From contig NZ_LT607755.1 of the NCBI RefSeq assembly GCF_900090275.1, positions 248,001 to 312,000 of the forward strand: a DNA stretch of 64,000 bases, in the 5' to 3' direction. The notes beneath the pieces are model-generated. The model was not told the DNA's origin. It made no database searches and saw nothing but the letters and a program-made list of their open reading frames with translations. The number at the start of each line of letters is the position of its first letter. Within the stretch, counting starts at the first letter, position 1. The stretch comes from Micromonospora zamorensis (GTDB lineage Bacteria > Actinomycetota > Actinomycetes > Mycobacteriales > Micromonosporaceae). Below, in pieces: positions 1 through 64,000 of the stretch. The position numbers were made by a program, and so were the translations under genes.

Positions 1-758
1 TCGGCGAGACCGGCGGCAAGGACTTCGTGGTCGCGCACACCAGTGCCGACGTGGACGCCCTGCACACCGCGCTGATCCGCGGCGCCTACGAATACCAGGG
101 TCAGAAGTGCTCGGCGGCCTCGCGGGCGTACGTGCCGCGTTCGATCTGGGAGGGTGGCCTGCGCGACCGGCTGGCCGCCACCACCGACTCGCTGACCTAC
201 GGCGACGTGGCCGACTTCAGCAACTTCGGCGGCGCGGTGATCGACGACAAGGCCTTCGCCCGGCACACCGCGGCGCTGGAGCTGATCGCCCGTGACGACT
301 CCTGCCGGGTGCTGGCCGGTGGCACCGCCGACGACTCGGTCGGCTACTTCGTCCGGCCGACGCTCTTCGAGTGCGGCGACGCCGCCCACGAGACCTTCAC
401 CACCGAATACTTCGGGCCGATCCTGGGCGTGCACGTGTTCGACGACGCCCGCTTCGACGACGTGGTGGCGCAGGCCGAGTCGATCGCCCCGTACGCGCTG
501 ACCGGCTCGGTGTTCGCCACCGACCGCCGGGTGGTCGACGCGGTCGCCGAGCGCATGCGGTACGCGGCCGGCAACTTCTACATCAACGACAAGCCGACCG
601 GCGCGGTGGTCGGGCAGCAGCCCTTCGGCGGCGCCCGGGCCAGCGGCACCAACGACAAGGCGGGCTCCTGGCTCAACCTGGTCCGCTGGGTGTCACCGCG
701 GACGATCAAGGAGACCTTCGTGCCGCCGACCGACCACACGTACCCCCACATGGGCTGA
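1..758 (+). CDS. pruA: L-glutamate gamma-semialdehyde (1-pyrroline-5-carboxylate) dehydrogenase, C-terminal part
   Basis: The reading frame is open from base 3 and the start lies left of the window, so only the last 250 or so residues are present. The segment carries the aldehyde dehydrogenase active-site region YQGQKCSAASRAYVP, whose Cys is the catalytic nucleophile, and the C-terminal block QQPFGGARASGTNDKAG that is typical of the P5C dehydrogenase branch. The enzyme oxidises glutamate semialdehyde to glutamate with NAD+ in the second step of proline catabolism in the cytosol. A GC-rich hairpin follows the stop, so transcription probably ends there. The proline dehydrogenase partner is not in view and may lie to the left. 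The family call is firm; regulation is not visible. Confidence 0.93.
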   Translation, partial: GETGGKDFVVAHTSADVDALHTALIRGAYEYQGQKCSAASRAYVPRSIWEGGLRDRLAATTDSLTYGDVADFSNFGGAVIDDKAFARHTAALELIARDDSCRVLAGGTADDSVGYFVRPTLFECGDAAHETFTTEYFGPILGVHVFDDARFDDVVAQAESIAPYALTGSVFATDRRVVDAVAERMRYAAGNFYINDKPTGAVVGQQPFGGARASGTNDKAGSWLNLVRWVSPRTIKETFVPPTDHTYPHMG

Positions 759-769
759 CCTGCGGCGAC

Positions 770-804
770 GACCCGCCGGCGGTGCGCGGAGCCGCCGGTG
801 GGTC
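770..804 (+). terminator. Hairpin terminator after pruA
   Basis: GACCCGCCGGCGG (770-782) pairs with CCGCCGGTGGGTC (792-804), giving 13 pairs with one G-U wobble and a 9-nt loop. There is no U-tract, which is common for actinobacterial terminators. Confidence 0.55.
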
Positions 805-839
805 GGCCGAGGGTCCTGATCCATCGAAAGTCCTCAACG

Positions 840-850
840 GACAGTCTGTC
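840..850. promoter_or_regulatory. Short palindrome, possible operator for the PadR gene
   Basis: GACAGTCTGTC is a perfect 5-1-5 palindrome about 90 bp before the PadR start, and a further GACAG lies at 853-857. A direct repeat GGCAAA-CT-GGCAAA follows at 883-896. PadR proteins usually repress their own genes, so either element could be the operator. The link is positional only. Confidence 0.3.
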
Positions 851-935
851 GCCGACAGTGCACTTAGGAAGTCCTGTTGGGTGGCAAACTGGCAAATCCT
901 GGACGCCGCGTGCGCAAAGTGGCAGCGTAGTGGGC

Positions 936-1451
936 ATGGCGGATTCCGGAGTCAACCCTACGGCGGCGGCCCTGCTCGGGCTCCTCCACGAGGGCCCGAT
1001 GACAGGCGGTCAGTTGATGGCCGCCGCTGAGCGCCGTCTGGCGCCGTACTGGTCGATGACCCGCAGCCAGGTCTACCGCGAGTTGCCGGTGCTGGCCGAG
1101 CGGGGTTTCGTGCGTCTCGGTAAGCCGGGGCCGCGGATGAGCCAGCCGTATTCACTCACCGCCAGTGGGAAACGGACGTTTTCCCGCTGGCTCGCGGAGA
1201 ACCCGGGGCGGGACACCATCCGCAACCCGATCGCGCTGCGGATGGCGTTCGGCAACCTGCACTCGGCCAGTCAACTGAAGGGCCTGTACGCCTCGGCCAA
1301 CGAATACCACACCGAGGCTCTCGCCCAGGTCCGGGAACAGGTCAAGAACGCCAAACGGGACGGCGAGACGTACGACGCCAGCGCGCTGGAGTTCGCCGTC
1401 GCCTACCACCGGGCGGCCCTGTCGTGGTTGAAGACCGCCCCAGTCGGGTGA
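936..1451 (+). CDS. PadR family transcriptional regulator
   Basis: This 171-residue protein has a PadR-type winged helix at residues 5-80 ([15 protein letters not shown], then [16 protein letters not shown], then a wing ending [13 protein letters not shown]). A C-terminal helical dimerisation part (Vir_C-like) runs to the end. PadR proteins are ligand-responsive repressors that bind inverted repeats near their own promoters. I chose the ATG at 936 because the winged helix begins at once after it; the frame is open further upstream, but the extra residues look non-coding and would cover the promoter region. No efflux or phenolic acid gene is adjacent, so its target is unknown apart from probable autoregulation. 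It stands alone between pruA and prfB. Confidence 0.82.
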
Positions 1452-1515
1452 CCTCCGGCCAGTTCGCGCATCCAGAACGAGCTGGGCGGCCTGCGGCACA
1501 GTACCCTTATCTGTC

Positions 1516-2637
1516 GTGACCGCTGCCGATTACGCCGAACAGCTCAAGGAACTCGACGCGACCCTGCGAAACATCGAGGCCGTCCTCAACCTCGACCGCC
1601 TCCACGAGGACAAGGCCCGCCTTGAGCAGGAGGCGTCCGCCCCCGACCTCTGGGACGACCAGGCCAAGGCTCAGCAGGTGACCTCACAGCTGTCGTACGT
1701 CAACGGCGAGATCAGCAAGCTGGGCAGTCTGCGTTCCCAGCTCGACGACGCCCGGGTGCTGCTGGAGCTGGCCGAGGCCGAATCCGACCCGGGTGTGCTC
1801 ACCGAGGTCGAGGGTGAGATCACCGGGCTGACCAAGGCCATCCAGGAGATGGAGGTCCGCACCCTGCTCTCCGGCGAGTACGACTCCCGGGAGGCGCTGG
1901 TCGCCATCCGGGCCGGCGCCGGTGGCGTGGACGCGGCGGACTTCGCCGAGATGCTGCTGCGGATGTACCTGCGCTGGGCGGAGCGGCACGGCTACCCGAC
2001 CGAGGTCTACGAGACCTCGTACGCCGAGGAGGCGGGCCTGAAGTCGGCCACCTTCGCGGTGAAGGTGCCGTACGCCTACGGCACGCTCAGCGTCGAGTCG
2101 GGCACCCACCGGCTGGTCCGGATCAGCCCGTTCGACAACCAGGGCCGTCGGCAGACCAGCTTCGCGGGCGTCGAGGTCCTGCCGGTCACCGAGCAGACCG
2201 ACCACATCGACATCCCGGAGAACGAGGTACGCGTCGACGTCTACCGCTCCTCCGGCCCCGGTGGGCAGAGCGTCAACACCACCGACTCGGCGGTCCGGCT
2301 GACCCACATCCCGACCGGCATCGTGGTGACCTGCCAGAACGAGAAGTCCCAGTTGCAGAACAAGGCCTCCGCGCTGCGGGTGCTCCAGGCCCGGCTCCTG
2401 GAGCGCAAGCGCCAGGAGGAGGAAGAGAAGATGGCCGGCCTCAAGAGCGGCGGCACCAGCTCGTGGGGCGACCAGATGCGCTCCTACGTCCTGCACCCGT
2501 ATCAGATGGTGAAGGATCTCCGAACTGAGCAGGAGACCGGCAATCCGAGCGGGGTCTTCGACGGCGACCTCGACGAATTCATCGAGGCCGGCATCCGTTG
2601 GCGCAAGCAGCGTCAACTCGCCAACGACGGTGCGTGA
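1516..2637 (+). CDS. prfB: Peptide chain release factor 2
   Basis: RF2 recognises UGA and UAA stop codons in the ribosomal A site and triggers peptidyl-tRNA hydrolysis. The 373-residue chain has the SPF tripeptide that reads the stop codon (in [11 protein letters not shown]) and the GGQ catalytic motif at residues 249-251 ([17 protein letters not shown]). The frame is uninterrupted from GTG 1516, so the autoregulatory +1 frameshift of the Escherichia coli gene is absent. A -10-like TACCCT at 1502-1507 lies 8 nt before the GTG with no Shine-Dalgarno sequence, which suggests a leaderless mRNA. It heads the conserved actinobacterial series prfB-ftsE-ftsX-smpB-ssrA. Confidence 0.97.
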
Positions 2638-2719
2638 CGGCTCGCGGGCGGAGCGCGTCATCGATCTCCAGGTAGAGGCCTGATTCGACGACTCGTGGCG
2701 GATCGGCGGGGCGTGGGGC

Positions 2720-2747
2720 TTGGCTCAGTTGTTACACCGCGTAGACT
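2720..2747 (+). promoter_or_regulatory. Promoter of ftsEX, giving a leaderless transcript
   Basis: TTGGCT (2720-2725), a 16-nt spacer and TAGACT (2742-2747) form a good housekeeping sigma-factor promoter. Transcription would begin at about 2754-2756, which coincides with the GTG start of ftsE at 2756. Confidence 0.65.
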
Positions 2748-2755
2748 CACCACCC

Positions 2756-3436
2756 GTGATTCAGCTTGAGCAAGTGACGAAGACGTACCCGAAGGCGTCC
2801 CGGCCTTCGCTCGACAACGTGTCCGTCTCGATCGAGAAGGGCGAGTTCGTCTTCTTCATCGGTCCATCCGGCTCCGGCAAGTCCACAATCATCAAGATGC
2901 TGCTGCACGAGGTGGCCCCCAACAAGGGCCGCGTCGTGGTCAACGGCAAGGACGTCACGTCGATGCGTTCCTGGAAGCGACCCCACTTCCGACGCTCGAT
3001 CGGCTGTGTCTTCCAGGACTTCCGGCTGCTGCCGAACCGCACCGCGTACGAGAACGTGGCGTTCGCCCTCGAGGTGATCGGCAAGACGAAGGCGGTTGCC
3101 CGCCGGGTCGTGCCGGAGGTGCTGGAGCTGGTCGGGCTCGGTGGCAAGGAGCACCGCTACCCGCACGAGCTCTCCGGTGGTGAGCAGCAGCGGGTCGCCG
3201 TCGCCCGGGCGTTCGTGAACCGTCCGCTGATCCTGCTGGCGGACGAGCCCACCGGAAACCTGGACCCGGACACCTCGATCGAGATCATGCGTCTGCTGGA
3301 CCGGATCAACCGCACCGGCACGACCGTCGTGATGGTCACCCACGACTCCAACATCGTGAACCAGATGCGCCGCCGCGTCGTCGAGATCGAGAGCGGTCGC
3401 ATCGTCCGTGACCAGGCCCGCGGCGTCTACGGGTGA
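2756..3436 (+). CDS. ftsE: Cell division ATP-binding protein FtsE
   Basis: This is the cytosolic ABC ATPase of the FtsEX complex, which couples ATP hydrolysis at the septum to activation of cell-wall hydrolases. The 226-residue chain has Walker [10 protein letters not shown], the Q-loop FQDFRLL, signature [14 protein letters not shown], Walker [13 protein letters not shown] and the H-loop VTHD. The start is set at GTG 2756, giving an N-terminus [12 protein letters not shown]. An upstream in-frame TTG at 2720 coincides with the -35 box and is therefore not used. The gene is 67 bp upstream of ftsX, and the two are surely one operon. All ATPase motifs are intact. Confidence 0.96.
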
Positions 3437-3503
3437 GCCGGCGCTCCACCCCTGCGCAGCCTGACGACGAACACCTCATGCCGGAGACCCGGAGGAACCC
3501 CCG

Positions 3504-4379
3504 ATGCGCGTGAAATACGTCCTGTCCGAGGTATTGGTCGGACTGTGGCGCAACGTGACCATGTCCATCGCGATGATCATCACGATGGCGGTCTCGCTGA
3601 CCATGCTCGGCGCCAGCGGTCTGCTGTACCGCCAGGTCGACGACATGAAGGACCTCTACTTCAAGAACATCCAGGTCGCGATCTTCCTGAACCAGGAGGT
3701 GAGCGAGCCGCAGCGCACCGAGCTGAAGGGCAAGTTGGAGGGTGACCCCCTGGTCAAGGAGGTCATCTACGTCGACAAGGCCCAGGCGTACGAGCGCTTC
3801 AAGACGATGTACCAGGACGCGCCGGACCTGGTGAACGCGGTCAAGCCGGACCAGCTGCCCGAGTCCTTCCGGATCACGCTGAACAACCCGGAGCAGTACC
3901 GCGACATCTACGACCAGTACAAGGAGACCGACGGCGTCGACGAGATCGTCGACCAGAGCAAACTCCTCGACAAGATCTTCAACATCCTCACCTCGATCCA
4001 GAACATCGCGCTGGCCGCCGCCATCGTGATGGCGATCGCCGCCCTGCTGCTGGTCGCGAACACCATTCAGGTGGCGGCGTACAGCAAGCGACGTGAGGTC
4101 GCGGTCATGAAGCTTGTCGGTGCGTCCAACTGGTTCATCCAGGCGCCGTTCGTGCTGGAGGCGGTGGTGGCCGGCCTGATCGGCTCGCTGCTAGGTCTGG
4201 TCGCCCTGGTCGCGGCGAAGTATCTGCTCTTCGACGGGTCGTTGAGCGCGTTGCAGGGTCTGCTCTCGCCGATCAGCTGGGGCGACATCCTGTTCATCTT
4301 CCCGCTGATGGCCGGCGTCGGTGGTCTGGTCAGCGCGGCCACCGCCTGGATCACCCTGCGCTTCTACCTGCGGGTCTAG
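3504..4379 (+). CDS. ftsX: Cell division protein FtsX (permease-like)
   Basis: This is the membrane partner of FtsE. The 291 residues show a cytosolic N-terminus, a first membrane segment (about residues 21-43), an extracytoplasmic domain (about 45-165) that recruits peptidoglycan hydrolases, and three C-terminal membrane segments in the FtsX/MacB fold. A good Shine-Dalgarno sequence (GGAGGAA) precedes ATG 3504, in contrast to the leaderless ftsE start. A strong intrinsic terminator follows the stop at 4411-4457, closing the ftsEX unit. The peptidoglycan hydrolase partner (RipC-type in mycobacteria) is not next door. Confidence 0.96.
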   Translation: MRVKYVLSEVLVGLWRNVTMSIAMIITMAVSLTMLGASGLLYRQVDDMKDLYFKNIQVAIFLNQEVSEPQRTELKGKLEGDPLVKEVIYVDKAQAYERFKTMYQDAPDLVNAVKPDQLPESFRITLNNPEQYRDIYDQYKETDGVDEIVDQSKLLDKIFNILTSIQNIALAAAIVMAIAALLLVANTIQVAAYSKRREVAVMKLVGASNWFIQAPFVLEAVVAGLIGSLLGLVALVAAKYLLFDGSLSALQGLLSPISWGDILFIFPLMAGVGGLVSAATAWITLRFYLRV

Positions 4380-4410
4380 GCACCGGACGGGTCGTCCCGT
4401 CGTCTCCCGA

Positions 4411-4457
4411 GGACCCTCCCGCAGCCGGAAATAAACGGCGCGGGAGGGTCCTTCTTA
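4411..4457 (+). terminator. Intrinsic terminator of ftsEX
   Basis: GGACCCTCCCGC (4411-4422) pairs perfectly with GCGGGAGGGTCC (4440-4451), a 12-bp stem with a 17-nt loop, followed by TTCTTATT. Confidence 0.85.
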
Positions 4458-4530
4458 TTCGGGTAGCATGATCGGTTGTCCGGCCGGGGTGAGCCCGGCC
4501 ACGGGCGACGGAGGAGAGGGGGTGGCACCG

Positions 4531-5010
4531 ATGCCACGGGAAAAGGGGCGCAAGGTGGTCGCCTCCAACAAGAAGGCGCGCCACGACTACGCGATCCTCG
4601 ACACGTACGAGGCGGGCATGGCGCTGACCGGCACCGAGGTCAAGTCGCTGCGGGCCGGGCGCGCGTCGCTGGTCGACGCGTTCGCACAGGAGCGCGACAA
4701 CGAGTTGTTCCTGCACTCCATGCACATCCCGGAATACACCCAGGGCACGTGGACCAACCACGAGCCCCGGCGTACGCGCAAGCTGCTGCTCAACCGGGGC
4801 GAGCTCGACAAGCTTCTCGGCAAGACCCGCGAAGGCGGTCTGACGATCGTCCCGTTGCAGGTCTACTTCTCCGACGGCTGGGCCAAGGTCGAGATTGCGC
4901 TGGCCAAGGGCAAGAAGTCGTACGACAAGCGTCAGGACCTCGCCAAGCGGGACGCGGACCGGGAGATCGCCCGGGTGTCCGGCCGGCGGGGTAAAGGGAT
5001 GGACGACTGA
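4531..5010 (+). CDS. smpB: SsrA-binding protein SmpB
   Basis: SmpB binds the tRNA-like domain of tmRNA and delivers it to stalled ribosomes in trans-translation. The 159-residue protein has the family signature [19 protein letters not shown] and [10 protein letters not shown], followed by the basic C-terminal tail ([19 protein letters not shown]) that enters the decoding centre. I chose ATG 4531 because the conserved protein begins [13 protein letters not shown] 4522 in the same frame is possible given the GGAGGAGAGG just upstream, and ATG 4468 is excluded because it overlaps a -10-like TAGCAT at 4464-4469. The gene lies 104 bp before ssrA, its RNA partner, the usual arrangement in actinobacteria. 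Confidence 0.96.
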
Positions 5011-5114
5011 TTCATCCCGTTTGTCCGGTCTGGCGCGCCGGCCCGGGCCTCGGGATGAAAGCGGTTGCGGCAGGCGTTAGTCTTGTCAGTGCCGCCACAT
5101 CGGCGGCCTGTCGA

Positions 5115-5490
5115 GGGGGTGACTGGTTTCGACTTCGTACGCAGCGACAGGGGAAGCGAGCCGAGGAAGCCGACGTCGTCTCGAGAATCGGTCGTCGGAA
5201 ACTTATAAGCGCCAAGCAAAATCGCGCTGACTTCGCTCTCGCCGCCTGAGGCGAGTAGCTAAGTCTGTCGGCCTGGGAACGCCTTCGTCCCAGTAGCCGG
5301 CATCAGCTAGGAGGCTGGCCAATCGGACCCGGTCGCGGGGTCCGTGCGGCGAGATTAATCAGCGACTGGGCCCGTCACACCAACTTGCTCGCGTGAGCGG
5401 TGGGGCCGAGTAGAGGCACAGCGAGCTGCGCTCGGAGAAGCCCTGACAAACCGGCGAAGGACCCGGGTTCGATTCCCGGCACCTCCACCA
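5115..5490 (+). ncRNA. ssrA: Transfer-messenger RNA (tmRNA)
   Basis: The 376-nt one-piece tmRNA starts GGGGGTGACTGGTTTCGAC and ends with the T-arm GGGTTCGATTCCC and CACCTCCACCA. The first seven bases pair with CACCTCC to form the acceptor stem, and CCA is encoded. The tag frame runs 5211-5249 and reads AKQNRADFALAA followed by TGA, with the usual ALAA degradation signal. A TAGTCT -10-like element at 5078-5083 could drive a precursor that RNase P trims. The gene is a frequent integration site for mobile elements, but nothing is inserted here. Confidence 0.97.
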
Positions 5491-5500
5491 CCTCGAAGCG

Positions 5501-5530
5501 AAGCGCCCCGGCCCACCAGCCGGGGCGCTT
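5501..5530 (+). terminator. Intrinsic terminator of ssrA
   Basis: AAGCGCCCCGGC (5501-5512) and GCCGGGGCGCTT (5519-5530) form a perfect 12-bp stem with a 6-nt loop, 10 nt after the tmRNA 3' end. Confidence 0.85.
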
Positions 5531-5563
5531 CGTTGTGTCCAGGGGCGTTCTACGCTGCCTCCT

Positions 5564-6241
5564 GTGACCAACCAGGAGCTGCGCCTGTCGGTCGGCGCGT
5601 CACCCGGTCAGCGCACCGTGGCGGTGCTGTCCGGCGTCTTCGTCGCGACCATCGGTGCCGCGTTCGTGGCGCTGCCCCTGATCGCGGGCGGGCTGCTCCG
5701 TCGGCTGACCGGTCCGGGGGACGCGTTCGCCTCCTACGAGGAGGCCCGCGATCTCCCGCCGGGAATGCTGCCGCCCGCGCTGCGGGACTCCGGTGCCGGC
5801 GCGGAGTCCAACTCCGTACCGGTCGTCGGGCTGTGCGGCCTGCCGTTCCTGCTGCTCGGCGTCTACCTCGTGCTGCGGGTGCTCCGCACGGCCGCCTGGT
5901 TGGAGGGCAGCCGGGCCCGGGTGCGGGGGGCGTTCACCACCCGCACCGTCGACCTCGCCACCGCACGGATCGACACCGCGAAGCTGTCGTATCGCGGGAC
6001 GGGGGAGGACGACACCCCGATGATCGGACAGCGGCTGCGGGCCATCGTCGCCACCGACCGGGCGAGCAACCGGCGGGTCATCATCCCGCTGCGCGGCATG
6101 GGCCTGGGCAGCCTGCCCCCGCCCGAGTTGCGGGCGTTGGCGGACGCGATCACGACGGGCCGTCCGGTCGACGGGCGCGACGACGCGCACACCGTCGCCG
6201 ACCAGCTGCGCCGTCTCGCCGCGCACCCACTGGCTGAGTAG
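5564..6241 (+). CDS. Hypothetical two-pass membrane protein
   Basis: I do not recognise a named family. The 225-residue product has two strongly hydrophobic segments (about residues 18-45 and 84-107) separated by an external-looking loop. A soluble C-terminal domain of about 115 residues follows, with a beta-rich pattern (SRARVRGAFTTRTVDLATARIDTAKLSYRG). That part resembles PH-like domains of small actinobacterial membrane proteins, a weak impression. GTG 5564 is 7 nt behind TACGCT (5551-5556) with no Shine-Dalgarno sequence, so a leaderless start is likely. It sits directly after the ssrA terminator and is transcribed alone. Confidence 0.75.
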   Translation: MTNQELRLSVGASPGQRTVAVLSGVFVATIGAAFVALPLIAGGLLRRLTGPGDAFASYEEARDLPPGMLPPALRDSGAGAESNSVPVVGLCGLPFLLLGVYLVLRVLRTAAWLEGSRARVRGAFTTRTVDLATARIDTAKLSYRGTGEDDTPMIGQRLRAIVATDRASNRRVIIPLRGMGLGSLPPPELRALADAITTGRPVDGRDDAHTVADQLRRLAAHPLAE

Positions 6242-6412
6242 CTGGCCTGTCCCCTCCCAGGGACGCCTGTGGAGTCTCGGAGCCCGCCAGTGGTGCCGGT
6301 GAGGCCGGTGGGGTGAAAGGGGCAGATGAGCCGTTCCGCGGCCCTGGACACGGTGGGCCGGGCAGGCTCACCATCGCGGTATGGGATAGCAGCGCGCCGC
6401 GCGGGAGGTGCC

Positions 6413-6958
6413 ATGGTCACCGGTCCGGTCCAGCAGCCGTCACTCGTCGTCCGGCCGCGCGCCGGTCACCCCGCCGAGCCAGATCCCGCCGGTCATCCCG
6501 TCGAGCCACCCACCGTCGGGCTGCCGGGTGAGCCACCTTCTGTCGGGCTGCCCGGTGAGCCACGCCCGGCCGGGCTCGCCGGAGACGTGCACGCGCTGGG
6601 TCGGGCCGTCGCCGCCACCGGTCCCTGCTGGCGCGACGAGGTCCTGCTGCGCCTGCGTCCGGTGGGGCAGGGCTTCGCCGAGCACGTCCGGATCACCGAA
6701 GGCCCCGCCGGGCTCTACCGGGAGTTGCTCACCCAGTCGCCGCGGCTTCACCACGGGGTGCGGTTGCTCACCCGGGAACACGCGGCGATCGTCGCCGCGA
6801 TCCTGGCGGTCCAGCGGAGCGCCGAGCAGCCCGAGACGCACCCGGACGAGCTGCGGCACTGGGCCGGGCACCTGCTGCGGAGGTTGGCCCGGCATCGGCG
6901 TCGCGGCGCCAATCTGCTCTGGGAGGCGTACCAGACGGATCTGGGTGGCGAGACCTGA
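6413..6958 (+). CDS. Hypothetical actinobacterial protein with Pro/Gly-rich N-terminal repeats
   Basis: ATG 6413 is preceded by GGGAGGTG at a good distance, so this start is preferred over codons further upstream. The 181-residue product has an N-terminal low-complexity stretch with two 9-residue repeats of type EPP(T/S)VGLPG (DNA repeats at 6515-6563). A compact helical domain follows (about residues 60-181: DVHALGRAVAATGPCW, then LTREHAAIVAAILAVQ and RRLARHRRRGANLLWEAYQ). No catalytic motif or membrane segment is visible and the function is unknown. It is 39 bp upstream of a lipoprotein gene and may be co-transcribed with it. Confidence 0.65.
   Translation: MVTGPVQQPSLVVRPRAGHPAEPDPAGHPVEPPTVGLPGEPPSVGLPGEPRPAGLAGDVHALGRAVAATGPCWRDEVLLRLRPVGQGFAEHVRITEGPAGLYRELLTQSPRLHHGVRLLTREHAAIVAAILAVQRSAEQPETHPDELRHWAGHLLRRLARHRRRGANLLWEAYQTDLGGET
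6515..6563 (+). repeat. Two imperfect 22-bp direct repeats, period 27 bp
   Basis: The units at 6515-6536 and 6542-6563 differ at one base and encode tandem VGLPGEP segments inside the preceding gene. Slippage could change the copy number in whole 9-residue steps. Confidence 0.7.
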
Positions 6959-6997
6959 GCCGGGAACCGGAGAGTCGACGGGCGCGTCGAACCGGGC

Positions 6998-7954
6998 ATG
7001 CGTCGACCGACCCTGCTGCTCGTACTCCCGTTGTTGCTCGTGGCGGGCTGCGCCCAGACCGGCGCCGGCCCGGCCGACGGGCCCAGCGACCCGACGCCGC
7101 ACCGTGCCGAAGCCTTCGACCAGCGGGCCGCCCGGGTCGCCGAGGCGTGGCAGCCCGGCCCCGACTGGCGCACGGGGTACGTCCCCCTGGAGGGACCGAC
7201 AGTGCTCACTGGTGACCCGCGCTTCACACCGGACACCGAGGCGGCCTTCCGAGCCGGGTGGTACCGCGCGCAGGTCCCGATTCCGCCAACCCGGGTCGGC
7301 GGTGAGATCCGGTTCCCGGACGGCCGGCTGACGTTGCCGTTGGTCAGCGCCGCCGAGGCGTACCGGGAGCTTGACCAGGGTGACCCGCTGCCCTGCCCGG
7401 GTCGACCGAAGCGGCCAGGCCTGCCCAGCCCCGGCGGGCCCACCGTCGAACCGGGGCCGGATGGTTGGGCCACCAGCACGGCGCAGACCGCCTGCCTCCC
7501 GCTCACCGTCACCGGGGTCACCCTGGGCACCGTGCCGGTCCGGACGAGCCGGGGTGAGGCGCAGGTCCCGGCCTGGCTGTTCACCGTCGAGGAGCTGGCC
7601 GCGCCGGTGGCCCGGCTCGCCGTCGCACCCACGGCGGTCAAGCGGGTGCCCGTGCCCACCGCGCCTGCCGGGCCGTTGCCGGACGGGCTGGTGTCCGCTC
7701 AGGACCTCGCGGCGGTCGACGGTGCCCGGTTGACCGTGCGGCTCGGCGTCGGTGCCTGTGACACCGCGATCACACCGCTGGTGTGGGAACGGCCGGACGT
7801 CGTGGTGGTCGGTGGCAGTGTCACCCGGAGCACCGGCGAGTGCATCGCCATCCTCAAGATGGAACCGGTCACCGTCACCCTCGCGGCGCCGCTGGGCGCC
7901 CGGCCGGTGCTGGACGTGTCCACCGGCGCCGCCCTGTCGATCGCCTCGCGCTGA
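6998..7954 (+). CDS. Hypothetical lipoprotein
   Basis: The 318-residue protein starts with a lipoprotein signal peptide (MRRPTLLLVLPLLLVAGC) whose lipobox LVAGC predicts cleavage before Cys18 and lipid anchoring to the outer face of the membrane. The rest is hydrophilic and Pro-rich, with four further Cys residues (LPCPG, TACLP, GACD, GECI) that could form two disulfides outside the cell. I recognise no domain. Its start lies 39 bp after the preceding hypothetical gene, and it ends 9 bp from the convergent decarboxylase gene with no room for a separate terminator. Confidence 0.75.
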   Translation: MRRPTLLLVLPLLLVAGCAQTGAGPADGPSDPTPHRAEAFDQRAARVAEAWQPGPDWRTGYVPLEGPTVLTGDPRFTPDTEAAFRAGWYRAQVPIPPTRVGGEIRFPDGRLTLPLVSAAEAYRELDQGDPLPCPGRPKRPGLPSPGGPTVEPGPDGWATSTAQTACLPLTVTGVTLGTVPVRTSRGEAQVPAWLFTVEELAAPVARLAVAPTAVKRVPVPTAPAGPLPDGLVSAQDLAAVDGARLTVRLGVGACDTAITPLVWERPDVVVVGGSVTRSTGECIAILKMEPVTVTLAAPLGARPVLDVSTGAALSIASR

Positions 7955-7963
7955 CCGGCCGGC

Positions 7964-9559
7964 TCAGAGGATGCTGGGCACGTCGGTGCTGATCGGCACG
8001 GCCAGCACCGTGGGTCGGTCCGCGCGCAGCCCGGCGGCGAGTGCCGTGCCGAGATGGTCGGGGGTCTCCACCACCTCGGTGGCGCAGCCGTAGCCGGCCG
8101 CGATCGCGATGATGTCCAAACCCGGCAGGTCCAGGCCGGGCACCCCGGGAGTGTCCTTCAGCTCGGCGAACGCCTTGAGGATCGCGTACTGCTGGTTGAC
8201 CGGGACGACGACCACCACCGGCAGGGCGAGGCGCGCGGCCGTCCACAGAGCCTGCACCGAGTAGTGGAACGAGCCGTCGCCGATCACCGCCACCACGGGT
8301 CGCCCGCGCCCGGTGTCCCGCTCGGCGAGTGCCACCCCGATCGCGGCGGGCAGGCCGTAGCCGAGGCCCCCGCTGGCCATCGTGAAGTACGACGCCGGGC
8401 GTCTGATCTTGAGCTGACGGCGCAGCGCGGACAGATTGGATGGTGACTCCTGGACCAGCACGCCGTCCGCCGGCCAGTGCGCGGCCAGCGCCGCGAACAG
8501 GGCGTCGGCGCTCAGGGGAGCGGTGACCTCGGGCGGTGCCGGCGCGTCCCGCCGTGGCGGCGGCTGCCGGTCGGCCGTCGGCACCCGTTCGACCAGCGCG
8601 GCCAGGGTCAGCCCCGGGTCCCCGAGCAGGCTGTCCCCGACCGGGGCACGGGCGGCTTCGTCGGGGTCGTCGGTGACGTGCAGCAGCCGGGCGCCGTCGG
8701 GCAGGTGTCCGCCCGGCACGTACGGGTAGTAGCGGAACACCGGGGCACCGACGACCAGCACCGTGTCGTGCCCGCGCAGTGCCTCGGCCAGCGGACCGAT
8801 CGCGTACGGAAGCACCCCGCGAAAGTGGGGGTGGTCCTCGGGGAACACGGCCCGCTCGGTGGCCGGGGCCGACCAGACCGGTGCGGCCAGCCGCTCGGCC
8901 AACGCGACCGCCGTCGACCAACTCCCGGAGCGGTCCACCCCCGGCCCGTACACGAGCACCGGGTTGTGGCTGCCGGCGAGGATCCGGGCGAACTCGTCCA
9001 ACCGCTCGGGGTCCGGCGCGAACCGGGTGGCCACCGAGCGCGGGGCGGGCGGCGGGTCGGCGGTCTGGGCCCAGTCGTCCATCGGCAGCGAGAGGAAGAC
9101 CGGCCCGGCGGGTGGCTGCACCGCCGTCGCGTACGCCCGCAGCACCGCCGCGGGGATGTCCTGCGCCCTGGCGGGCTCGTAGGCCCACTTGACGTACGGC
9201 TGGGGAAGCTCGGTGGGTCGACGGTTGGCCAGGCGGGGTTCGAGAAGCAGCATCTCCCGGGTCTGCTGGCCGGCGCTGACGATCAGCGGGGTCTTGTTGT
9301 GCCAAGCGGTGACCAGGTTGCCCATGCCGTTGCCGGTGCCCGGTGCGGTGTGCAGGTTGACGTGGGCGGGTTGCCCGGTCGCCTGGGCGTACCCGTCAGC
9401 CATCGCCACCGCTGTCGCCTCGTGCAGCGCGTGGACGTAGTGGAAGTCGGCGGGGAAGTCCCGCAGGAAGGGCTCCTCGGTGGAGCCGGGGTTGCCGAAG
9501 ACCGTGGTCATGCCGAGGGTGCGGAGCACGTCGTACGTCGCGTCCCGGACCGTTGCCAT
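7964..9559 (-). CDS. Thiamine diphosphate enzyme, benzoylformate decarboxylase-like
   Basis: The 531-residue protein has the three-domain layout of ThDP-dependent decarboxylases. The N-terminal cofactor Glu lies in FGNPGSTEEPFL, followed by HEATAVAMADGYA, and the C-terminal ThDP/Mg site starts VIGDGSFHYSVQALWTAA and ends with VVPVNQQY. The GNPGSTE and NQQY blocks are those of benzoylformate decarboxylase (MdlC), which converts benzoylformate to benzaldehyde and CO2 in the mandelate pathway. No other mandelate gene is adjacent, so the real substrate may be another 2-oxo acid. ATG 9559 is preferred to GTG 9565 because GGAGG then lies 9 nt upstream. A TAGATT hexamer on the minus strand (9618-9623) may be its -10 box. 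Confidence 0.8.
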   Translation of the reverse strand: MATVRDATYDVLRTLGMTTVFGNPGSTEEPFLRDFPADFHYVHALHEATAVAMADGYAQATGQPAHVNLHTAPGTGNGMGNLVTAWHNKTPLIVSAGQQTREMLLLEPRLANRRPTELPQPYVKWAYEPARAQDIPAAVLRAYATAVQPPAGPVFLSLPMDDWAQTADPPPAPRSVATRFAPDPERLDEFARILAGSHNPVLVYGPGVDRSGSWSTAVALAERLAAPVWSAPATERAVFPEDHPHFRGVLPYAIGPLAEALRGHDTVLVVGAPVFRYYPYVPGGHLPDGARLLHVTDDPDEAARAPVGDSLLGDPGLTLAALVERVPTADRQPPPRRDAPAPPEVTAPLSADALFAALAAHWPADGVLVQESPSNLSALRRQLKIRRPASYFTMASGGLGYGLPAAIGVALAERDTGRGRPVVAVIGDGSFHYSVQALWTAARLALPVVVVVPVNQQYAILKAFAELKDTPGVPGLDLPGLDIIAIAAGYGCATEVVETPDHLGTALAAGLRADRPTVLAVPISTDVPSIL

Positions 9560-9915
9560 CGCCACCCGCCTCCGTGTCGCGGGCAGGGACGATCACGGTC
9601 GCCCTCCCGATCAGCCGAATCTATCGGGATGTGACGGACCTTTCGGGCGTTTCCCCGCCGTGGTGGTCCGGATCCTTCGATCACCAGGAGGTTCGCGGTC
9701 GGGTCATTGACACTCCGTCTCAACTGTCCGATCACCCGCCGTTCAGACCTTAGCCAGCACCCGGGACGCAGGCTATGGTGCCAGGCATGGCGTTGACAGC
9801 GCGGCTGATCCCGGCGCACCGGGCGGATCCGGCAGATGACCGATCCCCGGCGCGGGCTCACGGTTGACGGGTGTGTGGGATGCAGGGAGAGGGCCAGGCG
9901 ATCGGCGGACGAGCC
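9560..9915. other. Divergent intergenic region between the decarboxylase gene and yqgE
   Basis: This 356-bp stretch holds the upstream region of two divergent genes. On the plus strand a consensus -35 TTGACA lies at 9707-9712 without a matching -10, while TTAGCC (9750-9755), an 18-nt spacer and TATGGT (9774-9779) form a more complete promoter. That promoter would start transcription at the ATG of a 26-codon ORF (9787-9867). Nothing else was recognised. Confidence 0.45.
9787..9867 (+). CDS. Possible leaderless leader peptide upstream of yqgE
   Basis: ATG 9787 opens a 26-codon frame that begins MALTARLIPAHRADP and ends at TGA 9865-9867, just before the first possible yqgE start. It begins 7 nt after the -10-like TATGGT at 9774-9779, the spacing expected for a leaderless mRNA. 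No similarity is recognised. It may be a translated leader or simply chance 5' untranslated sequence. Confidence 0.3.
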   Translation: MALTARLIPAHRADPADDRSPARAHG

Positions 9916-10470
9916 ATGGAGTCGATGACCGGGCGGCTGCTGGTCGCGACTCCGGCGCTCAAGGACCCGAACTTCGACCGTACGGTGGTGCTGCTGGTCG
10001 CCCACGAGCCGGGCGGTGCGCTCGGCGTGGTGTTGAACCGCGCCACCGAGGTGCCGGTGGCCGAGGTGCTCGGCGACTGGAGTGATTTGGCCCGGCACCC
10101 GGCGGTGCTCTTCGAGGGCGGCCCGGTGCAGCCCGACTCGGCCATCTGTCTGGCCCGCATGCGGCACCCGATGCGCCGGCTGAAGGGCTTCCACCAGGTC
10201 TCCGGGGCGGTCGGCACGATCGACCTCTCGGTCGACCCGGAGCGGCTGCGGGAGAGCATCGGCGGCATCCGCGTCTTCGCCGGCTATTCCGGCTGGGGCA
10301 GCGGCCAGCTGGAGCAGGAGATCGCCGACGGGTCGTGGTTTCTGCTGGACGCGTTGCCCGGTGACGCCTTCGTCGACCGGCCCGACGACCTGTGGCCGAT
10401 GGTGCTGCGCCGGCAGGGCGGGATGATGGCCGCGGTCGCACACTTCCCGCCGGACGTGGCGCTCAACTGA
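9916..10470 (+). CDS. yqgE: YqgE/AlgH family protein
   Basis: The 184-residue product matches the UPF0301/DUF179 family: GRLLVATPALKDPNFDRTVVLLVAHEPGGALGVVLNR near the N-terminus is the most conserved block, with FEGGPV and RVFAGYSGWGSGQLEQEI further on. The biochemical role is unknown; the Pseudomonas member was first described as an alginate regulator. I chose ATG 9916 (MESMTGRLL) because conservation begins there. ATG 9880 and TTG/GTG codons nearby remain possible, and GGGAGAGG at 9885 fits neither start well. The gene is followed by the promoter of a tRNA gene. Confidence 0.88.
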   Translation: MESMTGRLLVATPALKDPNFDRTVVLLVAHEPGGALGVVLNRATEVPVAEVLGDWSDLARHPAVLFEGGPVQPDSAICLARMRHPMRRLKGFHQVSGAVGTIDLSVDPERLRESIGGIRVFAGYSGWGSGQLEQEIADGSWFLLDALPGDAFVDRPDDLWPMVLRRQGGMMAAVAHFPPDVALN

Positions 10471-10495
10471 CCCGGCTCGGCGGGGACCCCGCGAG

Positions 10496-10524
10496 ATGAC
10501 CATGCGGGCCGGTCTGTGTATAGT
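10496..10524 (+). promoter_or_regulatory. Promoter of tRNA-Ala
   Basis: ATGACC (10496-10501), a 17-nt spacer and TATAGT (10519-10524) match the housekeeping consensus. Transcription would start about 25 nt before the tRNA 5' end. Confidence 0.65.
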
Positions 10525-10557
10525 TTCCCAGTGCCCGGGCGACCGGGACAACAGCAA

Positions 10558-10630
10558 GGGGCCGTGGCGCAGCTGGTAGCGCACCACACTGGCAGTGTGG
10601 GGGTCAGGGGTTCGAGTCCCCTCGGCTCCA
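10558..10630 (+). tRNA. tRNA-Ala (anticodon GGC)
   Basis: The 73-nt gene folds into a full cloverleaf. The acceptor GGGGCCG pairs with CGGCTCC (one G-U), the anticodon arm CACACTGGCAGTGTG places GGC in the loop, and the T-arm is GGGGTTCGAGTCCCC. The discriminator is A and CCA is not encoded. Confidence 0.97.
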
Positions 10631-10638
10631 CCCTTGTG

Positions 10639-10676
10639 AAACGCCCTGACCGGGGACCAACCGGTCAGGGCGTTTT
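10639..10676 (+). terminator. Intrinsic terminator of tRNA-Ala
   Basis: AAACGCCCTGACCGG (10639-10653) and CCGGTCAGGGCGTTT (10661-10675) form a perfect 15-bp stem with a 7-nt loop, ending in a short T-run. The same stem recurs at 11035-11069. Confidence 0.9.
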
Positions 10677-10703
10677 CCGTTGCGGCGCGGCCTGGATGGG
10701 CGC

Positions 10704-10964
10704 CTAGCGCACGATCGGTGACCACTCCCGCTGGCTGATGATCGTCACACCGGGCGTGCGGTAATAAGCGTCCTCGGCGAGGGTCGCGGCGAGCGCCTCG
10801 GCGTTCGGGACGTCGAAGATCAAGACCGCGCCGGAGTCGTCGGGGAACGGCCCGGCCATGACCAACCGGCCCTCCTGGCGCAGAGCCTGGAGACGCTCCC
10901 GGTGCGCCGGCCGGGCCGCGAGCCGGTCGGGTTCCTCGCCGAAGGACAGCTCCACGATGAACAC
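10704..10964 (-). CDS. YciI family protein
   Basis: The 86-residue protein shows the YciI fold pattern: MFIVELSFGEEPDRLAARPAHRERLQALRQEGRLVMAGPF, with the conserved His in the PAHRERL helix, and a C-terminal DAYYRTPGVTIISQREW. YciI-like proteins are small dimeric ferredoxin-fold proteins that are probably enzymatic; their reactions are mostly unknown. A strong AGGAGGAGG stands before ATG 10964. The gene is flanked by two nearly identical hairpins (10639-10676 and 11035-11069). Confidence 0.82.
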   Translation of the reverse strand: MFIVELSFGEEPDRLAARPAHRERLQALRQEGRLVMAGPFPDDSGAVLIFDVPNAEALAATLAEDAYYRTPGVTIISQREWSPIVR

Positions 10965-11034
10965 GGTTCCTCCTCCTGGGGCCGATCTTTCGGAAAGGAC
11001 CCTAGTCGATGCGCCGCCGCCGCACGGACGCGCG

Positions 11035-11069
11035 AAACGCCCTGACCGGATGACCCGGTCAGGGCGTTT
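11035..11069 (-). terminator. Intrinsic terminator downstream of rpmJ, copy of the tRNA-Ala stem
   Basis: AAACGCCCTGACCGG (11035-11049) pairs with CCGGTCAGGGCGTTT (11055-11069), with a 5-nt loop. The arms are identical to those of the terminator at 10639-10676. It lies 28 bp past the rpmJ stop on the minus strand. Confidence 0.8.
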
Positions 11070-11097
11070 GTCGACTGTATGTCCGGTGCGGGCTGGA

Positions 11098-11220
11098 TCA
11101 GCCCTGGCGGCTCTTCCACTGCGGGTTGGCGCGGTTCACCACGACCACCCGGCCGCGACGGCGGACCACCACCGAACCCGGCTTCTGCTTCAGTGCACGC
11201 AACGAGCTACGTACCTTCAT
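11098..11220 (-). CDS. rpmJ: 50S ribosomal protein L36, cysteine-free (zinc-independent) paralogue
   Basis: The 40-residue protein reads [32 protein letters not shown] and ends QWKSRQG, a clear L36. It has none of the Cys/His zinc ligands of the zinc-ribbon form, so it is the C-minus type (YkgO/RpmJ2). In actinobacteria such paralogues are commonly repressed by Zur and replace the zinc protein under zinc starvation. I see no convincing Zur box in the 124-bp gap to the divergent gene. GAGGAGG precedes ATG 11220. It is divergent from the LPMO gene. Confidence 0.93.
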
Positions 11221-11344
11221 GTCTGCCTCCTCGGTGCAAGCGGTTCCGAGTATCGAAACGCCGCACCCACCCGCCGGATTCCCGCCGGCCAGCCGTCGAA
11301 CCTTTGCCGCCCGCTGGCCGTACCAGTGGGTGGAGGTCATCCTC

Positions 11345-12262
11345 ATGCCCGTACGCCGGCTCTTCGCCATGGTGCTGGTCGTTGCCGCGACAGTGCCGCT
11401 GGCAGCCACGCCCGCCGCCGCGCACGGCGCCCCGACCAACCCGGTCAGTCGGGCGGCTGCCTGCGGGCCCGAGGGCCGGTACGCGGCCACCAGCGCCTGC
11501 CGGGCGGCGGTCCAGGCGGGTGCGGCGGTACGCGAATGGGACAACGTGCGCGTCGCGGCGATCAACGGTCGGGACCGGGAACGGATCCCGGACGGTGAGT
11601 TGTGCAGCGGTGGGCTGTCCGCGTACCGAGGGCTGGATCTGCCCCGGACCGACTGGCCGAGCACCGAGTTGACCACCGGCGCGAAGTTCACCTTCACGTA
11701 CCGGACCACGATCGAGCACCGGGGCACCTTCCGGCTCTACGTCACCAAGCCCGATTACGACCCGCGTGCACCGTTGACCTGGGCGGATCTGGAAGCGCGC
11801 CCGTTTCTGACGATGAAGGACCCGCCGGTGCGGGCCGGGGCGTACCAGTTGGCGGGTCGGCTGCCGGCGGGCCGCGACGGTCGGCACCTGATCTACACGA
11901 TCTGGCAGAACTCCAGCACCCCGGACACCTACTACTCCTGCTCCGACGTGGTGTTCCGTGGTGCCAGGGCCACCTCGTCGAAGGCCGTCGCGACGAAGAG
12001 CGCGGCGGCTGCTCCGCGTACCGCTGCGAGTCGGCCCGTCGCCTCCGAGTCGGCGGTGGCGGCGGCGGCCGACCCGGGCGTGCCGGTGGCGTCGGTGACC
12101 AACCTCGGCAGCCGGTGGCCCGTGCTGGCCGGCGCCGCCGTCGTGCTGGTCCTGCTGCTGTTGCTGATCGGCGCGAGCCGGCGACGTCGCGGCGCCGCCG
12201 CACCCGTGGGCCGGCAGTGCGAGGTACGCAACCACCGGGCCGGGCGGCGCCGGATCTGGTGA
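11345..12262 (+). CDS. AA10 lytic polysaccharide monooxygenase, membrane-anchored
   Basis: ATG 11345 has GGAGG 7 nt upstream. The 305-residue precursor has a signal peptide cleaved after AAA, so the mature chain begins with His27 ([10 protein letters not shown]), the N-terminal ligand of the copper histidine brace. The second ligand is His125 (TTIEHRGTF), and the axial Phe is at about 204 (CSDVVF). These residues define AA10 copper enzymes, which oxidatively cleave chitin or cellulose outside the cell. After an Ala/Ser-rich linker there is a membrane helix (about residues 259-279) and an Arg-rich tail. The enzyme is therefore held on the cell surface and is not secreted freely. No carbohydrate-binding module is present. 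Confidence 0.88.
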
Positions 12263-12290
12263 CCCGATCCCGCCCGGAGCCCGGCGGCGT

Positions 12291-13286
12291 TCAGCTCAGG
12301 TGCTGCTCGATCTCGGCCAACTCGTCGGCGGTGAAGTCGAGGTTGTCGAGCGCGGCGATGTTGGTCTCCAGCTGCTCGACGCTGCTCGCCCCGATGATCA
12401 GGCTGGTCATCCGCGGGTCGCGCAGGGCCCAGGCCAGCGCCAGCTGCGCCAGGGACTGACCGCGCCGCTCGGCGACCGCGCCGAGCCCTCGGATGGTGGC
12501 CATCTTCTCCTCGCTGAGGTCGCTCTCGTTGAGGAAGACGCTGGTGCGCACCCGGGAGTCCGCCGGGATGCCGCCCAGATAGCGATCGGTCAGCAGGCCC
12601 TGGGCAAGCGGGCTGTACGCGATGCAACCCGCGCCGACCTGCTCCAGCGTGTCGAGCAGGCCGTCGGACTCGGTCCAGCGGTTGAGCATCGAGTACGAAG
12701 GCTGGTTGATCAGCAGCGGCGTGCCCAGGTCGCGCAGGATCGCGGCAGCACGCGCGGTCTGCTCGGAGTTGTAGTTCGAGATGCCGACGTAGAGCGCCTT
12801 GCCGGAGCGGACGACCGCGTCCAGCGCGCCCATCGTCTCCTCCAGCGGGGTGTCCGGGTCGAACCGGTGCGAGTAGAAGATGTCGACGTAGTCCAGCCCC
12901 ATCCGGCCCAGCGACTGGTCCAGCGAGGAGATCAGGTTCTTGCGGGAGCCCCACTCGCCGTACGGGCCGGGCCACATGAGGTAGCCGGCCTTGCTGGAGA
13001 TGACCAGCTCGTCCCGGTACGCCCTCAGGTCGGTGGCGAGCATCCGGCCGAAGTTCTCCTCCGCCGAACCGGGCGGTGGACCGTAGTTGTTGGCCAGGTC
13101 GAAGTGGGTGACGCCCAGGTCGAAGGCGCGCCGGACGATGTCGCGCTGCCGTTCGAAGGGGCGGTCCGGGCCGAAGTTGTGCCAGAGCCCGAGGGAGACG
13201 GCGGGCAGCCGCAGGCCACTGCGCCCGCTGCGCCGGTAGGTCATGGAGTCGTAGCGGTCATCCGCGGCGAGGTAGGTCACGATCAT
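12291..13286 (-). CDS. Aldo/keto reductase (YghZ/Gpr type)
   Basis: This 331-residue TIM-barrel oxidoreductase reduces aldehydes or ketones with NADPH. It shows GLRLPAVSLGLWHNFG, the catalytic Asp/Tyr region FDLANNYGPPPGSAEENFG, the catalytic Lys in ISSKAGY and the C-terminal NADPH site SLIIGASSVEQLETN. The extra GPYGEWGSRKNL segment is typical of the YghZ/Kvbeta-like group, which acts on methylglyoxal and L-glyceraldehyde 3-phosphate in Escherichia coli. The start at 13286 (MIVTYLAADDRYDSMTYRR) is preferred because upstream codons would run into the divergent gene; ATG 13244 (MTYRR) is a second option. It is divergent from another aldo/keto reductase at 70 bp. Confidence 0.88.
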   Translation of the reverse strand: MIVTYLAADDRYDSMTYRRSGRSGLRLPAVSLGLWHNFGPDRPFERQRDIVRRAFDLGVTHFDLANNYGPPPGSAEENFGRMLATDLRAYRDELVISSKAGYLMWPGPYGEWGSRKNLISSLDQSLGRMGLDYVDIFYSHRFDPDTPLEETMGALDAVVRSGKALYVGISNYNSEQTARAAAILRDLGTPLLINQPSYSMLNRWTESDGLLDTLEQVGAGCIAYSPLAQGLLTDRYLGGIPADSRVRTSVFLNESDLSEEKMATIRGLGAVAERRGQSLAQLALAWALRDPRMTSLIIGASSVEQLETNIAALDNLDFTADELAEIEQHLS

Positions 13287-13356
13287 GAGCCTAGCTCTGG
13301 CCCGCGCTGGCGGGGATCGCGCGTGTGAACCAGGACATCGGGGTAGTTTCGACGCC

Positions 13357-14337
13357 ATGCGTTTCATTGCTCTCGACACTCCCAAACCGCTGTCCAAGAT
13401 CGGGCTGGGCACCTGGCAGTTCGGCTCCCGGGAATGGGGCTACGGCCCGGCCTTCGAGAAGCAGGCGGCGCAGATCGTCCGGCGGGCCGTGGAGCTGGGC
13501 GTGACGGTGTTCGACAGCGCGGAGATCTACGGCTTTGGGCGCAGCGAACGGATCCTCGGTGCCGCCCTCGGCGACGACCGGCCCAAGATGGTGGTCGCCA
13601 CCAAGATCTTCCCGGTCCTGCCGGTGGCCGCCGTGGTGCAGCAGCGGGCGGTAGCCTCGGCGGCCCGGCTCGGCGTCACCAGCATCGACCTCTACCAGGT
13701 GCACCAGCCCAACCCGCTGGTCGCCGACCACACCACCATGCGCGGCATGCGGGCGTTGCAGGACGTCGGGCTGGTCAGCGAGGTCGGGGTCAGCAACTAC
13801 GGGCTGCGCCGCTGGCAGGTCGCCGAGGCCGCGCTCGGCCGACGGGTGCTCAGCAACCAGGTCCGCTACAGCATGCTGGACCGCGCACCCGAGCAGGACC
13901 TGCTGCCGTACGCGCGGCAGGCCGGTCGGGTGGTCATCGCGTACAGCCCGCTGGCGCAGGGCTTCCTCTCCGGCCGGTACGACGCGAAGAACCCGCCGAG
14001 CGGCGCGGTCCGGCGGGCCAACCCGTACTTCCTGCCGGAAAACCTGGAACGTGGCGCGGTCCTGATCGACACCCTGCGGCAGGTGGCCGACGCGCACGAC
14101 GCCACCCCCAGTCAGATCGCGCTGGCCTACCTGCTGCGCCACCCGAACGTGCTCGCCATTCCCGGGGCCTCCGGGGTGGAACAGATGGAACGCAACGCCG
14201 CCGCCGCGGACATCGACCTCGCCGACGACGAGTACGCGGCACTGGCCGAGACCGCGAAGCGCTTCCGCCCGGTCACCGGCCTCGCCGCGATGCCGGCGAT
14301 GGTGCGTGCCCGGTTCGCCAGCCCAACGGAGAAGTGA
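13357..14337 (+). CDS. Aldo/keto reductase
   Basis: This is a second, only distantly similar aldo/keto reductase (326 residues): SKIGLGTWQFGSREWGYG, catalytic Asp and Tyr in TVFDSAEIYGFGRSE, catalytic Lys in VVATKIFP, HQPNPL with the active-site His, and the coenzyme site VLAIPGASGVEQMERN. The substrate is not deducible. ATG 13357 is 7 nt behind TAGTTT (13344-13349) and lacks a Shine-Dalgarno sequence, so the mRNA may be leaderless. It is followed after 5 bp by a hemerythrin gene, which suggests co-transcription and possibly a shared redox role. Confidence 0.88.
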   Translation: MRFIALDTPKPLSKIGLGTWQFGSREWGYGPAFEKQAAQIVRRAVELGVTVFDSAEIYGFGRSERILGAALGDDRPKMVVATKIFPVLPVAAVVQQRAVASAARLGVTSIDLYQVHQPNPLVADHTTMRGMRALQDVGLVSEVGVSNYGLRRWQVAEAALGRRVLSNQVRYSMLDRAPEQDLLPYARQAGRVVIAYSPLAQGFLSGRYDAKNPPSGAVRRANPYFLPENLERGAVLIDTLRQVADAHDATPSQIALAYLLRHPNVLAIPGASGVEQMERNAAAADIDLADDEYAALAETAKRFRPVTGLAAMPAMVRARFASPTEK

Positions 14338-14342
14338 GCACA

Positions 14343-14840
14343 GTGGACGACATCACCGCACTGATCCTGGACGACCACGCCGCCTTCCGGCGCGGCTTCG
14401 CCCGCCTCGACGACGCCCGCGACGAGCAGGAGATGCTCGCCATCTGGGACGCTCTCGCCCTGCACCTGGACATCCACGCCGAGGCGGAGGAGGCGATCCT
14501 CTACCCGCACCTGGTCAAACACGGCGACGACGGCGAGGACGAGACCGCCGACGCGATCGGCGACCACAACAAGATCCGGGACGCCATCGCCGAGGCGAAA
14601 CTGCACCCGGTCGGTTCGGAGCAGTGGTGGGAGGCGGTCGGCACCGCCCGCCGGGAGAACAGCGAGCACCTCGCCGAGGAGGAGGACGAGGCGTTGCCCG
14701 ACTTCCGCCGGCACGCCAGCACCGAACTCCGCGCCGAGCTGGGCCAACGCTGGCTGACCTTCTACGGTGAGCACAAGAACGGCCGCAACCTGCCGTTCCG
14801 CGACAAGGACCCGCAGCAGTACGTGGCCGACCACCGCTGA
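14343..14840 (+). CDS. Hemerythrin HHE domain protein
   Basis: The 165-residue protein shows the His/Glu ligand pattern of a diiron hemerythrin bundle: an early DDHAAFRRGF, then HLDIHAEAEEAILYPHL, DHNKIRDAI and HLAEEEDEALPDF. Bacterial single-domain members bind O2 or act in iron, oxygen or peroxide handling in the cytosol. Translation starts at GTG 14343, 5 bp after the stop of the aldo/keto reductase, with GGAG about 10 nt upstream. No signal peptide or membrane segment is present. Confidence 0.85.
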   Translation: MDDITALILDDHAAFRRGFARLDDARDEQEMLAIWDALALHLDIHAEAEEAILYPHLVKHGDDGEDETADAIGDHNKIRDAIAEAKLHPVGSEQWWEAVGTARRENSEHLAEEEDEALPDFRRHASTELRAELGQRWLTFYGEHKNGRNLPFRDKDPQQYVADHR

Positions 14841-14895
14841 GATCTCCCCGGCATGGGGGAGTCGCCGAGCCTGGTTCCGGCATGAGAATGACGAG

Positions 14896-16143
14896 GTGAC
14901 CCTCCGAGCGGTGCTGACCCCGCTGGTCGCCGGCACCACCTGGCGACGCGGCGTGTTCCTGCTGCTCGGCGGCGTGCTGGCCCTGCCGTACGGGGTCCTC
15001 GTGGTGACCTTCGCCCAACTGCTCGCCGATTCGGAGATCCCCCGCCCACTGGTCTACGCGCTGCTGGTGATCGCGGCGCTGATCGCCGTGGTGCCGCTGC
15101 TGCTGGACGGCAGCCGGGCTCTGGAGATCGCCGCCGTACGGGCGTTGCTCGGCATCGACCTGCCCGAACCCGCGCCGGGGCACACGGCCGACCGGGAGAC
15201 CCGGCTGCGCAGCGCGCTCTGGATCGCCACCCACCTCATCGTCGGCGCGCTGGTGATGGTCGCACTGTTCAGCGCCCTGCCGATGGCGCTGGCGTTCATC
15301 GCCCAGCAGTTCGGCATCGGCACCGAGCTGATCAGCCGAGAACGGTTCGGGCCGCTGGACGGGCGGGACAGCGGCTGGCTGACAGTGAGCGGGGTGGCCC
15401 TGCTGGTCGGCCTCGGCTACGCGGTCGCCGGGCTCGGCGCACTCGCCGGCTCGATGGCGCCGGTGCTGCTCGGCCCCGCCCCGGCGGAGCGCATCGCCGC
15501 CCTGGAGGCGCAGGCCATCCGGCTCGCCGAACGCAACCGACTGGCCCGGGAGCTGCACGACTCGATCGGTCACGCCCTGACCGTGGCCACCCTCCAGGCC
15601 GGTGCCGCCCGCGAGGTCCTCGACACCGACAGGGAGTTCGTCCGGCGGGCGCTCACCGCCATCGAGGAGACCGGACGGACCGCGATGGACGAACTGGACC
15701 ACGTGCTCGGGCTGCTCCGGGAAGGCGGCAACGAGCGACCCGTGGTGGCGCCGCAGCGTACCCTCGCCGACCTGGACCGACTGGTCACCGACGCCCGCGC
15801 GGCCGGGCTGGCCGTGCACGCGCATCGCGTCGGCGACCCGGCGCGAGTGCCCGCGGCGGTCTCCCGGGAGGGCTACCGGATCGTCCAGGAAGGACTGACC
15901 AACGCCGCCCGGTACGGCGAGGGGCCGGTGACGCTGCGGCTGGACCTGCACCCGGGGGCGTTGGAGTTGGAACTGGTCAACGGGGTGCGCCGCCGCCCCG
16001 AGCGGGCTCACCCGGGGCGCGGCGGCCGAGGCCTGGACGGCATGCGGGAGCGGGTGCTGCTGCTCGGCGGCGGCATCACCGTGGGGCCGGACGGTGACCG
16101 CTGGCTGATCCGGGCCCGCCTGCCCTACGAGGAGACCCGATGA
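14896..16143 (+). CDS. Sensor histidine kinase (NarL-type two-component system)
   Basis: The 415-residue kinase has four N-terminal membrane segments (about residues 13-36, 49-67, 108-135 and 154-184), a HisKA_3 dimerisation domain with the phospho-acceptor His221 in RELHDSIGHALT, and an HATPase domain with NAARYGEG and GRGGRGLDGMRERV. It has almost no extracytoplasmic sensor domain, so it probably senses a membrane signal. The GTG at 14896 begins the conserved chain; sequence upstream in the frame reads as non-coding. It overlaps its response regulator by 4 bp (ATGA), so the pair is translationally coupled. Confidence 0.88.
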   Translation: MTLRAVLTPLVAGTTWRRGVFLLLGGVLALPYGVLVVTFAQLLADSEIPRPLVYALLVIAALIAVVPLLLDGSRALEIAAVRALLGIDLPEPAPGHTADRETRLRSALWIATHLIVGALVMVALFSALPMALAFIAQQFGIGTELISRERFGPLDGRDSGWLTVSGVALLVGLGYAVAGLGALAGSMAPVLLGPAPAERIAALEAQAIRLAERNRLARELHDSIGHALTVATLQAGAAREVLDTDREFVRRALTAIEETGRTAMDELDHVLGLLREGGNERPVVAPQRTLADLDRLVTDARAAGLAVHAHRVGDPARVPAAVSREGYRIVQEGLTNAARYGEGPVTLRLDLHPGALELELVNGVRRRPERAHPGRGGRGLDGMRERVLLLGGGITVGPDGDRWLIRARLPYEETR

Positions 16144-16790
16144 CCACCGGCGTGCTCATCGTCGACGATGACGAGCTGATCCGGATCGGGCTGCGGGCCA
16201 TCATCGACGCCCAACCCGACCTGAGCGTGCTCGCCGAGGCCGCCGACGGCGCCGAGGTGCCGCCGCTGGTCGCCCGGCACCGACCCGACGTGGTGCTGAT
16301 GGACGTGCGGATGCCCGGCATCGACGGCATCCAGGCCACCCGACACCTGCTGGCCACCTCCGCCGACCCACCCCGGGTGCTGGTCGTCACCACGTTCGCC
16401 AACGACGAGTACGTCTACGAGGCGCTGCGCGCCGGGGCCTCCGGCTTCCTGCTCAAACGGGCCCGGCCCGCCGAGGTGGTGGAGGCCGTCCGGGTGGTCG
16501 CGGCGGGGGAGTCGCTGCTCTTCCCGGCCGCCATCCGCCAGCTCGTCGGGGCGTACGGGCCGGCCGGCGGCGACCAGCTGCGCGCCGCCCGACTCACCGA
16601 CCGGGAGGCCGAGGTGCTGCGGTTGATGACCACCGGCCGGTCCAACCCGGAGATCGCCGCGCACCTGGTGGTCGGTGTGGAGACGGTCAAGACGCACGTC
16701 GGCAACGTGCTGGCCAAGCTGGGTGTCCGCGACCGTACGCAGGCGGTCATCGCCGCCTACGAGTCCGGCTTCGTCACCCCGTCCGGCTGA
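16140..16790 (+). CDS. LuxR/NarL family response regulator
   Basis: The 216-residue regulator has a receiver domain with the acidic pair DDDE near residue 10, phospho-acceptor Asp55 (VVLMDVRMPG), Thr (VVTTF) and Lys (FLLKRA). A GerE-type helix-turn-helix follows (LTDREAEVLRLMTTGRSNPEIAAHLVV, then VKTHVGNVLAKLGV). It is the partner of the kinase just upstream. The next gene, a membrane protein 76 bp downstream, is a candidate target; in similar loci the target is often an adjacent transporter or membrane protein, which is inference here. Confidence 0.93.
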   Translation: MTTGVLIVDDDELIRIGLRAIIDAQPDLSVLAEAADGAEVPPLVARHRPDVVLMDVRMPGIDGIQATRHLLATSADPPRVLVVTTFANDEYVYEALRAGASGFLLKRARPAEVVEAVRVVAAGESLLFPAAIRQLVGAYGPAGGDQLRAARLTDREAEVLRLMTTGRSNPEIAAHLVVGVETVKTHVGNVLAKLGVRDRTQAVIAAYESGFVTPSG

Positions 16791-16866
16791 ACGGTCCCTC
16801 CACCGGGGGAGCGGGTTCACCGGCGGCCGGGAGGGAATCCGGCTGTCGTTTGTCGAGGCTGTGAGC

Positions 16867-17943
16867 ATGACAACGATCACTGCCTCCCCGCCTCGATCCG
16901 ACTCCCGCTGGCCCGATCGGCTGGCCCCACTGGCCGCCGGCTGGCTCGGCCTGTGGGGTGTGCTCGCCCTGGTCGGCACCCTCACCGGCGCCGGCTACCC
17001 GTTCGGCGCCAACGACCGCAACGGCGGCGACGTCAACCTGCTGCGCCTGGTGCCGGTGGACCTGGCCACCCCGCTCTTCGCCGGCGTACTGCTGACCGCC
17101 GCGGTGGCCGCACTGGCCATGAGCCGCCCCGCCGTACGCCCACCCGGCCCGCTGCGGACGCTGCTCGCCGGCTACGGCTGGGCGGTGGCGTTCGTCCTCG
17201 CCGTGGTCGTGCCGGACGTCCGGGTGCTGGTGATCCTCGGCTACCTGCCGATACTGATCGTCGGTGCGCCGTTCGGCTGGCCGCCGGTCGACTACGCCGA
17301 CATCTTCAACTGGGCGCTGTTCGCCCGGTTCGCCGCGCTGGCCGGCGGGCTGCTGCTGGCCGGGGCGGTGCTCGCCTGGCAGCGCCGCACCGCCGCAGCC
17401 TGCGTGGGCTGCGGTCGCGACCACACCGACCGAGGGTGGACCACCCCGGCCGCCGCCGCCCGCTGGGGCCGGTGGGCCGCCGGCACCGCCGCCGTCATCC
17501 CGTTCACGTACGCGCTGACCCGGTTCGCCTGGGCGGCCGGCATCCCGCTCGGCATCTCCCGGGAGTTCCTCACCGAGATGCAGGACAGCGGGCTGGTGTG
17601 GGCCGGGTTCGGGCTGGGCGCGTTCGCCACCGTCGGCGCGATCCTCACCCTCGGGCTGGTGCAGCGCTGGGGCGAGCGGTTCCCCCGCTGGATGCTCGGC
17701 CTGGCCGGTCGTCGGGTGCCGGTGACGCTGGCCGTGGTGCCGGCCACCCTCGTCGCCATCGCGGTGACCGCGGCCTCGTTCGGACTGCTCAGCAACCCGA
17801 AATTCTGGGAACTCACCGGCGGGCTCAGCCTGACCGGGGCGCCGATGCTGCTCTGGCCGCTGTGGGGCGTGGCGCTCGGCGTCGCCACGTACGCGTACCA
17901 CCTGCGCCGCCGCGGAGCCTGCCGGCGCTGCGGTCGGGGTTGA
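16867..17943 (+). CDS. Hypothetical polytopic membrane protein
   Basis: The 358-residue protein has about eight hydrophobic helices. Two short CxxC motifs occur, one in a central loop (ACVGCGRDH) and one at the extreme C-terminus (ACRRCGRG), which could bind a metal together or act as a redox pair. I recognise no named family. ATG 16867 starts the chain with a short hydrophilic leader; no strong Shine-Dalgarno sequence is visible. Its position right after the histidine kinase/response regulator pair suggests that it is in the same regulon. Confidence 0.75.
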   Translation: MTTITASPPRSDSRWPDRLAPLAAGWLGLWGVLALVGTLTGAGYPFGANDRNGGDVNLLRLVPVDLATPLFAGVLLTAAVAALAMSRPAVRPPGPLRTLLAGYGWAVAFVLAVVVPDVRVLVILGYLPILIVGAPFGWPPVDYADIFNWALFARFAALAGGLLLAGAVLAWQRRTAAACVGCGRDHTDRGWTTPAAAARWGRWAAGTAAVIPFTYALTRFAWAAGIPLGISREFLTEMQDSGLVWAGFGLGAFATVGAILTLGLVQRWGERFPRWMLGLAGRRVPVTLAVVPATLVAIAVTAASFGLLSNPKFWELTGGLSLTGAPMLLWPLWGVALGVATYAYHLRRRGACRRCGRG

Positions 17944-18217
17944 TCCGACATGTCGCCGCGGCCGGTCACCGGATCGATGGTCCTTCCCGCCCGGACGCCG
18001 GATTTTGGATGGCCGGATGGCCGAGAACAATGTCTGCGGACCGCACTGTGGCGTTGAACCGGATGACCCGCCCGACCCACCGCGCAATCAGCGTGAGGCC
18101 GCTAGGATGACCCGGTTCGTCGGCGGGGTCGGCGTTACGTGACGGGTCTCGGCCCGACGGTTTCCGCACAATTCATTGCTCACTCGGGCGCGAGTCCTTT
18201 TCGCGGGTGGACGGATC

Positions 18218-18391
18218 ATGATGGATACGACCGATGGCGCACCGCAGGGCACCCTCGTGGACCTCAGTGACGTGAGCCTGGCTGATCTTCAGGAGTTGGA
18301 CCAGTCGGTGTTCGCCCACTCGCTACGCCGAATCCTCGACGAGATCGACCGCCCCCAGGAGGCGGTCGCCGGGTGGAACTCGGCGATGTGA
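18218..18391 (+). CDS. fxsA: FxSxx-COOH type RiPP precursor peptide (Trp variant)
   Basis: The 57-residue peptide (ATG 18218 or 18221, with GGTGGA upstream) has a leader of the FxsA family: LVDLSDVSLADLQELDQSVF followed by AHSLRRILDEIDRPQEAVAG. It ends WNSAM. The family is named for a C-terminal Phe-x-Ser-x-x; here Trp takes the place of Phe. In this family the radical SAM partner joins the aromatic ring to the side chain of the residue two positions on, giving a three-residue cyclophane, so Trp53-Asn-Ser55 is the expected core. The maturase gene overlaps its 3' end. No cleavage site or export signal is evident. Confidence 0.83.
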   Translation: MMDTTDGAPQGTLVDLSDVSLADLQELDQSVFAHSLRRILDEIDRPQEAVAGWNSAM

Positions 18392-19590
18392 GGATGCCGG
18401 GCGGCGGGCGCGGCATGACGGGGACCGTCACGGTAGCCGAGGGCGGCGTCGCCGCCCGCCCGCGGCCCGTCCCGTTCTCGGAGTTCATTCTCAAGGTCCA
18501 CAGCAGGTGCAACCTGGCCTGCGACTACTGCTACATGTACGAACTGGCGGACCGCAGCGCCCTCTCCGACCCCCTGCTGATGGCCCCGGCGATCTTCGAC
18601 CACGCCTGCCAGCGGATACGTGAACACGTCCGCGCCCACGACCAGACCGATGTGCGGATCGTCCTGCACGGCGGTGAACCGCTCCTGGTCGGCGCTCCCA
18701 ACCTGGTCCGAATGGCGGACCGGCTCCGGGAGGCGGTCGCGCCATCGCAGGCCCAGGTCAGCGTGCAGACCAACGGCACCCTCCTGACTCCACACGCTCT
18801 CTCCCTGCTGGCCGACGCCCGGGTGCGGGTGGGCGTGAGTCTGGACGGGGACCGGACGTCGAACGACAGGCACCGGCGGTACGCGTCGGGCCGCAGCAGC
18901 TACGACGAGGTCGACCGCGCCCTGCGCCTGCTCGCCGAACGGCCCGACTCGTACGCGGGTGTGCTCTGCGTCGTGGACCTCGCCGCCGATCCGCGACAGA
19001 CCTACGAGACGCTGGTGTCGTACCGGCCGCCGATGGTGGACTTCCTGCTCCCGCACGCCAACTGGGAGGCGCCGCCGCGGCGGGGTGACGGCCCGAGCCC
19101 TTACGGCACCTGGTTGGCCGCCGCCTTCGATGCCTGGTACGACACCTCGCCCCGGCTGACCCGGGTGCGTCTCTTCGAAGAACTCATCAATCTGCTGTTC
19201 GGAGGGCGGAGCCGGACCGAGTCCCTCGGGCTGAGCCCGGTGGCCGCAGTGGTGATCAACACCGACGGGGCGTACGAGCAGGTCGACACCCTGCGCTCCA
19301 CCTACCCCGGCGCGGTCGGCACCGACCTGACCGTCTTCACCGACTCCCTCGACGATGTGCTGCGGCACCCCGCCGTCGTCGCCCGCCAGGTGGGAGTTGA
19401 GGCCCTCGCCGCCTCCTGCCGAGCGTGCCCCGTGCACCGGGTCTGCGGTGCCGGCAACTATCCCCATCGGTACCGGGAGGGAAGCTTCACCAACCCGTCC
19501 GTCTACTGCCCCGATCTTCTGCTGCTCATCGCCCATGTGGAACGACGCCTGCGAGCGGACCTGGCAGCCATGCCCCGGGAGCGGTCGTGA
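18373..19590 (+). CDS. fxsB: FxsB family radical SAM/SPASM peptide maturase
   Basis: The 405-residue enzyme has the radical SAM cluster motif CNLACDYC (Cys46, Cys50, Cys53 from this start) in VHSRCNLACDYCYMYE. The SAM-binding stretch LHGGEPLLVG follows, and a C-terminal SPASM-type Cys cluster (ASCRACPVHRVCGAGNYPHR, later VYC) binds auxiliary iron-sulfur. FxsB proteins make the C-C cyclophane on the C-terminal aromatic motif of FxsA. GTG 18373 is preferred because AGGAGG (18357-18362) lies 10 nt upstream inside fxsA, which would couple translation. ATG 18394 and ATG 18415 are alternatives without a good ribosome site. The next gene starts in a 4-bp overlap. Confidence 0.87.
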   Translation: MELGDVRMPGGGRGMTGTVTVAEGGVAARPRPVPFSEFILKVHSRCNLACDYCYMYELADRSALSDPLLMAPAIFDHACQRIREHVRAHDQTDVRIVLHGGEPLLVGAPNLVRMADRLREAVAPSQAQVSVQTNGTLLTPHALSLLADARVRVGVSLDGDRTSNDRHRRYASGRSSYDEVDRALRLLAERPDSYAGVLCVVDLAADPRQTYETLVSYRPPMVDFLLPHANWEAPPRRGDGPSPYGTWLAAAFDAWYDTSPRLTRVRLFEELINLLFGGRSRTESLGLSPVAAVVINTDGAYEQVDTLRSTYPGAVGTDLTVFTDSLDDVLRHPAVVARQVGVEALAASCRACPVHRVCGAGNYPHRYREGSFTNPSVYCPDLLLLIAHVERRLRADLAAMPRERS

Positions 19591-21497
19591 CGGGATACCA
19601 CCGGCTCGCCCCCGACGACCTCGCGGCGCTCGCGGCTGGCCTCGGTGACCGGAGGACGATCCGTCTGCTGCGTGACGGTCAGGTGAGCAAACGCATGCTT
19701 CAGCTGCGCGCGCTCCTCGACACCGCCGATTCGGAGGAGACCGCCCGACACTTCGCGTTGTGGGCCACGGCGGCGGACCGGTCGCCCGAGGCGGGGCCGG
19801 CGGTGCTGGCCCTGCCGCACACCGGTGCCTGGTTGGCCACCGCGCTGCGGCGACTGCGTACGCCGATGCCGTCCGGTTCGGCGTCCGCCGCGGCAGTCGG
19901 CCGGACGACCGGCGGGTTGGTGGTGGAGGCCGCACCCGAGTGGCCCGTCGAAGCCGAGCTGACCCCGCTCGGGTCGATCGCCGCGGTGGCGGCCCTCCGG
20001 GCCGGAATGGACTTCGAGCTCAGCGTCACGCCGCGCGATGGGGTCGTCTACCTGCCCACGCTCGGGCTCGCGCGGGTGGGGGACGCGCAGCGGGTGACCA
20101 TCAAACGGGCGGGGTTGCACCTCCTGGTCGGGCCGGTCACGGTGTCGCTGGTTCCTCCGCCGGACGCCGGGCCGGGTGCGGAGACCGACGGCTGGTCCGG
20201 CCTGCACCGACTGTGCAGCACCGCAGACGGGTTGACGCTGCGGATCACTCTCGACGATCTCGACCCGTACCGGGACCGGCACCAGCTGTGCGCCGCGGAC
20301 CGGCTCACACCCGCCGAGGTTTCCGAGTGGCAACGGCTGCTCGACGAGGCCTGGCCGATGCTGGTGCGTCACCACCGTCGGCACGCCGAGGCGATCGCCG
20401 AGGGCCTGCGCTGCCTCGTGCCGCTGCTGGCCGATTCGGTCAGCGCCGGGGTCAACGTCACCAGCATGGACGCCTTCGGGTCGGTCTCGATGACCCGTCC
20501 GATCGACGGGGAGGCGTTCGCGCTCGGCCTGCTGCACGAGTTCCAGCACGCCAAGCTCGGAGCGACGATCGACGTCGAGCCCCTCTACGACCGTGACGAC
20601 CGGCGCTACTACTACGCCCCCTGGCGCGACGATCCGCGTCCTCTCGGCGCCGTCCTCCAGGGTGTCTACGCCTTCATCGCGGTGACCGAGTTCTGGCGGG
20701 GGCGTCGTGCGTTACGCAGTGGTGGCCCAGCCCGGTTGGCCGAGGTGGAATTCGCCCGCTGGCGCGACCGCGTGTCCCGCACCTGCGCCGACATCGAGTC
20801 CTTCGGCCGTCTGACCGCGGCCGGCCGCGAATTCGTCACCGGTCTGCGGCGGGTCATCGACGACTGGCGGGACCCGGTGGACCCGGGGGCGGCCGAGCTC
20901 GCCAGGGAGGCCGCCGAGGACCACTGGACGGTCTGGCGACTGCGGAACCGCCGGCCGGACCCGGACGCCGTCCACCAGCTCGCCGCCGCCCGCGCGGCCG
21001 GCCTGCCGTGCCCCGCCGCCATCGTCACGCTGCGGGTGGAACCGGCCGACGGCCGATGGCTGAGCCTCAGCCCACGGCTCGACCTGGTGCGGCTGCGGTT
21101 GAGCGATCCGGAGCGGTTCATGCGGCTGCGCACCGGCGCGGAACGCCTCGTCGACGCACTGCCCATGGCGTCCGACGGTGACCTGGCCCTCGCCGCCGGG
21201 GATGACCTCGCCGCCCGCGAGAGCTACCGCGGGCAGGTGTGCGCCGATCCGGAGCAGCTCTCCGCCTGGGTCGGCCTGGCCCTCGCCGAGCAGCGCCTGA
21301 CTGCGGCGCAGAAGACCGGCGGCGCCGACCCGGAGCTGTGCCGTGCGGTGTACCTGCGGCTGCGCGCGGCCGGGCACCCGGAGGATCCACTCGAACTGGC
21401 CCGCTGGCTGGCTCCGGTCACCTGCGTGGCGGCAGCGGGCATCGAGCATGACGGCGCGTCGTCGACTACGTCGGTGGCGGTTCCAGATCGCAGTTGA
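19587..21497 (+). CDS. HExxH motif peptide-modifying protein (putative peptide beta-hydroxylase)
   Basis: GTG 19587 overlaps the fxsB stop. The 636-residue protein carries HEFQH at residues 317-321 (LGLLHEFQHAKLG), preceded by an NVTSMDAFGSVSM segment. This matches the family described as HExxH putative peptide modification proteins, found beside radical SAM maturases; members have been reported as iron/2-oxoglutarate peptide beta-hydroxylases. The long C-terminal half is helical and ends in a TPR-like stretch (ARESYRGQVCADPEQLSAWVGLALAEQ). The likely substrate is FxsA, before or after cyclophane formation. Its 3' end overlaps the convergent fxsT by 32 bp. Confidence 0.78.
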   Translation: MTGYHRLAPDDLAALAAGLGDRRTIRLLRDGQVSKRMLQLRALLDTADSEETARHFALWATAADRSPEAGPAVLALPHTGAWLATALRRLRTPMPSGSASAAAVGRTTGGLVVEAAPEWPVEAELTPLGSIAAVAALRAGMDFELSVTPRDGVVYLPTLGLARVGDAQRVTIKRAGLHLLVGPVTVSLVPPPDAGPGAETDGWSGLHRLCSTADGLTLRITLDDLDPYRDRHQLCAADRLTPAEVSEWQRLLDEAWPMLVRHHRRHAEAIAEGLRCLVPLLADSVSAGVNVTSMDAFGSVSMTRPIDGEAFALGLLHEFQHAKLGATIDVEPLYDRDDRRYYYAPWRDDPRPLGAVLQGVYAFIAVTEFWRGRRALRSGGPARLAEVEFARWRDRVSRTCADIESFGRLTAAGREFVTGLRRVIDDWRDPVDPGAAELAREAAEDHWTVWRLRNRRPDPDAVHQLAAARAAGLPCPAAIVTLRVEPADGRWLSLSPRLDLVRLRLSDPERFMRLRTGAERLVDALPMASDGDLALAAGDDLAARESYRGQVCADPEQLSAWVGLALAEQRLTAAQKTGGADPELCRAVYLRLRAAGHPEDPLELARWLAPVTCVAAAGIEHDGASSTTSVAVPDRS

Positions 21498-24400
21498 GGC
21501 GGTTCGCCTCGACCAGGGCGATGGTGTTCGGGTGGCTGTCACCCAGGACGCGGCGGAAGAGGGGCATCACCGCGTCACGCAGAGCGCGGGCACCTCGGTG
21601 GTCTCCGGCGACACTCAGACTGGTGGCCAGGTTGTTCGCCACCGCGAGGGTGTCCGGGTGGGACGGCCCGAGGATGCGCTGCGCCCGCTCGTAACAGTCC
21701 TGGTCGGCGGCGAGGGCCGCCGCGAACTCCCGACGCACGTACCAGCAGTTGGCGAGGTTGATGTTCGCGGCCAGCGTGTACGGATGGTCCGCCCCGACCC
21801 GTTCGGTGAAACGGTTGACGACCTCGTCGGACAGCGTGAAGGCCGCCTCCAGGTCCCCGGCCTTCCGGAGGAAGATGGCCAGGTTGTTGCCGTACGCCAG
21901 GGTGAACAGGTGGTCCTCGCCCATTGCGTCCCGATACCACCGGTACACCGGCCGTGCCCGGCGAAGCGCGCCCGCGTCGTCCTCCAGAGCGGACTCGTCA
22001 CAGGCCAGATTCATCGCGGCGGCCTGCACGTCCGGATGATCGGGGCCGTGCCGACGGCGGGAACGGACCAGCACGTCCGCGCTCAACGCGTGGGCCCGCT
22101 CGAACTCGCCCAACTTCCGGAGGGTCACCGCGTAGTTCTTGGCTACCCGTAGCGTCTCGCTGTCCTCCTCACCGAGCACCTCCCGGTCCGCCTCCACCGC
22201 TGCCTCCAGGACCCTGCGGGACTCGGTGAGGTCGCCCGTGTCGCGCAGGTCGCGGCCGTACTGCCCTTCGGAGAAGAGGGTGTACGGGTGCATCGGACCG
22301 AGCGTGTCGCGGCGGCGGGCCAGGGTGCGTTCGTTGAGCCGCAACGCCCCACGCAGATCGCCGACCAGCCGGAGCGACAGGGCCAGGTTGTGCGCGGCGA
22401 TCAACGCCCGTGGGTGTTCCTCGCCGAACACCTCACGGGCCAACTCCTCCGTGCGGGTGTCCAACTCGCGCGCCCGTTCGAAGAACCCGAGCGCGCGCAG
22501 GTCCGCGGCGAGGCTGCCCGCGACGATCACCGTGTACTCGTGGTCCTCGCCGAGCGTGTCGGAGAGCCGCTGGTACACGTCCTGATCGATGTCGTACGCG
22601 GCCTGGTACTGCGCCTCGAGGCGCAGCGCGTTGGCGAGGTGGAAGCGCATCATCTGGGTCGGCGGGTCGTCAGCGCCATGCTCCGCCCGCCACGCCTCGA
22701 TCGCCTTCTCGGCCAGCTCGGAGCAGGTGGCGAAGTCGACCCGTGTCCACATGTAGCGGGCCACGTCGAGCAACAGTTGTCGGACCTCCGGCTGGGGCGA
22801 GTTGAGGGTCTTCGACGGCAGCAGGTGGGGCCAGAGATCCGCGTAGATCGGCCAGTTGCGGGGCTGGTCGGGGTCCTTCGGGTTGGCGGCGGCGAGGATC
22901 GCGTGCACGTGACGCCGGTTCTCCGCCTTGGCCTCGTCGGACATGGACTCCCGGATCAGCTCCTGCACCAGTGGGTGCATGCGGAGGCTGGTCTGGTTGC
23001 CGTCGTCACCGCGGTCCGGAGTGCGCCCGCGCCCGCCGCGCACGCTGTCGATTCGCGCCAGCGCGTACCGGCCGACATCCCGCAGCGCGCGCCCCATGAG
23101 CAGGGGATCCCGTACCGACGGATCGTAGGGGAGAAGCACGTTGATGAAACTGTCGTCGTAGAGCAGCGACATCGGGATCGGCTCGGCGGCGAAGAAGGCG
23201 CAGACCTCCAGCAGCTTCGCCGCCGCCGGATTGCGCTCCCGCAGGCTCTCCAGGGAGACGAGCCACGGCTCCGCGCCGGTCTGTTGATAGTCGGTGGGGA
23301 GCTCGTCGGAGAGCATGCCTGGCAGATACCGGCGCAGTCGCTGAAGATACTGGACGGCCGACTCGCCAGTGGTGGCGAGCCATGCTCCCGCCTGCTCGAC
23401 GGCGAGCGGCAGGTCGCCCAGGCGGTCAGCGACCATCTCGGCATCAGCCAGGGGCAGGCGTGGGATTCGCCGACGCAACAACGCGGTGCTCTCCGCGCGG
23501 TCGAAGGCACCCACCTCAAAATTGCGGGCGTGCCGCGCCCAGACGTGGTTGCGGGTGGTGACGAGCACGTGGCCAGGCCCCTGCGGCATCAGGTCGTGCA
23601 ACTCAGCGGGGTCGTCGGCGTTGTCGAGCACCAACAGCCACCGCCGGAAGGGGTCACCCCGGCGCAGGGCGTCCAGCACCCACTGGACCCGCTCGGCGAC
23701 GTTGCCCCCGAGGGGTGTGTCCGCCTTGTCCGCCAGCCGGTCGGCGAGCGAGGCCAGAGCGAGCCGCATGACGCTCGGTTGCTGCGCGGAGATCCACCAG
23801 ACGACGTCGTACTCGGCGCGGAAGCGGTAGGCGTATTCCAGGGCGATCTGGCTCTTGCCGACGCCACCCAGGCCGTGCAGTGCGAGCGGGGTGTGCCGGG
23901 CCTCGGCCGACGACAGCCAGTCGCGCATCTCCTCCAGGAGTCGGCTGCGGCCGACGAACTGGACGTTACGCGGCAACGGCACCCGCCAGACCGGTGGCTC
24001 GTTGCCGGGGAACCGCCGTCGCTGCCCGGCACCCTCCGGGTCGGTCGCCGGGCGGGCGGGATGGTCCAGGGCCTCAAGCAGACGGGTGGCGGCCTCCTCC
24101 TGCGTGGCGCCCACCAGGTCCACCGGAACGCGTTCCAGGAACACCGCAGGCGCCCGGGAATTGTCCAACCGGACGGGCACCAGGAAGTTGCCGCCGCTGC
24201 CCGACTCGTAGCTGGTGGCCTGGGACCACAACTCGCTGGCGTTCGACGACTGCATGTATTCCTGGGACAGCAGCACCACCAGCCGGGCCGCGTCCTTGAA
24301 ACCGACGGCCGTCGACGTCCCCTCGACAGGGCTGGCCGGAAAGTCGACCTCTCGCATCACCGTACGCAGCCCGGCCGAACGGAGCTCGTCGCGGACCCAT

Positions 24401-25518
24401 TCGGCCCAGGACCGGTCGAGGGAGACGTAGCTGACGAAGACGTCCGGTGCGGCACCGGAGATGCGTTGCCTCTCGAACTTGGCCAACCACTGACGGCGCA
24501 GCCGATCCTCCATGGCTGGCAGGCTGTCGACCGAGTCCTCGGTGATCGCCTTGGTCAGTCGTTCGTATGCGGCGAGCAGGGTGCCCTCATGGTGGGCCCG
24601 GTCGCCGAACCCCGCCAGGATCTCCTCGTACGCGTAGTAGGGCTGGTAGGGGATCTCGATCTCACCCCAGTACCGGTCGCTCTCCTCTACGGAAGTCCGG
24701 GGCAGCAGGGGCGCGAAGCGGCGGCGCGCGTGGTCCCGGCCCGCCTCCAACTTGAGCTGCTCGGCGTTGTCCACACGCATCGGGACCGGCAGGATTCGGA
24801 CCGGTCGGTCGCCGCGCTGCCGGATGATGGAGCGGGTGACGCCGGCAGCTCCGTCGATGCTCTGGTCGTTGAGCGTGAAGGAGGTGACCACGGCGTCGGG
24901 CAGCCGCACGGTGCAGATGCCCGCCCCGTCGCTGACGCCGGTCCGGCTGTCGATCAGCACGTAGTCGTAGTTGTCCCGCATGCTGGTGGCCAGTGCGTCG
25001 AGGAAGCTGTTGCCGCCCAGCTTCTCGAAGAACGCCTGCCAGTCGAAGGTGCTCACGGCCTTGGTGTATGCCGTGTCCTGTCGGCCGGCGGGTAACAGGT
25101 CCAGGCTGCCCTTTGGAGTCGGACCCGCAGAAGGCCGGACGGCCGAGTTGGGAGCGGGGAAATCCCAGTGCAGCGAGACGGCGTGGTGCAGCACGTCGGC
25201 GGCGCTGCCGAGCCAGTCCTCGTCCTCCGTCTCCTCCAACGGTCGAACGACCGCCTCGGCGTAGTCGCGGACCATGTCGATGATCCCGGTCGACGTCCGC
25301 AGATCCTTGTCGAGGAGGAACGGATGGAAATACTTGTGCAGACCGGGGGATTCCAGGTCCCAGTCGACAGCGAGCACCCGGTAGCCGTTGGCCGCCAGGA
25401 TCCAGGCGACGTTGGCGAGCGCCATGGTGCGGCCGGTGCCACCCTTGTACGAGTAGAACGTAATGATTCGACCCTCGACACCATCGCCGGTGATGCCCGG
25501 GTCAGCGCTCGTTGTCAC
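21466..25518 (-). CDS. fxsT: FxsT: MinD-like/TIR/NB-ARC/TPR protein of the FxSxx-COOH system
   Basis: The 1350-residue protein stacks four parts. Residues 17-300 are a ParA/MinD-like ATPase with deviant Walker A YSYKGGTGRT (Lys25) and DWDLESPG. Residues about 360-490 are a TIR domain (PDVFVSYVSLDRSWAEWV). Residues about 530-800 are an NB-ARC NTPase with P-loop LHGLGGVGKSQIALEYA and VLDNADDP. The rest is a long run of TPR repeats of the kinesin-light-chain type (LGEDHEYTVIVAGSLA, HPYTLAANINLANCWY). This is the architecture named FxSxx-COOH system tetratricopeptide repeat protein, resembling STAND sensors. GGAGG stands 6 nt before GTG 25518. It overlaps fxsC by 17 bp and the HExxH gene by 32 bp. 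Its role with the peptide is unproven. Confidence 0.85.
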   Translation of the reverse strand: MTTSADPGITGDGVEGRIITFYSYKGGTGRTMALANVAWILAANGYRVLAVDWDLESPGLHKYFHPFLLDKDLRTSTGIIDMVRDYAEAVVRPLEETEDEDWLGSAADVLHHAVSLHWDFPAPNSAVRPSAGPTPKGSLDLLPAGRQDTAYTKAVSTFDWQAFFEKLGGNSFLDALATSMRDNYDYVLIDSRTGVSDGAGICTVRLPDAVVTSFTLNDQSIDGAAGVTRSIIRQRGDRPVRILPVPMRVDNAEQLKLEAGRDHARRRFAPLLPRTSVEESDRYWGEIEIPYQPYYAYEEILAGFGDRAHHEGTLLAAYERLTKAITEDSVDSLPAMEDRLRRQWLAKFERQRISGAAPDVFVSYVSLDRSWAEWVRDELRSAGLRTVMREVDFPASPVEGTSTAVGFKDAARLVVLLSQEYMQSSNASELWSQATSYESGSGGNFLVPVRLDNSRAPAVFLERVPVDLVGATQEEAATRLLEALDHPARPATDPEGAGQRRRFPGNEPPVWRVPLPRNVQFVGRSRLLEEMRDWLSSAEARHTPLALHGLGGVGKSQIALEYAYRFRAEYDVVWWISAQQPSVMRLALASLADRLADKADTPLGGNVAERVQWVLDALRRGDPFRRWLLVLDNADDPAELHDLMPQGPGHVLVTTRNHVWARHARNFEVGAFDRAESTALLRRRIPRLPLADAEMVADRLGDLPLAVEQAGAWLATTGESAVQYLQRLRRYLPGMLSDELPTDYQQTGAEPWLVSLESLRERNPAAAKLLEVCAFFAAEPIPMSLLYDDSFINVLLPYDPSVRDPLLMGRALRDVGRYALARIDSVRGGRGRTPDRGDDGNQTSLRMHPLVQELIRESMSDEAKAENRRHVHAILAAANPKDPDQPRNWPIYADLWPHLLPSKTLNSPQPEVRQLLLDVARYMWTRVDFATCSELAEKAIEAWRAEHGADDPPTQMMRFHLANALRLEAQYQAAYDIDQDVYQRLSDTLGEDHEYTVIVAGSLAADLRALGFFERARELDTRTEELAREVFGEEHPRALIAAHNLALSLRLVGDLRGALRLNERTLARRRDTLGPMHPYTLFSEGQYGRDLRDTGDLTESRRVLEAAVEADREVLGEEDSETLRVAKNYAVTLRKLGEFERAHALSADVLVRSRRRHGPDHPDVQAAAMNLACDESALEDDAGALRRARPVYRWYRDAMGEDHLFTLAYGNNLAIFLRKAGDLEAAFTLSDEVVNRFTERVGADHPYTLAANINLANCWYVRREFAAALAADQDCYERAQRILGPSHPDTLAVANNLATSLSVAGDHRGARALRDAVMPLFRRVLGDSHPNTIALVEANRLNCDLEPPPT

Positions 25519-26776
25519 GGCCGTCCTCCGGTGTGGTGTCGTCGCTCTCCGCGCCCCAGGGCCCGTCGATGCGTGGTGGTCGGGTGTCCGTGGTGAGGCT
25601 GGGGGGCCGGTGCACCGCTCCTCGGCTGAACACCCGGTTACGAGCGACCTCCAGGACCTCCGGCAGCTCCTCCTGGAAGGCGCGGTGGGTGAGGATGTTG
25701 GACCGGTAGAGCTCGTCGTCCGAGGCCAGGTCGTCGAAGATCTCCCGACACGCGCGCGACAGTGACTGCCAGTGCTCCCGGGTCTCCGTGTCGTCGCGGC
25801 TGCTCGGGATCAGCACCGCCGTGGTGCCACCGTCGCGCAGGGCGGCAGTGGCGTGGGCGGCCAGCGACTGTCGTTGCTCGGGCAGGCGAGTCAGCCAGGC
25901 GTCGACGATCAGCACCATGATCTGGTTGTAGCGGGCGGCCTGCTCGGCGCGCCGGGCCAGTTCCGTCAGGTCCACCACCGTTGACCGGTAGCTGTGGTCG
26001 GCCGCGATCTCACGGGCGTAGTCGACGACCGGGTCGGGCAGCGGCGGCCCGTACGGTGCCCAGTCCAACGCGCGGTTGCCGTACGTGGTCACGTGTTGGC
26101 GTACCGTGCTCATCTCGTCCCGGTGCGACGCCGCGACGATGAAGTGGACCAGCATCGGTGCGAACTGGTCGACGTCCGCCGCGAGCTGCCCGGGCGCCTG
26201 GTGGAAGGCGCTGGGCGTGGCGCGCAGGTCGATAGTGCGCTGGCCCTCCGGCAGCGGATGCTCCTCCACACTGGACACGATCTGATTGGCCAGTTCGAAG
26301 AGGAACGTGCGGTAGTCGTCGCTGTGCCGTTGCAGTCGCATCAGCTGCCGGACCCCCAGCCGCTGATAGAGGTCGCCCAGGCTGTGGGAGGAATATTGCA
26401 GCGGGGAGGCGACCGGATGGATGCGGCCGGGTCGGGCCGGGATCCACATCAGCGGTTTGAGGAGCGAGCTGTCCACCCCGTTCTGCTGGTCGTAGCGGGC
26501 AGTGCGGTCGGCGAAGATCCGCCATTCCTGGCCGCAGGGCTCGCTCTGGAAATATCTCGGCGTCATCAGAGCGAGAAAGGATCGGCACGTGCTCAGCGCC
26601 TCGACCAGCCGCTGCGGCCACCGCTCGCCCAGCAGGATGGTGCGATCGACGAAACCCACCCGCTCGTCGCGGGGCAGACCCGCGATCAGCCGTACCTCTG
26701 CGCTGAGATCCTCGTAAAGACGTTGGACCAGTGCGTCCTCGTCGCCCCTCGCGTAACTGAGGAAGAAGTACAGCAC
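25502..26776 (-). CDS. fxsC: TIR-like protein FxsC
   Basis: The 424-residue protein begins LYFFLSYARGDEDALVQRLYEDLSAEV, a TIR-like start, with FVDRTILLGERWPQRLVEAL and SRSFLALMTPRYFQSEPCGQEW matching the rest of the fold. The remainder holds FxsC-specific segments and a Pro-rich tail. FxsC is a fixed companion of FxsA/FxsB/FxsT; its activity is not known. It could be a TIR NADase or only a scaffold, and the catalytic Glu is not certain from sequence alone. I chose GTG 26776 because GGAGG lies just upstream and the TIR fold starts at once; ATG 26806 is possible but has no ribosome site. It is first in the fxsC-fxsT operon. Confidence 0.78.
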   Translation of the reverse strand: MLYFFLSYARGDEDALVQRLYEDLSAEVRLIAGLPRDERVGFVDRTILLGERWPQRLVEALSTCRSFLALMTPRYFQSEPCGQEWRIFADRTARYDQQNGVDSSLLKPLMWIPARPGRIHPVASPLQYSSHSLGDLYQRLGVRQLMRLQRHSDDYRTFLFELANQIVSSVEEHPLPEGQRTIDLRATPSAFHQAPGQLAADVDQFAPMLVHFIVAASHRDEMSTVRQHVTTYGNRALDWAPYGPPLPDPVVDYAREIAADHSYRSTVVDLTELARRAEQAARYNQIMVLIVDAWLTRLPEQRQSLAAHATAALRDGGTTAVLIPSSRDDTETREHWQSLSRACREIFDDLASDDELYRSNILTHRAFQEELPEVLEVARNRVFSRGAVHRPPSLTTDTRPPRIDGPWGAESDDTTPEDGRDNER

Positions 26777-26877
26777 CGCACCTCCGCGCCGGGAGAGGTT
26801 GACCATCGGATGGCCGGGCCGTGACCCCGTCGGCCACGGCCATTTTTCGGCGGCCGTAAACGGCGGAGCTAACCGTG

Positions 26878-26920
26878 AGTATAGGGGCGGAGACGGCGTG
26901 CCACAGCCCGCCGATCGGCG
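26878..26920 (-). promoter_or_regulatory. Probable fxsC-fxsT promoter with palindrome
   Basis: Read on the minus strand, CTGTGG (26906-26901), a 17-nt spacer and TATACT (26883-26878) form a likely promoter about 100 bp before fxsC. A perfect 12-bp palindrome CGCCGATCGGCG (26909-26920) lies directly upstream of the -35 and may bind a regulator. Confidence 0.45.
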
Positions 26921-26994
26921 CATCAAGAGGGCGTCTCGGATATCACTTTCCGTATTGGCGTAGGTCGACTCCGGGGTGAGCTAGCGTGGGTCGG

Positions 26995-28446
26995 GTGACT
27001 GCGCCTACCCCGGTAATCCCGGTTCCACCGGCCGACCTGCCCGGCACGCTCGGCGCGCTTCGGGCGGCCGGTCACCAGTACCGCACCGTCAAGCAGGAAC
27101 TCCGCGACAACCTCCTCGCCCGGATGCGCTCCGGCGAGGCCCGTTTCCCCGGCATCGTCGGCTACGACGACAGCGTGCTGCCCGAGGTTGAGCGGGCGCT
27201 GCTCGCCGGGCACGACATGGTGCTGCTCGGTGAGCGCGGCCAGGGCAAGACCCGACTGATCCGCGCACTCGGCGCGCTGCTCGACGAGTGGACCCCGGTC
27301 ATCCCCGGCTCGGTGCTCAACGAGCACCCCATGCACCCGCTCACCCCGGCTTCCCGTGCCCAGGTCGCCGAGGCCGGTGACGACCAGCCGGTCGGCTGGC
27401 TGCACCGCTCGATGCGCTACGGCGAGAAGCTCGCCACCCCGGACACCAGCGTCGGCGACCTGATCGGTGACGTGGACCCGATCCGGATCGCCCAGGGCCG
27501 CACCCTCGGCGACCCGGAGACCATCCACTTCGGGTTGGTGCCGCGCACCAACCGCGGCATCTTCGCCGTCAACGAGCTGCCCGACCTGGCCGAGCGGATC
27601 CAGGTGGCGCTGCTCAACGTGCTGGAGGAGCGGGACATCCAGGTCCGCGGCTACCAGCTGCGGCTTCCGCTGGACCTGCTCCTGGTCGCCAGCGCCAACC
27701 CGGAGGACTACACCAACCGGGGCCGGATCATCACGCCGCTCAAGGACCGGTTCGGCGCGGAGATCCGCACCCACTACCCGGTCGACCTGGACTTGGAGCT
27801 GGACCTCATCCGGCAGGAGGCCGACCTGGTCGCCGCCGTGCCGGAGCACGTCCTGGAGGTGCTGGCCCGCTTCGCCCGCGCGGTGCGGGAGTCGCCGTCG
27901 GTGGACCCGCGCTCCGGGGTCTCCGCCCGGTTCGCCATCGCCGCCGCCGAGACGGTCGCCGGCGCCGCGCTGCGCCGCGCCGGTCTGCTCGCCGCCACCA
28001 CCACCCCGGACGGGCGGCCCGAGGCGGCGGTGGCCCGGGTCGGCGACGCCGTGTCGGTGACCAGCACCCTGCGCGGCAAGGTCGAGTTCGAGAGCGGCGA
28101 GGAGGGGCGGGAGATCGAGATCCTCGCCCACCTGCTGCGGACCGCGACCGCCGAGACGTTCCGGGCGCACCTGGCCGGGTTGGACCTGTCCGGCTTCACG
28201 GCGCTCGTCGAGGACGGCGCGGCGATCGAGACCGGAGAGCTGGTCAGTGCCTCCGAGCTGCTGCGCCAGGTCGGCACCGTGCCCGGCCTGGCGAAGGTCC
28301 TCGACCGGCTCGGCCTGGGCGACGCGCCCACCCCGGAGGAAGCGGCGGGTGCCGTCGAGTTCGTGCTGGAAGGGCTACACCTGACCCGCCGGCTCGGCAA
28401 GGACGTCACCGACTCCGGGCGCACCGTCTACGGCGGCCGGGGCTGA
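26995..28446 (+). CDS. MoxR/BchI-type AAA+ ATPase
   Basis: The 483-residue protein has the AAA+ core of the MoxR/magnesium-chelatase I clade: PGIVGYDD, Walker A LLGERGQGKTRLIRAL, the helix-2 insert region (GRTLGDPETIHFGLVPRTNRGIFAVNELPDLAERIQVALLN in segments) with Walker B, sensor-1 ASANPEDYTNRGR and KDRFGAEI. Such ATPases work with a VWA protein, encoded 2 bp downstream, as a chaperone or metal-insertion machine. GTG 26995 is preferred because TAGCGT (26982-26987) sits 7 nt before it, as for a leaderless mRNA; GTG 26986 overlaps that box. It is divergent from fxsC; a functional link to the RiPP locus is not evident. Confidence 0.85.
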   Translation: MTAPTPVIPVPPADLPGTLGALRAAGHQYRTVKQELRDNLLARMRSGEARFPGIVGYDDSVLPEVERALLAGHDMVLLGERGQGKTRLIRALGALLDEWTPVIPGSVLNEHPMHPLTPASRAQVAEAGDDQPVGWLHRSMRYGEKLATPDTSVGDLIGDVDPIRIAQGRTLGDPETIHFGLVPRTNRGIFAVNELPDLAERIQVALLNVLEERDIQVRGYQLRLPLDLLLVASANPEDYTNRGRIITPLKDRFGAEIRTHYPVDLDLELDLIRQEADLVAAVPEHVLEVLARFARAVRESPSVDPRSGVSARFAIAAAETVAGAALRRAGLLAATTTPDGRPEAAVARVGDAVSVTSTLRGKVEFESGEEGREIEILAHLLRTATAETFRAHLAGLDLSGFTALVEDGAAIETGELVSASELLRQVGTVPGLAKVLDRLGLGDAPTPEEAAGAVEFVLEGLHLTRRLGKDVTDSGRTVYGGRG

Positions 28447-28448
28447 CC

Positions 28449-30401
28449 GTGGCCGGCAACCGGTTCCGGTACGGGCAGTGGAACGGCGGGCCCGACCCGC
28501 TCGCACCCCCGTACGACGTGCGTGAGGCGGTGGACGCGGTCGGCGCCGAGGTGCTGGCCGGCGGAAGCCTGCGGGAGGCGCTGCGCGACCTGCTGCGCCG
28601 TGGCCCCCAGGGGCGGGGTGGGCTGGACGACCTGGCTGCCCGGGCTCGGCGGCTGCGCCGGGAGGCGCTGCGTCGCGGTGACCTGGACGGCGCGGTGACC
28701 AGGGCCCAGGCTCTGCTCGACCAGGCTCTCGCCGCCGAGCGGGACGAGTTGCGCGGGCGCGACGACGACGCCGCGCGGTTCGCCGAGTCGGTGCTGGACA
28801 ACCTGCCCCGTTCCACCGCCCGAGCGGTGGAGGAGCTGTCCGGCTACCAGTGGGCCAGCGACGACGCCCGCCGCTCGTACCAGCAGATCCTCGACCAACT
28901 TCGCGACGACGTGCTCGGTCAGCGGTTCGCCGGGCTGCGCGACGCCGTGCGCGCGTCCGCCGACCCGGCCGCCCAGCAGCGGCTCGCCGAGATGATGGGC
29001 GACCTGAACGACCTGCTTGCCCGGCACGGTCGCGCGGAGGACACCACCGACGCGTTCGCCGAGTTCATGCGCAGACACGGCGACTTCTTCCCGGAGAAGC
29101 CGGAGACGGTCGACGAGCTGATCGACGTGCTGGCCCGCCGCTCGGCGGCCGGTGAGCGGCTGATGAACTCGCTCTCCGACCGGCAGCGCGCCGAGCTGGC
29201 CGGTCTGATGCAGCAGTCGCTCGGCGACCGCCTCTCCGGGGAGTTGTCAGCGCTCGACGCGAACCTGCGGGCACTGCGGCCCGACCTGCGCTGGGGACGT
29301 GGCGAACGGGTCCGAGGTGACCAGCCACTGGACTACGCCGACGCGGCCGGCGCGTTGGGTGAGATCGGTGACCTGGACGACCTGCTGGACCAGCTCGACC
29401 AGGAACACCCCGGGGCGACCCTGGACGACGTGGACGTCGACGCGGTGGCCCGGACGCTGGGACGGGACGCCGCCGACGACGTCCGCCGACTGCGCGATCT
29501 GGAGCGGGAGCTTCGCCGGCAGGGCTGGGTGAGCCGGGACGCCGAAGGGCTCACGCTGAGCCCGAAGGCGCTGCGCCGGCTCGGCGGGACCGCGCTGCGA
29601 CGGGTCTTCTCCGACCTGACCGCCGGGCCGCGCGGCCAGCACGACCTGCGCTCGGCGGGGGCCGCCGGCGAGGTCAGCGGTGCGTCACGACCCTGGGAGT
29701 ACGGCGACGAGCAGCCGTTGGACGTGGTCCGGACGTTGACCCGGGCGGTCAGCCGGGCGGGGCCGACGGTCCCGGTGCAGCTCGCGGTGGACGACTTCGA
29801 GGTGGTGGAGACCGAGAAGCGGGCCTCGGCGGCGGTGGTGCTCTGCGTCGACCTGTCGTACTCGATGATCTCTCAGGGTCGTTGGGGGCCGATGAAGCAG
29901 ACGGCGCTGGCGCTGGCGCACCTCATGGAGACGCGTTTCCCGCAGGACGCCCTGCAGATCGTGGGCTTCGGCCGGGAGGCGACGACGCTCACCCAGCAGG
30001 AGCTGGCCGCCGTCGAGCCGGACGGGGAACAGGGCACCAACCTCCAGCACGCGCTGCGGTTGGCTGGTCGGCACCTGCGCCGACACCCGGACGCCGAGCC
30101 GGTGGTCCTGGTCGTCACCGACGGCGAGCCGACCGCCCACCTCGACCCGGACGACGGGGAGGCGCTGTTCCACTGGCCGCCGCTGCCGGAGACGATCGAG
30201 GCGACGGTTCGCGAGGTGGACCGGCTGAGCCGCTACGGCGCCACGCTCAACCTGTTCATGCTCGGCGACGACCCGGGCCTGCGGCGTTTCGTGGACGCGG
30301 TGGCCCGCCGCAGTCGAGGCCGGATGTTCACGCCGGACACCGACGACCTCGGCGAGTACGTGGTCTCCGACTACCTTCGCTCCCGCCAATCCCGCCGCTA
30401 A
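28449..30401 (+). CDS. VWA domain protein, partner of the upstream MoxR ATPase
   Basis: The 650-residue protein has a long Arg/Asp-rich helical N-terminal half (residues 1-420) and a C-terminal von Willebrand A domain. The metal-ion site is intact: VVLCVDLSYSMI (DxSxS), a Thr in EQGTNLQHAL and VVTDGEPTAHL. MoxR-VWA pairs (as in CoxD-CoxE, chelatases and RavA-ViaA) remodel or metallate a client protein. GTG 28449 comes right after the ATPase stop, so the two are co-translated. The client is not identified; no metalloenzyme operon is adjacent. Confidence 0.87.
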   Translation: MAGNRFRYGQWNGGPDPLAPPYDVREAVDAVGAEVLAGGSLREALRDLLRRGPQGRGGLDDLAARARRLRREALRRGDLDGAVTRAQALLDQALAAERDELRGRDDDAARFAESVLDNLPRSTARAVEELSGYQWASDDARRSYQQILDQLRDDVLGQRFAGLRDAVRASADPAAQQRLAEMMGDLNDLLARHGRAEDTTDAFAEFMRRHGDFFPEKPETVDELIDVLARRSAAGERLMNSLSDRQRAELAGLMQQSLGDRLSGELSALDANLRALRPDLRWGRGERVRGDQPLDYADAAGALGEIGDLDDLLDQLDQEHPGATLDDVDVDAVARTLGRDAADDVRRLRDLERELRRQGWVSRDAEGLTLSPKALRRLGGTALRRVFSDLTAGPRGQHDLRSAGAAGEVSGASRPWEYGDEQPLDVVRTLTRAVSRAGPTVPVQLAVDDFEVVETEKRASAAVVLCVDLSYSMISQGRWGPMKQTALALAHLMETRFPQDALQIVGFGREATTLTQQELAAVEPDGEQGTNLQHALRLAGRHLRRHPDAEPVVLVVTDGEPTAHLDPDDGEALFHWPPLPETIEATVREVDRLSRYGATLNLFMLGDDPGLRRFVDAVARRSRGRMFTPDTDDLGEYVVSDYLRSRQSRR

Positions 30402-30444
30402 CTCCCGGCGGGGCGGGTTGACTGGGGGAATGGAGAGCGGGGGA

Positions 30445-30894
30445 ATGCGGCGGGCTTACGGTGCGCTGTTCGCGGAGGTCGACGCTGGCGGGTTCGGTCC
30501 GGCTCCGGAGGGGCAGCTCAGCGCCGAGCAGATCGTCGCGCATCTGGTCGCCAACGACGAGCTGATGATCCAGGCCACCGAGGCGCTGCTGGCCGGGTCG
30601 CCGTTCGCCTACTACGAGATGGAGGAGGACTTCCACCGTCCGCAGCTCGACGCGCTGGCCGCCGAGCAGGGTGGTCTGCGGGGTCTCACGGCTCTGCTGC
30701 ACGGCACCAGCGACCGGTTGTGCGGGCTGGTCGACCAGCTCGGCCTGGCGGCGGAGACCCCGGTCGAGACTCACCTGCGCGAGGGCTTCGACCTCATCGT
30801 CGAGGAGTCGCTGCCGTGGTCCCGCACCCTCGACCTGCACACCCGGGTCCACCTGCCCAAACACCAGGCCCAGCTGCACCTGCTCCGCTCCTGA
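30445..30894 (+). CDS. DinB-like hypothetical protein
   Basis: The 149-residue protein looks like a small four-helix-bundle protein of the DinB/mycothiol-dependent superfamily: EQIVAHLVANDELMIQATEALL is the usual first-His helix, and HLPKHQAQLHLLRS at the C-terminus supplies the two later His residues. DinB-type enzymes bind a divalent metal and, in actinobacteria, many use mycothiol. The match is partial, so the function stays open. ATG 30445 has GGAG 9 nt upstream; ATG 30430 in the same frame is less well placed. It may be the last gene of the MoxR-VWA unit. Confidence 0.62.
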   Translation: MRRAYGALFAEVDAGGFGPAPEGQLSAEQIVAHLVANDELMIQATEALLAGSPFAYYEMEEDFHRPQLDALAAEQGGLRGLTALLHGTSDRLCGLVDQLGLAAETPVETHLREGFDLIVEESLPWSRTLDLHTRVHLPKHQAQLHLLRS

Positions 30895-30904
30895 AGCGGG
30901 CGTC

Positions 30905-30932
30905 GGGCATCGCGCTCAAAGTTGCGATGCCC
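30905..30932 (+). terminator. Hairpin after the DinB-like gene
   Basis: GGGCATCGC (30905-30913) and GCGATGCCC (30924-30932) form a perfect 9-bp stem with a 10-nt loop. There is no T-run. The hairpin also lies 74 bp past the end of the convergent regulator gene. Confidence 0.5.
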
Positions 30933-31005
30933 TGGGCGGTGGCTTTAGGCCCGCGGCGGCAGGACCACTCAGGCGCCGGGTGCGCGGCGGGGGTGCCTGG
31001 CGGGA

Positions 31006-31995
31006 TCAGCCGCCGATCAGCTCGCTTCGCGGGTGGAAGGTGCGGCGGTAGGTCGAGGGCGCTACGCCGATGCGTTGGTGGAGCTGCTGGCGCAGGGCGG
31101 CGGTGGTGCCGAAACCCGAGCGGTGGGCGATCTGGTCGACGGTGAGGTCGGTCGTCTCCAGCAGCAGTCGCGCGTGGTCGGTGCGCTGTTGCAGCAACCA
31201 CTGGGCCGGGCTCAGGCCGGTCTCGGACCGGAAGCGCCGGGTGAAGGTGCGCACGCTCATCCGCGCCTGCTCGGCCAGGTCGCGCAGCGCGATCGGCTCG
31301 TGCAGCCGCTGCCGCGCCCACTCCCGCGCGCTCGCGGTGCTGGTGTCGGTGGCCTTCGGCACCGGCCGCTCGATGTACTGCGCCTGGCCACCGTCGCGCC
31401 ACGGCGGCATCACGCAGCGCCGCGCGGCCCGGTTGGCCACCTCGCTGCCGTGGTCGAGGCGGATGACGTGCAGGCAGAGGTCGATGCCGGCGGCGACCCC
31501 GGCCGAGGTGAGCACCTGATCGTCGGCGATGAAGAGCACGCCCGGGTCGAGGTCCACCCGGCCGTGCAGGCTGCGGAACCGCTCGGCGTACGCCCAGTGG
31601 GTCGTTGCCCGACGCCCGTCGAGCAGCCCGGCGGCGGCCAGCACGAACGCTCCCGTGCAGATCGACATGATCCGGACACCCCGCTCGTGTGCCCCACGCA
31701 GCGCCTCGGCGACCTCCGGCTCGACGGTGCCCGAGATCAACGCGGTGCCGTCGTGGATGCCCGGGACGATCACCGTGTCGGCGGTGTCGAGCAGTTCCAG
31801 ACCATGGTCGGGGACCACCTGGAAGCCGGCGGTGCTGCGCACCGGTCGCCCGCCCGGGGTGCACACCCGCACGTCGTAAAAGGGCGTCTGGTCGGCGGCC
31901 CGGGCGGTGCTGAAGACCTGCGCGGGGGTGCCGAGGTCCAGGCCGACCACGTGGTCCAGGGCGAGTACGGCGATCCGGTGCGGGCGAACGGTCAT
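31006..31995 (-). CDS. GlxA family transcriptional regulator (DJ-1/PfpI plus AraC)
   Basis: The 329-residue regulator combines an N-terminal DJ-1/PfpI-like domain (RIAVLALDHVVGLDLGTPAQVF, with the nucleophile-elbow Cys in IMSICTGAFVLAAAG) and a C-terminal AraC helix-turn-helix pair (LRDLAEQARMSVRTFTRRFRSETGLSPAQWL and VDQIAHRSGFGTTAALRQQLHQRIG). GlxA-type regulators sense small metabolites and usually activate adjacent genes. The start at 31995 lies 6 nt behind an AATAAT hexamer. It is divergent from an MFS transporter by 70 bp, and that transporter is its likely target. Confidence 0.9.
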   Translation of the reverse strand: MTVRPHRIAVLALDHVVGLDLGTPAQVFSTARAADQTPFYDVRVCTPGGRPVRSTAGFQVVPDHGLELLDTADTVIVPGIHDGTALISGTVEPEVAEALRGAHERGVRIMSICTGAFVLAAAGLLDGRRATTHWAYAERFRSLHGRVDLDPGVLFIADDQVLTSAGVAAGIDLCLHVIRLDHGSEVANRAARRCVMPPWRDGGQAQYIERPVPKATDTSTASAREWARQRLHEPIALRDLAEQARMSVRTFTRRFRSETGLSPAQWLLQQRTDHARLLLETTDLTVDQIAHRSGFGTTAALRQQLHQRIGVAPSTYRRTFHPRSELIGG

Positions 31996-32065
31996 GGCCC
32001 GATTATTGCGCATGATGGCTTTCCGGCCACTCGTCGTGCCGTACGGCCCCGCCCAGACTGGTGCC

Positions 32066-33370
32066 GTGTTCAAGAACCGCCGTCTGCATCCCGCCTGGCT
32101 GGTCGCCGCCGTCGCCTTCGTGGCGCTGGTCGGTGCTGCCGGCTTCCGCGCCACCCCGTCGGTGCTGCTGCACCCGCTGCACGAGGAGTTCGGCTGGCCA
32201 CTGGCCACGATCTCCGCAGCCGTCTCGGTCAACCTGCTGCTCTACGGGCTGACCGCGCCGTTCGCCGCCGCCCTGATGGACCGGTTCGGCATCCGCCGGG
32301 TGGTCTCGGTGGCGCTACTGCTGGTCGCCGCGGGCAGCGGGCTGACTGTCTTCATGAGCGCCAGCTGGCAGCTCCTGCTCTGCTGGGGTGTGCTGGTCGG
32401 CCTGGGCACCGGGTCGATGGCGCTGGCGTTCGTGGCCACCATCACCGGGCGCTGGTTCGTCCGGCGAAGGGGCCTGGTCACCGGGGTGCTGACCGCCGGC
32501 GGGGCCGCCGGACAACTGGTGTTCCTGCCACTGATCGCCATCCTGGTGCGCGACCACGGCTGGCGTACGGCGGCACTCGTCGTGGCCGGAGCCGCGCTGG
32601 CGGTCGTACCCCTGGTGGTGTGGTTCCTGCGCGAGCACCCGGCGGATCTCGGTCTGCCCGCCTACGGGGCGGACGAGGTCGTCGCGGCGCCCCCGGCGAC
32701 CGGCGGCGCGGCGGCCCGGGCGCTGGGCGCGCTGGCGACCGCGGCCCGGACCCGCCCGTTCTGGCTGCTGGCCGGGGGGTTCGCGATCTGCGGCGCGACG
32801 ACCAACGGCCTGGTCGGCACCCACTTCGTGCCGGCGGCGCACGACCACGGCATGGCCCAGACCACGGCGGCCGGGCTGCTCGCCCTGGTTGGGCTCTTCG
32901 ACATCGTCGGCACTATCGCCTCCGGCTGGCTCACCGACCGGGTGGACAGTCGGTTGCTGCTCGGCATGTACTACGCGCTGCGTGGGGCGTCCCTGCTGGT
33001 GCTGCCGAGCCTGTTCTCCGGCACCGCCGAGCCGAGCATGCTGGTGTTCATCGTCTTCTACGGCCTGGACTGGGTGGCCACCGTGCCGCCGACCGTGGCG
33101 TTGTGCCGGGAGTATTTCGGTGGCGCCGGAGCGGTGGTGTTCGGCTGGGTGTTCGCCGCGCACCAACTCGGCGCGGCGGTCGCGGCGACCGGTGCGGGGC
33201 TGGTCCGCGACCGGCTCGGCGACTACGCGATGGCCTGGTACGTGGCGGGCGCGCTGTCGATCGGCGCGGCCGGACTGTCGTTGCTGCTGCGTCGGCGACC
33301 GGGCCGGCCGGTGCCGGAGGCCGTGCTGGCCGCCGCGACCGCCCCGAAGGCGTGGAGCTTCCGAGGCTGA
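32066..33370 (+). CDS. MFS transporter
   Basis: The 434-residue protein has 12 predicted membrane helices and the major facilitator loop-2 motif (MDRFGIRRVVSVAL), with a repeat-like segment in the second half (DRVDSRLLLGMYYALRG). It resembles oxalate/formate- and monocarboxylate-type antiporters (FRATPSVLLHPLHEEFGW, ITGRWFVRRRGLVTGVLTAGGAAGQ). The substrate is unknown. GTG 32066 is preferred: it begins VFKNRRLHPAW, lies 6 nt behind CAGACT (32054-32059), and leaves the divergent regulator promoter intact. An upstream ATG at 32015 is possible. Confidence 0.87.
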   Translation: MFKNRRLHPAWLVAAVAFVALVGAAGFRATPSVLLHPLHEEFGWPLATISAAVSVNLLLYGLTAPFAAALMDRFGIRRVVSVALLLVAAGSGLTVFMSASWQLLLCWGVLVGLGTGSMALAFVATITGRWFVRRRGLVTGVLTAGGAAGQLVFLPLIAILVRDHGWRTAALVVAGAALAVVPLVVWFLREHPADLGLPAYGADEVVAAPPATGGAAARALGALATAARTRPFWLLAGGFAICGATTNGLVGTHFVPAAHDHGMAQTTAAGLLALVGLFDIVGTIASGWLTDRVDSRLLLGMYYALRGASLLVLPSLFSGTAEPSMLVFIVFYGLDWVATVPPTVALCREYFGGAGAVVFGWVFAAHQLGAAVAATGAGLVRDRLGDYAMAWYVAGALSIGAAGLSLLLRRRPGRPVPEAVLAAATAPKAWSFRG

Positions 33371-33400
33371 GGCCGTGCCGGCGGCAGCGACCGCGGTCGG

Positions 33401-34105
33401 TCAGCTCACGGTCCACTGCTGGGCCGGCCGGCCGTCGCAGGGCCGCTGCCGGACCTCGTCGCCCGCCTCGACGCCGTCGTCGTCGGCCTGCGCGCACTTG
33501 CCGCTGTGCGCCGCGACCAGCAGCACCGGGCCGGTGCCGGTCGCGGTGAGCCGCCACTGCTGGTTGGCCTCGCCGTGGCAGGGCCACTGCACCACCCGTG
33601 CGCCGTCGTCCCGGCTGCCGCCCTCGACGTCCAGGCACTGCCCGTGGGCCGCGTTGGTCAACGTCAGCACGTCCGCGCCGACCGGGTTGACCACCCACTG
33701 CTGCTCCGGGCCGCCGCTGCACGCGGCCAACTGGGCGCCGGCCTTCTCGCCGTCGCCGTCGAGCCCGAGGCAGAGCCCGGAGGCGCCCCGGAGCACCCGG
33801 GGCCCGGTGGGTGGCCCGGCCGGGGTCGCCGACGGGGTCGGTGATGGCTCGGCCGGTGCGCTCGGGTCAGCCGCCGGGTCGGTCGGCGCCGCGGCGCTGG
33901 ACGACGCGCCGACCGTCGCCGGCACGGGCTGCTCGTCCTGCCCGTCGAGCAGCCCGGTGGCGAAGACCACCCCGAGGAGCGCGCCGACGACCCCGACAGC
34001 CACCGCGACCCGCAGCAGCGGGTCGGCCAGCGGCCCGGGGCGGTGTGCCTGTCGCCCGCCGTAGACGGTGCCGGCGGGGTCGGGGCGTTCGTGGGGCGCG
34101 GACAT
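33401..34105 (-). CDS. Membrane-anchored ricin-type beta-trefoil lectin protein
   Basis: The 234-residue protein has a short cytosolic N-terminus, one membrane helix (about residues 31-50: VAVAVGVVGALLGVVFATGLL), a Pro/Ala-rich linker, and a C-terminal ricin B-type domain with three QxW repeats (GPEQQWVVN, ANQQWRLT and AQQWTVS) and paired Cys residues. Such domains bind galactose-type sugars or polysaccharides, so the protein probably presents a lectin on the cell surface. ATG 34105 is chosen over ATG 34114 because GAGG lies at better distance. No enzyme domain is attached. Confidence 0.83.
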   Translation of the reverse strand: MSAPHERPDPAGTVYGGRQAHRPGPLADPLLRVAVAVGVVGALLGVVFATGLLDGQDEQPVPATVGASSSAAAPTDPAADPSAPAEPSPTPSATPAGPPTGPRVLRGASGLCLGLDGDGEKAGAQLAACSGGPEQQWVVNPVGADVLTLTNAAHGQCLDVEGGSRDDGARVVQWPCHGEANQQWRLTATGTGPVLLVAAHSGKCAQADDDGVEAGDEVRQRPCDGRPAQQWTVS

Positions 34106-34151
34106 ACGCGTCATCCTCGCCCACGGCGGCGCGCCGGAGCCAGCCCGGCGG

Positions 34152-34436
34152 TCAGTCGACGACCCGGACGTCCTTCCAGAACGCCACCCGGTCACGCACC
34201 ATCTCGGCGTCCGGCTTGGGCTCCGGGTAATACCAGACGGCGTCCGCGCTGGTGCTGCCCTCGTGCTCAAGGGTGTAGTACGAGGCGGTGCCCTTCCACG
34301 GGCAGACGGTGTGCGTCGCGGACTCCCGGATCAGGTCGTCGCGCAGGGCGGAGCGGGGGAAGTAGTGGTTGCCCTCCACCAGCACGGTGTCGTCGCTCTC
34401 GGCGACGACCAGGTCGTTCCACACGGCTTTTGGCAT
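34152..34436 (-). CDS. DUF427 domain protein
   Basis: The 94-residue protein is a single DUF427 domain: MPKAVWNDLVVAESDDTVLVEGNHYFPRSAL, then the signature TVCPWKGTASYYTL and the terminal AFWKDVRVV. The fold is a small beta barrel of unknown function, common in actinobacteria, where it is sometimes linked to glyoxalase or epoxide enzymes. It is a stand-alone gene between the lectin and a YbaK-type protein on the same strand, and no motif gives a reaction. Confidence 0.9.
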   Translation of the reverse strand: MPKAVWNDLVVAESDDTVLVEGNHYFPRSALRDDLIRESATHTVCPWKGTASYYTLEHEGSTSADAVWYYPEPKPDAEMVRDRVAFWKDVRVVD

Positions 34437-34475
34437 GTCTCCAACACTAGGCCGTGGCAGTGACGTCGGCAGCGC

Positions 34476-34946
34476 TCAGCGGGTCGGCTGCGGGTCGGTG
34501 ACGTCGGCCACTGTGGCGTCGAGGGCGGCGATCACTGCATCGGCGTCGGCGGCGATGGCGAGGCCGCGTTCACCGGCGCCGAGACTGATCTCCCGGCCGC
34601 GCAGTCGCTCGTCGGCGATCACCGGCCAGGCCGTGCTCGCGCCGAACGGGGTGATGGTGCCGCGTTCGTAACCGGTGGCGGCCAGTGCGCCCGCCGCGTC
34701 GGGCATGGACAGCCGCTGCACCCCGAGCAGGGCGCGCAGCTTGGGCCACGAGACGACCCGGTCCCCGGGGGTGAGCACGAACAGGTGATCGTCCGCACTC
34801 CGGCGGACCACGATCGTCTTCACCACATCGGCGACGGCCACACCCTGGGCCGCGGCAGCCTCCGCGAGGCTGCCGGCCTCACCGCGGCTGACCAGCCGAT
34901 ATGGCAGTTGGGCTGCTTCCAGGGCGGCGATCGCGGGCGATGGCAT
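34476..34946 (-). CDS. YbaK/aminoacyl-tRNA deacylase domain protein
   Basis: The 156-residue protein is a free-standing editing domain of the YbaK/ProX type: LAEAAAAQGVAVADVVKTIVV with the conserved Lys, then HLFVLTPGDRVVSWPKLRALLG and GYERGTITPFG. These enzymes hydrolyse mischarged tRNA, typically Cys- or Ala-tRNA(Pro). ATG 34946 starts MPSPAIAALE and lies 7 nt behind TACCGT on the minus strand, so it may be leaderless. The specificity cannot be read from the sequence. Confidence 0.85.
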   Translation of the reverse strand: MPSPAIAALEAAQLPYRLVSRGEAGSLAEAAAAQGVAVADVVKTIVVRRSADDHLFVLTPGDRVVSWPKLRALLGVQRLSMPDAAGALAATGYERGTITPFGASTAWPVIADERLRGREISLGAGERGLAIAADADAVIAALDATVADVTDPQPTR

Positions 34947-35039
34947 GCCCGCCACGGTAACGGCCCAGCCGGTCAGCGGACGGGAAACTCCCATCGTCGA
35001 CGTCCCACGGATTTTGGAACGCGAGCGTAAGGTGATCAC

Positions 35040-36437
35040 ATGCGCGCTGAGCGTGTGGATCACCCCATTGACCATGATCAAGCGGTGGACACGCTGCGAC
35101 GGTCGTACGCCGCGGTGCCCACGGGCGAGCCTGTCCGGCTGGCCAAACGCACTTCCAACCTGTTCCGCCCCCGGTCCGCTCCCCGGACTCCGGGGCTCGA
35201 CGTGAGTGGCCTGAACGGCGTGCTGTCGGTCGACCCGACCGGCCGCACCGCCGACGTGCAGGGCATGTGCACGTACGAGGACCTGGTCGACGCGACCCTG
35301 CCACACGGGCTGATGCCGCTGGTGGTGCCACAGTTGCGCACCATCACGTTGGGCGGTGCGGTGACCGGCCTCGGGATCGAGTCGACCTCGTTCCGCAACG
35401 GCCTGCCGCACGAGTCGGTCCGGGAGCTGGACGTGCTCACCGGCTCCGGCGAGATCGTCACCGCCCGACCCGACGGGGAGCACGCCGACCTGTTCGCCGC
35501 GTTCCCCAACTCGCTGGGCAGCCTCGGCTACGCCACCCGGCTGCGCATCGAGCTGCAACCCGTCGGCCGGTACGTGGCGTTGCGCAACGTCCGGTTCACC
35601 CAGCTGGAGGCCCTCACCGACGCGATCGCGGAGGTGACCGCGACCCGATCCTGGGCCGGCGAGCCGGTCGACGCGATGGACGGGGTGATGTTCAGCCCCG
35701 GTGAGGCGTACCTGGTGCTGGCCACGTTCACCGACGCGGCCGGCCCGCCCAGCGACTACACCGGCCAGGCGATCTACTACCGGTCGCTGCGCCAGCGCAC
35801 CCGCGACGTGCTCACCGCGCACGACTATCTCTGGCGCTGGGACACCGACTGGTTCTGGTGCTCGGCGGCGTTCGGTGCGCAGCACCCGGTCATGCGCAGG
35901 TTCTGGCCGGCGCGTTACCGGCGCAGCGACTTCTACCACCGGCTGGTCCGTCTTGAGCACCGACACCAGGTGGCGGCCCGGATCGACCGGCTGCGCGGGC
36001 AACCGGCCCGGGAGCGGGTCGTGCAGGACGTGGAGATCCCGCTGGGTGAGACGGCTGACTTCGTGCGTTGGTTCGCCAGCGCAGTGGGGATGAACCCGGT
36101 GTGGCTGTGTCCGTTGCGACTGCGTGAGCCGGCGGGGCCCGGCTCGGCACGGTCCTGGCCGCTGTATCCGCTCCGGCCGGGGCAGGACTACGTCAACATC
36201 GGGTTCTGGGGGAGCGTGCCGATCGCGCCGGGCGCCGCCGACGGCGACGTCAACCGCACGATCGAACGCAGGGTGTCGGAGTCGGGCGGGCACAAGTCGC
36301 TCTACTCCGACGCGTACTACGACCGGGACGCCTTCGATCGCCTCTACGGCGGCGACACGTGGCGCGCGGTGAAAGACCGCTACGACCCGGACCACCGGCT
36401 GACGGGACTGTACGAAAAGGCGGTAGCACGAGCATGA
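35040..36437 (+). CDS. FAD-binding oxidoreductase, probable 10-methylene fatty acid reductase
   Basis: The 465-residue protein is a PCMH-type FAD oxidoreductase (DHCR24/GlcD-like): the FAD site is in LRTITLGGAVTGLGIESTSFRNGLPHESV, and VNIGFWGSVPI lies near the C-terminus. It overlaps by 4 bp a cyclopropane synthase-type methyltransferase. This pair matches the TmsA/TmsB (BfaA/BfaB) system, in which the methyltransferase adds a methylene at C10 of oleoyl chains and the FAD protein reduces it to 10-methyl, giving tuberculostearic-type acids. Micromonosporas contain such lipids. AAGG at 35029 and a -10-like TAAGGT precede ATG 35040. The assignment to TmsA rests on pairing and family. Confidence 0.8.
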   Translation: MRAERVDHPIDHDQAVDTLRRSYAAVPTGEPVRLAKRTSNLFRPRSAPRTPGLDVSGLNGVLSVDPTGRTADVQGMCTYEDLVDATLPHGLMPLVVPQLRTITLGGAVTGLGIESTSFRNGLPHESVRELDVLTGSGEIVTARPDGEHADLFAAFPNSLGSLGYATRLRIELQPVGRYVALRNVRFTQLEALTDAIAEVTATRSWAGEPVDAMDGVMFSPGEAYLVLATFTDAAGPPSDYTGQAIYYRSLRQRTRDVLTAHDYLWRWDTDWFWCSAAFGAQHPVMRRFWPARYRRSDFYHRLVRLEHRHQVAARIDRLRGQPARERVVQDVEIPLGETADFVRWFASAVGMNPVWLCPLRLREPAGPGSARSWPLYPLRPGQDYVNIGFWGSVPIAPGAADGDVNRTIERRVSESGGHKSLYSDAYYDRDAFDRLYGGDTWRAVKDRYDPDHRLTGLYEKAVARA

Positions 36438-37777
36438 GCCTGACCGACAGAGATCAGGGGGCGGCGAGCGTCCCCGCCACCCCACCGGCGGGGGGCCGGC
36501 AAACGGGTCCGACCGTGGCGGATGTCATCCGCGCGGTCACCTCGGGGCCGTTGCCGGTGCGGATCACCGGGTACGACGGCAGTTCCGTCGGCCCGTCCGA
36601 CGCGGGCATCACCCTGGCGATCCAATCCGAGCGGGGTTTGTCCTATCTGCTCACCGCGCCCGGTGACCTGGGCATGGCCCGGGCCTACGTCAGTGGCGAC
36701 CTGGCGTTGCAGGGTGTGCACCCGGGCGACCCGTACGAGGCGTTGCGGGTGCTCAAGGACGAGCTGCGGTTGCGCCCACCGTCGCTGGCCGAGGGGCTGG
36801 CGCTGGTGCGTGGGCTGGGCTGGGAGCGGCTGATGCCGCCGCCGGCACCGCCGCAGGAGGCGTTGCCGCGCTGGAAGCGGGTGATGAACGGGATGCGGCA
36901 CTCCCGGGTGCGCGACAGCACCGCTATCTCCCACCACTACGACGTCTCCAACGCCTTCTACGAGAAGGTGCTCGGCCCGTCGATGACGTACACCTGCGCG
37001 GTCTACCGGTCTCCGGACGACACGCTGGAGCAGGCCCAGGCCGCGAAGTACGACCTGGTCGCCGGCAAGCTGGGGCTCAAGAAGGGCATGCGGCTGCTGG
37101 ATGTGGGCTGCGGCTGGGGTGGCATGGTGCGGCACGCCGCGCGTGAGTACGGCGTCAAGGCGCTCGGGGTGACCCTGTCGCAGGCGCAGGCGCAGTGGGC
37201 GCAGGCTGCGATCGAGCGGGAGGGGTTGACCGGGCTGGCCGAGGTGCGACACCTGGACTACCGGGACGCGCCGCCGGAGCAGTTCGACGCCGTCTCCTCG
37301 ATCGGACTGACCGAGCACATTGGGGTGCGCAACTACCCGGCCTACTTCGGGGCGTTGCGCAGTCGACTGCGGCAGGGCGGCCGCCTGCTCAACCACTGCA
37401 TCACCCGCGCGGACAATCGGGCGCCGCACCGCTCCGGCGCGTTCATCGACCGGTACGTCTTCCCGGACGGCGAGTTGGCTGGTCCGGGCCGGTTGATCAG
37501 CGAGGTGCACGACGCCGGCTTCGAGGTGCACCACGAGGAGAACCTGCGCCAGCACTACGCGCTGACGCTGGCTGCCTGGTGTCGCAACCTGGTCGAGCAC
37601 TGGGACTTCTGTGTGTCCGAGGTGGGTGCGGGCACCGCCCGGGTGTGGGGGCTGTACATGGCCGGGTCGCGGATGGCGTTCGAGCGCAACGGCATCCAGC
37701 TGCACCAGGTGCTGGCCACGCACAACGGGCCGGACGGTGTGAACGGCTATCCGCTGCGACCGGACTGGTTGCCCTGA
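36434..37777 (+). CDS. Cyclopropane-fatty-acid synthase family methyltransferase, probable TmsB
   Basis: The 447-residue protein has an N-terminal CFA-specific region and a class I SAM domain: the binding motif LLDVGCGWGGMVRHAA, the preceding ISHHYDVSNAFYEKVLGPSMTYTCAVY with the substrate-site residues, and HIGVRNYPAYF. It acts on unsaturated acyl chains of phospholipids at the membrane surface. Its 4-bp overlap with the FAD reductase gene makes a C10-methylating role more likely than cyclopropanation. A hairpin 20 bp after the stop ends the two-gene operon. Cyclopropane formation remains possible if the reductase acts elsewhere. Confidence 0.87.
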   Translation: MSLTDRDQGAASVPATPPAGGRQTGPTVADVIRAVTSGPLPVRITGYDGSSVGPSDAGITLAIQSERGLSYLLTAPGDLGMARAYVSGDLALQGVHPGDPYEALRVLKDELRLRPPSLAEGLALVRGLGWERLMPPPAPPQEALPRWKRVMNGMRHSRVRDSTAISHHYDVSNAFYEKVLGPSMTYTCAVYRSPDDTLEQAQAAKYDLVAGKLGLKKGMRLLDVGCGWGGMVRHAAREYGVKALGVTLSQAQAQWAQAAIEREGLTGLAEVRHLDYRDAPPEQFDAVSSIGLTEHIGVRNYPAYFGALRSRLRQGGRLLNHCITRADNRAPHRSGAFIDRYVFPDGELAGPGRLISEVHDAGFEVHHEENLRQHYALTLAAWCRNLVEHWDFCVSEVGAGTARVWGLYMAGSRMAFERNGIQLHQVLATHNGPDGVNGYPLRPDWLP

Positions 37778-37797
37778 TCACCTGCTGACCGTTGCCT

Positions 37798-37828
37798 GAA
37801 GCCGCGTCGAGAAAGTCGGCGCGGCTTC
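37798..37828 (+). terminator. Hairpin terminator of the fatty acid operon
   Basis: GAAGCCGCG (37798-37806) and CGCGGCTTC (37820-37828) form a perfect 9-bp stem with a 13-nt loop. It lies between the operon and the next promoter. Confidence 0.6.
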
Positions 37829-37839
37829 TCGCGAACCGA

Positions 37840-37866
37840 TTGACAAACAAGTTTTGTACGTACAAA
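37840..37866 (+). promoter_or_regulatory. Promoter with palindromic operator for the ArsR-like regulator
   Basis: A consensus -35 TTGACA lies at 37840-37845, and a perfect 14-bp palindrome TTTGTACGTACAAA at 37853-37866, just before the gene. Bound regulator would cover the spacer and -10 region, as expected for autorepression. Confidence 0.65.
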
Positions 37867-37877
37867 CTGATTTTGCC

Positions 37878-38435
37878 ATGAGAGATGTCCTGTACCTGGA
37901 GCAGATCGAGCAGGCCGAAGTCCTGCTCAAGCCGCAGCGCGTCGAGGTGCTGCGACAACTGGCCGAACCGCGCACCTGCACCGAGGTCGCGGCCCGACTC
38001 GACCAGACGCCACAGCGCGTCTACTACCACGTCAAGCAGCTCGTCGCGGCCGGCCTGGTCGAGCTGGTCAACGAGCGCAAGGTCCGCGGGATCACCGAGG
38101 GCATCTACCAGGCCGCCGCCCGGTCCTACTGGCTGTCGCCCCGGCTCGTCGGCCGGATCGGGCTGCGCCGGGCCCGCGACGAGCTGAGCCTGGGCTACCT
38201 GCTCGACCTGATGGAAGAGGTCCAGGCCGACGTGGCGGCCCTGGACCGGGCCGCCCCCGAGCTGCCCTCGATCGGCGTCTCCGGCGAGATCCGGGTGCCG
38301 GCCGAGCTTCGCCAGCAGTTCCTGCACGACCTGCAAACCGCACTTCAGGACCTGTTCGCCCGTTACGGCGGCAGTGAAGGAGACGCCTTCAAGCTCGCCG
38401 TCGCCTGCTATCCGAAAGGAAATGACAATGAGTGA
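37878..38435 (+). CDS. ArsR-like winged-helix transcriptional regulator
   Basis: The 185-residue regulator has an N-terminal winged helix of the ArsR/HTH_20 type (LLKPQRVEVLRQLAEPRTCTEVAARLDQTPQRVYYHVKQLVAAGLVELV) followed by a helical part with a YLLDLMEEVQADVAAL segment. The start is ATG 37878, since the upstream part of the frame covers the operator. Its gene overlaps by 8 bp an SRPBCC protein, an arrangement common for ArsR-like regulators that control AHSA1-type proteins. It probably represses this two-gene operon through the palindrome at 37853-37866. The ligand is unknown. Confidence 0.85.
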   Translation: MRDVLYLEQIEQAEVLLKPQRVEVLRQLAEPRTCTEVAARLDQTPQRVYYHVKQLVAAGLVELVNERKVRGITEGIYQAAARSYWLSPRLVGRIGLRRARDELSLGYLLDLMEEVQADVAALDRAAPELPSIGVSGEIRVPAELRQQFLHDLQTALQDLFARYGGSEGDAFKLAVACYPKGNDNE

Positions 38436-39297
38436 CCCGTTGAAGGTCCAGGCCCGTCTCTCCGCCCCCGTCGGGCGCGTCCGCGAGGCCCTGACCGACC
38501 CGGCCGAGCTGCGTCTCTGGCTGGCCGAGGACGCCGAGGTCGAGCTGCCCCAGAGGTACGAGTTCTGGGGCCGCTACACGCCCGAGGGTGACGCCCCGCA
38601 TCAGCGGCTGCTGCACGCCGACGACGACACGCTGCGCTTCAGCTGGCTGCTCGACGGGGTGGAGACCACCACCGAGTTCCAGTTGACCGCCGAGGGCACG
38701 GACAGCACCGTGCTGACGCTGACCCAGAGCCACTTCGACTTCGCCGAGGCGATGAGCGGCTCCAGCATCCGGGGCGTGCTCCAGACGTACTGGTCGCTGT
38801 GCATCGCCAACCTGGCGGCCCACCTGGAGGGCCGGCCGTTGCTGCCCCGCACCGACTTCACCTCCGCCGACCTGCGCGGTGAGCTGGTCATCGCGGCCCC
38901 GGCCGACAAGGTGTGGGAGTCGCTGACCGACTCCGAGCAGGCCAGCGCCTGGTTCGGCTACCCGATCGGCATCGAGCCCTGGGTCGGTGGCCGGTACGCC
39001 ATGGGCGGGTTCGACGCCGGTTACGCGGCCAAGGTGGTCGACCTGGAGCCGGGCCGGAAGATGTCCGTCGACTGGGGCCCGGTCGGCGTCACCAGCTGGG
39101 AGCTGGCCGAGTCCGGTGGCCGGACCACGCTGACGTTCGTGCAGAGCGGCTTCGACGAGACCAACCCGCCGTACGCGGCCTGGACCGGGTCGGTTTCCGG
39201 GCTGGCCGAGCTGCGCCGCTTCCACGAGGTGCCGGACTGGCAGCCGATCTGGCTCCCCGCCGAGATCCCCGGCCTGGAGCCCCAGCCGGCCAGCTGA
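38428..39297 (+). CDS. Tandem SRPBCC (AHSA1-like) domain protein
   Basis: The 289-residue protein has two SRPBCC/AHSA1 domains: residues 1-140 (VQARLSAPVGRVREALTDPAELRLWLAEDAEV, VLQTYWSLCIANLAAHLEG) and 150-285 (LVIAAPADKVWESLTDSEQASAWFGYPIG). These folds bind hydrophobic ligands in a deep cavity; bacterial members paired with ArsR-like regulators are of unknown role. AAGGA at 38416 serves ATG 38428, and the 8-bp overlap couples it to the regulator. A long hairpin follows the stop. Confidence 0.85.
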   Translation: MSDPLKVQARLSAPVGRVREALTDPAELRLWLAEDAEVELPQRYEFWGRYTPEGDAPHQRLLHADDDTLRFSWLLDGVETTTEFQLTAEGTDSTVLTLTQSHFDFAEAMSGSSIRGVLQTYWSLCIANLAAHLEGRPLLPRTDFTSADLRGELVIAAPADKVWESLTDSEQASAWFGYPIGIEPWVGGRYAMGGFDAGYAAKVVDLEPGRKMSVDWGPVGVTSWELAESGGRTTLTFVQSGFDETNPPYAAWTGSVSGLAELRRFHEVPDWQPIWLPAEIPGLEPQPAS

Positions 39298-39315
39298 CTT
39301 CGACGTCTCCGGTCA

Positions 39316-39359
39316 CCTCCACCTTGGACAGACCGAGCCATCGGCGTCCAAGGTGGAGG
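39316..39359 (+). terminator. Long hairpin after the SRPBCC gene
   Basis: CCTCCACCTTGGAC (39316-39329) and GTCCAAGGTGGAGG (39346-39359) form a perfect 14-bp stem with a 16-nt loop. There is no T-run; it is probably the operon terminator. Confidence 0.7.
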
Positions 39360-39437
39360 GACCGAGCGACGGGTCTCCGCTCTTCGGCTTCGATGGCCGT
39401 ACCCGGTTGAACTGACCCGTCGGAAAGGGTGGATGGA

Positions 39438-39719
39438 ATGGACAGCCAAAACTGGAAGGGCGTCATCAACCAGATCCTGTACGGGTTGATGTTCACCCCT
39501 CAGTTGGACGACGACTCCGCCAGTCAGATGGCCGCAGCGATGGTCGAGCGGCGCTACTTCGGGGACGGCCCGGGTGTGTACGCCGAAGCGATCGTCCAGG
39601 CGCAGCAGTACGACGGTCCGCTCACCGACGAGATCGAGACGTCGCACAGCGAGCAGGGGTTCCGCGACTTTCTCCGCCGGCTGGCGGGCGAGCTGGACCA
39701 GCGCCGGCCCTGGCACTGA
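39438..39719 (+). CDS. Hypothetical protein
   Basis: The 93-residue protein (MDSQNWKGVINQILYGLMFTP) is acidic and helical with no signal peptide or membrane segment. I recognise no family. The sequence DDDSASQMAAAMVERRYFGDGPGVYAEAI looks like a small globular helical protein. AAGG lies about 10 nt before ATG 39438. It is a single gene between two hairpin-bounded units, with 123 bp of nothing recognisable after it. Confidence 0.6.
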   Translation: MDSQNWKGVINQILYGLMFTPQLDDDSASQMAAAMVERRYFGDGPGVYAEAIVQAQQYDGPLTDEIETSHSEQGFRDFLRRLAGELDQRRPWH

Positions 39720-39842
39720 GGGCGGCGCCCGGCAGCTGAGTGCCTCGCCTCGATCACGATCCTGTGCACCCGCGGCGATGCTTGTCCTGATTCGCCGGCC
39801 GGATCTGGTGAGTTCTCGGGGTGAAGTGGGTATTGGCGGGCG

Positions 39843-40076
39843 ATGTTCTTCATCTTTGGTCTGCGTACCAAGGTCGACCGGTCCGGTGTCGTGCAGCAGG
39901 TCTGCCGTCACTGCGGCAACCAGGCCGCGCAGGTGATCACCCGCCGCTCGACGAAATTCACCCTGTTCTTCATACCGCTCATTCCGATCCGCACCCGGTA
40001 TGCGCAGCAGTGCACGTTCTGCGGGGCGCAGTACGACATCTCCAGGTCCGACGCTGAGCGCCTCCCGGTCGGCTGA
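39843..40076 (+). CDS. Zinc-ribbon domain protein
   Basis: The 77-residue protein holds two CxxC knuckles, VCRHCGNQ and QCTFCGAQY, separated by a hydrophobic stretch (FTLFFIPLIPI). This is the pattern of the short zinc-ribbon_15 proteins found in actinobacteria and firmicutes. The hydrophobic hairpin suggests membrane contact. No function is known. A 282-bp region follows, holding only a weak 58-codon frame at 40084 with no ribosome site. Confidence 0.75.
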   Translation: MFFIFGLRTKVDRSGVVQQVCRHCGNQAAQVITRRSTKFTLFFIPLIPIRTRYAQQCTFCGAQYDISRSDAERLPVG

Positions 40077-40358
40077 TCTCCCGATGGAACGTTTCCTCTG
40101 CTGGCTGATCGGCCGACCGACGCCGCAGGTCGACGTGGCAGTGCACACCGTTGCCCGCCCGCCCTGCACCCCCGGCCGGCGCAGACGCCGCCGCGCACGC
40201 CGCCCAGTGGCCGGCACCGCCCTGCCCCGATCTCCCTGGAACCGCTCCGCCGGCCGCTGACGGGGTTTACCGCATTCCCCGCTATCGATTACCGTCAGTC
40301 CGGTCGATCTGCTGATCGCCCACCCGAGGGCGATCACGCCACGGACGCGGGGGTCCAC

Positions 40359-42560
40359 TTGTCAGCACACCGAAGGCGTCGGTGGGGCGCAGCCCTGCTC
40401 GGCGCCACAGTCCTTGCCAGCCTGCTGGGCGGCGGCTCAGCTCACGCCGTCGCCGGCGCCCAGCCGGTCCCGGACGGCACCTACCGCTTCAACGTCAAAA
40501 TCAGCTTCGGCGCCGAGCTCGCCTGCTCCGGCGCGCTCATCAACGAGAACTGGGTGGTGACGGCGAAGAGCTGCTTCACCACGGGCTCAACGGCCGTGGG
40601 GTCCGGCCCGCCGAGTCAGCCGAGCACCGTGCTGGTCGGCCGCACCGACCTGAGCGGCACGACCGGTCAGCAGCGTGGCGTGGCGTCGCTCACACCGCAC
40701 CCGGATCGCGACCTCGTGCTGGCCCGCCTCTCCACGCCGGTCACCGACGTCGGCCCGGTCACGCTGGCCGGCACCGCGCCGGCCGCCGCCGAGACGCTCA
40801 CCGCGACCGGGTACGGCCGGACGTCGACCGAGTGGGTTCCCGACCGGCTGCACCAGGGCAGTTTCACTGTGGACAACGTCGCCGCGACCACGGTGGGTCT
40901 GAGCGGAGCGTCCAGCGGCGCCACCCTGTGCCGGGGTGACGCCGGTGCCCCGGTGTTCCGCGAGAACGGCGGCGTCGCCACGCTGGTGGCTGTCGTCGCG
41001 TCGTCCTGGCAGAAGGGCTGCCTCGGCGAGGTCGAGACACGTGACGGTGCGACCGCCACCCGGGTCGACGACCTCGCCGCCTGGATCGGTGAGGCGACAG
41101 CGGACGTCCAGATCTTCGGGGTGCAGGCCGACCGGAGGCTGACCTACAGCGTCATCGACTCGGCGACCGGCGACCTGCGGGCCAACCGCACCTCCGCCGC
41201 CGCCCTCGGGTTCGCTCCGAAGGCGATGGCCACGCTGAACGAGAACACCATCCTGATCACCGACACCGGCGGCACCATGTACCGGGTGGACGTCACCGGG
41301 TTCGACCCGCTGACCTTCACCGCCACGAACATCGCCACCGGCTTCTCACCGTACGACCGGCTGACCTACGACGGTTACGGCTCGCTCTACTACATCAACG
41401 GCAACACGAACGAGCTGTACCGCCGGACGTTGACCAAGGCCAGGCCGACCAGCGGCGCCGACCTCAACCGGACCACCCTCGTCTCGTCCGGCTTCGCGCA
41501 GAAGACCATCACCTCGCCCGGGGCCGGCCGCATCATGGGCACGCTCGCGGACGGGCGGCTGCTGTCGTACCGCATCTACGGCAACGGTGCCAATGCGTGG
41601 ACGGTCGGCGAACTGGCCAAGACCGGTTGGGCAGCGCCGACGCACCTGCTGTCGCCCGGCGGCGGTGTCTACTATGCCCGCACCTCGGCCGGTCGGCTGG
41701 ACCGCTACCGCGACGCCAACCCGTTCAACGGCAGCGGGTCCGACATCGCTGCCTTCCCGAACGACCCGGTCAGCACCAGCGGGTGGGACCAGGTCCTGCT
41801 CTCCGCCCGCCCCTGGACCGGCCTGGTGTCGGTCTTCGGCGCAAAGCCGGACGGACGGCTGTCGTACACCGCTTTCGACCCGGTGACCGGCGAGAAGCGG
41901 GTCACCACGGTGTCGGCGCAGACCCTCGGGTTCGCTCCGAAGGCGATGGCGACGCTCAACTCGGACACGCTGCTGGTGACCAACAACGGCAATCTGTACC
42001 GGGTGGACATCACCGGCACCGACCCGCTGACCTTCACTCGTACGGCCGAGCGCATCGGCGGCGGGTGGACCCACGATCGCCTGGTGTACGACGGCTTCGG
42101 CTCGCTGTTCGGTCAGGCCGGCGGTGTCCTGCACCGGTACACGGTGACGAAGGCCAAGCCGGCCAGTGCCTCGGCCGACATCACCGGCAACACGATAGTC
42201 ATCGACAGCGGTTTCGGGGTGCCCTCACTGGCCGCCACCGGCCAGGGTCGGCTGCTCGCCACGACGAGCGGGGGCATCCTCGCCGCGTACACCATCCCGG
42301 CGACGGGTCCGTGGAGCCGCGTGGATCCGGCCAGCAGCGGCTGGGGCGGCGTCACATCGCTCTTCTCCCCTGGCGGCGGGCACTACTACCGCCGAGACGC
42401 GAACGGCGTGGTGACCGGCTGGTTGGATGCCAGCCCGTACAACGGCAGCGGCACCGACCTCACGGCCTACGTGCCCGCCGGCAGCGCGAGCACCGGCTGG
42501 GATCCGCTGCTCTCGGCTCTGCCGTACGACTCGTGGCCGGACAGCACCCGCCGATGGTGA
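40359..42560 (+). CDS. Secreted trypsin-fold pseudoprotease fused to two tachylectin-like modules
   Basis: The 733-residue protein has a signal peptide (cleavage near GGGSAHA) and an S1 trypsin-like domain (about residues 30-245). The catalytic triad is broken: the TAAHC block reads TAKSC (Ser71 at the His position), Asp118 is kept (RDLVLARL), and GDSGGP reads GDAGAP (Ala195 at the Ser position). The protein should therefore be inactive as a protease. Two repeats of about 240 residues follow, resembling tachylectin/beta-propeller carbohydrate-binding regions (RLTYSVIDSATGDLR and RLSYTAFDPVTGEKR). It is probably a secreted binding protein. The start is TTG 40359, with GGGGG before it. Confidence 0.8.
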   Translation: MSAHRRRRWGAALLGATVLASLLGGGSAHAVAGAQPVPDGTYRFNVKISFGAELACSGALINENWVVTAKSCFTTGSTAVGSGPPSQPSTVLVGRTDLSGTTGQQRGVASLTPHPDRDLVLARLSTPVTDVGPVTLAGTAPAAAETLTATGYGRTSTEWVPDRLHQGSFTVDNVAATTVGLSGASSGATLCRGDAGAPVFRENGGVATLVAVVASSWQKGCLGEVETRDGATATRVDDLAAWIGEATADVQIFGVQADRRLTYSVIDSATGDLRANRTSAAALGFAPKAMATLNENTILITDTGGTMYRVDVTGFDPLTFTATNIATGFSPYDRLTYDGYGSLYYINGNTNELYRRTLTKARPTSGADLNRTTLVSSGFAQKTITSPGAGRIMGTLADGRLLSYRIYGNGANAWTVGELAKTGWAAPTHLLSPGGGVYYARTSAGRLDRYRDANPFNGSGSDIAAFPNDPVSTSGWDQVLLSARPWTGLVSVFGAKPDGRLSYTAFDPVTGEKRVTTVSAQTLGFAPKAMATLNSDTLLVTNNGNLYRVDITGTDPLTFTRTAERIGGGWTHDRLVYDGFGSLFGQAGGVLHRYTVTKAKPASASADITGNTIVIDSGFGVPSLAATGQGRLLATTSGGILAAYTIPATGPWSRVDPASSGWGGVTSLFSPGGGHYYRRDANGVVTGWLDASPYNGSGTDLTAYVPAGSASTGWDPLLSALPYDSWPDSTRRW
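41205..41949 (+). repeat. Internal duplication of the tachylectin-like module, period 720 bp
   Basis: An identical 25-bp stretch occurs at 41205-41229 and 41925-41949, exactly 720 bp (240 codons) apart, and marks the start of each duplicated module. Flanking protein sequence is similar but diverged. Confidence 0.8.
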
Positions 42561-42586
42561 CGTGCTGACCACCCAACCGCAGTGAC

Positions 42587-42624
42587 GGTGCGGGCCACCC
42601 GGTGACGGGTGGCCCGCACCTTTT
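42587..42624 (+). terminator. Intrinsic terminator after the pseudoprotease gene
   Basis: GGTGCGGGCCACCC (42587-42600) and GGGTGGCCCGCACC (42607-42620) form a perfect 14-bp stem with a 6-nt loop followed by TTTT. Confidence 0.9.
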
Positions 42625-42748
42625 GTCATTCGCGGGCCTGCCGTTCGGCTCTGGCGGGTCATCCGGCCGCTGGCTAGGCTTTCCAGGTTTGCTGGGACCG
42701 GTCCTCGGTGTCGAGGGTGCACCACGAGAGAGAGCCGGAGCGTTCACC

Positions 42749-45070
42749 GTGTCACCGCAGGACGTGAGCCAGGCCGTCGCGGTGTCCACCGCGTCGGCAC
42801 CGCCCACGCGTCCCGACCCCGCTGACCGGCCGGCCTTCGCGACGTCCCGGACGGCCCGTGGTGGCCTGATCGCCGTCGGCGTGGTTCTGGTCGTGGAGGC
42901 GTGCTGGCTGGTTGCCGCGCTGCCCGGTGCCGCGTTGGTCAGTGACCTCGGCGGGATGCTGGTCGCCGGCTGGGCGACGCTCGCGTGCGTCGGGGTGGCC
43001 CGCCGGCATCCGGCACCACTGCGCCGGTTCTGGACGCTGCTCGCCGTCACCATGGCGCTCGCCGCGCTCGGCAGGGCGATCTGGACGACGCAGCGGCTCG
43101 TCGGCGGCGACCTGCCGCACACACCGCTGATCGGGGTGGTCTTCACCGCCGGCATCCTCACCGGAACGGCGGCGCTGCTCAGCTCGCCGTCGGCGCCCCG
43201 GACGGCGGTGGGGCGGGCCCGCACGTTGCTGGACGGGGTGATCGTCGCGCTGGCCCTGGTGCCGATCGGCTGGGTGCTGGTGTTCCGCGGGGTGGCCGCC
43301 GCCGAGTTGGCCGACCCGGCGCGCACGCTGGGGCTGCTCTACCCGATGTTCGACCTGATGCAGCTCACCATCCTGGTCGCCGTCGCAGGCCCGGCCCGGC
43401 CGATGTGGCGGCCGATGAGCGTGCTCGCGGCGAGCCTCACCCTGCGGGTCGTCGCCGACGTCGTCTACGTGTCGTTGGTCGTCCGTGCCGACTACGCCGC
43501 CGGTCACCCGATCGACCTGTGCTGGCCACTGAGCTACCTGCTGATCGGCCTGGCCACCCGGAATCCGCCACCACCGGACTGCGACGGCACCGACGACGCC
43601 GCCGGGTCGCCGCTGCCGCCCTGGTGGCGGGTGGCGCTGCCGTACCTGCCGGTGGGTGGGGCGATCATCGCGGTGGTGCTGACCCGTCGGCCCACCGGGC
43701 AGGCCCCGCAGCTGGTCTTCGTCACCATGATGGCGTTGCTCGCGGCCCTCGCCGTTCGGCAGGGGCTGGCCGCCAACGAGAACCTGCGGCTGGTGGCCCG
43801 GCTGCGCCGGCTCGCGTACGGCGACCAGCTCACCGGGCTGCCCAACCGGCTGCTGTTCAACCGGCGGCTGCGCCTGGCCCTGCGCGACGGTCGACCGGTG
43901 GCCGTGCTGCTGCTCGACCTGGACGGGTTCAAGCAGGTCAACGACCGGTTCGGGCACGCCACCGGCGACACTCTGCTGACCGGGTTGGCGGCCCGGATGC
44001 GGGCTGCCGTGAGCGACGACGGCATCATCGCCCGGCTCGGTGGCGACGAGTTCGCGGTGCTGGTCGACGGCGAGCGACCGGTCTCACCGGAGCGGCTCGC
44101 CGAGCGGCTGCTGGACGCGCTGCGGCCCTCCGGCGACGAGGAGGACGTCGGGGTGCACCCGTCGGCGAGCATCGGCATCGCCGAGTACGGCCCGCAGCAC
44201 GCCTCGCACACCGACCTGCTGCGCGACGCCGACATCGCCATGTACGCGGCGAAGGCGGCTGGGAAGTCCGCGTACCGGACGTGCACCCCGGCGCTGCGCG
44301 AGTCGGCCGTCTCCCGCGCCGAGTTGATCGCCGATCTGCGCCGCGCGGTCGACGAGGAGCAGCTGCACCTGGAGTTCCAACCGATCGTCGACCTGTGCAC
44401 CGGCGCGGTTCGCAGCGCCGAGGCGTTGGTGCGCTGGCGGCACCCGCGCCTGGGGATGCTGCCACCGGCGAGGTTCCTGCCGCTGGCCGAGGAGACCGGG
44501 TTGATCCTGCCGATCGACCGCTGGGTGATCCACGAGGCGTGCCGGGCCGCCGCGACCTGGCGGGGCCGGGTGCCGGAGGCGACAGTCGCGGTGAACATCG
44601 CCGCGGCGCACCTGCGCCGGCCGGACCTGATCGCCACTGTCACCGCGGCCACCAGTGCCGCCGGGCTGGCGCCGCGGGCGTTGACCCTGGAGCTGACCGA
44701 GTCGGCGCTGATCGAGGGCACCGACGCGGTGCTGGAGCGGCTGCACCAGATCCGGGAGCTGGGCATCAGGATCGCCATCGACGACTTCGGCACCGGTTAC
44801 TCGTCGCTGAGCTACCTGCACCGCATCCCGGCCACCGAGCTGAAGATCGACCGCTCGTTCGTGGCCCGGTTGGGTGCCGACGACCGGGCGTACGCCACCG
44901 TGGAGATGATCACCCGGCTGGCTGGCGCGTTCGACCTGACGGTGGTCGCCGAGGGAGTGGAGACCGAGCGCCAGCACGAGGCGGTCACCGCGATCGGGTG
45001 CCCGCGCGGTCAGGGCTATCTGTACGGGCGGCCGGACGGCCCGGCCATGGTGGGCCAGAATCGGGCTTGA
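42749..45070 (+). CDS. Membrane-bound GGDEF-EAL cyclic di-GMP enzyme
   Basis: The 773-residue protein has a large N-terminal membrane part (about ten helices, MASE-like), then a GGDEF domain with GGDEF at residues 431-435 and an EAL domain with EAL at 558-560. The phosphodiesterase residues are all visible: NIAAAHL, LELTESALIEG, IDDFGTGYSSLSYL, ELKIDRSF and VVAEGVETE. The inhibitory RxxD site before GGDEF is lost. It can in principle both make and degrade cyclic di-GMP, a regulator of development in actinomycetes. GTG 42749 has GGAG 8 nt upstream; the upstream frame contains the terminator and is not coding. Confidence 0.93.
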   Translation: MSPQDVSQAVAVSTASAPPTRPDPADRPAFATSRTARGGLIAVGVVLVVEACWLVAALPGAALVSDLGGMLVAGWATLACVGVARRHPAPLRRFWTLLAVTMALAALGRAIWTTQRLVGGDLPHTPLIGVVFTAGILTGTAALLSSPSAPRTAVGRARTLLDGVIVALALVPIGWVLVFRGVAAAELADPARTLGLLYPMFDLMQLTILVAVAGPARPMWRPMSVLAASLTLRVVADVVYVSLVVRADYAAGHPIDLCWPLSYLLIGLATRNPPPPDCDGTDDAAGSPLPPWWRVALPYLPVGGAIIAVVLTRRPTGQAPQLVFVTMMALLAALAVRQGLAANENLRLVARLRRLAYGDQLTGLPNRLLFNRRLRLALRDGRPVAVLLLDLDGFKQVNDRFGHATGDTLLTGLAARMRAAVSDDGIIARLGGDEFAVLVDGERPVSPERLAERLLDALRPSGDEEDVGVHPSASIGIAEYGPQHASHTDLLRDADIAMYAAKAAGKSAYRTCTPALRESAVSRAELIADLRRAVDEEQLHLEFQPIVDLCTGAVRSAEALVRWRHPRLGMLPPARFLPLAEETGLILPIDRWVIHEACRAAATWRGRVPEATVAVNIAAAHLRRPDLIATVTAATSAAGLAPRALTLELTESALIEGTDAVLERLHQIRELGIRIAIDDFGTGYSSLSYLHRIPATELKIDRSFVARLGADDRAYATVEMITRLAGAFDLTVVAEGVETERQHEAVTAIGCPRGQGYLYGRPDGPAMVGQNRA

Positions 45071-45120
45071 CCCTCACGTAGCGGCAGGCGGGAGCCTGGT
45101 TCCCGGAAGGGAGGGGAACC

Positions 45121-45879
45121 ATGGCGTACACGGTGGGTCAGGTGGCGAAGCTGGCTGGCGTGACGATCCGGACGTTGCACCACTACGACGAGATCGGGTT
45201 GCTCTCGCCGAGCGGACGGACCTCGGCTGGTTACCGCCGCTACGACGAGGCGGACCTGCAACGGCTGCAACTCGTCCTGTACTACCGGGAGCTGGGTTTC
45301 CCGCTTGAGGAGATCACCGCGATCATCGACGACCCGGCGGCCGACCCGGCCGCCCACCTGCGCCGACAGCACGAGCTGCTGACGGTACGGATGAAGCGGT
45401 TGCAGGAGATGGTCACGGCGATCGAGTTCGCGATGGAGGCGAGCAAGTTGAACATCCAACTCACTCCGGAAGAGCGGTTCGAGGTCTTCGGTGACGTCGA
45501 CCCGGAGGAGCACCAGGCCGAGGCGGAGCAGCGCTGGGGTGACACCGACGCGTACCGGGAGTCGAACCGGCGGGCCTCCCGCTACAGCAAGGAGGACTGG
45601 CTACGGATCAAGGCGGAGAACGAGGACTGGGGTCGACGGATCGTCGCGGTGATGGCCTCGGGCGCCCCGGCCGACGGCCCGGAGGCGATGGAGTTGGCCG
45701 AGGAGCACCGGCAGATCATCAGCCGCTGGTTCTACGAGTGCTCGTACGAGATGCAGACCGGGTTGGCCGACATGTACCTGGCCGACGAGCGGTTCACCGC
45801 GCACTACGAGAGCATCGCCCCGGGGCTGGCCGCGTACCTGAACGAGGCGATCCACGCCAACGCGATCAGCCGCGCGTGA
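45121..45879 (+). CDS. MerR family regulator with TipAS-type antibiotic-sensing domain
   Basis: The 252-residue regulator has an N-terminal MerR helix-turn-helix (YTVGQVAKLAGVTIRTLHHYDEIGLLSPSGRTSAGYRRY), a long dimer helix, and a C-terminal TipAS domain (residues about 120-250, ending YLNEAIHANA). TipA of Streptomyces binds thiopeptide antibiotics in this domain and activates its own and other multidrug genes. A strong GGAAGGGAGGGGAA stands before ATG 45121. No efflux gene is adjacent, and its promoter recognition site was not found. Confidence 0.92.
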   Translation: MAYTVGQVAKLAGVTIRTLHHYDEIGLLSPSGRTSAGYRRYDEADLQRLQLVLYYRELGFPLEEITAIIDDPAADPAAHLRRQHELLTVRMKRLQEMVTAIEFAMEASKLNIQLTPEERFEVFGDVDPEEHQAEAEQRWGDTDAYRESNRRASRYSKEDWLRIKAENEDWGRRIVAVMASGAPADGPEAMELAEEHRQIISRWFYECSYEMQTGLADMYLADERFTAHYESIAPGLAAYLNEAIHANAISRA

Positions 45880-45964
45880 CGTCGGGCGGTCCGGCTAGTC
45901 TGGCCGGACCGCACCGCGGTGAGCGTCGATCGGCGACCGGCCGGCGGCGTGCCGCTCGGGGGAG

Positions 45965-46741
45965 ATGACCGTGCAGAAGCCGAAGCTGATCGCTGCTGTC
46001 GCCGTGCTCGTGGTGGCGGTGGGCGCCGGGGCGTACGCCCTGGTGGCTGGCGGCGACGAGCCGGACGCGGGTCGCCCGGCGGCGTCGGCCGGCCCGACCG
46101 ACCCGGTGGCCGTGCTGAAGGCTGCCGCCGCGAAGGCCGACGAGCAGCCGTACAAGCTGACAGTGGGCACCGGCGGCGCGGACGGCGACGCCACGGTGTT
46201 GCTGTGGGACCCGAAGGCGAAGCGTGGTCTGGAGACCACCTCGCTGAAGGTGCCCACCGGTGAGGTGAAGATCGAGCGGTTGACGACCGGGCCGGACGTC
46301 TACGTGCGGGTGACCGCCCCGGACCGCCGAGTGCCGGTCTGGGACGGCAAGACCTGGTGGCACGTCGGCGCCGCGGGAAAGCCGGCGGCCAAGCAGGGCC
46401 TGGACAACACCCGGCTGGCCAGCACGTTGGCCGCGCCGGCCGGGGTCCGGCAGACGGCCACGCGGGAGTTCGCCGGCACGTTGGACCTGCGCGAGAGTGG
46501 CGCGGTGCTGGGCAGCGGGGTCAGCAAGGTGCTCGGTGACCGGGCCGGGGCGGTGCCGTTCACGGCGGCCGTCGACGAGCAGGGGCGGTTGGTGCGTTAC
46601 CGCATCGAGTTGGCCAGCGAGCAGTCGCAGACCGCACAGCTCGACCTGACGTACTCGGACTTCGGGTCGCCGGTGTCGGCCGACCCGCCGGCGGTCGACC
46701 TGGTTGGCGAGGACCCGCCGGCGAACATCCCCGGCGCCTGA
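45965..46741 (+). CDS. Membrane-anchored LppX/LprG-like protein
   Basis: The 258-residue protein has an N-terminal hydrophobic helix (about residues 8-29) without a lipobox Cys, so it is membrane-anchored or secreted and not lipidated. The rest resembles LprG/LppX-like or DUF2092-type outer-surface proteins of actinobacteria: KTWWHVG, RYRIELASEQSQTAQLDLTYSDFGSPV. Such folds carry lipids. The match is by pattern only. GGGGGAG precedes ATG 45965. It ends 4 bp from the convergent serine hydrolase gene. Confidence 0.65.
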   Translation: MTVQKPKLIAAVAVLVVAVGAGAYALVAGGDEPDAGRPAASAGPTDPVAVLKAAAAKADEQPYKLTVGTGGADGDATVLLWDPKAKRGLETTSLKVPTGEVKIERLTTGPDVYVRVTAPDRRVPVWDGKTWWHVGAAGKPAAKQGLDNTRLASTLAAPAGVRQTATREFAGTLDLRESGAVLGSGVSKVLGDRAGAVPFTAAVDEQGRLVRYRIELASEQSQTAQLDLTYSDFGSPVSADPPAVDLVGEDPPANIPGA

Positions 46742-46745
46742 CGGC

Positions 46746-48041
46746 TCACTCCTCGACCGCCCCCTCGCCGGGGGTGACGACGAAGTCGTAGACGGTACGG
46801 GCCATCCGACGGACCGTCTCGTCGCCGGTGGCCATCGGCCCGGCGGTGAGGAACGCGACGGCGGTCTCGGTGCCGGGGATCAGGTAGTAGCCGACGTCGT
46901 GGGAGGCGTCCGGCAGGTCACCGGTCTTGTGGGCCACCGGCACCCCGGGTGGCAACGCCGCCGGGATCTTGGTGTTCAGGGTCTGCTCCCGCATGAACCC
47001 GATCATCAGGTCACGGGACGCGGGGGTGAGGATCTCGCCGTCCCAGACGGCGCCGAGCAGGGACACCACGTCGTCCGGGCTGGTGTAGTTCTCCTCGCCA
47101 CGCTGGGCGGCCGCACTGTCGAGCATCCGGCGGGCCAGGATGGTGGACCGCTGGTTCATCGAGTCGATCAGCGCGTTGACCGGGGCGAACCCACCCAGGT
47201 AGGTGATCAGCACGTTCGCGGCCACGTTGTCGCTGTACTTGATGAGGTACCGAGCGAGCCGGTGCAGGGTGACCACCTGCGGGAACGTTTCGAACTGCAA
47301 CTGACCGGTGCCGCCGACCACGTCCTCCGGGGTGACCAGCACGCCGTCGTCGAGGGCGACCTGTCCACAGTCGACCCGGCGGAGCAGCTCGACGAGGATC
47401 CACAGTTTGATCACGCTGGCGGCCTTGGGGCGCAGCGAGCCGTTGACCGCGATCTGCTGGTCGCCGTACCGGCCGGACAGGTCGCGGACGGTGACCCCGG
47501 CCGGGTTGAGGCTCGCGTCGGCGACCACCCGGGCGAGCTGCCCGCTGAGCGGAAACAGCCGGGCTCCGGCGATCGGGTCGGTGGGCGGTTGCGGGCTGGT
47601 GACCACCACGCCGGTCAGCGTCGTCGGCGACCGGTGCTGTTGGATCACCTCAAGCGTGCCCTCGGCGCGTCCAACCAGCGGCACCCGGTAGCGGTAGGCC
47701 GTGCCCCCGACGACGACAGCGCCGCTGGCCACCCCGGCGGCGACCCGCATGCCCGGGTCGGCGACCCGGCCGGTGTCGCCGTCGCAGGCGCGGTAGCGCA
47801 CGGTGTGCCCGAGCGAGTCCACAGCGAACACCCCGCCGGGGAACGACAACCAGGACACCTCGCTGGTCGGCGCCCGCTCCGGCGTCGGCTCCACACCGGG
47901 CTCGTGGCCCTGACCGTCCGCGGTGGCCGGCCCGGTCGTCGCGACCACGGCAAGCGCGACCGTCGCCGCCAGCCACTTCAGGGGTACGCGGACAGGGGCC
48001 CCCAGCAGGGAAGATGAGCGCTTCTTGTCGCTTTTTCTCAC
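46746..48041 (-). CDS. Class A beta-lactamase-fold serine hydrolase
   Basis: The 431-residue protein has an N-terminal membrane/signal helix (LKWLAATVALAVVATTGPATA), a middle region of about 150 residues, and a C-terminal beta-lactamase-like domain. The motifs are SxxK (PKAASVIKLWIL), SDN (KYSDNVAANVL) and KTG (VAHKTGDLPD). This is a penicillin-recognising fold. A real resistance enzyme is less likely given the extra domain and size; a cell-wall or peptidase role is possible. GTG 48041 is preferred: it lies 6 nt behind TATCGT and yields a proper signal sequence. A longer start at 48119 would add a poor N-terminus. Confidence 0.8.
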   Translation of the reverse strand: MRKSDKKRSSSLLGAPVRVPLKWLAATVALAVVATTGPATADGQGHEPGVEPTPERAPTSEVSWLSFPGGVFAVDSLGHTVRYRACDGDTGRVADPGMRVAAGVASGAVVVGGTAYRYRVPLVGRAEGTLEVIQQHRSPTTLTGVVVTSPQPPTDPIAGARLFPLSGQLARVVADASLNPAGVTVRDLSGRYGDQQIAVNGSLRPKAASVIKLWILVELLRRVDCGQVALDDGVLVTPEDVVGGTGQLQFETFPQVVTLHRLARYLIKYSDNVAANVLITYLGGFAPVNALIDSMNQRSTILARRMLDSAAAQRGEENYTSPDDVVSLLGAVWDGEILTPASRDLMIGFMREQTLNTKIPAALPPGVPVAHKTGDLPDASHDVGYYLIPGTETAVAFLTAGPMATGDETVRRMARTVYDFVVTPGEGAVEE

Positions 48042-48126
48042 GTTTGCACGATATGAAGCGCCGGAGGCTGGTGAGGCCAGCGGGACCGGCGTCACCCGTC
48101 CGGGCGGCGATGTCCGCACGAGCGTG

Positions 48127-48157
48127 ATGACTCACAGGTATAAAAATGACTCACAGG
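48127..48157. repeat. Two 12-bp direct repeats flanking a TATAAA box
   Basis: ATGACTCACAGG occurs at 48127-48138 and 48146-48157, 19 bp apart, with TATAAA (48139-48144) between them. This may be a regulator-binding pair over the promoter of the monooxygenase gene or of the divergent hydrolase gene. Confidence 0.5.
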
Positions 48158-48195
48158 CATCAGCCTCATCAGCGGCACCGACCCCGGAGGTCCCC

Positions 48196-48480
48196 ATGTT
48201 GATCATTGCAGGCAGTCTGCAGGTCGAACCGGCCGCACGTGAGGCCTACCTGGCCGACTGCGAACAGGTCATCGCGCAGGCGCGCGCCACCGCCGGCTGC
48301 CTCGACTTCCTGCTCGCGGCCGACCCGTTGGAGCCGGGGCGGATCCACGTCTACGAACGCTGGGAGTCCGCGGAGCAGTTGGCCGCGTTCCGGGGCTCCG
48401 GGCCGAGTGACACGCAGGAAGTGGAGATCCTCGACGCCGACGTGCAGCGCTACCTCATCTCCGGCGTCGAGGCACCCTGA
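48196..48480 (+). CDS. Antibiotic biosynthesis monooxygenase (ABM) domain protein
   Basis: The 94-residue protein is a single ABM ferredoxin-like domain: MLIIAGSLQVEPAAREAYLADCEQVIAQAR, GCLDFLLAADPLEPGRIHVYERWESAEQLAAF. Members are cofactor-free monooxygenases or quinol-type enzymes, and many have unknown substrates. CGGAGG lies 5 nt before ATG 48196. An in-frame ATG at 48127 would extend it by 23 residues through the direct repeats, but it has no ribosome site. It is a single gene, divergent from the serine hydrolase. Confidence 0.82.
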   Translation: MLIIAGSLQVEPAAREAYLADCEQVIAQARATAGCLDFLLAADPLEPGRIHVYERWESAEQLAAFRGSGPSDTQEVEILDADVQRYLISGVEAP

Positions 48481-48504
48481 CCCGGGTCACCCACGGCCGG
48501 AGGG

Positions 48505-50082
48505 TCACATCGGCGGTCCCGCCGAGGGCTCGGGTTCCGCGGGCAGGCTGGGCGCCAGCCGGCGCATCGAGGTGAACGCGGGCACCAGCGCGTCGTACAG
48601 CTCGGCGAAGAGCGGCAGCAGCGCCGCGTAGGTGGCGGCGGCGGCCGGATCGGGGCGTACCGTCTCCTCGATCCGCACCAGGTCGGCGGCGACGTCGATG
48701 CTGGGGATCAGCCCCAGCGCCTGCATGCCGAGCAGCGCCGCGCCGAAGCTCGACCCCTCGTGCGCGGCCGGAAAACTCACCGGCAGGCCGAGCACGTCGG
48801 CGAGCATCTGCCGCCACAGGCCGCTGCGGGCGAAACCGCCACCGGCCCGGATCTCGCGGACCTCGTTGCCGGCCGAGCGCACCGAGCTGAGCACCAGCGC
48901 AAGCTGCTGACAGACCCCCTCCAGCGCCGCCCGGATCAGATGCTCGCGGCGGTGCCCGTGGGTCAACCCCACGTACGCGCCGCGCGGCAGCGCGCTCCAG
49001 TGCGGCGCGCGTTCGCTGTGCAGGTACGGCAGCATGATGAGCCCGCCCGAGCCGACCGGCGCGCGGGCGGCGAGGGCGACCAGCTCCTCCTCGGCGTGCT
49101 CGCCCAGGTCCGGGGCGAGCGCCGCGCCGGCCCACTTGAGGACAATGCCGCCGTTGTTGATCGCGCCGCCGACGGTCCAGCGGTGCTCGGTCAGCGCGTA
49201 GCAGAACACCCCACCCAGCGGGTCCACGCCCGGCCGCTCCACCATCACGCGCATCGCGCCGCTGGTGCCGATCGAGCAGGCCACCATCCCCGGGTGCACC
49301 GCGCCCAGGCCCAGGTTCGCCAGTGGCCCGTCCCCGGCGCCGACCACCACCGGGGTGCGCTCCGGCAGACCGGTCACGGCCGCGACCTGCGGGGTGAGGC
49401 TGGGCAGCACGGCGGTGGTGGCGACGAGCTGGGGGAGTTGCTCCTCGGTGATGCCGGCGATGGTCAGCGCCTCGCTGTCCCACTCCAGTGTGTGGATGTC
49501 CATCAGGCCGGTGGCCGAGGCGATGGAGTGGTCGATGACCAGCGCGTCGCAGAGCCGCAGCAGCACCCAGTCCTTGATGCCCACCCAGTGCGCGACGCTC
49601 TTGAAGAGCTTCGGCTCCTGCTCGGCGAACCAGAGCAGCTTGGGCAGCGGTGACATGGGATGGACCGGCGTGCCGGTGCGACGGTGCAGGGCCAGCCCGG
49701 ACGGCACCGCCCGCAGCCGCTCCGCCTGCCGGGTCGCGCGCGAGTCGGCCCAGGTGATCGACGGGGTGAGCGGGTTGCCGGCCGCGTCCAGGCCGATCAG
49801 GCTGTGCATGGCGGAGCTGAACGAGAGCCCGGCCACCGGCTCGACCAGCTCGGCCACCACCATGCTGATCGACTTCAGCACGGCGTCGAGGATGAGTTGC
49901 GGCTCCTGCTCGGCGTACCCGGGTTGGGGGTCGTCCAGCGGGTAGCCGACCGAGTGGCTGGCGAGCTGCCGCCCGTCGGTGTCGTACGCGACGGCCTTGG
50001 TGCTGGTGGTGCCGATGTCCACCCCGACCACGACCCCAGGCAGGGTGGCTGGCGGCACTACCGTCACCCCCTCGGTATACAT
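48505..50082 (-). CDS. FGGY family carbohydrate kinase, probable gluconokinase
   Basis: The 525-residue kinase shows both halves of the FGGY fold: the phosphate-1 motif VVVGVDIGTTSTKAVAYDTDG, the substrate region WADSRATRQAERLR, GAGDGPLANLGLGAV with the catalytic Asp, and the C-terminal EIRAGGGFARSGLWRQMLADVLG. Similarity of the N-terminal block (SHSVGYPLDDPQPGYAEQEP) points to gluconokinase, which phosphorylates gluconate to 6-phosphogluconate. No gluconate permease is adjacent, so a related sugar is possible. ATG 50082 gives MYTEGVTVVPPATLP; GTG 50067 or 50058 nearer the fold are equally possible. Confidence 0.83.
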   Translation of the reverse strand: MYTEGVTVVPPATLPGVVVGVDIGTTSTKAVAYDTDGRQLASHSVGYPLDDPQPGYAEQEPQLILDAVLKSISMVVAELVEPVAGLSFSSAMHSLIGLDAAGNPLTPSITWADSRATRQAERLRAVPSGLALHRRTGTPVHPMSPLPKLLWFAEQEPKLFKSVAHWVGIKDWVLLRLCDALVIDHSIASATGLMDIHTLEWDSEALTIAGITEEQLPQLVATTAVLPSLTPQVAAVTGLPERTPVVVGAGDGPLANLGLGAVHPGMVACSIGTSGAMRVMVERPGVDPLGGVFCYALTEHRWTVGGAINNGGIVLKWAGAALAPDLGEHAEEELVALAARAPVGSGGLIMLPYLHSERAPHWSALPRGAYVGLTHGHRREHLIRAALEGVCQQLALVLSSVRSAGNEVREIRAGGGFARSGLWRQMLADVLGLPVSFPAAHEGSSFGAALLGMQALGLIPSIDVAADLVRIEETVRPDPAAAATYAALLPLFAELYDALVPAFTSMRRLAPSLPAEPEPSAGPPM

Positions 50083-50227
50083 GAATCGACGCAACAGTAT
50101 CGCCCTATCGTGTTGGTTGCTCCGCCGATCGGACAGTTCGCCCGTTTCGGCGTTTCCGAGCGCCGCGCCGCGCCTGTTAATCCCCATGACACCCCAGATT
50201 GGTGGCCTGCGCGGCGAAGGAGTCGGC

Positions 50228-51388
50228 GTGGCAAAGACTGAATCGACGGGTTCCACCTGGCGCTACCGGTGGGCGCACCGGCAGAACGTGCGGCGGGTCA
50301 GCACCTACCGCGGCGCCGAAGCGGCGTGGCGGCGACGCGACGACGAGTTACGGCGGCTGCGCGTCCTGGCCGCCGACTTCCAGGGCTCGGCGGCGGCCGG
50401 TGCGGGACTGCCGCTGGAGTTGGCCGCCGACGAGGTGGTGCTCTGGGCGCTGCCCGCGGCGCAACTGGTCGAGGTGCGGCACACCACGGTGCTGCCCGCG
50501 CCCGACCTGACTGTCGCCCCGCAGACCGGGCCGCTGCGCCCGCGCCGCCCCGACGGCGTACGCGTCACCGACGCCGGCATGGCCGTGATCACCAGCCGTC
50601 GACTGGTGCTGCTCGGTGGGCGAGGCCGGCGCGAGTGGGCGTACGGCCGGATCACCGGGCTGGCCCACGACCCGGCGGCCCCGGTCACCCTGATCCAGGC
50701 GCTGGACCGGCGGCTCACCTCCGGGTTGCTGCTGCCCACCGACGCCGCGCCGGACTTCCGGTTCAAGCTGACGCTGGCCTTCGCCGACGCGATCGAACAA
50801 CGCGCCGCGGTGCTCGCCCAGCTCGACGAGCTGATCGCCGAGCACGCCCAGCTCAAGCCGTTCCGGCCGGCAGTGAACACCCCCGCGCAGGCCCGGTTCA
50901 CCGCGCGGGTGCCGGGTGGTCGGCGGACCCTCGCGGTGGCCGCCGCCATCGCGCTGCTGGTGCCGGCGGCGCTGATCGAGTCGGACCCGTCCGACCCGAC
51001 CGGTGGCGCGGAGGTCGCCGCCGCCGCCACCCCGGCACCCACCCAGAGCGCGCCACCCACCCACAGCGCGGCGCCCGCGCTGATCCGCCCGTCGCCGGTG
51101 CGGGTCACCCCGCCGTCGAAGCCGACCAGGTCGCCACGGCCGTCACCGAGCGCGTCTCAGGGCCCGCGCTGTGGGGCGCCGGAAAACCCGCTGGGGTACG
51201 ACTATTGCGGGGGGACGCGGATCCGCAAGCCGGCCGCCGAGGTGTGCGACTGGTTCGACTGCGTTCCGCAGTTCTGGTCCGGCCGGGGTTACCTCGTGCA
51301 GTGTCGGGACGGTTCGGTGAGCCTGACCGGCGGCCGGCCCAATGCCTGCGCGGAGCACGGTGGCGTGCGGCGAACCGTCGCCAAGTGA
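50228..51388 (+). CDS. Hypothetical actinobacterial protein with membrane helix and Cys-rich tail (paralogue 1)
   Basis: GTG 50228 has AAGGAG 5 nt upstream. The 386-residue protein has a coiled N-terminus (residues 10-50, Arg-rich), a globular domain (to about 230) with DAGMAVITSRRLVLLGG and DFRFKLTLAFADA, one membrane helix (about residues 238-254) and a Pro/Ser/Thr-rich linker. It ends in a Cys-rich module (GYDYCGGTRI, WFDCVPQFWSGRGYLVQCRDGSVS, ACAEHGGV) that resembles DUF3761. Part of the C-terminus should lie outside the cell. Function is unknown. A clear paralogue lies at 54135-55364. Confidence 0.72.
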   Translation: MAKTESTGSTWRYRWAHRQNVRRVSTYRGAEAAWRRRDDELRRLRVLAADFQGSAAAGAGLPLELAADEVVLWALPAAQLVEVRHTTVLPAPDLTVAPQTGPLRPRRPDGVRVTDAGMAVITSRRLVLLGGRGRREWAYGRITGLAHDPAAPVTLIQALDRRLTSGLLLPTDAAPDFRFKLTLAFADAIEQRAAVLAQLDELIAEHAQLKPFRPAVNTPAQARFTARVPGGRRTLAVAAAIALLVPAALIESDPSDPTGGAEVAAAATPAPTQSAPPTHSAAPALIRPSPVRVTPPSKPTRSPRPSPSASQGPRCGAPENPLGYDYCGGTRIRKPAAEVCDWFDCVPQFWSGRGYLVQCRDGSVSLTGGRPNACAEHGGVRRTVAK

Positions 51389-51433
51389 CCGATTTGGGGG
51401 CGAAAGTCTGCTTCGGTCGGCCAGAATGATCGA

Positions 51434-51961
51434 GTGGAGATCCGGTCTGACGATGGCGCTCGGGTGCGGATACGCCCCGTCGGCTACCAGCCTGGCATCG
51501 ACCCGCCCGACGACCCCGAGGGGCCCACGCCCGGCTGGCACGACTGGCTGCTCATCGAGGTGGACGCCCGCACCGCCGACGGTCAGACCTGGTCACACCA
51601 CTACCCGAGCCTGATGGTCGAGGAGGCCCGCGCCCTCGGCGGCTGGCTGCACGGGCAGGCCACCGCCGCCCTCGGGCTGAGCGCGCCGCCGGCGCTGGTC
51701 CGCTTCACAGAACCCAACCTGGCCCTGCGCAGCCGGGTGCTGCGCCGCCGCCGGCTGGAACTGATCGTGGAGTTCTCCGCCGAGTCGCTGCCACCGTGGA
51801 TGCGCCGCCCGTCCACCGCGATCTACCCGCTGGTCCTCACCGTGTCCGCCGACGCCCTCGCCACCGCCGCCCAGCACTGGGCCGAACACTGCGAGGCGTA
51901 CCCGCCACGGACCCGGTCACGGTTTCCAGCCCGGGGCCGGCTCCCCGACCCACTAGGCTAG
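51434..51961 (+). CDS. Hypothetical protein
   Basis: The 175-residue protein has no signal peptide or membrane helix. It starts VEIRSDDGARVRIRPVGYQPG and contains DGQTWSHHYPSLMVEEARALGGWL, RFTEPNLALRSRV and a final QHWAEHCEAYPPRTRSRFP. I recognise it only as a conserved-looking actinobacterial hypothetical. GTG 51434 lies 6 nt behind CAGAAT (51422-51427) with no Shine-Dalgarno sequence, so a leaderless start is probable. The stop overlaps the -10-like TAGAGT of the next transcript. Confidence 0.65.
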   Translation: MEIRSDDGARVRIRPVGYQPGIDPPDDPEGPTPGWHDWLLIEVDARTADGQTWSHHYPSLMVEEARALGGWLHGQATAALGLSAPPALVRFTEPNLALRSRVLRRRRLELIVEFSAESLPPWMRRPSTAIYPLVLTVSADALATAAQHWAEHCEAYPPRTRSRFPARGRLPDPLG

Positions 51962-52090
51962 AGTGATCTTCGTCAGCCACGAGAGGAGGTGAGCCCGGTG
52001 ACCACCCATCGTCATTCCTGGGCGCTCCTCTCGGCCGTCCCCCTCAGCTGACCTTCCGCGTCGGGGAGCGCCCTCCTTATCGGAGGACCA
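51959..52090 (+). promoter_or_regulatory. Structured leader upstream of the epoxide hydrolase gene
   Basis: The leader starts at a -10-like TAGAGT (51959-51964). CGAGAGGAG (51980-51988), which is part of the ribosome site of a short ORF, pairs with CTCCTCTCG (52025-52033) inside that ORF. CCTCC (52072-52076) pairs with GGAGG (52082-52086), the ribosome site of the hydrolase. GGAG (52065-52068) could pair instead with CTCC (52073-52076) and free it. This is consistent with translational attenuation. Confidence 0.45.
51998..52051 (+). CDS. Putative 17-residue leader peptide
   Basis: GTG 51998 lies 8 nt after a near-perfect Shine-Dalgarno AGGAGGTGA (51984-51992) and encodes MTTHRHSWALLSAVPLS before TGA. 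The ribosome site is the strongest in this part of the window, so translation is likely. The peptide lies inside the predicted regulatory hairpins before the epoxide hydrolase gene. It has no Cys and does not match the sulfur-type leader peptides that I know. A role in attenuation is inferred. Confidence 0.5.
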   Translation: MTTHRHSWALLSAVPLS

Positions 52091-53221
52091 ATGTCTGTCT
52101 CTTCCTTCCGCATCGACGTGCCCGATGCGGTCCTCGACGACCTGCGGGCCCGACTGGCCCGTACCCGATTCACCGACCGCAGCGGCAACCAGCCGTGGCA
52201 GGGCGGCGTCGACCCCGACTACCTGCGGGACCTGGTGTCCTACTGGCACGACGGATTCGACTGGCGAACCCGCGAGGCCGAGCTCAACGCGTACCCCCAG
52301 CACCTGGCCGTCATCGGCGGCCGGAAGCTGCACTTCCTGCACGTCCGGGCCGCGCGCCCGGCGGGTACGCCCGCGCCGTTGCCGTTGATCCTCAGCCACG
52401 GCTGGCCCAGCAGCTTCGTCGAGATGCTGCCGCTGGTCGACCGGCTGACCAGCCCTGCCGGCGGCGGTTTCGACGTGGTGGTGCCCTCGCTGCCAGGCTT
52501 CGGCTTCTCGGAGGTTCCGGACGAGCCGGTCACCCGGGCGTTGCTGGCTCGGACGCTGCACGAGCTGATGACCGATGTGCTCGGCTACGAGCGGTACGGC
52601 GCCTTCGGCGGCGACGTCGGGGGAGTGGTCACAGGCTGGCTGGGTGCCCTCCATCCGGAGCAGGTGGCCGGCATCCACATGATCCATCCACCGTTCCCGG
52701 CCAGCTTCGACGCCCGTCCACTGTCGGCGGCCGAGCAGGCGTACCTGAACGCCGAAGCCGCGTACGACGAGACCGACGGCGGCTACAGCGCCATCATGGG
52801 CACCCGCCCGGACACCCTCGCGGCGGCGCTCGCCGACTCACCCGCTGGGCTGGCCGCCTGGATCGTCGACAAGTATCGCGACTGGAGCGACAACCACGGG
52901 GACCTGGCGAACAGCATCGACACCGACACCCTGCTCACCATCATCACGCTCTACTGGGTCACCGGCACGATCGGGTCGTCGTTCCGGCAGTACGCCGACT
53001 TCGGCCACAACACGCCACGACCCGACATCACCGTGCCGGCTGCGTTCACGGTGAGCACCGAACCCTCGATGGCCAACTTCCCCCGGGAGATCGCCGAGCG
53101 GGCCTGCACCGACATCCGGCACTGGAGCGAGCCGGGCCGGGGCGGGCACTTCATGCCGCTGGAGGAGCCGGATCTGCTGGCCAGTGAGATGAGGCAGTTC
53201 TTCACCTCGCTGCGCGCGTAG
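52091..53221 (+). CDS. Epoxide hydrolase (EHN domain, alpha/beta hydrolase)
   Basis: The 376-residue protein has the N-terminal epoxide hydrolase domain (residues 1-105: FRIDVPDAVLDDLRARLARTRF, YWHDGFDWRTREAELNAYPQ) and an alpha/beta hydrolase core. Visible core parts are the oxyanion HGWPSSF, the nucleophile Asp in FGGDVGGVVTGWLG, and the terminal His in GGHFMPLEEPD. It should open epoxides to diols through an Asp ester, as in juvenile-hormone and microsomal epoxide hydrolases. GGAGG before ATG 52091 can be hidden in a hairpin. A terminator follows. The natural substrate is unknown. Confidence 0.92.
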   Translation: MSVSSFRIDVPDAVLDDLRARLARTRFTDRSGNQPWQGGVDPDYLRDLVSYWHDGFDWRTREAELNAYPQHLAVIGGRKLHFLHVRAARPAGTPAPLPLILSHGWPSSFVEMLPLVDRLTSPAGGGFDVVVPSLPGFGFSEVPDEPVTRALLARTLHELMTDVLGYERYGAFGGDVGGVVTGWLGALHPEQVAGIHMIHPPFPASFDARPLSAAEQAYLNAEAAYDETDGGYSAIMGTRPDTLAAALADSPAGLAAWIVDKYRDWSDNHGDLANSIDTDTLLTIITLYWVTGTIGSSFRQYADFGHNTPRPDITVPAAFTVSTEPSMANFPREIAERACTDIRHWSEPGRGGHFMPLEEPDLLASEMRQFFTSLRA

Positions 53222-53249
53222 TTGCTGTAGTTCGCCTGTCCTGTCCTGC

Positions 53250-53285
53250 CCGGCGGCTGCTCTGATTTCCCTGAGCGGCCGCCGG
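53250..53285. terminator. Bidirectional hairpin terminator between convergent genes
   Basis: CCGGCGGCTGCTC (53250-53262) pairs with GAGCGGCCGCCGG (53273-53285), 13 pairs with one G-U and a 10-nt loop. It serves the epoxide hydrolase gene and the convergent hypothetical gene. Confidence 0.65.
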
Positions 53286-53292
53286 CACCGGG

Positions 53293-53988
53293 CTACGCGC
53301 CGCCGAGCGACGCCTTGGCGGCGTCGATGGCGTCGGACAGTTCCTCGTTGTACGGGAAGCCGTCCTCAACGATGGCCATGTTGACCCCGCATTCGCGCTG
53401 CCGCGCTCGTAGCAGCGTCTCCTCCACCGGGGTCACCGGGAACGCCAGCGGGTCGAGACCGGGAGCGGAGCCCAGGTCGTCGACCAGGAGCCACTTGCTG
53501 TGCTCGTCGTAGACGACCACCCCGGCGGAGATCCCCCTGGTCCACTGGTTGAACAGCGCGGCCAGGCTGGTGGCGGCACGGACCGAGTCCCAGGCGTCGG
53601 GCGAGATCTCGTAGCGCCAGATCTCACCCTCGTGGTCGCCGGCCAGGACGAACGTGTAGAGGAGGGCATCGAAGAAGAACAGCGGCAGTTGTTGCCGCCA
53701 AGGGAACGGCGTGCCGATCGACAACCCCAGATAGTCCAGTGCCTCCCCGCCCTCCGGCCATGGCATCCGCCATCCGACGTTGGGCAGCAACTGATGGTCG
53801 GGCCATCGCTGCGCCTGCAACCAGGTCAGTTGCTCCGCGATGTGCTCCACGCCGAAGATCCGGCGGACCTGCTCCGGCGGTTGTCCGGCCGGTGACTCGG
53901 GCTGGTCGGGCCAGTCGAGGCCGGCCGCCGCCGCCGCGAGGCGATAGTCGCGTACCGCGTCACGCAGCACGCGCATGTCATCAAGCAT
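53293..53988 (-). CDS. Hypothetical protein, faint SUKH (SMI1/KNR4) resemblance
   Basis: The 231-residue soluble protein starts MLDDMRVLRDAVRDYRLAAAAAG; ATG 53988 has GGAGC 7 nt upstream. Aromatic- and acid-rich segments such as LYTFVLAGDHEGEIWRYEI, DAWDSVRAATSLAALFNQW and GVVVYDEHSKWLLVDDL recall the SUKH superfamily, whose members are often immunity proteins. The match is weak and no toxin gene is adjacent. No membrane or signal segment is seen. It may be a cytosolic binding protein of unknown role. Confidence 0.6.
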   Translation of the reverse strand: MLDDMRVLRDAVRDYRLAAAAAGLDWPDQPESPAGQPPEQVRRIFGVEHIAEQLTWLQAQRWPDHQLLPNVGWRMPWPEGGEALDYLGLSIGTPFPWRQQLPLFFFDALLYTFVLAGDHEGEIWRYEISPDAWDSVRAATSLAALFNQWTRGISAGVVVYDEHSKWLLVDDLGSAPGLDPLAFPVTPVEETLLRARQRECGVNMAIVEDGFPYNEELSDAIDAAKASLGGA

Positions 53989-54100
53989 CAGGAAGCTCCT
54001 CGGCCAGGGGGTCCCGGGCAGGCTAACTCCCGGGCACCGACGCTGGTGTCCGTCAATACTCTCCTTTCGGGCGCAACGGGATGCATCGATCTCGCCCGCG

Positions 54101-54129
54101 TTGCCTGTCACGTACGTGAGCGGTTGTAC
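54101..54129 (+). promoter_or_regulatory. Promoter with palindrome in the spacer
   Basis: TTGCCT (54101-54106), a 17-nt spacer and TTGTAC (54124-54129) stand just before the GTG start at 54135. The spacer contains a perfect 12-bp palindrome TCACGTACGTGA (54108-54119), positioned to block RNA polymerase if bound. Confidence 0.45.
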
Positions 54130-54134
54130 CGCGT

Positions 54135-55364
54135 GTGACCGTGACCTCTGTGGCCAGCGCTCCCTGGCGGATCGCCTGGGCCGAGCGCGAGAACGAGCGC
54201 CGGCAGCGCGCGTACCGCGACGCCACCGACGCCTGGCTGCGCCGCGACGACCACCTGGCCCGGCTCCGCATCGAAGCCGCCAGCTTCCTCGGGTGTACGC
54301 AGCCACGCACCGGCCTCCCCGTGCAGCTCGACGATGACGAACTCGTCTTCCGCGTCCTCCCCGTCGCCGAGCTGGTCGAGGCCGAGGCCCGGCACATTCC
54401 CGGGCTGCCCACCCCGGGCGGCCCCTGTGCCTTCGCGGAGGTGTCGGGCGAAGCGCTGCCGGCGGGCCTGCGGGTCGTCGACACCGGCATGGCCGTCGTG
54501 ACCAGCCACCGGGTGGCCTTCGCCGGCCGAGAGCGCCGACGCGAGTGGCGGTACGCCGACCTGGTCGGCCCCGCGCACCACCCCGACGTGCCGGTCACCC
54601 TGCTGCCCGACCACAGTCGACTCGCCGGGCTGCTCGTCCCAGCCAACGCCGTGGTGAACTTCCGCTTCTACCTCACCCTCGCGGTCGCCGACGACCGTGC
54701 CACCGTCACCGCGCAGGTCGACGCTCTGCTGGCCGCCCACCGGGCCGCCCGGCCTTCGCCCTCTGTCTTGGTATCACCTGACGAGGCACCGCTGACGGCG
54801 GTACGACCCGACCGCCGGGCGCTCGGTGCTGCCGCGGTCGCGGCGGTGGTGTTCGCGACGATGGGTCCCGGCGCTCTGGGTCCCGGTGCGTTGGGCCCTG
54901 GCGCTCTGGGGCCTGGTGCTGTGGGGCCTCGCGTCCTGCGGTCGGAGCAGACCGCTCCGGTGCAGCGGGCGGAGATCGTCGCCCTGGAGGCCGCCCTCAT
55001 TTCGGTACGTCCCGTCGGGCCGGTGGCGCCCAAGGCCAGGACCGGATCGGTCAGCGGTGCCGCGCAGAGCAGGCCGAATGCCGCCCCGAACCGACCGGTG
55101 GCTGTCTCCACGGTCGTGGGACCGTCTGCCGCGCTGGCTCCGCCGCCGGTCGTCACGCCGTCCGTCGTCCCGGCACCGTCCGCCAGTTCGGTGCCGACAC
55201 CTGGCCCGGTCCCCACCACGGGTCCGCCCACGCCGGCCCCACCGACGCCGCCGGCCTCGCCCACTCCGAGTGGGACGCCGTCACCTGGTCTGCTGAAGGT
55301 CTGCCTGGATCCTCTTCAACTTCCGTTGCTGGACCCGTTGCTCTGCCCGTCTCCGGCACCCTGA
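54135..55364 (+). CDS. Hypothetical actinobacterial membrane protein with LGPGA repeats and Pro-rich tail (paralogue 2)
   Basis: The 409-residue protein is a paralogue of the 50228-51388 product over its first 220 residues (WRIAWAERENERRQ, DTGMAVVTSHRVAFAGRERRREW, NFRFYLTLAVAD). It then has a membrane segment (about residues 233-245) running into a tandem pentapeptide region of type LGPGA. A long Pro/Thr/Ala-rich tail follows, with a short Cys-containing end (LKVCLDPLQ, LLCPSPAP). GTG 54135 is the earliest start; GTG 54141 and 54150 are possible. The tail is probably outside the cell. Function is unknown. Confidence 0.68.
   Translation: MTVTSVASAPWRIAWAERENERRQRAYRDATDAWLRRDDHLARLRIEAASFLGCTQPRTGLPVQLDDDELVFRVLPVAELVEAEARHIPGLPTPGGPCAFAEVSGEALPAGLRVVDTGMAVVTSHRVAFAGRERRREWRYADLVGPAHHPDVPVTLLPDHSRLAGLLVPANAVVNFRFYLTLAVADDRATVTAQVDALLAAHRAARPSPSVLVSPDEAPLTAVRPDRRALGAAAVAAVVFATMGPGALGPGALGPGALGPGAVGPRVLRSEQTAPVQRAEIVALEAALISVRPVGPVAPKARTGSVSGAAQSRPNAAPNRPVAVSTVVGPSAALAPPPVVTPSVVPAPSASSVPTPGPVPTTGPPTPAPPTPPASPTPSGTPSPGLLKVCLDPLQLPLLDPLLCPSPAP
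54864..54938 (+). repeat. Five tandem 15-bp repeats
   Basis: Four good copies and one degenerate copy of a 15-bp unit (consensus GGTCCCGGCGCTCTG) encode GPGAL pentapeptides at the end of the membrane segment. Copy number could change without a frameshift. Confidence 0.8.
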
Positions 55365-55431
55365 TCGGTGTACGTGCTCGCGCGCTTTAGTGCCGGCATG
55401 CTTCGTGCGGCGTGTGGTCGTCTGGGTGTGG

Positions 55432-55869
55432 TCAGTCCATGGCGCTGAAGTCGGGGACGGTCAGGGTGCCGTCCGCGGCGAGGGTGAAGCCAGGGTTCCA
55501 GGCGATCTCCCAGAGGTGACCGTCCGGGTCAGCGAAATAGCCGGCGTAGCCGCCGTAGAACGTCTCCCTCGCCGGCATGGTCACCGTGCCGCCAGCCTTG
55601 GTCGCCGTCGCCATCAGCTCGTCGACCTCCTCCCGCGAGCGGACGTTCTGAGCCAGGGTCACCCCGCCGAAGCCGTCGGTGCGCCGATCGCTGATGCCGG
55701 CGTCGGCGGCCAGCTTTTGCCTGCTCCAGAGGACGAGGGCCAGACCGCCGGCCTGGAGGAAGACCGTCTCCTCGACCTCCTGGCCGTGCCAGCCGAGCTG
55801 CTCGTAGAACGCTTTTGCACGGGCTACGTCCGAGACGCCCAGGGTGACGAGGCTGATGCGCTGCTCCAT
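55432..55869 (-). CDS. VOC family (glyoxalase-like) protein
   Basis: The 145-residue protein has paired beta-alpha-beta-beta-beta modules of the vicinal oxygen chelate fold: ISLVTLGVSDVARAKAFYEQLGW, GGVTLAQNVRSREEVDELMATATKAGGTV, then YFADPDGHLWEIAWNP with the terminal metal-site Glu. GAGGAG precedes ATG 55869. Reaction unknown; glyoxalase, dioxygenase and resistance roles occur in the fold. A second VOC gene lies 21 bp upstream on the same strand, so the two are probably one operon. Confidence 0.88.
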   Translation of the reverse strand: MEQRISLVTLGVSDVARAKAFYEQLGWHGQEVEETVFLQAGGLALVLWSRQKLAADAGISDRRTDGFGGVTLAQNVRSREEVDELMATATKAGGTVTMPARETFYGGYAGYFADPDGHLWEIAWNPGFTLAADGTLTVPDFSAMD

Positions 55870-55890
55870 GCTCCTCAACCTAACGCGTGA

Positions 55891-56259
55891 TCACTCAGGG
55901 GCGTGGCAGACAGCCTCGACGTTGTTGCCATCCGGGTCGCGGACGAACGCGGCGAAGTACGTCGGGTGGTACTCCGGCCAGACGCGGGGCGCATGCAGGA
56001 CCTCCGCGCCGGCCTTGACGGCGGCGTCATGGAACGCCTGGACGGTGGTGCGGTCATCGGCGGTGAAGGCCAGGTGCAGCTCCCGAGCTTCGCCGGAGGT
56101 GTCGGTGGGGCCGAGCCAGAACTCGGGGCGATCCGTGCCGTAGCCGACGACGTTCGGGAACTCCAACAGGCGGCGACCGCCGAGTGGGGCGAGCACCGCG
56201 TCGTAGAAGGCGGCGCTGGCTGTCACGTCGCGGACCTGCACGGACAGATGATCCATCAT
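55891..56259 (-). CDS. VOC family (glyoxalase-like) protein
   Basis: The 122-residue protein shows MDHLSVQVRDVTASAAFYDAVLAPLGGRRL, an ELHLAFTADDRTTVQAFHDAAVKAG segment and the end FVRDPDGNNVEAVCH, with His and Glu at the metal-site positions. GGAGGAACC lies before ATG 56259; the next ATG is an equal choice. It is upstream of, and probably co-transcribed with, another VOC gene. The substrate is unknown. Confidence 0.88.
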   Translation of the reverse strand: MMDHLSVQVRDVTASAAFYDAVLAPLGGRRLLEFPNVVGYGTDRPEFWLGPTDTSGEARELHLAFTADDRTTVQAFHDAAVKAGAEVLHAPRVWPEYHPTYFAAFVRDPDGNNVEAVCHAPE

Positions 56260-56335
56260 CGCGGGTTCCTCCAGTCACGGGTTCAGGGCGGACGTCACGC
56301 TAACGGCGGGGTGTGACACCAGGCCGCCGATGGCA

Positions 56336-59300
56336 CTAAGCAGCGATCGTTCGAGCGGTGGCGTATACGTCGGCGGGTAGGGCGTGGTGGAGCTTCCACA
56401 GGACGCGTATGGGTCGGTCACCGGTGTGCGACTCGTACGTCATGGTGCCGGCGTACAGGTACGGCGGTGCGCCCAGGTCGCGGTCGGCGATCCGGGTTTC
56501 ACGAACGAAGAGGTGCACCGTCGAGCCGCCCGACGTGTAGCGCTGCCCGGTTGCCGACGCCGACGAGGTGGTGCTCTGCGACTCCCACTGGAACAGCGTT
56601 TCGGTGATGGCCCGGTCGGCGTACATGGTGGTGGGGGAGTAGTGCGATTCCGACTTGACCAGGGTGACGAAGAACAGATCGGCCTGGGCGTCGGGCAACC
56701 ACTTCACCCCCTCGCGCAGCGATCCCGGGTTGGTCATCCCGAAGGCGGCGCACGCCTCGTTGCGGCTGTACCGGGCGTGCACCCGCAACGGCACCGCACC
56801 CAGAGCGGCAGTGGGCGTGACCCGGTGGATGCGGTCCCGCAGCACCTCGGCGACCTGGCGCAACTCGGCGCAGCGGGCCGGATCCTTCCAGAGTCGGACC
56901 AGCCGCTCGTCGCTTGTCGCTAGTGGTGCGGTTGGCCCCCAGAGGCTGAAGTGCAGCATGTCCAGCAGTCGGCCGTTCCCCGCGTACACCTGCTGACCTG
57001 GCGCGGGCGGTCCCGCCGCGACCCGGGTCAGCAGCTCCAGCCGGTCGATGTCGTCGGTGTGCAGCATGCGACCGATGGCCCGGCCCAGCTCCCGGTCGTC
57101 CGGGCCGGGCGCAGACGTCTCGATGCCGGCCAGCCGCCGCAGCCCGGTCCAGCCGCCGATGCTGGCCGACCGGTACACGTCCTCGATCTCCAGGCCGGTC
57201 TCGCGGAGGAACGTCGCCAGGCTGACGTCGCCGAGTTGCCGCAGCTCAGACACCAGGCCGGCCTTGGAGGTGGGCAACGCTGATCGCAGGTTGGCGAGCA
57301 CGACCTCCTTCGCCACCCGGTCCAGCTCGACGTGGCAGCCGCTCGGCAGGCTCGGGAAGTCATCGCGCACTGCCTCGGTGATCGCCCGCCGGCTCACCCC
57401 GGTCAGGGCACGCCACCGCAGATCGAAGCGGAAGTTGGCGTGCTGCCCGCCGATGAAGTCGAGCACGGTCAGGCAGGGCTTGTCGTCGTCCAAGCGCAGG
57501 CCACGGCCGAGCTGTTGCAGGAAGATCGTGGCGCTCTCGGTGGGCCGCAGCATCAGGATCGTGTCGACCATCGGGAGGTCGACCCCCTCGTTGAACAGGT
57601 CCACCGTGAAGAGCACCCGCAGCTTGCCGGCCTTGAAGTCCCGCAACAGCCCCGCCCGATCGGTGCCGGCCCGCGAGGTCACCGCCGCCGCCTCGACACC
57701 GTGCTGCTTGAACCAATCCGCCATGAACTCCGCGTGCCCGATGCTCACGCAGAACCCGAGCGCCCGCATCCGCCCGACGTCCACCTTGTCGCTGACCGCT
57801 CGCAGCACCGACCGCGCTCGCGCGTGGTTGCCGGTGTAGAGGCCGTTGAGCTCTGCCAGGTTGTAGCCCTGCCCGCGCTTCCAGGTCACCTGCGACAGGT
57901 CCACGTCGTCGTGCAGCCCGAAATACTGGAACGGAGCCAACAACTGCCGCTCCAACGCCTCCCACAGGTGCAGCTCAACGGCCGCGCGCCCGTCGAACCA
58001 CCGGCGCACGTCGCCGCCGTCGGCCCGGTCGGGGGTCGCCGTCAGGCCCAGGAGTACGCGAGGGCGCAGCCGATCCAACAGCCGCGCGTACGTCGGTGCC
58101 TCCGCGTGGTGGAACTCGTCCACGATCACCATGTCGTACGCCTCGGGGTCGACCTCCCGTCGGTGCAGCGACTGGATGGAGGCGAAGACGTGCTTCCAGC
58201 CGTTCGGCTTCTCGCCTGCCACGAGGGCTTCGCCAAAGCTGCCGTCGCCCATGACTTGCCGGAACGTGGACAGGCTCTGCCGCAGGATCTGCTCCTGATG
58301 AGCGACGAAGAGCAGCGAGTCTGCTCGTCCCGCCTTGTGTAGCCGGCGGTAGTCGAGGGCGGCGACCACCGTCTTGCCGGTGCCGGTCGCCATCACCACG
58401 AGGTTGCGCCAGCGCCCGTGCACCAGCCGCTCGGCGTCCAGGTCGGCAAGGATCTCGGCCTGATACGGGTACGGACGCACGTCCAGGTTCGAGATCCCGT
58501 TCGGCGCATCGTCGCGGCGCTCCCCGCTCAACGCGTGCCGTAGGCGCTCGGCGTCCCTAGCCGCGTCGTACGCCTCGAACGCCGGATCGTTCCAGTAGTC
58601 CTCGAACGTCGCCGTGAACGTGTCGATGACGTGCGGCTGCTCCATGTTCGAGATGCGGACGTTCCACTCCACGCCGTCCACCAGCGCGGTCTTGGACAGG
58701 TTGGACGAGCCGACGTACGCGGTGGTGGTGCCGCTGTTGCGGCGGAACAGCCACGCCTTGGCATGCAGGCGGGTGGTCCTCGTCTCGTACGACACCTTGA
58801 TCTCGGCGCCCAGCTCGGCGAGTCGGTCGAGGGCTCTTTGGTCGGTGGCGCCGAGGTAGGTGGTGGTGATGACGCGGACCTTGCCGCCACGGGCGATCAG
58901 CTCGCGGATGGCTGGCTCGACGATGCGTAGGCCGTACCACTTGATGAACGCGCAGAGCAGGTCGACGCTCTCGGCCGACGCCATCTCGTGGTTGACCTCG
59001 TGGCCGATGTGGGGCTGGTGGCGGCCGTTGACCAGCAGCGCGCCGGTGGAGAGGGGAGTGGTGGGGCGCTGCGGGAAGGCTGGTAGCGCGGGCGGTGTTG
59101 GTGGGGCGGCGATGGCGTGGAGCAGGTGCTTGGCGTCGGTCACCTGGTCCTGTTCGGTCGCTGCCATTGGACTCAGGGCGGCGATGGCCTCGGCGATCTG
59201 GTTCGCCATTGCGATCTGGTGGTGGAGCTTGTCGTCACTGTTGGGAACTGCTTGGAGAGCGCGGGCAGCCAGGGTGGCGATGTGGCGGGCGAGGGTGCGG

Positions 59301-59419
59301 TGAGCGTCGGCGGGGTCGAGTTTGTGGTGTTGGACCAGGGCGGGATCGACGTGCTGGAGGCGGTCGGCCAGCTCGCGGGTGATCAGGTGCTCGTAAAGCC
59401 CCCGCTCAAGATCCGTCAT
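56336..59419 (-). CDS. PLD-like nuclease/SF2 DEAD helicase/DUF3427 protein
   Basis: The 1027-residue protein combines a phospholipase D-like nuclease domain (about residues 130-310, with a single HxK motif in TRLHAKAWLFRRNSG and VGSSNLSKTALVDG) and an SF2 helicase. The helicase has motif I MATGTGKTVVAALD, motif II IVDEFHHAEAPTYARLL, GLTATPDR and motif VI QQLGRGLRLDDDK. A C-terminal DUF3427-type region ends it. Proteins of this layout occur in defence islands and may restrict foreign DNA, but the role is unproven. ATG 59419 gives MTDLERGLYEHLI; the frame upstream lies in AT-rich intergenic sequence. It is divergent from the GHKL operon. Confidence 0.87.
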   Translation of the reverse strand: MTDLERGLYEHLITRELADRLQHVDPALVQHHKLDPADAHRTLARHIATLAARALQAVPNSDDKLHHQIAMANQIAEAIAALSPMAATEQDQVTDAKHLLHAIAAPPTPPALPAFPQRPTTPLSTGALLVNGRHQPHIGHEVNHEMASAESVDLLCAFIKWYGLRIVEPAIRELIARGGKVRVITTTYLGATDQRALDRLAELGAEIKVSYETRTTRLHAKAWLFRRNSGTTTAYVGSSNLSKTALVDGVEWNVRISNMEQPHVIDTFTATFEDYWNDPAFEAYDAARDAERLRHALSGERRDDAPNGISNLDVRPYPYQAEILADLDAERLVHGRWRNLVVMATGTGKTVVAALDYRRLHKAGRADSLLFVAHQEQILRQSLSTFRQVMGDGSFGEALVAGEKPNGWKHVFASIQSLHRREVDPEAYDMVIVDEFHHAEAPTYARLLDRLRPRVLLGLTATPDRADGGDVRRWFDGRAAVELHLWEALERQLLAPFQYFGLHDDVDLSQVTWKRGQGYNLAELNGLYTGNHARARSVLRAVSDKVDVGRMRALGFCVSIGHAEFMADWFKQHGVEAAAVTSRAGTDRAGLLRDFKAGKLRVLFTVDLFNEGVDLPMVDTILMLRPTESATIFLQQLGRGLRLDDDKPCLTVLDFIGGQHANFRFDLRWRALTGVSRRAITEAVRDDFPSLPSGCHVELDRVAKEVVLANLRSALPTSKAGLVSELRQLGDVSLATFLRETGLEIEDVYRSASIGGWTGLRRLAGIETSAPGPDDRELGRAIGRMLHTDDIDRLELLTRVAAGPPAPGQQVYAGNGRLLDMLHFSLWGPTAPLATSDERLVRLWKDPARCAELRQVAEVLRDRIHRVTPTAALGAVPLRVHARYSRNEACAAFGMTNPGSLREGVKWLPDAQADLFFVTLVKSESHYSPTTMYADRAITETLFQWESQSTTSSASATGQRYTSGGSTVHLFVRETRIADRDLGAPPYLYAGTMTYESHTGDRPIRVLWKLHHALPADVYATARTIAA

Positions 59420-59634
59420 CAGCGGACCGTACCTACGGCACAACGATGGAGCAATCCTTGGCTTGTCAGCTTCTCGACAGTGAATTCGAGTGAAGTCAAG
59501 TATGCATCTGGACTGGCAATCGTAAAAGACCTCTGAGTTGGATGCGCGCCTGGTGGCCAAGGCTAGGCGCTGCAGGGCTCCCACTGATGTCCCCCACGAT
59601 GTAGCCTCGAGGGGCTGCTCCGATCCGGCCGGCT

Positions 59635-62145
59635 TTGGCTAGCAGAGTGGTCGCAGGTAGCCCAACATATTACGATCGTCGAGCCAAGAATCCAGCTAGC
59701 AAGGAGGTGGGTCCAGTTACAGGGTTCACCGTTGATACCCACCTACTGCGCGAACTGGGTGAGCTTCTTGTTGGGCGCGACAGCACCGCGCTCCTAGAGC
59801 TAATCAAGAACGCCTATGACGCAGACGCTTCGCAAGTGATTCTTCATGCCGATAAACTCAACTCGGAAGACGCTGTCATCCGGATTGTAGATAATGGCAA
59901 CGGCATGACGTATGACCGCTTCCATAGTGCATTCTTGCGCATTGCCGGGCGCGACAAAGAGGGCGAATTTCGTAGATCGCCCAAGTATGGTCGGCGATAT
60001 ACGGGCCAAAAGGGCATCGGCCGCCTAGCTGCTCATAAACTCGCGTCGACACTCGAGGTTGTAAGTGTGCCCCGTGCAGAGGTCCACGGCGAGGGGAACA
60101 ACTTTGGAGTCTCTGCATTCCTCGACTGGGATGTGATTGAGTCGCAGGCGACGTTAGACGACCTCAAGGGCGGCATTGCAACTGAGGTCGTCGAAAATGC
60201 GGGAGGCGCACGAAATGGCGGCACCTCTGTCGAGCTTGGCCGACTCCGATCGAAATGGAGCAGCAGTCAGCTTGCAACTTTTGTGGGTGAGCTCCGGACG
60301 GCCCAGCCGCCTTCAGCGCTCAGGGATCCAGATTGGCCGCCGGGCGCAATAGTGGGCGAAAGCATCATCCAGAGACCGCTAGTACGGGACGTGAGAGACC
60401 GGAAAGACCCGGGCTTTAACGTCACGTACAGCGGTGACTTAGATGTCGGAGATGACCTGTGGTCACAGGCAGGATCAAATTTTAGATGGCTAATTGAAAT
60501 CGACGGCCTTGGCGAGGCCGTGCGCTACAAAATCTCTCCATTGAAGTCGTATGCACAGCAAGAACCGGAAGCCCGTTCTTATTACTTCGAAAAACTGGAT
60601 CCCGGATCAGAAAGGCCCCGATTCCAGGCCCGCATTTTCACTCATCCGAACTCTTCCACCCGACGAGGGCCACTGGCTGGCTTTGTCCGGTCGAATAGCG
60701 GCGTCCGGGTTTACCTGGAAGGTTTTCGCGTACTGCCCTACGGTGAGCATGGGGATGATTGGCTAGGGATCGACCGGGATTACCGGACCGGTCCGCGATT
60801 CTATGAGATTGATATCGACCAAGACGCCAGTGACGCGTTGGAAGAGGATAAGAAAGAGGCTCTGGCTGCTACTAGCAACCTCGGCTACTTCGGCGCAGTT
60901 TTCCTTACCGAAGACAACAGTGGCGGTTTGAAGAGCCTCGTTAATCGGGAAGGGTTTGTGCCTGACTCGACATTCCAGTCGCTCGTCGACCTTGTCAAAA
61001 CTGGAATCCGTCTTAGTGTCAGGGTCCGGCGGGCGGTGGCAAATCGGGTCGCCGAGCGCGAGCGAGCGCAGGCTGACGCTGACGCAGTTTGTGACGCGGA
61101 GACCGATGCAGCCGATACCCCGACGACCGGCCCGACCGCGTCGCCGCGAATCGTTAAGCCTGAGGAAGAGCAGACGGATGCGCCTGGGAACGGGTGGAGT
61201 TCGGAGGGGCGGGAAGGCAATCCAACCCGCACTTCCGATGCACTGACCCCCGTTGTGGTGCATGTTCGGGCCGAGGCCGTAATTCGCGACGCCCGCACTG
61301 TCGCCCAAAATCTGCGCGGTTCGAATTACCCTGTCGCAGAGTCAATCGAACTTAAGAAGCTGCTCGCGGGATTCCGGGTTGTCGAGACGGAGCTGGAACG
61401 CCTCCAGAGCTTGCAGCCAGACCTGCGTATTCTTGCTAGTGTTGGTTTACAACTTGGCGCATTTGTCCACGACGTCAACGGCATGCTGGGGCAGGCCGGC
61501 ACTGTTCGTCAACTACTTGAGCCTCTTCTGTCAGATCCAGAATTATCAAGGAGCGGAGCTCAGCGGGTAAGAAGAGTTGTAAAAGCACTCGACGAGCTCG
61601 CGCACTCGCTGGCCCGTCAAAGCAGTTACCTCACCGATGTTCTAATAACAGATCCTCGCCGCCGTCGCTCCCGGCAAAAGATAAAGGAGCGGCTGGCGGT
61701 GGTTGAGAGACTGTTGCACAATCAATTAGTGCAGCGCAAAGTCGTCATTGACGATGCGTTGCCCGAGGATCTCCTGTCCCCTCCTATTTTTCCCGCAGAA
61801 CTGGGCGTTCTTCTTACGAATCTCCTAACAAACGCTGTCAAGAATGCGGGTTCACCCGGCAAGATCAGGGTCGAAGGGCGGCAGTTTGGTCGACGAGGGA
61901 TTACGTTGTTAATCCACAACACTGGTGTCGCTGTCGACTTGAGCGAGTCTAATCGTTGGTTCCTCCCCTTTGAAACAACAACAACCGACGTTGACGAAGT
62001 CTTGGGGCAAGGGCTTGGCCTAGGGCTTCCGATTACTAAGGCCCTTGTTGAAGACTACCGCGGTGACATCGACTTCGTCGAACCACCGACTGGCTATGCC
62101 ACGAGTATACGTATAGATCTGCCTGACCCCCAGGAGCGCCGATGA
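59635..62145 (+). CDS. Protein with two GHKL ATPase modules: Hsp90/MORC-like plus histidine kinase-like
   Basis: The 836-residue protein begins with an Hsp90/MutL/MORC-type ATPase (residues about 30-250): N-box LLELIKNAYDADAS, G1 RIVDNGNGM and G2 GQKGIGRLAAHKLAS. After a middle domain and a linker comes a histidine kinase-like part. It has a dimerisation helix with a candidate His (GAFVHDVNGMLGQ) and a second HATPase with TNLLTNAVKNAGS, LIHNTGV and LGQGLGLGLPITKAL. It lies in a 4-bp overlap with the next gene. Start uncertain: TTG 59635 or GTG 59647, no ribosome site. Base composition is AT-richer than the core, so transfer is likely. Not a family I can name. Confidence 0.82.
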   Translation: MASRVVAGSPTYYDRRAKNPASKEVGPVTGFTVDTHLLRELGELLVGRDSTALLELIKNAYDADASQVILHADKLNSEDAVIRIVDNGNGMTYDRFHSAFLRIAGRDKEGEFRRSPKYGRRYTGQKGIGRLAAHKLASTLEVVSVPRAEVHGEGNNFGVSAFLDWDVIESQATLDDLKGGIATEVVENAGGARNGGTSVELGRLRSKWSSSQLATFVGELRTAQPPSALRDPDWPPGAIVGESIIQRPLVRDVRDRKDPGFNVTYSGDLDVGDDLWSQAGSNFRWLIEIDGLGEAVRYKISPLKSYAQQEPEARSYYFEKLDPGSERPRFQARIFTHPNSSTRRGPLAGFVRSNSGVRVYLEGFRVLPYGEHGDDWLGIDRDYRTGPRFYEIDIDQDASDALEEDKKEALAATSNLGYFGAVFLTEDNSGGLKSLVNREGFVPDSTFQSLVDLVKTGIRLSVRVRRAVANRVAERERAQADADAVCDAETDAADTPTTGPTASPRIVKPEEEQTDAPGNGWSSEGREGNPTRTSDALTPVVVHVRAEAVIRDARTVAQNLRGSNYPVAESIELKKLLAGFRVVETELERLQSLQPDLRILASVGLQLGAFVHDVNGMLGQAGTVRQLLEPLLSDPELSRSGAQRVRRVVKALDELAHSLARQSSYLTDVLITDPRRRRSRQKIKERLAVVERLLHNQLVQRKVVIDDALPEDLLSPPIFPAELGVLLTNLLTNAVKNAGSPGKIRVEGRQFGRRGITLLIHNTGVAVDLSESNRWFLPFETTTTDVDEVLGQGLGLGLPITKALVEDYRGDIDFVEPPTGYATSIRIDLPDPQERR

Positions 62146-63398
62146 GCCTACATAACCCGTCTGCTATGCCGGCACATGACGCCGCTCCCCCTCTAGTTCT
62201 CATCATTGATGACGAGGACCAGACGGCTTTCTCTGAGGTGCTGCAGGATCTAGGTGTCGACGCCATGTACTTGCCGCCGGATGAGCTAGAAGAGTCAATC
62301 CTTCGCCAAGCGACAACTGTAGTCGTAGACCAATATCTTGATGACTGGCCAGGCCGCAACCAAGATTCCGTGCCGATCGCCCTCAAGGTCCCTGATGGTC
62401 TAAGCCTAACGTCTGTGCTTAGGTCACGGGTCGAGGGCAGCGGCGATCGGCAAGGCCCGCCACCGAGCGCCGTAGCATTCGTGCTGAGGACAGGTGAGGT
62501 AGATAAGATTGGTGCTGGACTTCCCTCTGCAGCCCGGCAGCATCTACTAGCATCGCAATACAATCTCGAGTGGGTTTTCGACAAGTCAAGCGTGCGTAGT
62601 GGAGAAACGCCTTCGACGGCGCAGCGGGTGGCCGAGTTGGCATTAGCTACCGCAAGGTTGCCAAGCGACTGGAGTGCGGGAACCGGAGATCCAGGACTTA
62701 GATGGCTAGGTCTACCTACGACCGCTTGGGCTGAAGACGCATGCTGGCAGGTAGAACAATGTAGGCCACCACAGCATGTGGTCGCGCAGCGTACTGCGGG
62801 ACGGGCGTGGCTTCGCTGGTTTCTCCAGCGAGTTCTTCCCTATCCGACCTTCCTAATCGATATACAGAAGGTCGCTGTCATGCTCGGAGTAACGGTCGAT
62901 GCCGCAGAGGAGGTTCTCTCCTCTGCGAGCAGGCTTAGCCAGATGATCGGAGCAACCCAATACCAGGGGCCGCTTATGTCTTTCATGGGCAGACGTTGGT
63001 GGCGCGCGGGAGTTAGCTATGTTGTTGAACAGCTTCTAGGTGAGTTCGACCTAGAGGATGACCACGATCTCGAAGCGGTTGCCGCTGCCGCCTCCTCGAT
63101 CCATGGTCGACGGCTTGAAAGGGTCTCTGTCATCGATCCGGTATTGGAAGTCCAGTCTGACTACTCCATAGCTCCTGATCCGATTAGCGCTCTAGACGCG
63201 GTGCGGCTTCAGCCGGACGATTGGCCGCCATATGCCGACGAAGCCTGGGCCGGACGCAGTCGCCTTGATGGCGAGGATCCCGAGCTGTTAGCCCTAGTCG
63301 TCTCATCCGATCGTTGGCGCCTTCATTCATCGGAGCTGAAAGGCGATTCTCTAGGTCAAGAGAATGGGATCGATGCTGCAATGGGAGGTGGTCGATGA
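62142..63398 (+). CDS. Receiver-like domain protein, partner of the GHKL protein
   Basis: The 418-residue protein starts with a response-regulator-like segment: PLVLIIDDEDQTAF (acidic residues 23-26), candidate phospho-Asp63 in TTVVVDQYLDDWP, Thr in FVLRTG and Lys in WVFDKSS. An insertion of about 60 residues separates the last parts, so the fold is divergent. The remaining 250 residues (LRWFLQRVLPYPTFLIDIQKVAVMLGV, FMGRRWWRAGVSYVVEQLL) match nothing I know; no DNA-binding motif is evident. ATG 62142 overlaps the upstream stop by 4 bp, and its stop overlaps the next start by 4 bp. It uses TTA and other rare codons. Confidence 0.75.
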   Translation: MSLHNPSAMPAHDAAPPLVLIIDDEDQTAFSEVLQDLGVDAMYLPPDELEESILRQATTVVVDQYLDDWPGRNQDSVPIALKVPDGLSLTSVLRSRVEGSGDRQGPPPSAVAFVLRTGEVDKIGAGLPSAARQHLLASQYNLEWVFDKSSVRSGETPSTAQRVAELALATARLPSDWSAGTGDPGLRWLGLPTTAWAEDACWQVEQCRPPQHVVAQRTAGRAWLRWFLQRVLPYPTFLIDIQKVAVMLGVTVDAAEEVLSSASRLSQMIGATQYQGPLMSFMGRRWWRAGVSYVVEQLLGEFDLEDDHDLEAVAAAASSIHGRRLERVSVIDPVLEVQSDYSIAPDPISALDAVRLQPDDWPPYADEAWAGRSRLDGEDPELLALVVSSDRWRLHSSELKGDSLGQENGIDAAMGGGR

Positions 63399-64000
63399 TT
63401 AATGACCAAGTCCGTCGCAATTCGCCGGTGGTCACAGAAGACGGGCAGTACGTTGCGGACACCGGGCCCTTACTCTGCTTGGGTCATTCAAAGTCTTTGA
63501 GGGATCATGTCAAGCGTCGATGGGGGCGCAGGACTCATTGGGTCGACTCGGTCCGGCAAGAGTTGGCCCGTCATGCCAAAGGTTACGACGCTAAAGGAAA
63601 AGCAGCTCAGTACTATGGTGGCCCGGCTGCTCGCTGGTTAATCGCTGCCCCGCCCGTCGAGGTGGCAGACACCCCGAAGTTGGATGCCTTGCTTGCTCGA
63701 TTGAAGGAGCTTGAGCTGCAGAAAGCGGCGTTGAAAGGAGTAAGGGCAAAGACCCACCCTAAGGCAAACCTGGGCGAGGCCGAGAGTATTCTTTATGCGC
63801 ATGCCAATGGGCACACACTTCTTGCGCACGATAGGGATGCGAAAAGGGTCGCAAGAGAGGTAGGTGTGCCAGCTGGTACGGTGATTGACCTTGCGAGATG
63901 GTTAGTAGCGCAAGGGGCCAACGTAAACGAGATCGCTCGGTGTATTCTTGATATCCAAGCTGTGGATATTGATCCCGGAGCGCGAATCACCAGTGTTTTA
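63395..64000 (+). CDS. PIN-domain nuclease, N-terminal part (runs off the window)
   Basis: ATG 63395 overlaps the preceding stop by 4 bp; the frame is open for 202 codons to the window edge. The residues fit a PIN ribonuclease: Asp22 in YVADTGPLLCLG, Glu56 in SVRQELARHA, Glu128/Glu130 in NLGEAESILYAHANG, and Asp146/Asp148 in LLAHDRDAKRVAREVG. This resembles the DUF3368-type PIN group. PIN enzymes cut RNA with Mg2+ and are typical toxin or defence effectors. As third gene behind the kinase-like and receiver-like proteins, it may be the effector that they control. Several TTA codons are present. The C-terminus is unseen. Confidence 0.78.
   Translation, partial: MINDQVRRNSPVVTEDGQYVADTGPLLCLGHSKSLRDHVKRRWGRRTHWVDSVRQELARHAKGYDAKGKAAQYYGGPAARWLIAAPPVEVADTPKLDALLARLKELELQKAALKGVRAKTHPKANLGEAESILYAHANGHTLLAHDRDAKRVAREVGVPAGTVIDLARWLVAQGANVNEIARCILDIQAVDIDPGARITSVL

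What the first reader, a model, noticed from the sequence alone, without database searches (positions are those of the whole stretch)
59635..64000. Three-gene operon joining a double-GHKL kinase-like protein, a receiver-like protein and a PIN nuclease
Three genes overlap by 4 bp each. They encode a protein with an Hsp90/MORC-like ATPase plus a histidine kinase-like module, a divergent receiver protein and a PIN RNase. This suggests a phosphorelay or ATP-gated switch that unleashes an RNA-cutting effector. It is conceptually like defensive two-component systems, but the effector and the N-terminal sensor differ from those that I know. The operon is AT-rich and sits beside a PLD-helicase gene, as in defence islands.
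Basis: partly seen in the sequence, partly recalled or inferred. Interest (0 to 1): 0.92.

Follow-up and report, generated by a model that had tools for sequence, protein, structure and literature searches.

The report
Methylase-linked two-component system with swappable nuclease
The three genes, plus a DNA-methylating enzyme just outside the window, form a transferable bacterial cassette that looks like an immune or addiction system in which a kinase-like switch and a relay protein control an RNA-cutting enzyme that related cassettes replace with other enzymes.

Summary
Observation confirmed. K (59635-62145) has a MORC/Hsp90-like ATPase and a histidine-kinase-like module with an invariant H-box; R (62142-63398) a receiver fold with its full active site; P (63395 to about 64039, past the window) a PIN fold with an acidic site. 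The 7.3-kb AT-rich cassette is absent from the same site in genus relatives; of 21 with both flanks, one carries K-R-metallo-beta-lactamase-M there and five Mrr-like restriction genes. The PLD-helicase lies outside the cassette. Double-GHKL kinase plus receiver near restriction-modification genes is in print (Bellieny-Rabelo 2021), as is an RNase-type domain fused to GHKL ATPases in such neighbourhoods. I found no description of this branch, with exchangeable PIN or metallo-beta-lactamase effectors behind a receiver, in limited searches. Most likely: a methylation-referenced switch, probably a phosphorelay, that unleashes an RNase. No function is shown; the relay is inferred and an unusual kinase-site Asn speaks against it.

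The parts
59421..64000 (.). part of the mobile cassette that lies inside the window; the cassette continues to window-equivalent 66767 (L002:4421-11767)
   Evidence: absent or replaced at the same site in genus relatives; left boundary the same in five relatives; site survey; GC 56.9% vs 69.1% flanks
59635..62145 (+). K: double-GHKL protein, N-terminal MORC/Hsp90-like ATPase plus C-terminal histidine-kinase-like module (start codon uncertain)
   Evidence: HATPase_c_3 and HATPase_c; conserved in 22-sequence alignment A8
59797..59799 (+). K Glu55, candidate catalytic base of the N-terminal ATPase (ExxxN)
   Evidence: E 22 of 22 and N59 22 of 22
61468..61470 (+). K His612, candidate phospho-accepting His (H-box, HD/HE)
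   Evidence: H 22 of 22, followed by D (7) or E (15)
61918..61920 (+). K Asn762 at the usual Asp of the G1 box of the C-terminal ATPase
   Evidence: N in 17 of 17 of the window's clade, D in 5 of 5 outside it
62142..63398 (+). R: receiver domain (about residues 15-176) plus a conserved C-terminal domain with a RRWW motif
62328..62330 (+). R Asp63, candidate phosphorylated Asp
   Evidence: D 15 of 15
63395..64000 (+). P: PIN-domain protein, cut by the window end; complete gene 214 aa (L002:8395-9039)
   Evidence: structure model, Foldseek and VIA matches to PIN/VapC
63458..63460 (+). P Asp22, first acidic residue of the PIN site
   Evidence: D 10 of 10
63776..63778 (+). P Glu128, acidic residue of the PIN site (GE motif)
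   Evidence: E 10 of 10

Best explanation
It is a mobile four-gene cassette, methyltransferase M, kinase-like sensor K, receiver R and effector P (here a PIN RNase), that works as a restriction-modification-like conflict system whose attacking arm is a two-component relay. M marks the host's own DNA. K binds DNA with its MORC-like N-terminal ATPase and senses unmarked or abnormal (phage or plasmid) DNA. That changes its C-terminal module, which phosphorylates its own His612 and passes the phosphate to Asp63 of R. Phospho-R, through its RRWW C-terminal domain, releases or activates P, which cuts RNA and stops growth or phage production. Shown by computation: gene content, linkage, predicted folds, active-site conservation, presence/absence at a variable site, different third genes with the same partners. 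Inferred: DNA sensing by K, phosphotransfer, control of P by R, RNA as target, defence as purpose.
For: Linkage: in 17 distinct loci (window, L006-L021), K adjoins R in 17 of 17, M is present in 17 of 17, and a third gene follows R in 16 of 16 uncut loci, PIN 11 and X 5. Two more M-K-R-PIN loci came from a K search. Pairwise divergence of M, K, R and P correlates across 11 loci, r 0.74-0.95. Receiver and PIN folds and sites. M matches Eco57I methylase (E 1.2e-5, just over the cut-off), M.Eco57I C-terminal domain (1.5e-5, just under it) and a PADLOC type II MTase (3.5e-42). The cassette is missing or replaced at the same site in relatives: of 21 showing both flanks, 5 have a site under 300 bp, 5 carry Mrr-like type IV restriction genes and 1 carries K-R-metallo-beta-lactamase-Eco57I MTase. 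Of 22 plasmid neighbourhoods of K-like proteins read, 18 hold a DNA methyltransferase (16 of 20 without the two loci of the window's clade); third genes there include HNH in 2 and MBL in 3. One locus adjoins BREX-type genes PglZ and BrxL.
Against: No experiment. The G1 Asp of the C-terminal ATPase is Asn in the whole window clade (17 of 17), so autokinase activity may be altered or lost. 4 of the 22 plasmid neighbourhoods have no annotated methyltransferase. The PIN target could be DNA. R-to-P coupling rests on gene order and co-divergence only, and hosts' shared ancestry adds to the latter. In the window M is convergent, not in the same transcript as K-R-P. Ten of the 21 relatives have other, unidentified cargo at the site, so the site is not shown to be a defence hotspot as such.
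Confidence: 0.52

Rival explanations
1. ATP-gated switch without phosphotransfer: K is a MORC-like DNA-clamping ATPase whose C-terminal module no longer phosphorylates; R is a scaffold that couples K to the effector.
For: G1 Asp to Asn in 17 of 17 of the window clade; N-terminal GHKL motifs intact in 22 of 22; N-terminal match to the BbrUII/HgiDII restriction enzyme model (E 1.4e-21, far below that model's cut-off).
Against: H612, N729, N733 and the G2 glycines are 22 of 22, and the receiver site is 15 of 15, which is hard to explain if no phosphate moves.
Confidence: 0.22
2. Addiction module: P is a VapC-like toxin held by R (or K-R), and the cassette mainly maintains itself or the element; M belongs to post-segregational killing as in type II R-M.
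For: PIN/VapC fold; the cassette comes and goes at one site and relatives occur on plasmids.
Against: No small antitoxin gene seen next to P; third genes differ (PIN, X; HNH or MBL in distant kin) while kinase and receiver stay, which fits a sensor-effector system better. The two readings are not exclusive.
Confidence: 0.12
3. P is the restriction endonuclease: the PIN domain cuts unmethylated DNA directly, and K-R only license it.
For: Methyltransferase in 17 of 17 loci; PIN folds include DNA-cutting nucleases (recalled, from no call); HNH sits at the same position in two distant loci.
Against: Among the listed structural matches are VapC toxins, RNA-free RNase P and RNA-decay PINs; a shared fold does not show the substrate.
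Confidence: 0.08

Closest known systems
HEF_HK (PF19191) / Response_reg_2 (PF19192) two-component-like pairs near R-M genes (Bellieny-Rabelo, Pretorius and Moleleki 2021, PMC8011034; abstract, section 8 and passages seen)
   Same: HATPase_c_3 + HK-like + HATPase_c protein adjacent to a receiver-like protein, in R-M neighbourhoods, paraMORC-related. Their neighbour network also names N6/N4-methyltransferase, HNH, Vsr and other nucleases. The abstract names no tested function.
   Different: Window K and R do not match PF19191 or PF19192 (the library holds both). This alone is a weak difference: C5-linked K proteins L062 and L070 also fail PF19191. Their main neighbour is a C5 methyltransferase; here an Eco57I-like MTase accompanies the unit in 17 of 17 loci, and a separate PIN or X gene follows R. 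The find for 'pin' gave 2 hits in their text, neither among the 12 passages shown as a PIN domain.
MORC and paraMORC GHKL ATPases of R-M systems (Iyer, Abhiman and Aravind 2008, PMC2292703; abstract, section 5 and passages seen)
   Same: N-terminal GHKL ATPase in R-M neighbourhoods with varied helicases and nucleases, HNH among them
   Different: The text has 0 occurrences of 'receiver', 'phosphorelay' and 'two-component'
Ymh-family HEPN domains fused to paraMORC ATPases in R-M neighbourhoods (HEPN paper of 2013, PMC3710099; one passage seen)
   Same: An RNase-superfamily effector domain tied to a paraMORC GHKL ATPase in R-M context, proposed to act like PrrC and RloC; this is a precedent for the idea of an RNA-cutting arm
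   Different: Effector fused to the ATPase; in the passage no kinase module, receiver or PIN
GHKL-Shedu (VcSduA, paraMORC3-like; PMC12137116, passages seen)
   Same: GHKL ATPase module in a system with shown anti-phage activity
   Different: Single protein with a Shedu (DUF4263) nuclease; no receiver or methyltransferase in the passages seen
Detocs (recalled; not read; the 8 papers listed hold 0 occurrences)
   Same: Two-component signalling used for phage defence (recalled)
   Different: No methyltransferase and a different sensor (recalled); not compared by any search here
VapC / PIN RNases
   Same: Fold and acidic site of P
   Different: P is larger, has no VapB-like partner seen and is third in a kinase-receiver operon

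Membership tests
HEF_HK/Response_reg_2 TCS-like | HATPase_c_3 at N terminus and HATPase_c at C terminus of the kinase-like protein | tested here: met
HEF_HK/Response_reg_2 TCS-like | kinase-like and receiver-like genes adjacent | tested here: met
   17 of 17 loci, window included
HEF_HK/Response_reg_2 TCS-like | match to Pfam HEF_HK PF19191 | tested here: not met
   no match at E<=1 for window K or for L008 and L017 K; the same library matches Pantoea K at 7.1e-6 (over cut-off) and Paraburkholderia K at 0.0079 (under it); L062, L070, L087 and L026 K do not match either
HEF_HK/Response_reg_2 TCS-like | match to Pfam Response_reg_2 PF19192 | tested here: not met
   no match at E<=1; Pantoea R matches at 3.8e-19, the only one of 10 distant R tested to do so
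HEF_HK/Response_reg_2 TCS-like | C5 cytosine methyltransferase neighbour | tested here: not met
   M is Eco57I-like; the other ORFs of the cassette were listed and none recognised as a C5 MTase
MORC/paraMORC | GHKL ATPase motifs (ExxxN, DxGxG, GxKGxG) | tested here: met
   22 of 22
MORC/paraMORC | S5 domain after the GHKL domain | not tested
Two-component receiver | receiver fold | tested here: met
Two-component receiver | acidic pair, phospho-Asp, Thr/Ser, Lys | tested here: met
   15 of 15 each, T or S at 117
Two-component receiver | phosphorylation by the cognate kinase | not testable with these tools
   needs purified proteins
Histidine kinase | H-box His and N-box | tested here: met
   H612, N729, N733 22 of 22
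Histidine kinase | Asp in the G1 box | tested here: not met
   Asn in window K and in 17 of 17 of its clade
PIN/VapC nuclease | PIN fold | tested here: met
PIN/VapC nuclease | conserved acidic site | tested here: met
VapBC toxin-antitoxin | small antitoxin gene adjacent to the toxin | tested here: not met
   neighbours are R (418 aa) and a convergent 168-aa gene; ORFs under 60 aa were not listed
Type II R-M | DNA methyltransferase in the unit | tested here: met
   M in 17 of 17 loci, NPPY invariant in the 17 aligned M
Type II R-M | cognate restriction endonuclease cutting the same unmethylated site | not testable with these tools
   no restriction endonuclease domain matched in K, R or P apart from the GHKL part of REase models; P is PIN
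Detocs | homology of its kinase and receiver proteins to K and R | not tested
   family recalled only; the PADLOC scan gave no such match, but I did not check that the library holds it

The most novel reading that the evidence does not exclude
A distinct class of restriction-modification in which the restricting arm is not an endonuclease bound to the methylated site but a cytoplasmic two-component relay: a MORC-like DNA sensor kinase reads methylation status and, through a receiver with its own effector-docking domain, fires one of several interchangeable effectors (PIN RNase, metallo-beta-lactamase, HNH nuclease, X). The effectors are swapped as modules, and different versions succeed one another even at one chromosomal site.
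Probability: 0.4. Interest if true: 0.92.

Novelty: new variant of a known kind. Interest (0 to 1): 0.75.

Why it matters
If right, it joins two well-studied logics, self-marking by DNA methylation and histidine-aspartate phosphorelay, in one portable immune unit. It would explain a set of 'sensor histidine kinase' and 'response regulator' annotations beside methyltransferases in bacteria and an archaeon. It also gives a role to a published family pair for which I saw no tested function, and makes the question 'how do MORC-like ATPases act in R-M systems' testable: one operon, named residues and effector variants that can be exchanged.

Tried and rejected
PLD-helicase as a member of the system: rejected. 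No such gene is annotated within about 9 kb of L006 or L007, it is present in genus relatives without the cassette, and the cassette boundary lies at its probable start.

R as a Response_reg_2 protein: no Pfam match; hhalign of A4 to Pantoea R gave probability 1.3. R of distant loci with C5 MTase, HNH or MBL also gave no significant profile match to A4 (probability 0.4-4.7), so the superfamily link there rests on K and gene order. Only L022, L024 and L026 R matched, in the C-terminal domain (probability 71, 50 and 24; E 3.7e-5 to 8.2e-4); unrelated controls with A4 gave 0.2-0.4. L025 and L061 R were not compared.

X as a PIN or as kin of other third genes: no match (hhalign A6 against A5 and three E proteins, probability 0.1-0.4; no Pfam; no PDB sequence match). 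L007's X is only 22% identical to L017 X and was joined to the family on BLAST E 1.5e-5. L010's PIN was missed by BLAST and placed by ORF list and alignment; it has DAGP for DTGP.

A P query alone found no relative in genome contigs. R was not found in viral contigs (two short patterns) or phages. The 14 genome-contig loci come from two peptide patterns only, so they undersample. A full-length K profile in 396 genomes matched 220, but the listed matches are mostly to the C-terminal part alone, so no rate was taken from it. Family PF19192 rang in 0 of 198 genomes and in 0 of 14 control genomes, so that says nothing about absence. The 168-aa gene between P and M looked like an EVE/PUA-type fold by eye; no library supported it.

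Dropped before counting: L005 (identical R, lies inside L021); L091 and L092 (contain the L008 and L009 stretches tested); L100, with a short Mrr-like match but no right flank. Of 30 relatives with a near full-length helicase match I fetched 25; G415, G435, G440, G442 and G451 were not fetched. Of 25 plasmid records I read 20 neighbourhoods, plus one Campylobacter record (of 41) and one Pantoea: 22 in all; L006's MTase is by BLAST, the other 17 by annotation; stretches reach 4.5 to 9 kb on each side. MTase control: no DNA methyltransferase annotated in two 50-kb stretches of two of those plasmids, a small control.

Full report
What was checked. The three ORFs and their 4-bp overlaps are real. 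The window is G000:C1:248001-312000 of a 7.1-Mb single-contig genome. Two genomes that the tool lists as the same genus contain the stretches of Micromonospora phytophila and M. antibiotica that I tested, so the genus is very probably Micromonospora. The sequence beyond the window was fetched. P ends at window-equivalent 64039; then come, on the minus strand, an unassigned 168-aa gene (64043-64549) and a 599-aa methyltransferase M (64580-66379).

The unit. R homologues were found in two plasmids (Clavibacter californiensis pCCa, Rhizobium sp. TH2), in 14 loci of named genomes and in 1 other of 396 phylum genomes (the same locus as L021). With the window that is 17 distinct loci. K is adjacent in 17 of 17 and M is in the unit in 17 of 17 (divergent from K in L007, convergent in the window). 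A third gene follows R in 16 of 16 loci that are not cut by a contig end (L021 is cut). In 11 actinomycete loci it is PIN; in 5 loci (Rhizobium, two Myxococcales, an acidobacterium, a Lysobacterales) it is an unrelated 235-254-aa protein X. Order is M-K-R-P in the ten actinomycete PIN loci other than the window, and K-R-X-M in L017-L020. K and R overlap by 4 bases in 9 of 11 PIN loci. Divergence of M, K, R and P correlates across these 11 loci (Mantel r 0.74 to 0.95, at most 1 of 5000 permutations as high); shared ancestry of the hosts contributes to this. Two more M-K-R-PIN loci lie in other genomes of the genus. K was found at E<=1e-40 in 5 of 121 genus genomes, the window's included.

Mobility and other versions. 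DNA of the neighbouring PLD-helicase matched over at least 1850 of 2001 bases in 31 of 61 genus genomes, own included. Compared with relatives that have it, the window carries an extra 7347 bp (59421-66767, GC 56.9% against 69.1%) that begins at the probable helicase start. I fetched 25 of the 30 such relatives; 21 show both flanks (4 do not). Of the 21, 5 have a site under 300 bp, 5 carry an Mrr-like type IV restriction gene (L088, L102 partial, L103, L108, L109), 10 carry other cargo that I did not identify, and 1 (L087) carries a double-GHKL kinase, a 235-aa receiver (Response_reg E 0.0016, under its cut-off), a metallo-beta-lactamase and an Eco57I methyltransferase. Thus one chromosomal slot holds a PIN version in one species and an MBL version in another. 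The two kinases are only 26% identical over 365 residues, so this is replacement by a distant relative and not a swap of the effector gene alone.

Wider family. K relatives on plasmids were sought with three K queries (14, 65 and 25 records). I read 22 neighbourhoods: a DNA methyltransferase lies within the stretch in 18 and not in 4; without L006 and L007, 16 of 20. A gene of 209-667 aa follows K directly in 19; of 10 such R tested, 5 matched a receiver profile at E<=0.012, one of them (Pantoea) over its cut-off. Third genes include HNH (Deinococcus, Bacteroides), MBL (Hymenobacter volaticus, Burkholderia aenigmatica, and Pseudanabaena, where an insertion element splits it) and a metallophosphoesterase about 1 kb on (Halomicrobium). 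Two 50-kb control stretches had no annotated DNA methyltransferase.

Literature. Seen: PMC8011034 (abstract, section 8 and passages; [quoted passage not shown] PMC2292703 (abstract, section 5, passages): MORC and paraMORC in R-M. PMC3710099 (one passage): Ymh HEPN domains fused to paraMORC in R-M neighbourhoods, an earlier proposal of an RNase-type arm. PMC12137116 and PMC7159879 (passages). A search for the two Pfam names and accessions found 2 papers; searches joining these themes with PIN, Eco57I or metallo-beta-lactamase listed none that by title and opening of the abstract describes this unit (listings, of which only PMC7159879 and PMC3710099 were opened). Preprints and most subscription papers are not in the library. 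So the theme is known; I have not found this branch, with PIN or MBL behind a receiver, described.

Mechanism. The most economical reading is a methylation-referenced switch: M marks self, K senses, R relays, P (or its substitutes) acts. Conservation of both halves of the phosphorelay site argues for phosphotransfer; the G1 Asn argues for caution and may mean another nucleotide or an ATP-gated mechanism. RNA as target of P follows from PIN structures among the matches only. Defence is inferred from the slot shared with Mrr genes, the BREX-type neighbours in Galbitalea (PglZ and BrxL) and the R-M link.

Noticed in passing
window 56336-59584 (-): PLD-helicase with DUF3427 matches a PADLOC type IV restriction model (residues 168-1081, E 1.4e-272). 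Its likely real start is the ATG at about 59419, so the first 55 codons of the listed ORF are probably not coding.
   Followed up: partly
L002:9043-9549 (-), window-equivalent 64043-64549: 168-aa gene between P and M; BLAST found no copy of it in the other loci read. Resembles an EVE/PUA-type reader by eye, but no Pfam match and no PDB match of note.
   Followed up: partly
K residue 762 (window 61918-61920) and homologues: G1-box Asp to Asn is a clade marker: 17 of 17 inside, 0 of 5 outside. It might change nucleotide choice.
   Followed up: partly
L087:4797-14599: Metallo-beta-lactamase version of the system at the same chromosomal slot; three MBL proteins (L059, L063, L087) keep a H-S/A-D-x-D-H motif.
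   Followed up: partly
L012:190-4831: PglZ and BrxL genes directly upstream of the M-K-R-P unit in Galbitalea soli.
   Followed up: no
ten relatives (L095, L101, L104-L107, L111-L114): The same slot holds 1.9-9.6 kb of unidentified cargo; a place to look for further defence genes.
   Followed up: no
L017-L020 and L007, third gene X: X (235-254 aa) has no family or structure match; it takes the place of PIN in non-actinomycete loci.
   Followed up: partly
MT838277.1 positions 1462-2571 (phages collection): One unannotated 5.5-kb phage record encodes a relative of the N-terminal half of K (25% over 47% of K).
   Followed up: no
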